This document shows, piece after piece, positions 1 to 15,426 of a stretch of 15,426 nucleotides of DNA. The stretch is taken from the NCBI GenBank assembly GCA_002440235.1, contig DJRZ01000066.1, forward strand, positions 1 to 15,426. The letters run 5' to 3'. Every line of letters begins with the position of its first letter. Within the stretch, counting starts at the first letter, position 1. Source of the stretch: Alphaproteobacteria bacterium UBA6347. GTDB taxonomy: Bacteria > Pseudomonadota > Alphaproteobacteria > CAAGCB01 > CAG-977. Both the position numbers and the translations under genes were made by a program. Below the pieces are notes generated by a model. That model had not been told where the DNA came from and searched no databases. It was given only the letters and a program-made list of their open reading frames with translations.

Positions 1-7
1 CTTGCGT

Positions 8-14
8 CCTCCTC
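8..14 (-). promoter_or_regulatory. Likely ribosome binding site of a gene just beyond the left edge
   Basis: On the minus strand the sequence reads GAGGAGG followed by seven bases to the window edge. That is a near-perfect Shine-Dalgarno at the distance where a start codon would fall immediately outside the window. It suggests another minus-strand gene downstream of the pilin, separated from it by the pilin terminator. The coding region itself cannot be seen. Confidence 0.4.
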
Positions 15-53
15 GCAATTTCGATTCTTTTTTCGGCAGAGGGGAGAGGCGCA

Positions 54-90
54 TAAAAAAGAACCGGCGGAAAATCCGTCGGTTCTTTGA
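54..90 (-). terminator. Intrinsic terminator of the pilin gene
   Basis: On the minus strand, 18 nt after the pilin stop codon, GAACCGACGGA and TCCGCCGGTTC form an 11-position stem with one A-C mismatch around a short T-rich loop. A run of six T follows. This is a standard Rho-independent terminator for the pilin transcript. Confidence 0.85.
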
Positions 91-107
91 TTGTTTGAAA
101 ACACCGA

Positions 108-686
108 TTAACGGTATTCCCATTTAATAAAACCTTCGGTTTTGTTTCCGCATTTACTGATTGCATCTGCAACAGATATGGGAAGTAGATTTGTTTTTTC
201 ACCAGAAGATTCCCACTTAAAAGGTGTGCCATCAGTTTTATCATCGGAGGAGGTTCCGAGCGTTATAGACATCAGTCCAGAAGATTCATCTGATCCCCAT
301 TCGGCGGTCGCAATTTTGACGCACGCTTCCGGAGTTAATTTTGTATAAGCAACAGTGAATGTTCTTCCATCTTGCGCAATGCCAAAAATAATTTTTCCTC
401 CAAACGGGTTAAAACCTGCACCGTCTTTGAACGTTTCATCAGTCAAAATGCCAACGTTGTAAGCTTGTTGAGCAGAAATTTCAGCGTATTTGCGTGACGA
501 CGCGTACAGGGTGCGCATGTTGGTGATGATGGTCTGAACCTGATCCATGGCTTTGGTGACTTTGAATTTCGCCATCGCTTGCGAATATCCCGCGATGCCG
601 CCGACGGACAGAACGCCGATGATCGCCAGAACGCCCAGCATTTCGACCATGGAACGCCCGGATTCCTGTGTGTGATTGAATTTCAT
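108..686 (-). CDS. PilS-like type IV pilin / pseudopilin
   Basis: The gene encodes a 192-residue prepilin-like protein expected to be processed by a prepilin peptidase and assembled into a type IVb-like pilus or pseudopilus. Residues 1-10 are a short leader ending in Gly10. Residues 11-34 are a hydrophobic helix with Glu15 at position +5 after the predicted cleavage site (G10/R11), the hallmark of type IV pilins. The remainder is a globular domain with two cysteines (C122, C179) spaced like the disulfide-closed D-region of PilS-type pilins. The start at 686 is chosen because AAGGGGAA lies 5 nt upstream; the longer frame adds 11 residues with no binding site and breaks the short leader. No assembly genes (ATPase, platform, peptidase) are visible, so this is an isolated pilin gene. 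It is preceded by structured RNA copy 1, which ends in a terminator 23 nt before the start codon, so expression may depend on read-through. The pilin class is confident; the PilS subfamily is less so. Confidence 0.85.
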   Translation of the reverse strand: MKFNHTQESGRSMVEMLGVLAIIGVLSVGGIAGYSQAMAKFKVTKAMDQVQTIITNMRTLYASSRKYAEISAQQAYNVGILTDETFKDGAGFNPFGGKIIFGIAQDGRTFTVAYTKLTPEACVKIATAEWGSDESSGLMSITLGTSSDDKTDGTPFKWESSGEKTNLLPISVADAISKCGNKTEGFIKWEYR

Positions 687-708
687 TTCAATTCCCCTTG
701 TGTTTAAC

Positions 709-737
709 AAAAAAAACAAACCGCCTTTTGAGCGGTT
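709..737 (-). terminator. Intrinsic terminator closing structured RNA copy 1, ahead of the pilin
   Basis: Minus strand: AACCGC (737-732) and GCGGTT (724-719) pair around a 7-nt loop, followed by TG and eight T. It lies only 23 nt before the pilin start codon. It either ends a free-standing small RNA or acts as an attenuator for the pilin gene. The preceding block AACTCCCCGA (746-737) is shared with copy 2 and overlaps the first arm. Confidence 0.75.
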
Positions 738-996
738 CGGGGAGTTCGTAAATCAATTCTTGTGATGATTCTTTTGACCTTTAACTGTCCCGTTTTTTCA
801 AGGATAAGGACGGGTACATTCTGGACATACGCCAAAAGCTCCCCAAACCCTTGTTAAAGATTCGGGGATATGTCCCGTTTCGGCGAAACCGCGAAACGGT
901 TTTAACGACGCGTCGCCGCGCCGACAAGAATAGAGCCTACGACAGCCCCGTGCCCGTTCAAGGCACTTGTTCGTTCGAAACCAATCGAACAAACCA
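709..996 (-). ncRNA. Structured RNA, unknown family, copy 1 (upstream of pilin)
   Basis: This stretch of about 288 nt has no credible reading frame and is homologous to the stretch at 2869-3141. In 5'-3' order on the minus strand I see these stems: GTTCGA/TCGAAC (990-985 with 978-973); GTGCC/GGCAC (966-962 with 954-950); GGCGCG/CGCGTC closed by a GCGA tetraloop (922-917 with 912-907); CCGTTTCG/CGAAACGG (899-892 with 882-875); CCCCGAA/TTTGGGG (867-861 with 847-841). Then come the invariant block TTTTGGCGTATGT (837-825), a stem CCCGT/ACGGG (814-810 with 793-789), the invariant block TTAAAGGTCAAA (784-773), a weak AATC/GATT hairpin, and AACTCCCCGA (746-737) leading into a terminator. GGGGAG next to the fifth stem could instead pair with CTCCCC near the end. 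A promoter fits just upstream. The order of stems matches copy 2 while arm sequences differ, which is the signature of a conserved RNA fold. Function and family name are unknown to me: it could be a small RNA or a cis-acting leader. Confidence 0.7.
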
Positions 997-1002
997 ATTA
1001 TC

Positions 1003-1030
1003 AGCATAGCATAATCCCGAAATACGGCAA
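1003..1030 (-). promoter_or_regulatory. Promoter for structured RNA copy 1
   Basis: Minus strand: TTGCCG (1030-1025), a 16-nt spacer and TATGCT (1008-1003), with TG one base before the -10 box (extended -10). Transcription would begin near 996, just before the first hairpin of the RNA. The match is moderate and found by eye. Confidence 0.5.
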
Positions 1031-1062
1031 GCTTTTTTATATGTCCGGCGCGCGGCGCGCTT

Positions 1063-1596
1063 TTACGCCGCGGCGGAAACCAGTTCGATAAAGCGCGGCG
1101 GAATGACGCCGCCCGCGACAACCAGCAGATAATAGCGCACATAGGCGAAACGGCGACCGAGGGAATCGTCGCACACGCTCCAATCAATCGGGGACGTGTC
1201 AATGGCGCGAATGTCGGGCAGCCGGTATAGCGGTTCGTCGGCGCCGGGAGTGTCCGTGATATCCGGTACAGCCGTGACGGGCGGACTGACGTAGACGGCG
1301 TCGATCAGTCCGGCGGCGTTCAATGCGTCGACGTCTATCGCGAACAGATCGGCGTTTTTAATAAAATTTTGCAAAGACTTTGATTTTTCCGTCGGTTGTA
1401 TGGGATCGGGAAAAGCTCTGATCCCGCGGCTGCGTCCTTCAAATTTACTTTCAAACCAGCTTGCGATTTCCGCGTGCGTCGTCTTGCCCGACCGGCGGAC
1501 GTAGTAACCGATGTCGGCGTTCGGATTTCGGGCGAACGACAGAATGCCGTCGGCAAGCGCGGAGTTTCCTTTGGCGATATAATGGTAAAGGCGCAT
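1063..1596 (-). CDS. Unknown protein, second gene of a two-gene operon
   Basis: The gene encodes 177 residues with no signal peptide or membrane segment. I do not recognise the family. The N-terminus (MRLYHYIAKGNSALADGILSF) has a Leu-Tyr-His-Tyr strand followed by a short helix and Gly-Ile-Leu. This loosely resembles the first motif of ADP-ribosyltransferase-fold toxins, but I cannot find a convincing full set of catalytic motifs. The C-terminal third contains a hydrophobic strand (YYLLVVAGGVIPPRFIEL). The ATG directly follows the TGA of the upstream gene (TGAATG), so translation is almost certainly coupled, with ACGGGA as a weak internal ribosome binding site. Stop is TAA at 1063. A GC-rich palindrome follows (about 1045-1060) but lacks a clean T run, so transcription may continue toward structured RNA copy 1. 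Codon use and GC resemble the housekeeping genes. A toxin-antitoxin or effector pair is one possibility, held weakly. Confidence 0.75.
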   Translation of the reverse strand: MRLYHYIAKGNSALADGILSFARNPNADIGYYVRRSGKTTHAEIASWFESKFEGRSRGIRAFPDPIQPTEKSKSLQNFIKNADLFAIDVDALNAAGLIDAVYVSPPVTAVPDITDTPGADEPLYRLPDIRAIDTSPIDWSVCDDSLGRRFAYVRYYLLVVAGGVIPPRFIELVSAAA

Positions 1597-2211
1597 TCAT
1601 TCCCGTCCGGCGCTTTTCCCGCGCGCCAGCGTTTGCCGGGCGGTCGTTCGCGTCTGCCGTTTCGCGGCGATGTCGCCCAGCGTCCCACCGCGGTACAGTT
1701 TGCCCGAACGGTTTTCGACGGCGGGCATTTCGTCGACGGCGCTCAGCTGTTTCGCCAGAAAGGCGTCGACGTCCGTTTCGGATTCGTTGTTGCGCGCGAC
1801 GTCTATCGTTTTGTTGTCGTAAGCGCGCGCGACCGCGGGGATCCGGTTGGCTTGCGCGACGGGCAGGGCGCGGCTGGTGGACAGCCCGTTTTGTTTCATG
1901 GTTTCGAACACGTCGGCGGTCGCTTCGACCGCGTCGGACGGTTCGAAAAACGGCGAACGCACGCCTGTTCCGTCAACGATAAAGGCGTTCGGGTTTTCCG
2001 CCGCTTTCGGATCGTAGTACGGCATCGCGTCAATGCCGTTTCGCCGCAGCATGCCGACGACTTCGTCGATGCGTCTGCCGTCCATATAGACGCCTAAAGA
2101 CACGGAAACGGATTTCGTCACATCGTCGAAATGATCGGAAAAAACTTCGCGCAATTCGTCTTTGTAAGCGGATCGCTTGATGACGCTGTCAATCTGTTTC
2201 CGGTTCGACAT
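1597..2211 (-). CDS. Unknown protein, first gene of a two-gene operon
   Basis: The gene encodes 204 residues in the cytoplasm by appearance (no signal peptide or membrane helix). I do not recognise the family. The start at 2211 is chosen because AAAGGAG lies 7 nt upstream; the longer frame would add 27 hydrophobic residues translated from the promoter region. The N-terminal half (about 1-75) looks mixed alpha/beta, with alternating charged helices and a strand around SVSVSLGVYMDGRR. The middle is rich in Ala/Glu/Asp helices. The last 35 residues are strongly basic and probably extended, which might bind nucleic acid or a partner. The stop codon abuts the start of the next gene, so the two are probably made in fixed proportion and may act together. 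A good promoter lies 29 nt upstream of the start codon. Confidence 0.75.
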   Translation of the reverse strand: MSNRKQIDSVIKRSAYKDELREVFSDHFDDVTKSVSVSLGVYMDGRRIDEVVGMLRRNGIDAMPYYDPKAAENPNAFIVDGTGVRSPFFEPSDAVEATADVFETMKQNGLSTSRALPVAQANRIPAVARAYDNKTIDVARNNESETDVDAFLAKQLSAVDEMPAVENRSGKLYRGGTLGDIAAKRQTRTTARQTLARGKSAGRE

Positions 2212-2239
2212 GGCGAAGCTCCTTTGCAAGACTGCGGAT

Positions 2240-2268
2240 ATGATAGCAGTTTTGGGCGTGAAAGGCAA
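2240..2268 (-). promoter_or_regulatory. Promoter of the unknown two-gene operon
   Basis: Minus strand: TTGCCT (2268-2263), an exact 17-nt spacer and TATCAT (2245-2240). The start point would be near 2233, about 22 nt before the start codon of the first gene. It is arranged back to back with the promoter of the lipoprotein gene. Confidence 0.6.
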
Positions 2269-2371
2269 GAAAACAAGAATGAATGCCCGCAACCGTTTTC
2301 TTTCTTGTCGAACAGATAAACCGATGCGTGTTCCGTGCCAGATAAAGTAAAGCCGATAAAAGATTTAATGT

Positions 2372-2399
2372 TTGTTTTTCACGTCAAAACGGCTATACT
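2372..2399 (+). promoter_or_regulatory. Promoter of the TRL-like lipoprotein gene
   Basis: TTGTTT (2372-2377), a 16-nt spacer and TATACT (2394-2399). The leader that follows contains a short hairpin (AGGGGA at 2412-2417 pairing with TCCCCT at 2425-2430) before the GAGGAG ribosome binding site. Confidence 0.55.
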
Positions 2400-2458
2400 C
2401 TGCAAGTTCGAAGGGGATTTCCTTTCCCCTGTTTGATTCTATGGTTGAGGAGAATTTT

Positions 2459-2782
2459 ATGAAAAAACTTGCTTTGTTGGCTGTTTTGGTCGGTTCGCTG
2501 ATGATGTCCGCGTGCGCGGTCATTCCGTCGAATATGGCTATTTTCTCGCCGGTCGCCGTTGACGCCGTCGCGCCGAACCAGATGTTCGTCAACAACAATG
2601 TCCGCCCGTTGAAACGCGGCGAAGCGACCCAGACGGGCATTATCTTGTTCTCGTCGGGCGACGCGTCCATCGAAGCCGCTATGAAAAACGGCAACATCAC
2701 CAAAGTTCACCACGTCGATTACAAAACGACGACGGTTCTGTTCCTGTACACGAAACAGACGACGATCGTCTACGGCGAATAA
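2459..2782 (+). CDS. TRL-like family lipoprotein
   Basis: The gene encodes 107 residues. A lipoprotein signal peptide occupies residues 1-18, and the lipobox MSAC places the lipidated cysteine at position 19, so the protein should be membrane-anchored in the cell envelope. The C-terminal half carries the pattern GDASIEAAMKNGNITKVHHV followed by a Tyr/Thr-rich strand and ends in TTIVYGE. This is characteristic of the TRL-like family (named for a tRNA-associated locus), whose biochemical role is not established. The start at 2459 is chosen for GAGGAG 7 nt upstream and because it begins a canonical MKK signal peptide; the longer frame adds 29 residues read from the leader. The gene is monocistronic, with its own promoter and a strong terminator. 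Confidence 0.9.
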   Translation: MKKLALLAVLVGSLMMSACAVIPSNMAIFSPVAVDAVAPNQMFVNNNVRPLKRGEATQTGIILFSSGDASIEAAMKNGNITKVHHVDYKTTTVLFLYTKQTTIVYGE

Positions 2783-2796
2783 TCCGGACGAAAATC

Positions 2797-2831
2797 AAAA
2801 GGCGGCTTTCAAACGAAAGCCGCCTTTTTTT
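2797..2831 (+). terminator. Intrinsic terminator of the lipoprotein gene
   Basis: A perfect 13-bp stem (AAAGGCGGCTTTC at 2798-2810 with GAAAGCCGCCTTT at 2815-2827) with an AAAC loop is followed by a T run. It isolates the lipoprotein gene from structured RNA copy 2, which starts about 38 nt later. Confidence 0.95.
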
Positions 2832-2833
2832 TG

Positions 2834-2862
2834 TTGCGCCGCTTGTCAAAGCCTCTTATCCT
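2834..2862 (+). promoter_or_regulatory. Possible promoter for structured RNA copy 2 and the R-M operon
   Basis: TTGCGC (2834-2839), a 17-nt spacer and TATCCT (2857-2862). This would place the start point near 2869, immediately before the first hairpin of the RNA. The -35 match is weak. The -10 TATCCT recurs in a better promoter at 14697-14725. Confidence 0.35.
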
Positions 2863-2868
2863 ATAAAC

Positions 2869-3141
2869 CGTCGCGGGCAGATGGTCTGTTTGCGACAGTG
2901 CCTGAAAAAGAGGCGCGGAGCTGTGAGAAGCTTTTTACATCAGCGGTGTTTGATATAAACGCCGACAACCCGTTTCGTATGATGCGGAACGGAATTATAT
3001 CCCCGATTTTTTTACGGATCGGGGAGGTTTTGGCGTATGTTCAGAAGCCCCGATTTAAATCGGTCGGCTTTAAAGGTCAAACAGTCATTCTGATGTATGA
3101 TTTCTCAACTCCCCGAGCCGCTTGACAGGCGGTTCACGGGG
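2869..3141 (+). ncRNA. Structured RNA, unknown family, copy 2 (leader of the R-M operon)
   Basis: Diverged homologue of the RNA at 996-709 on the other strand. Stems in order: GTCGC/GCGAC (2870-2874 with 2892-2896); GTGCCT/AGGCGC (2898-2903 with 2911-2916); GGTGTTT/AAACGCC (2945-2951 with 2957-2963); CCGTTTC/GGAACGG (2970-2976 with 2986-2992); CCCCGAT/ATCGGGG (3001-3007 with 3018-3024). The invariant TTTTGGCGTATGT follows at 3028-3040, then CCGAT/ATCGG (3050-3054 with 3059-3063), the invariant TTAAAGGTCAAA at 3070-3081, an AGTCAT/ATGATT hairpin, AACTCCCCGA at 3107-3116, and a final hairpin AGCCGC/GCGGTT (3116-3121 with 3129-3134). Unlike copy 1 there is no T run after the last hairpin. Instead CCCCG (3111-3115) can extend the stem by pairing with CGGGG (3137-3141), the ribosome binding site of the methyltransferase gene. 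GGGGAG (3021-3026) competes for the same CTCCCC, so two exclusive folds can be drawn. A regulatory leader is the favoured reading; the ligand or signal is unknown. Confidence 0.7.
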
Positions 3142-3143
3142 AA
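3111..3143 (+). promoter_or_regulatory. Hairpin sequestering the methyltransferase ribosome binding site
   Basis: CCCCG (3111-3115) pairs with CGGGG (3137-3141), continuous with the AGCCGC/GCGGTT stem and interrupted only by a two-base bulge. The G run at 3138-3141, 8 nt before the ATG, is the only Shine-Dalgarno-like sequence for the methyltransferase. The fold would therefore hide it. This follows from pairing alone and has not been modelled energetically. Confidence 0.5.
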
Positions 3144-3149
3144 TTTTTT

Positions 3150-4220
3150 ATGGCGAACGAAAAACTTCATCATGCCAAAGCCGCCAAAAACGATGAATTT
3201 TATACGCAATATGCCGATATTCAGCGGGAAATGAACGCCTATCTGGACTTTAATCCGAATGTCTTTCGCGACAAAACGATTCTGTTGCCTTGCGACGATC
3301 CGGAATGGAGCAATTTTACAAAGTTTTTTGCCCAAAATTTCGAGGCGTTCGGATTAAAAAAGCTTATCAGTACCAGTTTTGCCGCCGGAAGCAAATCATA
3401 CAAAACCGATTGGCAGCCGACTTTGTTTGAACGTCAAAATCCAGCTTTTGATGTCGATAAAACAAGAATTAAGGGGAAGATTTTTACTTTGACGCGCGGT
3501 GAAAGCGCAAAAGCGGATATTAACGCCTTGAAATGGCGGTATTTGGACGGGGACGGCGATTTTCGCAGCGCGGAAGTGACAGAATTGCGCGATGAAGCGG
3601 ATATCATCGTCACCAATCCGCCGTTTTCTTTGTTTCGGCGGTTTTTGGAATGGATTATGACGGCGCGGAAAGGCTTTGCCGTGATCGCCAATCAAAATTC
3701 CGTTACATACAAAGAAGTTTTCCCGTTGATTAAAAACAATGAAATCTGGTTTGGAAAAGGATTCGCTGGCGGTGCTTCGCATTTTATCAGCAATTATCAA
3801 GATTATGCGGCGGCAAGCGATCACAAAGACGGAATGATTCGCGTGTCAGGTATTATTTGGCTGACCAATCTTGACCACGGCAGGCGTCATCAGCCTTTAA
3901 CGCTGATGACAACGGCGGATAACCTGAAATACAGCAAACACAAGGAAATTCGGGAAACGGGGTATCGAAAATACGACAACTACGACGCAATCGAGGTGCC
4001 GTTCACCGATTCCGTTCCGTCCGATTATAGGGGCGCGATGGGTGTCCCGATCAGTTTTTTGGATAAATACAATCCCGAACAATTCGAAATCATCGGCGCG
4101 ACCGAAAGCGAGGGCGTCGGCTTTTCAAACGGATTGTGGAAAGCGGAAAGCCGCGTCGCGCAACCTTTGGTGAACGGCGTTAGAAAATACAAAAGAATTT
4201 TTATCAGGCAAAGAGGGTGA
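3150..4220 (+). CDS. EcoRI-family adenine-specific DNA methyltransferase
   Basis: The gene encodes 356 residues and should transfer a methyl group from S-adenosylmethionine to adenine N6 in a specific DNA sequence. Recognisable features are the N-terminal KNDEFYTQ (13-20), a cofactor-site strand [13 protein letters not shown] (44-56), which replaces the usual FxGxG motif in the EcoRI methylase group, and the catalytic NPPF (156-159). Length and motif order fit the M.EcoRI group. The ATG at 3150 is preceded by CGGGGAA, which is part of the structured RNA leader. The next gene, a DUF262-HNH protein, begins 1 nt after the stop codon, so the two form an operon. This pairing suggests a restriction-modification or related defence unit in which this enzyme protects the host DNA. 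GC is visibly lower than in parE or serA, consistent with horizontal acquisition. Sequence specificity cannot be deduced. Confidence 0.92.
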
Positions 4221-4221
4221 A

Positions 4222-5382
4222 ATGAAAACGATACTGAAACAAATAGCCGTGTCCGATTTATGCAAAGGCTTTGTCTATAACGAATTGGAGGGCAAGGGCT
4301 TGTTCGGTTTGGACGGGCGGTTGACGATTCAGCCCGAATATCAGCGCAATTACATTTACGCCGACGGCAAAAAAGATGTCGCCGTGATCGATTCAATGAC
4401 GAAGGGCTATCCCTTGGGATTGATTTATTTCAACAAAACGGGGGAGGATACTTATGAAGTCCTTGACGGACAGCAGAGAATTACAAGCATCGGACGTTTT
4501 TTGACAAACCGTTTCGCTGTCAAAGACCGTAACGGTATGGAGCAGTACTTTGACGGACTGAACTTTGAAACGCAAAAGAAGATTTTGAATACGGCGTTGC
4601 TGGTGTATGTGTGTTCGGGGACGGAAACGGAAATCAAAGAATGGTTTAAAACAATCAATATCGCGGGCGTTCCGCTGAATAATCAAGAATTGCTGAACGC
4701 CGTTTATTCCGGACCGTTTGTTACATCGGCAAAACAGGAGTTTAGCAATTCCCAAAATTCCAATGTCCAAAAATGGAGCGCATACATCAACGGGGCGGTC
4801 AACAGGCAGGATTATCTGGAACGCGCTTTGGATTGGGTCAGCCGCGGCAATATTTCAAGCTATATGTCGGCGCATCGGCAAGATTTGGAGATAACGGAAC
4901 TGAAAACGTATTTCAACAGCGTCATAGATTGGGTGTCCGCCGTTTTTATTGATGTTGAAAACGAAATGCGCGGTTTGGAATGGGGGCGGCTGTACGAACG
5001 GTATCACGCAACGCCCTATAGCCCGCAAAAGGTTTCCGAACGGGTGAACGCTTTGTTTTCCGATCCGTTCGTGACGAATAAAAGAGGAGTGTTTGAATAT
5101 ATATTGGGCGGGGAAAAGGATACAAAGCTTTTGCATATCCGTGTTTTCGACGAAGCGACCAAACGAACCGTTTATGCCAGCCAAACGGAAAAAGCCAAGC
5201 AAAAAGGCGTTTCCAACTGTCCTCTTTGCGCTGTTGGCGACAATGCAAACAAAACAAAAATCTGGAAGTTGTCCGAAATGGATGCCGATCATGTCAAAGC
5301 ATGGAGCAAGGACGGCGCAACGCGTATCGAAAACTGCGAAATGCTGTGTAAAACGCATAACCGCGCCAAAGGAAACGCCTGA
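4222..5382 (+). CDS. DUF262 (GmrSD N-terminal-like) plus HNH nuclease
   Basis: The gene encodes 386 residues. The N-terminal domain contains QPEYQR (37-42) and the signature DGQQR (82-86) of DUF262, a ParB-like fold. In GmrSD-type enzymes this domain is linked to nucleotide hydrolysis and control of cleavage. The C-terminal domain is an HNH endonuclease with a zinc knuckle CPLC (333-336), ADH with H357, N371, and CKTHNRAKG with H379/N380. The middle (about 130-300) is helical and carries no motif I know. The probable role is DNA cleavage as the restriction partner of the preceding methyltransferase. It lacks the separate DUF1524 nuclease domain typical of GmrD, so it is a related but different architecture. 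The start is supported by GAGGG 3 nt before the preceding stop, overlapping the methyltransferase end, which implies translational coupling. All visible HNH residues are intact, so I expect an active enzyme. Confidence 0.9.
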
Positions 5383-5583
5383 GTTTTTGCAAGACTATAC
5401 ATTTCAAACAGGCGGGATAAAGCGGGATTAAACGAGGGGGAAAAACGGCGAAACTTGATTTTACGGGCGGGGCGATTCCGTTTTTAATTTGAAATATTCT
5501 GCGTTTTCGGCGCGGAATCCGCATTTGAAAAAGTTAAAACCAAGCCGCGTTTAACAAAAACGCCTGAGTTTTCACGGATAAAA
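5383..5583. other. Gene-free stretch with a decayed copy of the HNH gene end
   Basis: No credible reading frame. A 15-nt sequence, AAACGCCTGAGTTTT, spanning the stop codon of the HNH gene (5373-5387) recurs at 5558-5572. Upstream of it both copies share CCGCG and a GTTAAAAC/GTAAAAC-like stretch with a small indel. This looks like a degenerate remnant of the gene's 3' end, or less likely a short duplication at an insertion site. I see no clear terminator for the R-M operon here. Confidence 0.4.
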
Positions 5584-5616
5584 GCACAAAAAAAACGCCG
5601 ATTTTCCCAGCGTTTT
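5584..5616 (-). terminator. Intrinsic terminator of tRNA-Leu
   Basis: Minus strand: a 9-bp stem AAAACGCTG/CGGCGTTTT (5616-5608 with 5600-5592, one U-G pair) with a 7-nt loop is followed by a run of T. It lies 6 nt beyond the encoded CCA end of the tRNA. Confidence 0.85.
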
Positions 5617-5622
5617 AAATTA

Positions 5623-5709
5623 TGGTGCCCCTGGCCGGAATCGAACCAGCACGATCGTAAGATCAACAGATTTTGAGTCTGCCGCGTCTACCAGTTCCGC
5701 CACAGGGGC
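5623..5709 (-). tRNA. tRNA-Leu (CAA anticodon)
   Basis: This is an 87-nt class II tRNA. The acceptor arms GCCCCTG and CAGGGGC pair perfectly, followed by discriminator A and an encoded CCA. The D-arm region TGGCGGAACTGGTAGACGC is typical of leucine tRNAs. The anticodon loop CTCAAAA gives anticodon CAA, reading UUG. A long variable arm (about GTTGATCTTACGATC) and the T-arm GGTTCGATTCC are present. It is transcribed alone, with its own terminator. The lower-GC R-M module lies beyond its 3' end, the usual side for integrated islands, but no duplicated tRNA end was found in the window. Confidence 0.97.
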
Positions 5710-5784
5710 ACTCAAAACAAAAGAAAATATATACGATTTTCGGAATCTGTCAACAGAAAAAAGAAACTTTTTTCAAAAAAGTCG

Positions 5785-7779
<1,995 letters not shown>

Positions 7780-7813
7780 GGTCGTTTATATCGTTTCCTT
7801 AAATAAAATAAAG

Positions 7814-10150
7814 TCAGCGCGTTTTTTTGGCGAAGCGGGATTTTTTCGTCCCGCCGGCGGTTCCGGATTGCGGGAACGCCCGCGCGAATTCGTCGTACAG
7901 GTCGGCGGCGAACGTGTCGTTGAACGTCAATTTACCTTTGTACCAATCGGGTTTCAACCTGTTTTCCCCGTCAAAGGCGGCAAAGCGTTTCGTCCACGGC
8001 GTTTCCAGTCCCAGCGCCGCGGCGAAGGGCAGGTGTTTGGAATACAGCGCCTTGATTTTCTGGTCGGCGTTGCGCATGACGGTCAGCAAAGTGTCGTCCT
8101 GCGAAGACAGATAGAGCTTGTACCCCTCTAAATTGTTCAAAAGAGCGTCGCCCGCCGCCGACGGCGCGCGCAGCAAAACCTTGAACACGCCGACGCACAC
8201 GAGGACGGCGAAAAAGGCGGTCGCCGTCGCCAGCGTCGTCTGCATGCCGAAAAACGTCAGCGCGACGGTCAGCAAAAGGGCGGACGGAGCGAAAACGCAC
8301 AGCGGTCCGACCGTTTTTTTCCAGCCGGCTTTGACGCCGTTTTCGCGGACGCCCGTCCAAATCCGCGCGCCCGAAAACGCGGCGGGGATAAAGAACAAAA
8401 CGCACGCCGCCGCCGTCGCCGCCGTGATCGCGGGGAACAGGGACAACGCCGCCGTCGCCCCGACGGCGACCGCCGCCATTAAAATGCCGAACCAGAAATA
8501 GGATTGCGGAAAGACCGTGAATTTGCGTTTGTATTCGCGCGTCAGGCTTTTTTCGACATCATCCGTCAGGCGTTTCAGGCGCAGCATGTTGGCGTTCGCG
8601 ACGGCGAAAGACGTGTCGTCTTTGGAAAACAGGCGTTTGGCGATTTTCTTTTCCAAAGCGGTCAAACCGCTTTCCTTGTCCGTCAGCTTGATCAGCAGGG
8701 GCGTTCCGTCGGCTTGTTCGTCGAAAGCCAGAAAGTTTTTCGCCGCCATGCCCAGCAGTAAAATGAACAGCGTTTTGGGCGATATTTTCCGCGTCGCGGC
8801 GTAATTCACCACCGCGGGGGTCAAGTCGCCCTTTTGCAGGGGCTGGGCTTTGACGGACGAACGTTCCTGATTTTTACGCTGGGAGAAAAGCGTCGTCAGA
8901 TAATAGGACAGCACGAACAGAAAAGCCAGAAAAGCCGCCGCGAACGTGCCGTGTTCGATGATAAAGCGGTCAAGCTTGCCGTTCTGGAACACGGGGGCGG
9001 GCGCCTTTTCGCCCCAGTTCGCCAAAATCGTCAGGGATTCGTAAGGGGCGAGGGGAAACGTCAGCACATAGGACAGGTCGTTGCTTTTTTTGTCCTTTAC
9101 GATGCGGTAGTTTTTGCCGACGCCCGCCGCGCCGCCCGTCGCCGCCGTGTGCGAATACAGGACGGAATCGGGCGGGAACAGGACGACCGCCGCCGCGCGG
9201 GTGATCGGAATGTCCCAGTCGATGCCCGTGACGTCCCAGATCAGTTCTTTGAACGTCGGGGTTTGCGCGTTTTCGGCGTTGTTTTCAAATTCGGCGATTT
9301 TGTTGAACAGCAGATAGGAAAAGCGGAACTGGTGCGTGCCGGACGGCAGCGGTTCCGCGCCGCGCAGATCGATTTTAAATCCGTCCAGATCCGGCGTCAG
9401 TCTGGCGTTCGCGGGCTGTTCGTCCAAAAAGGATTCCAGCAGCATCAGGTTCGTCCGGTGCTTTTTGCCCGTTCTGTCCGTGTGGTATTTCGGAAAGGAT
9501 CGCTCGAGCCCGTAAAAATCGTTTTCGGTCGGTTCGACGACGCGTTCGATCGTTTCCGTGACGCGGATCGCGCCGTTGCCCAGAATTTCGATGCGGCTGA
9601 AAAAGTAGGGGATATGCTTTAAAAAGGGAACCTCGACCAAAGTGTTCGGCGGAATCAGCGCGACCGTCTTTTCGCCGTCGTAGTCCAGCGGATAATAGCG
9701 CGCCCTTTCGCCTGCGGGCTGTTGTTCCGCCGCCGCCGGATCGGGCTGTTCCTTCGCGCCGTTCGCGACGAAAGCGGCGAGCCTTTGAGTCTTGGCGGAG
9801 TTCGCCGCCGCCGCTTTGGCGTTTTTGCGTTCCTGCGCGGACAGACGCCGGCGGGCGCGTTCCAGCGTGCGGTTCAGCGCGCCCGACGCTTTGGTTTTGA
9901 CGTTGCCGCCCAGCTGCGGTTTTTTGCCCGACGTGTTCGTGTTGTCGAAAAAGACCAGCGTGCCGCGCGCTTCCAGAATTTCGGACAGGCTGGGGACGTG
10001 GTTCGGATTTTGTTTTTTGTCGTCGAAGGAATCCAGAATTTGCACCAGTTCGTTGTTGACGGTGAATTCCTTCGGGTCGTCGGCGCGTCCGCGGACGGTT
10101 CCGACCGTCAGGACGCAAACAAACGCAAAGGCAAAAACAAAATAACGCAT
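7814..10150 (-). CDS. DUF2207 membrane protein
   Basis: The gene encodes 778 residues. The start at 10150 gives a clean signal peptide (MRYFVFAFAFVCVLTVG, cleavage near residue 24) with AGGGGA 11 nt upstream; the longer frame merely adds 16 residues in front of it. Residues about 25-180 are a low-complexity, Lys/Ala/Gln-rich segment of unknown role. Residues about 184-384 are the exported DUF2207 beta-rich domain (ETIERV, FYGLERSFP, WDVTG). A membrane helix follows at 400-422, a cytoplasmic stretch (425-550), then four hydrophobic segments between about 550 and 659. The C-terminal soluble tail has LEGYKLYLSS and LPFAAALGLETPW, both recurrent in DUF2207/YciQ-type proteins. The function of the family is unknown. 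The long N-terminal insertion before DUF2207 is unusual. It is likely the first gene of an operon with parE and is transcribed divergently from serA. Confidence 0.88.
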   Translation of the reverse strand: MRYFVFAFAFVCVLTVGTVRGRADDPKEFTVNNELVQILDSFDDKKQNPNHVPSLSEILEARGTLVFFDNTNTSGKKPQLGGNVKTKASGALNRTLERARRRLSAQERKNAKAAAANSAKTQRLAAFVANGAKEQPDPAAAEQQPAGERARYYPLDYDGEKTVALIPPNTLVEVPFLKHIPYFFSRIEILGNGAIRVTETIERVVEPTENDFYGLERSFPKYHTDRTGKKHRTNLMLLESFLDEQPANARLTPDLDGFKIDLRGAEPLPSGTHQFRFSYLLFNKIAEFENNAENAQTPTFKELIWDVTGIDWDIPITRAAAVVLFPPDSVLYSHTAATGGAAGVGKNYRIVKDKKSNDLSYVLTFPLAPYESLTILANWGEKAPAPVFQNGKLDRFIIEHGTFAAAFLAFLFVLSYYLTTLFSQRKNQERSSVKAQPLQKGDLTPAVVNYAATRKISPKTLFILLLGMAAKNFLAFDEQADGTPLLIKLTDKESGLTALEKKIAKRLFSKDDTSFAVANANMLRLKRLTDDVEKSLTREYKRKFTVFPQSYFWFGILMAAVAVGATAALSLFPAITAATAAACVLFFIPAAFSGARIWTGVRENGVKAGWKKTVGPLCVFAPSALLLTVALTFFGMQTTLATATAFFAVLVCVGVFKVLLRAPSAAGDALLNNLEGYKLYLSSQDDTLLTVMRNADQKIKALYSKHLPFAAALGLETPWTKRFAAFDGENRLKPDWYKGKLTFNDTFAADLYDEFARAFPQSGTAGGTKKSRFAKKTR

Positions 10151-10208
10151 GGATTGACGAATCCCCTGATGCGCCGCCGCGAAACGCGCGCCGGACAAAT
10201 TTACGAAC

Positions 10209-10223
10209 GGTTAATTTTTAACC
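10209..10223. repeat. Perfect inverted repeat over a -10 box
   Basis: GGTTAA and TTAACC with a 3-nt spacer form a 15-bp palindrome that coincides with the predicted -10 region of the DUF2207-parE operon. It lies in the divergent intergenic region shared with serA. The symmetry suits a dimeric regulator; chance in an AT-rich spot is the alternative. Confidence 0.4.
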
Positions 10224-10243
10224 GATTTTCCGGCGATGTGCAA
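10215..10243 (-). promoter_or_regulatory. Promoter of the DUF2207-parE operon
   Basis: Minus strand: TTGCAC (10243-10238), a 17-nt spacer and TAAAAA (10220-10215). The -10 box lies inside the perfect inverted repeat GGTTAA-TTT-TTAACC (10209-10223), which could be an operator. A start point near 10208 would leave a leader of about 58 nt. Confidence 0.5.
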
Positions 10244-10268
10244 TCCTTTAAAACGTGAAAAACAAAAC

Positions 10269-10297
10269 TTTAAACGACCGCCCGAATGGTGTATAGA
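10269..10297 (+). promoter_or_regulatory. Promoter of serA
   Basis: TTTAAA (10269-10274), a 17-nt spacer and TATAGA (10292-10297) give a start point near 10304 and a leader of about 30 nt with AAAGGA before the ATG. The match is moderate. Confidence 0.45.
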
Positions 10298-10333
10298 GGG
10301 AAAACATCTTGTTATTTTGCAAAGGAATAAGCC

Positions 10334-11575
10334 ATGAACAACGTGTCCCTGAACAAGGACAAAATCAAAATCCTGCTGCTGGAAGACCTGCACGCGAACG
10401 CCGAAAACTATTTCAGAAGCCACGGCTACAACAATCTGGTGATTCTGAAAAACGCGCTGGACAGCGACGAACTGAAAAAGGCGATCGCCGACGTTCACAT
10501 GATCGGCATTCGCTCCAGAACGAAGCTGACCGCCGACGTGTTCGACGCCGCGAAAAAGCTGATGGCGGTCGGGTGTTTCTGCATCGGGACGAATCAGGTC
10601 GACTTGAACGCCGCGAAGGCGCACGGGATTCCCGTTTTCAACGCGCCGTATTCGAACACGCGTTCCGTGGCTGAACTGGTCATCGGCGAAATCGTAATGC
10701 TGATGCGCGGGATTCCGCAGCGCAACGCCGCCGCCCACCGCGGCGTGTGGCTGAAAAACGCCAAGGGGTCGACCGAAGTCCGCGGCAAGGTTCTGGGCAT
10801 CGTCGGATACGGTCACATCGGCACGCAGGTTTCCGTCATGGCGGAGGCGATGGGCATGAAAGTGCGCTATTACGACATCGTCGACAAGCTGGCTTTGGGC
10901 AACGCGCAGGCGTGTTCGTCGCTGTCCGAACTGCTCAGCGTTTCCGACGTCGTCAGCCTGCACGTTCCGCAGACGGCGCAAACGAACAACATGTTTTCCA
11001 ACGCCGAGTTTTTCGCGATGAAAAAGGGCGCGTTCTTCATCAACGCGGCGCGCGGCAGCGTCGTCGACGTCGACGCGCTGGAACACGCGCTGGACGAAGG
11101 GCAGATCGCGGGCGCGGCTTTGGACGTGTTTCCCAAGGAACCCGCCGACAAATCCGAAGAGTTCGTTTCCCCCCTGCGCGACATGGACAACGTTATCCTG
11201 ACGCCGCACATCGGCGGTTCCACGCTGGAAGCCCAAGCCAACATCGGGCTGGAGGTGTCCGAACGTCTGGTGAAATATTCCGACAACGGGTCGACGCTGG
11301 GCGCGGTTAACTGCGTCGAGGTTTCCCTGCCCGTGCAGGAAAGCGGCAAAACCACGCGTTTCATGCACATTCATAAAAACGTTCCCGGCGTTTTGAGCGC
11401 GATCAACGGCGTTCTGTCGAAACACGGGCTGAACGTCAGCGGGCAGTACCTGCGCACGGACGGCGAATACGCCTATGTCGTCGTCGACGTCGACGGGCAT
11501 TTGGAAAACGCGCACGACCTACAACTGGAACTGGAAGCCATCGACGGCACGCTGAAAGTGCGTTATTTGTTCTGA
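10334..11575 (+). CDS. serA: D-3-phosphoglycerate dehydrogenase
   Basis: The gene encodes 413 residues. It catalyses the NAD-dependent oxidation of 3-phosphoglycerate, the first step of serine synthesis. The Rossmann nucleotide-binding motif is GYGHIG (158-163). The catalytic triad positions are R240 (NAARGS), E269 (KEP) and H292 (TPHIGG). A C-terminal regulatory ACT domain spans about 342-413 (HKNVPGVLSAINGVLSKHGLN), the site of serine feedback in this enzyme type. The length and the single ACT domain without an extra ASB domain match the shorter E. coli-like class (about 410 residues) rather than the 520-residue class common in other bacteria. The start is supported by AAAGGA 7 nt upstream. 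It is transcribed singly, divergent from the DUF2207 operon. A hairpin without a strong T run follows the stop codon. Confidence 0.96.
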   Translation: MNNVSLNKDKIKILLLEDLHANAENYFRSHGYNNLVILKNALDSDELKKAIADVHMIGIRSRTKLTADVFDAAKKLMAVGCFCIGTNQVDLNAAKAHGIPVFNAPYSNTRSVAELVIGEIVMLMRGIPQRNAAAHRGVWLKNAKGSTEVRGKVLGIVGYGHIGTQVSVMAEAMGMKVRYYDIVDKLALGNAQACSSLSELLSVSDVVSLHVPQTAQTNNMFSNAEFFAMKKGAFFINAARGSVVDVDALEHALDEGQIAGAALDVFPKEPADKSEEFVSPLRDMDNVILTPHIGGSTLEAQANIGLEVSERLVKYSDNGSTLGAVNCVEVSLPVQESGKTTRFMHIHKNVPGVLSAINGVLSKHGLNVSGQYLRTDGEYAYVVVDVDGHLENAHDLQLELEAIDGTLKVRYLF

Positions 11576-11594
11576 GGGGCGGTTTTTCCTCTTT

Positions 11595-11614
11595 GCTTTT
11601 TGAAAACAAAAAGC
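11595..11614 (+). terminator. Possible hairpin terminator after serA
   Basis: GCTTTTTG (11595-11602) and CAAAAAGC (11607-11614) form a perfect 8-bp stem with an AAAA loop, 20 nt after the serA stop. No T run follows, so termination efficiency is doubtful. It may work only because the stem itself ends the operon, or it may be incidental. Confidence 0.35.
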
Positions 11615-11700
11615 TAAACTGAAAACAAACGGGCGTTTTTCAGACAAAACGTTCCCGACGATCGTATTATTGTGTTTCGAAGTTGTTTTGGGAGTTCGGC

Positions 11701-12975
11701 ATGGACGAAGTGAATTTGATCGCGGCAAGAAAGGACACTCTTGCTTTGGTTTTGGCGGGCGGCAAAGGGTCGCGGCTGAAAAATCTGACGGAAATACAGG
11801 CTAAACCCGCCGTTCCTTTCGGCGGCAAGTTCCGCATCATCGACTTTCCGCTGTCGAACTGCATCAATTCCGGCATGCGCCGCATCTGCGTCCTGACGCA
11901 GTACAAAGCCCACAGCCTGATCAAGCATTTGCAGCAGGGGTGGAGCTTTTTGCAGCCCGAACTGAACGAATTCGTCGAAATCTGGCCCGCCCAGCAGCAG
12001 ACGTCGGACGAGGTCTGGTATCAGGGAACCGCCGACGCCGTCTATCAGAATCTGGAAACGATTCGCGCCCACGCGCCGAAATACATTCTGATTCTGGCTG
12101 GCGACCACATCTACAAGCAGGACTATTCCAAAATGCTGAAACAGCATATCGAAGCGGGCGCGAAAGCCACCGTGTCCTGCATCGAAGTCCCGCTGGAAAA
12201 AGCGCACGAGTTCGGCATTCTGGACGCCGACGCCGAAGGCAACATCGTTCGCTTTGTCGAAAAACCGAAAAATCCGCCCAGCATTCCGGGCAAACCCGAC
12301 CGTTCTTTCGCCAGCATGGGGATTTACATCTTCGACGCCGATTTTCTGATCGATTTGCTGGAAAAGGACGCGCAGGACAAAAACTCGTCCCACGATTTCG
12401 GCAAGGACATTCTGCCGTCGCTGGTCGGCAACGTCAAAATGGTCGCGCACCGCTATCAGGACAGCTGCGTGTTCAACAAAACGGACGAGGCCTATTGGCG
12501 CGACGTCGGCACGCTGGACGCGTACTGGGAAGCCAATCTGGACTTGACGAACGTCGTTCCCGATTTGGATCTGTACGATTCGCGCTGGCCGATCTGGACG
12601 TTTCAGGAACAGCACCCCGCCGCGAAATTCGTGTTTGAAAGCGATCTGAGAACAGGCGTCGCGGTAAAATCGCTGGTTTCCGCCGGCTGTATCATTTCGG
12701 GCGGAACGGTGCGTCATTCCCTGCTGTTTTCGGCGGTGCGCGTCCATTCGTTTTCGCTGGTCGAAGATTCGGTCGTTCTGCCGAACTGCGTCATCAACCG
12801 CCACGCCCGCGTGAAAAAAGCGATTTTGGCGCAGGGGTGCGTCATTCCGCGCGGTCTGGTCATCGGCGAAAATCCCGAAGAGGATTCCAAATATTTCTAC
12901 GTGACGGAAAAGGGCGTCGTTCTGGTGACGCCCGCCATGCTGGCGAAGCTGCCGCCGGTTCCCGAATTGTCGTAA
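11701..12975 (+). CDS. glgC: Glucose-1-phosphate adenylyltransferase (ADP-glucose pyrophosphorylase)
   Basis: The gene encodes 424 residues. The enzyme makes ADP-glucose from ATP and glucose-1-phosphate, the committed step of bacterial glycogen synthesis. The N-terminal nucleotidyltransferase domain shows LAGGKGSRL (18-26), KPAVPFGGKFRIIDFP (35-50), WYQGTADAV, and GDHIYKQDY around the catalytic aspartate. SMGIYIF and EAYWRDVGT complete the family pattern. The C-terminal part (about 310-424) is a left-handed beta-helix-type domain involved in allosteric control in this family. The ATG at 11701 has GGGAG 6 nt upstream and is preferred over an in-frame TTG at 11683. A TATTAT box at 11665-11670 could be its -10. 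No other glg genes are in the window, so the gene is not part of a visible glycogen cluster. Confidence 0.96.
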   Translation: MDEVNLIAARKDTLALVLAGGKGSRLKNLTEIQAKPAVPFGGKFRIIDFPLSNCINSGMRRICVLTQYKAHSLIKHLQQGWSFLQPELNEFVEIWPAQQQTSDEVWYQGTADAVYQNLETIRAHAPKYILILAGDHIYKQDYSKMLKQHIEAGAKATVSCIEVPLEKAHEFGILDADAEGNIVRFVEKPKNPPSIPGKPDRSFASMGIYIFDADFLIDLLEKDAQDKNSSHDFGKDILPSLVGNVKMVAHRYQDSCVFNKTDEAYWRDVGTLDAYWEANLDLTNVVPDLDLYDSRWPIWTFQEQHPAAKFVFESDLRTGVAVKSLVSAGCIISGGTVRHSLLFSAVRVHSFSLVEDSVVLPNCVINRHARVKKAILAQGCVIPRGLVIGENPEEDSKYFYVTEKGVVLVTPAMLAKLPPVPELS

Positions 12976-12982
12976 CGGCAAG

Positions 12983-13018
12983 AAAAGCGGGGGCTTGGAC
13001 GCTCCCGCTTTTTTTTTG
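12983..13018 (+). terminator. Intrinsic terminator of glgC
   Basis: AAAGCGGG and CCCGCTTT pair, with a further GC/GC step across a one-base mismatch and a short loop (TTGGAC), followed by nine T. It ends the glgC transcript 8 nt after the stop codon. Confidence 0.92.
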
Positions 13019-13034
13019 CCGGAAAGGAAGCGAA

Positions 13035-13739
13035 ATGTTCTCCATCAGTCAGGAAATCGTCCGTTGCCGGAAAAGCATCGATCTGTTCGTCAATCTGCTG
13101 AAATGGCCCGCCGCCCTGTCCATGCTGCTGGCCGCGCCCGCCGCCGTTCAGGCGTTCAACAGGTATTATGTGATTCGGAACCAGCTGCACGCGCACAATC
13201 TGATCTATTTCGGCATCGGCGTGCTGGGGTTCGCGGCGGCGCGCGTCGTCTTTATCGCCCGCCGGGGGGCGGCGGAAACAATGGAACACGAAATAACGCA
13301 CATGCTGTTCGCGATGGCGACTTTGCACCGCGTCACCGGTATGGACGTCAGGGACGAGGGCGGCGGATCAATGACGTTCGCGGGCAAAGGCAACTGGCTG
13401 ATCGTGATCGCGCCGTATTTTTTTCCGCTGACGGCGTTTTTAATGATGTTTTTCGCGACGCTGGTGTCGCGTGTCGCCGGATATACGCCCGACTGGGTGT
13501 ACATCGCCTTGGGCGCGGCGCTCGGCTACAATCTGTTTTCGTTCGCGGAACAGCTGCACCCGCGGCAAACGGATTTGAAAAAGGTCGGCTTTATCTTCGC
13601 GGCGTGTTTTCTGCCGGGGGCGAACCTGCTGTCGTTCGGAACGGTGTTCGCGTTCGTCGAACGCGGATTGAACGGCGTTCTGTTTTTTTACAAATTGATT
13701 TGGTATTACGCGACGCGCGACGCGGCGAATCTGTTTTAA
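13035..13739 (+). CDS. Membrane protein with HExxH, M50-like metalloprotease
   Basis: The gene encodes 234 residues. The first hydrophobic segments lie at about 22-42 and 55-75. HEITH (85-89) is a zinc-binding HExxH motif placed next to a hydrophobic stretch, as in intramembrane site-2 (M50) proteases. Further segments lie at about 122-145, 153-172, 185-205 and 208-226. A possible third zinc ligand is D180 in HPRQTDLKK, between the later helices, where M50 enzymes carry their aspartate. The typical LDG motif is not seen, so this is an M50B-like or unclassified relative rather than RseP or SpoIVFB. The start at 13035 has GGAAG 5 nt upstream and follows the glgC terminator. It converges with the MBL hydrolase gene at a 6-nt gap and shows no terminator of its own. 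Confidence 0.75.
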   Translation: MFSISQEIVRCRKSIDLFVNLLKWPAALSMLLAAPAAVQAFNRYYVIRNQLHAHNLIYFGIGVLGFAAARVVFIARRGAAETMEHEITHMLFAMATLHRVTGMDVRDEGGGSMTFAGKGNWLIVIAPYFFPLTAFLMMFFATLVSRVAGYTPDWVYIALGAALGYNLFSFAEQLHPRQTDLKKVGFIFAACFLPGANLLSFGTVFAFVERGLNGVLFFYKLIWYYATRDAANLF

Positions 13740-13745
13740 AGCCCG

Positions 13746-14570
13746 TCAAAGACGGACGGTCTGCATTTCCCGCGCGGCGAAAACGCGGGGGTCGGCGGCG
13801 CGGGCGTCCCGTTCGATCCGGCGCATTTGCGCGTCCGTGTGCGACGGCGCGTGATGAAACAAAGCCGTGCGTTTGACGTCCGCCGCTTTGGTCAGGTTGA
13901 CCGCCTGTTCCCAAGTGGAATGCCCCCAGCCTTTGAACACTTCGTATTCTTCCGGCGTGTACATGGCGTCAAAAATCATCAGGTCGCTGCCGGCGACGAA
14001 ATCGATCAGCCCGTCAATGCCGTCCGCGGCGCAATGTTCGTAATCCGAGATGTACGATATCGATTTCCCTTGAAAGTTCAGGCGATATCCGCTAGACCCG
14101 TTGGGGTGCACCAGATTGCACGTTTGAAGCGCCGCCCTGCCGTCGAACAAATCGAAAGAGTCGCAGGCTTTGAAATCGTGAAAATGCAGAACCGAAGGGA
14201 TCATGTGCATTGGTAAAGGAAAAAACGGTTCCGACATTAACACCCCAAAGACTTGCTCAGCCGTTTGTCCGTCCGGCAGTCGAGCGGCATAAATATTCAG
14301 ATTCGACGTTTTTTGGAACGCCGGATAGAAAAAAGGAAAGCCGCAGATGTGATCCCAGTGCGTGTGCGAAACCAGCAACGTCACGTCGCTGACGCCGCGC
14401 CGCGCCAGATTTATGCCCAGCGACCGAATTCCGGAACCCGCGTCGAAAACGACCGTCCGCCCGTCCAGATTGACCTCTACGCAGGAAGTGTTTCCGCCGT
14501 AAATCGTGTGTTCCGCGGAACAACACGGGATACTGCCGCGCACCCCCCAAAAAGTGACCTCAACAGGCAT
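13746..14570 (-). CDS. MBL-fold metallo-hydrolase
   Basis: The gene encodes 274 residues, probably cytoplasmic. It has the beta-lactamase-fold metal site HTHWDH (69-74), preceded by WGVRGSIP (8-15) and FDAGSGIR (42-49). Later metal ligands are likely in LVHPNGSSG, ISDYEH, FDAMYTPEEY and GWGHSTWEQ, with LFHHAPSHTD near the end. The WGVRGSIP start with HTHWDH and the GWGHST motif is characteristic of an RNase Z/phosphodiesterase-like MBL subfamily often annotated as cyclic-nucleotide phosphodiesterase-like. The true substrate is not known. GAAGGA lies 10 nt upstream of the ATG. It appears monocistronic and converges with the HExxH membrane protein gene. Confidence 0.88.
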   Translation of the reverse strand: MPVEVTFWGVRGSIPCCSAEHTIYGGNTSCVEVNLDGRTVVFDAGSGIRSLGINLARRGVSDVTLLVSHTHWDHICGFPFFYPAFQKTSNLNIYAARLPDGQTAEQVFGVLMSEPFFPLPMHMIPSVLHFHDFKACDSFDLFDGRAALQTCNLVHPNGSSGYRLNFQGKSISYISDYEHCAADGIDGLIDFVAGSDLMIFDAMYTPEEYEVFKGWGHSTWEQAVNLTKAADVKRTALFHHAPSHTDAQMRRIERDARAADPRVFAAREMQTVRL

Positions 14571-14696
14571 TGTTTCGAAATCCTTCTTTCATCATTATCC
14601 TTTTAGCACATATGCGCGCCGCAAAGTGTGACGAAACGCACACCTCGACATATTTTATAACCGAAACGATAAAGATTTTCTGAATGTCGCCTTTGA

Positions 14697-14725
14697 TTGA
14701 TTTTCGCCGACGAAAGCGTTATCCT
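14697..14725 (+). promoter_or_regulatory. Promoter of the HdeA/HdeB-like gene
   Basis: TTGATT (14697-14702), an exact 17-nt spacer and TATCCT (14720-14725), giving a start point near 14732 and a short leader with GGGGGTG before the ATG at 14756. Confidence 0.6.
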
Positions 14726-14755
14726 GCCCGCAGTTCGATTAAACGGGGGTGCGCC

Positions 14756-15220
14756 ATGAAAAAAATCGGTTTGAAATTATCGTTGACGGCGGTTTTGGGA
14801 TTGATGCTGACCGCGTCGCCCGCCGCGGCTCAGCGCGAGGTCAAGGCTTTGCCGACCTGTCTGGATTTTACGGACGTGTACAACAAAACCGTTTTGCAGA
14901 CCGAACCCGCCACGCCCGAGGAAAATCAGGAAATGCAGAATCTGGCGGCGATCATGATGGGCTACGTTTCCGCGTTGCAGGATATTCACGGCGACCGTCT
15001 GGTCGGCATGAAAGCCGGCGACAACGAATGGACTTTGCTGGAAAACGTCGCGCAGTTCTGCCGCCAGTATCCGCATATGACGTTTCAGCGCGCCGTGCGT
15101 TCCGTCCCCGCCGTCACCCAAACGATCCAAACGTTGCAGGATCAGGAGTTCGACCGGTGCAGAAACTATATCGAACAGACGAAGCCGACGATCTGCTCGT
15201 CTTATTCGACCGCTCGGTGA
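14756..15220 (+). CDS. Exported four-cysteine protein, HdeA/HdeB-like
   Basis: The gene encodes 154 residues. A signal peptide (residues 1-25, ending SPAAA before Q26) exports it to the periplasm. The mature protein has four cysteines (C35, C102, C135, C147) and the pattern TCLDF (34-38), MMGYVSA (67-73) and NVAQFCRQYPHMTFQRAV (97-114). This echoes the HdeA/HdeB acid-chaperone family: a first cysteine near the mature N-terminus, a GY helix, and a second cysteine followed by P and A. It is longer than HdeA (about 90 mature residues) and carries an extra C-terminal cysteine pair. The family call is therefore a resemblance, not a firm assignment. The start at 14756 is chosen for the MKK signal peptide and GGGGGTG 6 nt upstream; the longer frame reads through the promoter. 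Confidence 0.72.
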   Translation: MKKIGLKLSLTAVLGLMLTASPAAAQREVKALPTCLDFTDVYNKTVLQTEPATPEENQEMQNLAAIMMGYVSALQDIHGDRLVGMKAGDNEWTLLENVAQFCRQYPHMTFQRAVRSVPAVTQTIQTLQDQEFDRCRNYIEQTKPTICSSYSTAR

Positions 15221-15238
15221 CGGGTTGAATAAACGCTC

Positions 15239-15254
15239 TTTAAATTCATTTAAA
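15239..15254. repeat. Short inverted repeat upstream of uvrA
   Basis: TTTAAAT (15239-15245) and ATTTAAA (15248-15254) with a 2-nt spacer lie in the region before uvrA. This could be an operator or simply AT-rich promoter sequence. I did not find a LexA-type site (GTTC-N7-GTTC or CTG-N10-CAG) nearby. Confidence 0.3.
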
Positions 15255-15298
15255 ACAGTCTTATATCATAATTGTTTTTTCAAACGAAAGGGCAAGCT

Positions 15299-15426
15299 AT
15301 GGACTATATCAAAATCCGCGGCGCGCGGGAACACAACCTGAAAAACGTCGATCTGGACATTCCGAAAAACAAACTGGTCGTCGTGACGGGGCTGTCGGGA
15401 TCGGGCAAATCGTCGCTGGCGTTCGA
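15299..15426 (+). CDS. uvrA: Excinuclease ABC subunit A, N-terminus only
   Basis: The first 42 codons are present before the window ends. UvrA is the damage-recognition ATPase of nucleotide excision repair. The start [25 protein letters not shown] is the standard UvrA N-terminus, followed by [12 protein letters not shown] (31-42), which contains the first Walker A motif. AAAGGG lies 6 nt before the ATG. The remainder lies outside the window. Confidence 0.95.

Follow-up and report, generated by a model that had tools for sequence, protein, structure and literature searches.

The only known family to which the RNA described here is tied is sRNA-Xcc1 (RF02221), which the title of a 2011 paper reportedly terms trans-acting. 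The tie consists of sub-threshold matches of two remote relatives rather than of the copies in the window: in Rfam scans of 18 further loci at E up to 0.1, the RF02221 model matched the RNA in two of them (L184 and L192) with 36.2 and 32.5 bits, over the 3' half of the RNA and against a cut-off of 53. In an excerpt of PMC2996969, sRNA-Xcc1 is an RNA of about 100 nt found by Northern analysis and end mapping, and in an excerpt of PMC12444791 the most widespread integron cassette of Xanthomonas bears this RNA 5' of symE.

The window, which is the whole 15,426-nt stretch of DNA analysed here from Alphaproteobacteria bacterium UBA6347, contains two copies of a folded, uncatalogued RNA of roughly 250 letters (Table 1). 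Predicted folding energies were -116.5 kcal/mol (z -6.4, positions 701-1000) for copy 1 and -121 kcal/mol (z -6.7, positions 2865-3150) for copy 2, and 0 of 200 dinucleotide shuffles were equally stable in either case. The exact blocks TTTTGGCGTATGT, TTAAAGGTCAAA and AACTCCCCGA, which a first-pass annotation had noted as common to both copies, were present in both sequences, and the stems that it listed could be drawn in both. The stem GGTGTTT/AAACGCC was a partial exception in that the minimum-energy fold of copy 2 placed the AAACGCC strand elsewhere, while the corresponding helix, H3, was paired in 97.1% of cells in an alignment of 63 copies. No match to either copy was found in an Rfam scan at E up to 1, in agreement with the earlier failure to assign the RNA to tmRNA, 6S, RNase P, SRP RNA or a common riboswitch class, and the best match at E up to 10 was 16.4 bits (E 0.93), far below the cut-off. 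Membership in a known Rfam family was ruled out for the window RNA by this absence of matches, and chance similarity or coding sequence by the z-scores of the folds together with the covariation described below. Twenty diverged loci likewise gave no match at Rfam gathering cut-offs, and no account of the window RNA was found in the literature among the matches listed.

Table 1. Positions of the two RNA copies, their elements and the adjoining genes in the window.
Feature	Position	Strand	Detail
Copy 1, model span	715..967	-	183.2 bits; copy itself among the model's building sequences
Copy 2, model span	2897..3138	+	197.1 bits; copy itself among the model's building sequences
Copy 1 promoter-like TTGCCG (1030-1025) / TATGCT (1008-1003)	1003..1030	-	8/12 matches; weak
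Copy 2 promoter-like TTGCGC / TATCCT	2834..2862	+	7/12 matches; weak
Copy 1 hairpin H2; loop strand TCGTA (942-938) as PK1 5' side	932..949	-	From sequence; complementary run of 5 with PK3
Copy 2 hairpin H2; TGAGAA (2924-2929) as PK1 5' side	2917..2933	+	
Copy 1 strand X' (ATCCCCGA)	862..869	-	From sequence; hairpin H5 in folds
Copy 2 strand X' (ATCCCCGA)	2999..3006	+	
Copy 1 strand X (TTGGGGAG); X' or X'' as possible partner	839..846	-	
Copy 2 strand X (TCGGGGAG)	3019..3026	+	
Copy 1 H6 domain, conserved GGCGTATGTCCAGAA ... TTAAAGG	771..838	-	
Copy 2 H6 domain	3027..3082	+	
Copy 1 PK3 strand TACGA, PK1 3' side	746..750	-	
Copy 2 PK3 (TTCTCA)	3102..3107	+	
Copy 1 strand X'' (CTCCCCGA)	737..744	-	
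Copy 2 strand X'' (CTCCCCGA)	3109..3116	+	
Copy 1 terminator-like hairpin and T run	709..739	-	
Copy 2 hairpin CCCCG..CGGGG with T run	3111..3149	+	
Shine-Dalgarno GGGGA of pilin-like gene	693..697	-	Complementary to copy 1 X''
Pilin-like gene (ATG 686-684), 3' of copy 1	108..686	-	PilS and Bundlin (Pfam)
EcoRI-like adenine DNA methyltransferase, 3' of copy 2	3150..4220	+	PF13651, E 4.6e-115
GmrSD_N/HNH protein, immediately after the methyltransferase	4222..5382	+	

Each copy lies directly 5' of a co-directional gene, as first annotated (a pilin-like gene on the minus strand and a DNA methyltransferase gene on the plus strand), and in both the 3' end of the RNA is a terminator-like hairpin immediately ahead of the gene. 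In copy 2, GGGGA at 3138-3142, which is part of the 3' arm of the CCCCG..CGGGG hairpin, is likely to be the Shine-Dalgarno sequence. The gene that precedes copy 2 encodes a TRL-like lipoprotein, and the GmrSD_N/HNH protein is possibly the restriction partner of the methyltransferase. A topoisomerase-subunit-like protein of the window (5785-7779, minus strand) was 93% identical to its counterparts in genomes G005 (which carries locus L005) and G001; the kin of the window are metagenome-assembled genomes (MAGs) of rumen and gut Alphaproteobacteria.

The first-pass annotation had proposed a covariance-model search for homologues, and many were found in related genomes. The exact two-block pattern occurred in seven stretches from six genomes (MAGs of Alphaproteobacteria) and was absent from the virus collection, in which a looser pattern gave 51 stretches, some of them mutually identical among the 12 that matched model R2 below E 1e-6. 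Within the order of the window, 11 of 12 genomes had matches at E up to 0.001 to a covariance model built from nine sequences, both window copies among them (R1), with up to 17 per genome; under strict filters, so did 25 of 385 genomes across the class. A second model, built from 63 copies aligned by sequence alone (R2), matched 11 of 398 genomes at the level of the phylum. In three further orders it matched 5 of 40, 33 of 34 and 34 of 41 genomes, and single genomes of the latter two orders held as many as 14 and 27 matches; all of these genome totals take in weak, partial and interrupted copies. The RNA also occurred sporadically in free-living Alphaproteobacteria, plasmids and viral contigs. 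A related copy from genome G619, used as a DNA query, matched 275 plasmid records, 74 of which contained at least 80% of the query; 182 of the 275 were from Agrobacterium or Rhizobium and 231 were typed as conjugative, and R2 matched all four of four plasmid stretches similar to the G619 copy. These findings indicate that the RNA is a real and widespread family, without an Rfam match in the window, and that it is multicopy per genome in some host-associated bacteria.

Selection for an RNA fold, which had been proposed from paired changes between the two window copies, was supported by the 63-sequence alignment. The drawn structure was paired in 84.4% of cells as opposed to 75.4% after shuffling, changes on both sides of a pair numbered 373 against a shuffled mean of 115, and none of 500 shuffles attained any of five measures, although these shuffles, like the permutations below, ignore kinship among copies. 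Sliding the partner by one column reduced pairing to 50-53%. Helix H7 was paired in 11.9% of cells as first drawn and in 93.9% when redrawn from another reference copy. The most informative helix was one missing from the earlier list, PK1, which joins the H2 loop (e.g., GTCAGAA) to TTCTGA immediately 5' of the 3' CTCCCCGA (TACGA and TTCTCA in the window copies). In 63 copies PK1 was paired in 95.2% of cells, with changes on both sides in five of six pairs and with CG, GC, AU and UA all seen at one column pair. Single-sequence folds (including minimum-energy folds) and consensus folds give PK1 as an ordinary closing stem. The stem of H2, inside which the 5' strand of PK1 lies, is likewise paired (83.0% of cells, with both-side changes in four of five pairs), so that the two together would form a pseudoknot.

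Permutation experiments were performed with those 94 of 119 distinct copies (121 matches minus two duplicates) that had a start codon within 45 nt. A complementary run of at least five bases between the H2 region and PK3 was found in 90 of the 94, with a mean of 6.44 for own partners and 3.89 for permuted partners (0/5000), bearing in mind that R1, the source of the 119 copies, may be biased towards PK1 through a nested stem that covers most of its pairs and that R2 and RF02221 do not have. Strand X was complementary to both X' and X'', and X'' in many copies was complementary to the Shine-Dalgarno region or formed the base of a terminator. By columns, X:X'' was paired in 96.3% of cells with 21 both-side cells against 5.9, a test that is weak alone because a slide of three columns still gives 17. 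By energy, own X:X'' partners gave -20.45 kcal/mol and permuted partners -17.18 (0/5000), and own X'':Shine-Dalgarno partners gave -8.70 and permuted partners -7.85 (0/5000, and again 0/5000 in a run-length version), the latter match being partly automatic because Shine-Dalgarno sequences are purine-rich. Among 40 additional loci that lie outside R1 and R2, 28 were parsed and 12 were dropped where the motif finder was unsuccessful; in the 28, H2:PK3 (0/5000) and X:X'' (1/5000) pairings were again noted, and X'':Shine-Dalgarno pairing was not above permuted (306/5000). Co-change of all three elements was seen in L121 and L122 (X TCGGGGTG, X'' CACCCCGA, site GGAGTG) and in L083 (X TCGGGGAA, X'' TTCCCCGA, site GGGAATT). 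X and X'' would each have mutually exclusive partners, as in an expression platform.

The reading preferred here, with a probability of roughly 0.7, is that the RNA is the 5' leader of the next gene and a cis-acting conformational switch. The fold, the PK1 and X:X'' pairings, the position, the complementarities and the types of gene, all read from sequence comparison, point to this reading. The leader would comprise H1, H2 (the loop of which would span the RNA), variable hairpins, the X':X hairpin, the conserved H6 domain and H7, followed by a 3' switch strand made up of PK3 and X''. In the state that is presumably ON, the upstream domain would bind the switch strand (H2 loop to PK3 and X to X''), leaving the Shine-Dalgarno sequence and the terminator arm free, and in the OFF state X'' would pair with the Shine-Dalgarno sequence or form the base of the terminator. 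PK1 would coexist with the H2 stem, the two states would interchange in cells, and a signal (a metabolite, a protein or the state of translation) would be sensed, most likely by H6. The H6 motif is missing from a subfamily of copies (L057, L058, L064, L087, L089 and L146), three of which (L058, L089 and L146), among the five with a visible downstream gene, precede one lipoprotein-like family.

A leader of the same position could also be static, its stable fold and terminator holding accessory genes at a low and unvarying level of expression. The X':X hairpin, paired in 96.8% of cells (63 copies), and terminator-like hairpins, which were common among copies, are as such a leader would have them. 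A static element would not readily account for co-changing, mutually exclusive X and X'' partners or for the strong conservation of the H6 motif, and is considered unlikely.

The association of the RNA with the gene that follows was evident from start sites. A same-strand reading frame of at least 50 codons followed 113 of the 119 copies and began within 40 nt in 92, but because a search for frames succeeds almost everywhere, a stricter count was made. An ATG with a good Shine-Dalgarno sequence lay within 40 nt of the 3' end of the RNA in 80 of 119 copies. The controls gave 0 of 119 when the count ran away from the 5' end along the opposite strand, and 33 of 996 at positions picked at random in these loci. 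This placement would be that of the 5' leader of a regulated gene. Of the 113 downstream proteins, 108 were scanned; two were left out because they lay past an interrupted copy and three because their starts were distant and doubtful, and other distant starts were retained. These proteins were frequently methyltransferases, glycosyltransferases, pilins or lipoproteins. Among the best 25 of 65 Pfam families were EcoRI-type methylase (7), family 2 glycosyltransferase (6), PEGA (6), acyltransferase (5), Eco57I (4), PilS (4) and outer-membrane or surface-antigen families (3 each). Upstream controls (105 frames, taken as the longest open stretch in the vicinity and co-directional in 54 cases) gave S1, LpxC, TruB, adenylosuccinate lyase and others, and none of the named downstream families (EcoRI-type methylase, PilS, PEGA and so on) was in their best 25 of 100. 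Downstream genes inspected by eye were mostly small proteins with signal-peptide-like starts in the reduced-genome order and included HTH regulators and lipoproteins in free-living genomes. Several contigs from reduced genomes (G834 and G820) stop no more than about 250 bases past a copy (L164, L165, L179, L180 and L182), which suggests downstream genes with repeated or variable starts.

These start sites bear on the possibility that the copies encode stand-alone, trans-acting small RNAs, the CUCCCC strand of which would hit Shine-Dalgarno sequences elsewhere, the next gene being a mere neighbour. Terminator-like ends, an anti-Shine-Dalgarno strand, promoter-like sequences, albeit weak (mean best score 8.0 for the 119 copies as opposed to 7.0 for simple shuffles), and the detection of the relative sRNA-Xcc1 as a short RNA in the excerpt of PMC2996969 are consistent with such molecules. 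Strong start sites adjoin the RNA, unlike the controls, X'' fits the ribosome site of its own gene better than those of others, and the downstream genes are non-random, so that a trans-acting role is thought quite improbable.

On plasmids, the RNA was found 5' of traM, an antiactivator of TraR, in Agrobacterium fabrum pAt3 and 5' of an HTH regulator in Rhizobium etli p42d. According to an excerpt of PMC4201532, the level of TraM protein drops in an A. tumefaciens hfq mutant, which would fit post-transcriptional control if that traM copy carries the RNA; traM goes without mention in the excerpt of PMC3738593. In L205, from a Bradyrhizobium japonicum plasmid, an IS630-type transposase gene lies between the RNA and traM.

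Foreign DNA split six copies (L005, L050, L063, L071, L056:2706-2893 and L073), always at one of two positions, after CTCCCCGAT or after GGGGAGGTTTT. Recombinase genes lay beyond two of the six, of the Resolvase family in L063 and for a tyrosine integrase (Phage_integrase) in L056, and from these interruptions and recombinase genes the RNA genes seem to be integration targets. That the family is itself a DNA element (a recombination or integration site) and not an RNA, as these interruptions and the mobility of the relative sRNA-Xcc1 in integron cassettes (excerpt of PMC12444791) might be taken to mean, is highly improbable. The helices covary and contain G-U pairs, the ends resemble terminators and the place before starts is fixed, all of which are traits of an RNA or leader, and the H2 region:PK3 complementarity noted above likewise speaks against a DNA element. 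In two copies from different genomes (L055:3252-3480 and L072:1157-1370), the 5' half was swapped for a common unrelated sequence and the 3' half was kept.

Comparison of the switch-leader reading with sRNA-Xcc1 was extended to the flanks of RF02221 loci. RF02221 had matches in 51 of 299 genomes, above the cut-off in 35 of them, and in 0 of 14 control genomes, and a start codon was found at 38 of 40 loci. The loop of an upstream hairpin, outside the Rfam model, matched the strand before X'' with a run of 8.05 as opposed to 4.94 for permuted partners (20 loci, 0/5000) and, in a second set of 20 loci partly from the same genomes, of 6.55 as opposed to 4.67 (0/5000). The strand before X'' matched again between X'' and the start codon (6.16 versus 4.33, 0/5000, 19 loci; second set, 4.84 versus 3.94, 1/5000, 19 loci), in some loci adjoining the Shine-Dalgarno sequence; several loci of the second set had neither the upstream-loop match nor the second match. 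In RF02221 loci, X'' did not pair significantly with the 30 nt that precede the start (2428 and 398 of 5000). In the window family, 240 of 5000 permutations equalled the match of PK3 to a further partner in the interval from X'' to the start codon. In loci such as L208, L216 and L221, a terminator-like hairpin and T run were seen by eye downstream of the pseudoknot hairpin and ahead of the sequence catalogued as sRNA-Xcc1.

Given a similar long-range pseudoknot 5' of the part modelled in Rfam and the second pairing site near the start of the next gene, sRNA-Xcc1 may well also be a leader. The window RNA is nevertheless not filed under RF02221 and common descent is not proven, since R2 had no correctly placed match in any of 20 RF02221 loci; the remote members fell below 53 bits and the window copies gave no RF02221 match at E up to 10. 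One further sub-threshold RF02221 match (32.6 bits, G005:C16:25505-25592) lay away from the 17 window-family matches of that genome. Even odds are given to the broader proposal that the window RNA, the plasmid traM leader and sRNA-Xcc1 form one very large, hitherto unrecognised class of pseudoknotted leader switches controlling accessory genes, the catalogued sRNA-Xcc1 being the 3' half of a cis leader. If so, a single class would span Proteobacteria, plasmids and phages, with surface structures, DNA modification, transfer control and regulators as targets, and sRNA-Xcc1, mobile in integron cassettes, would gain a testable mechanism. For the window family itself, a large, multicopy structured RNA in most sampled genomes of three orders points to control at the RNA level of surface, restriction-modification and plasmid-transfer genes, and Rhizobium etli p42d offers a culturable test case for identifying the signal.

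Compared with RF02221, the window family has in common a closing helix X:X'' of about nine pairs with two hairpins inside, a position 5' of a gene and an upstream hairpin loop complementary to the strand before X'' (PK3), and differs in length (about 250 nt as opposed to 87) and in the apparent partner of the ribosome site, which is X'' in the window family and PK3 in RF02221 loci. Riboswitches and other leader switches, as generally understood, resemble the window RNA in being 5' leaders with a conserved core, mutually exclusive pairings, a terminator or masked ribosome site and several copies per genome. The genes are different, in that riboswitches precede those of metabolic pathways whereas the window RNA precedes surface, glycan and DNA-modification genes.
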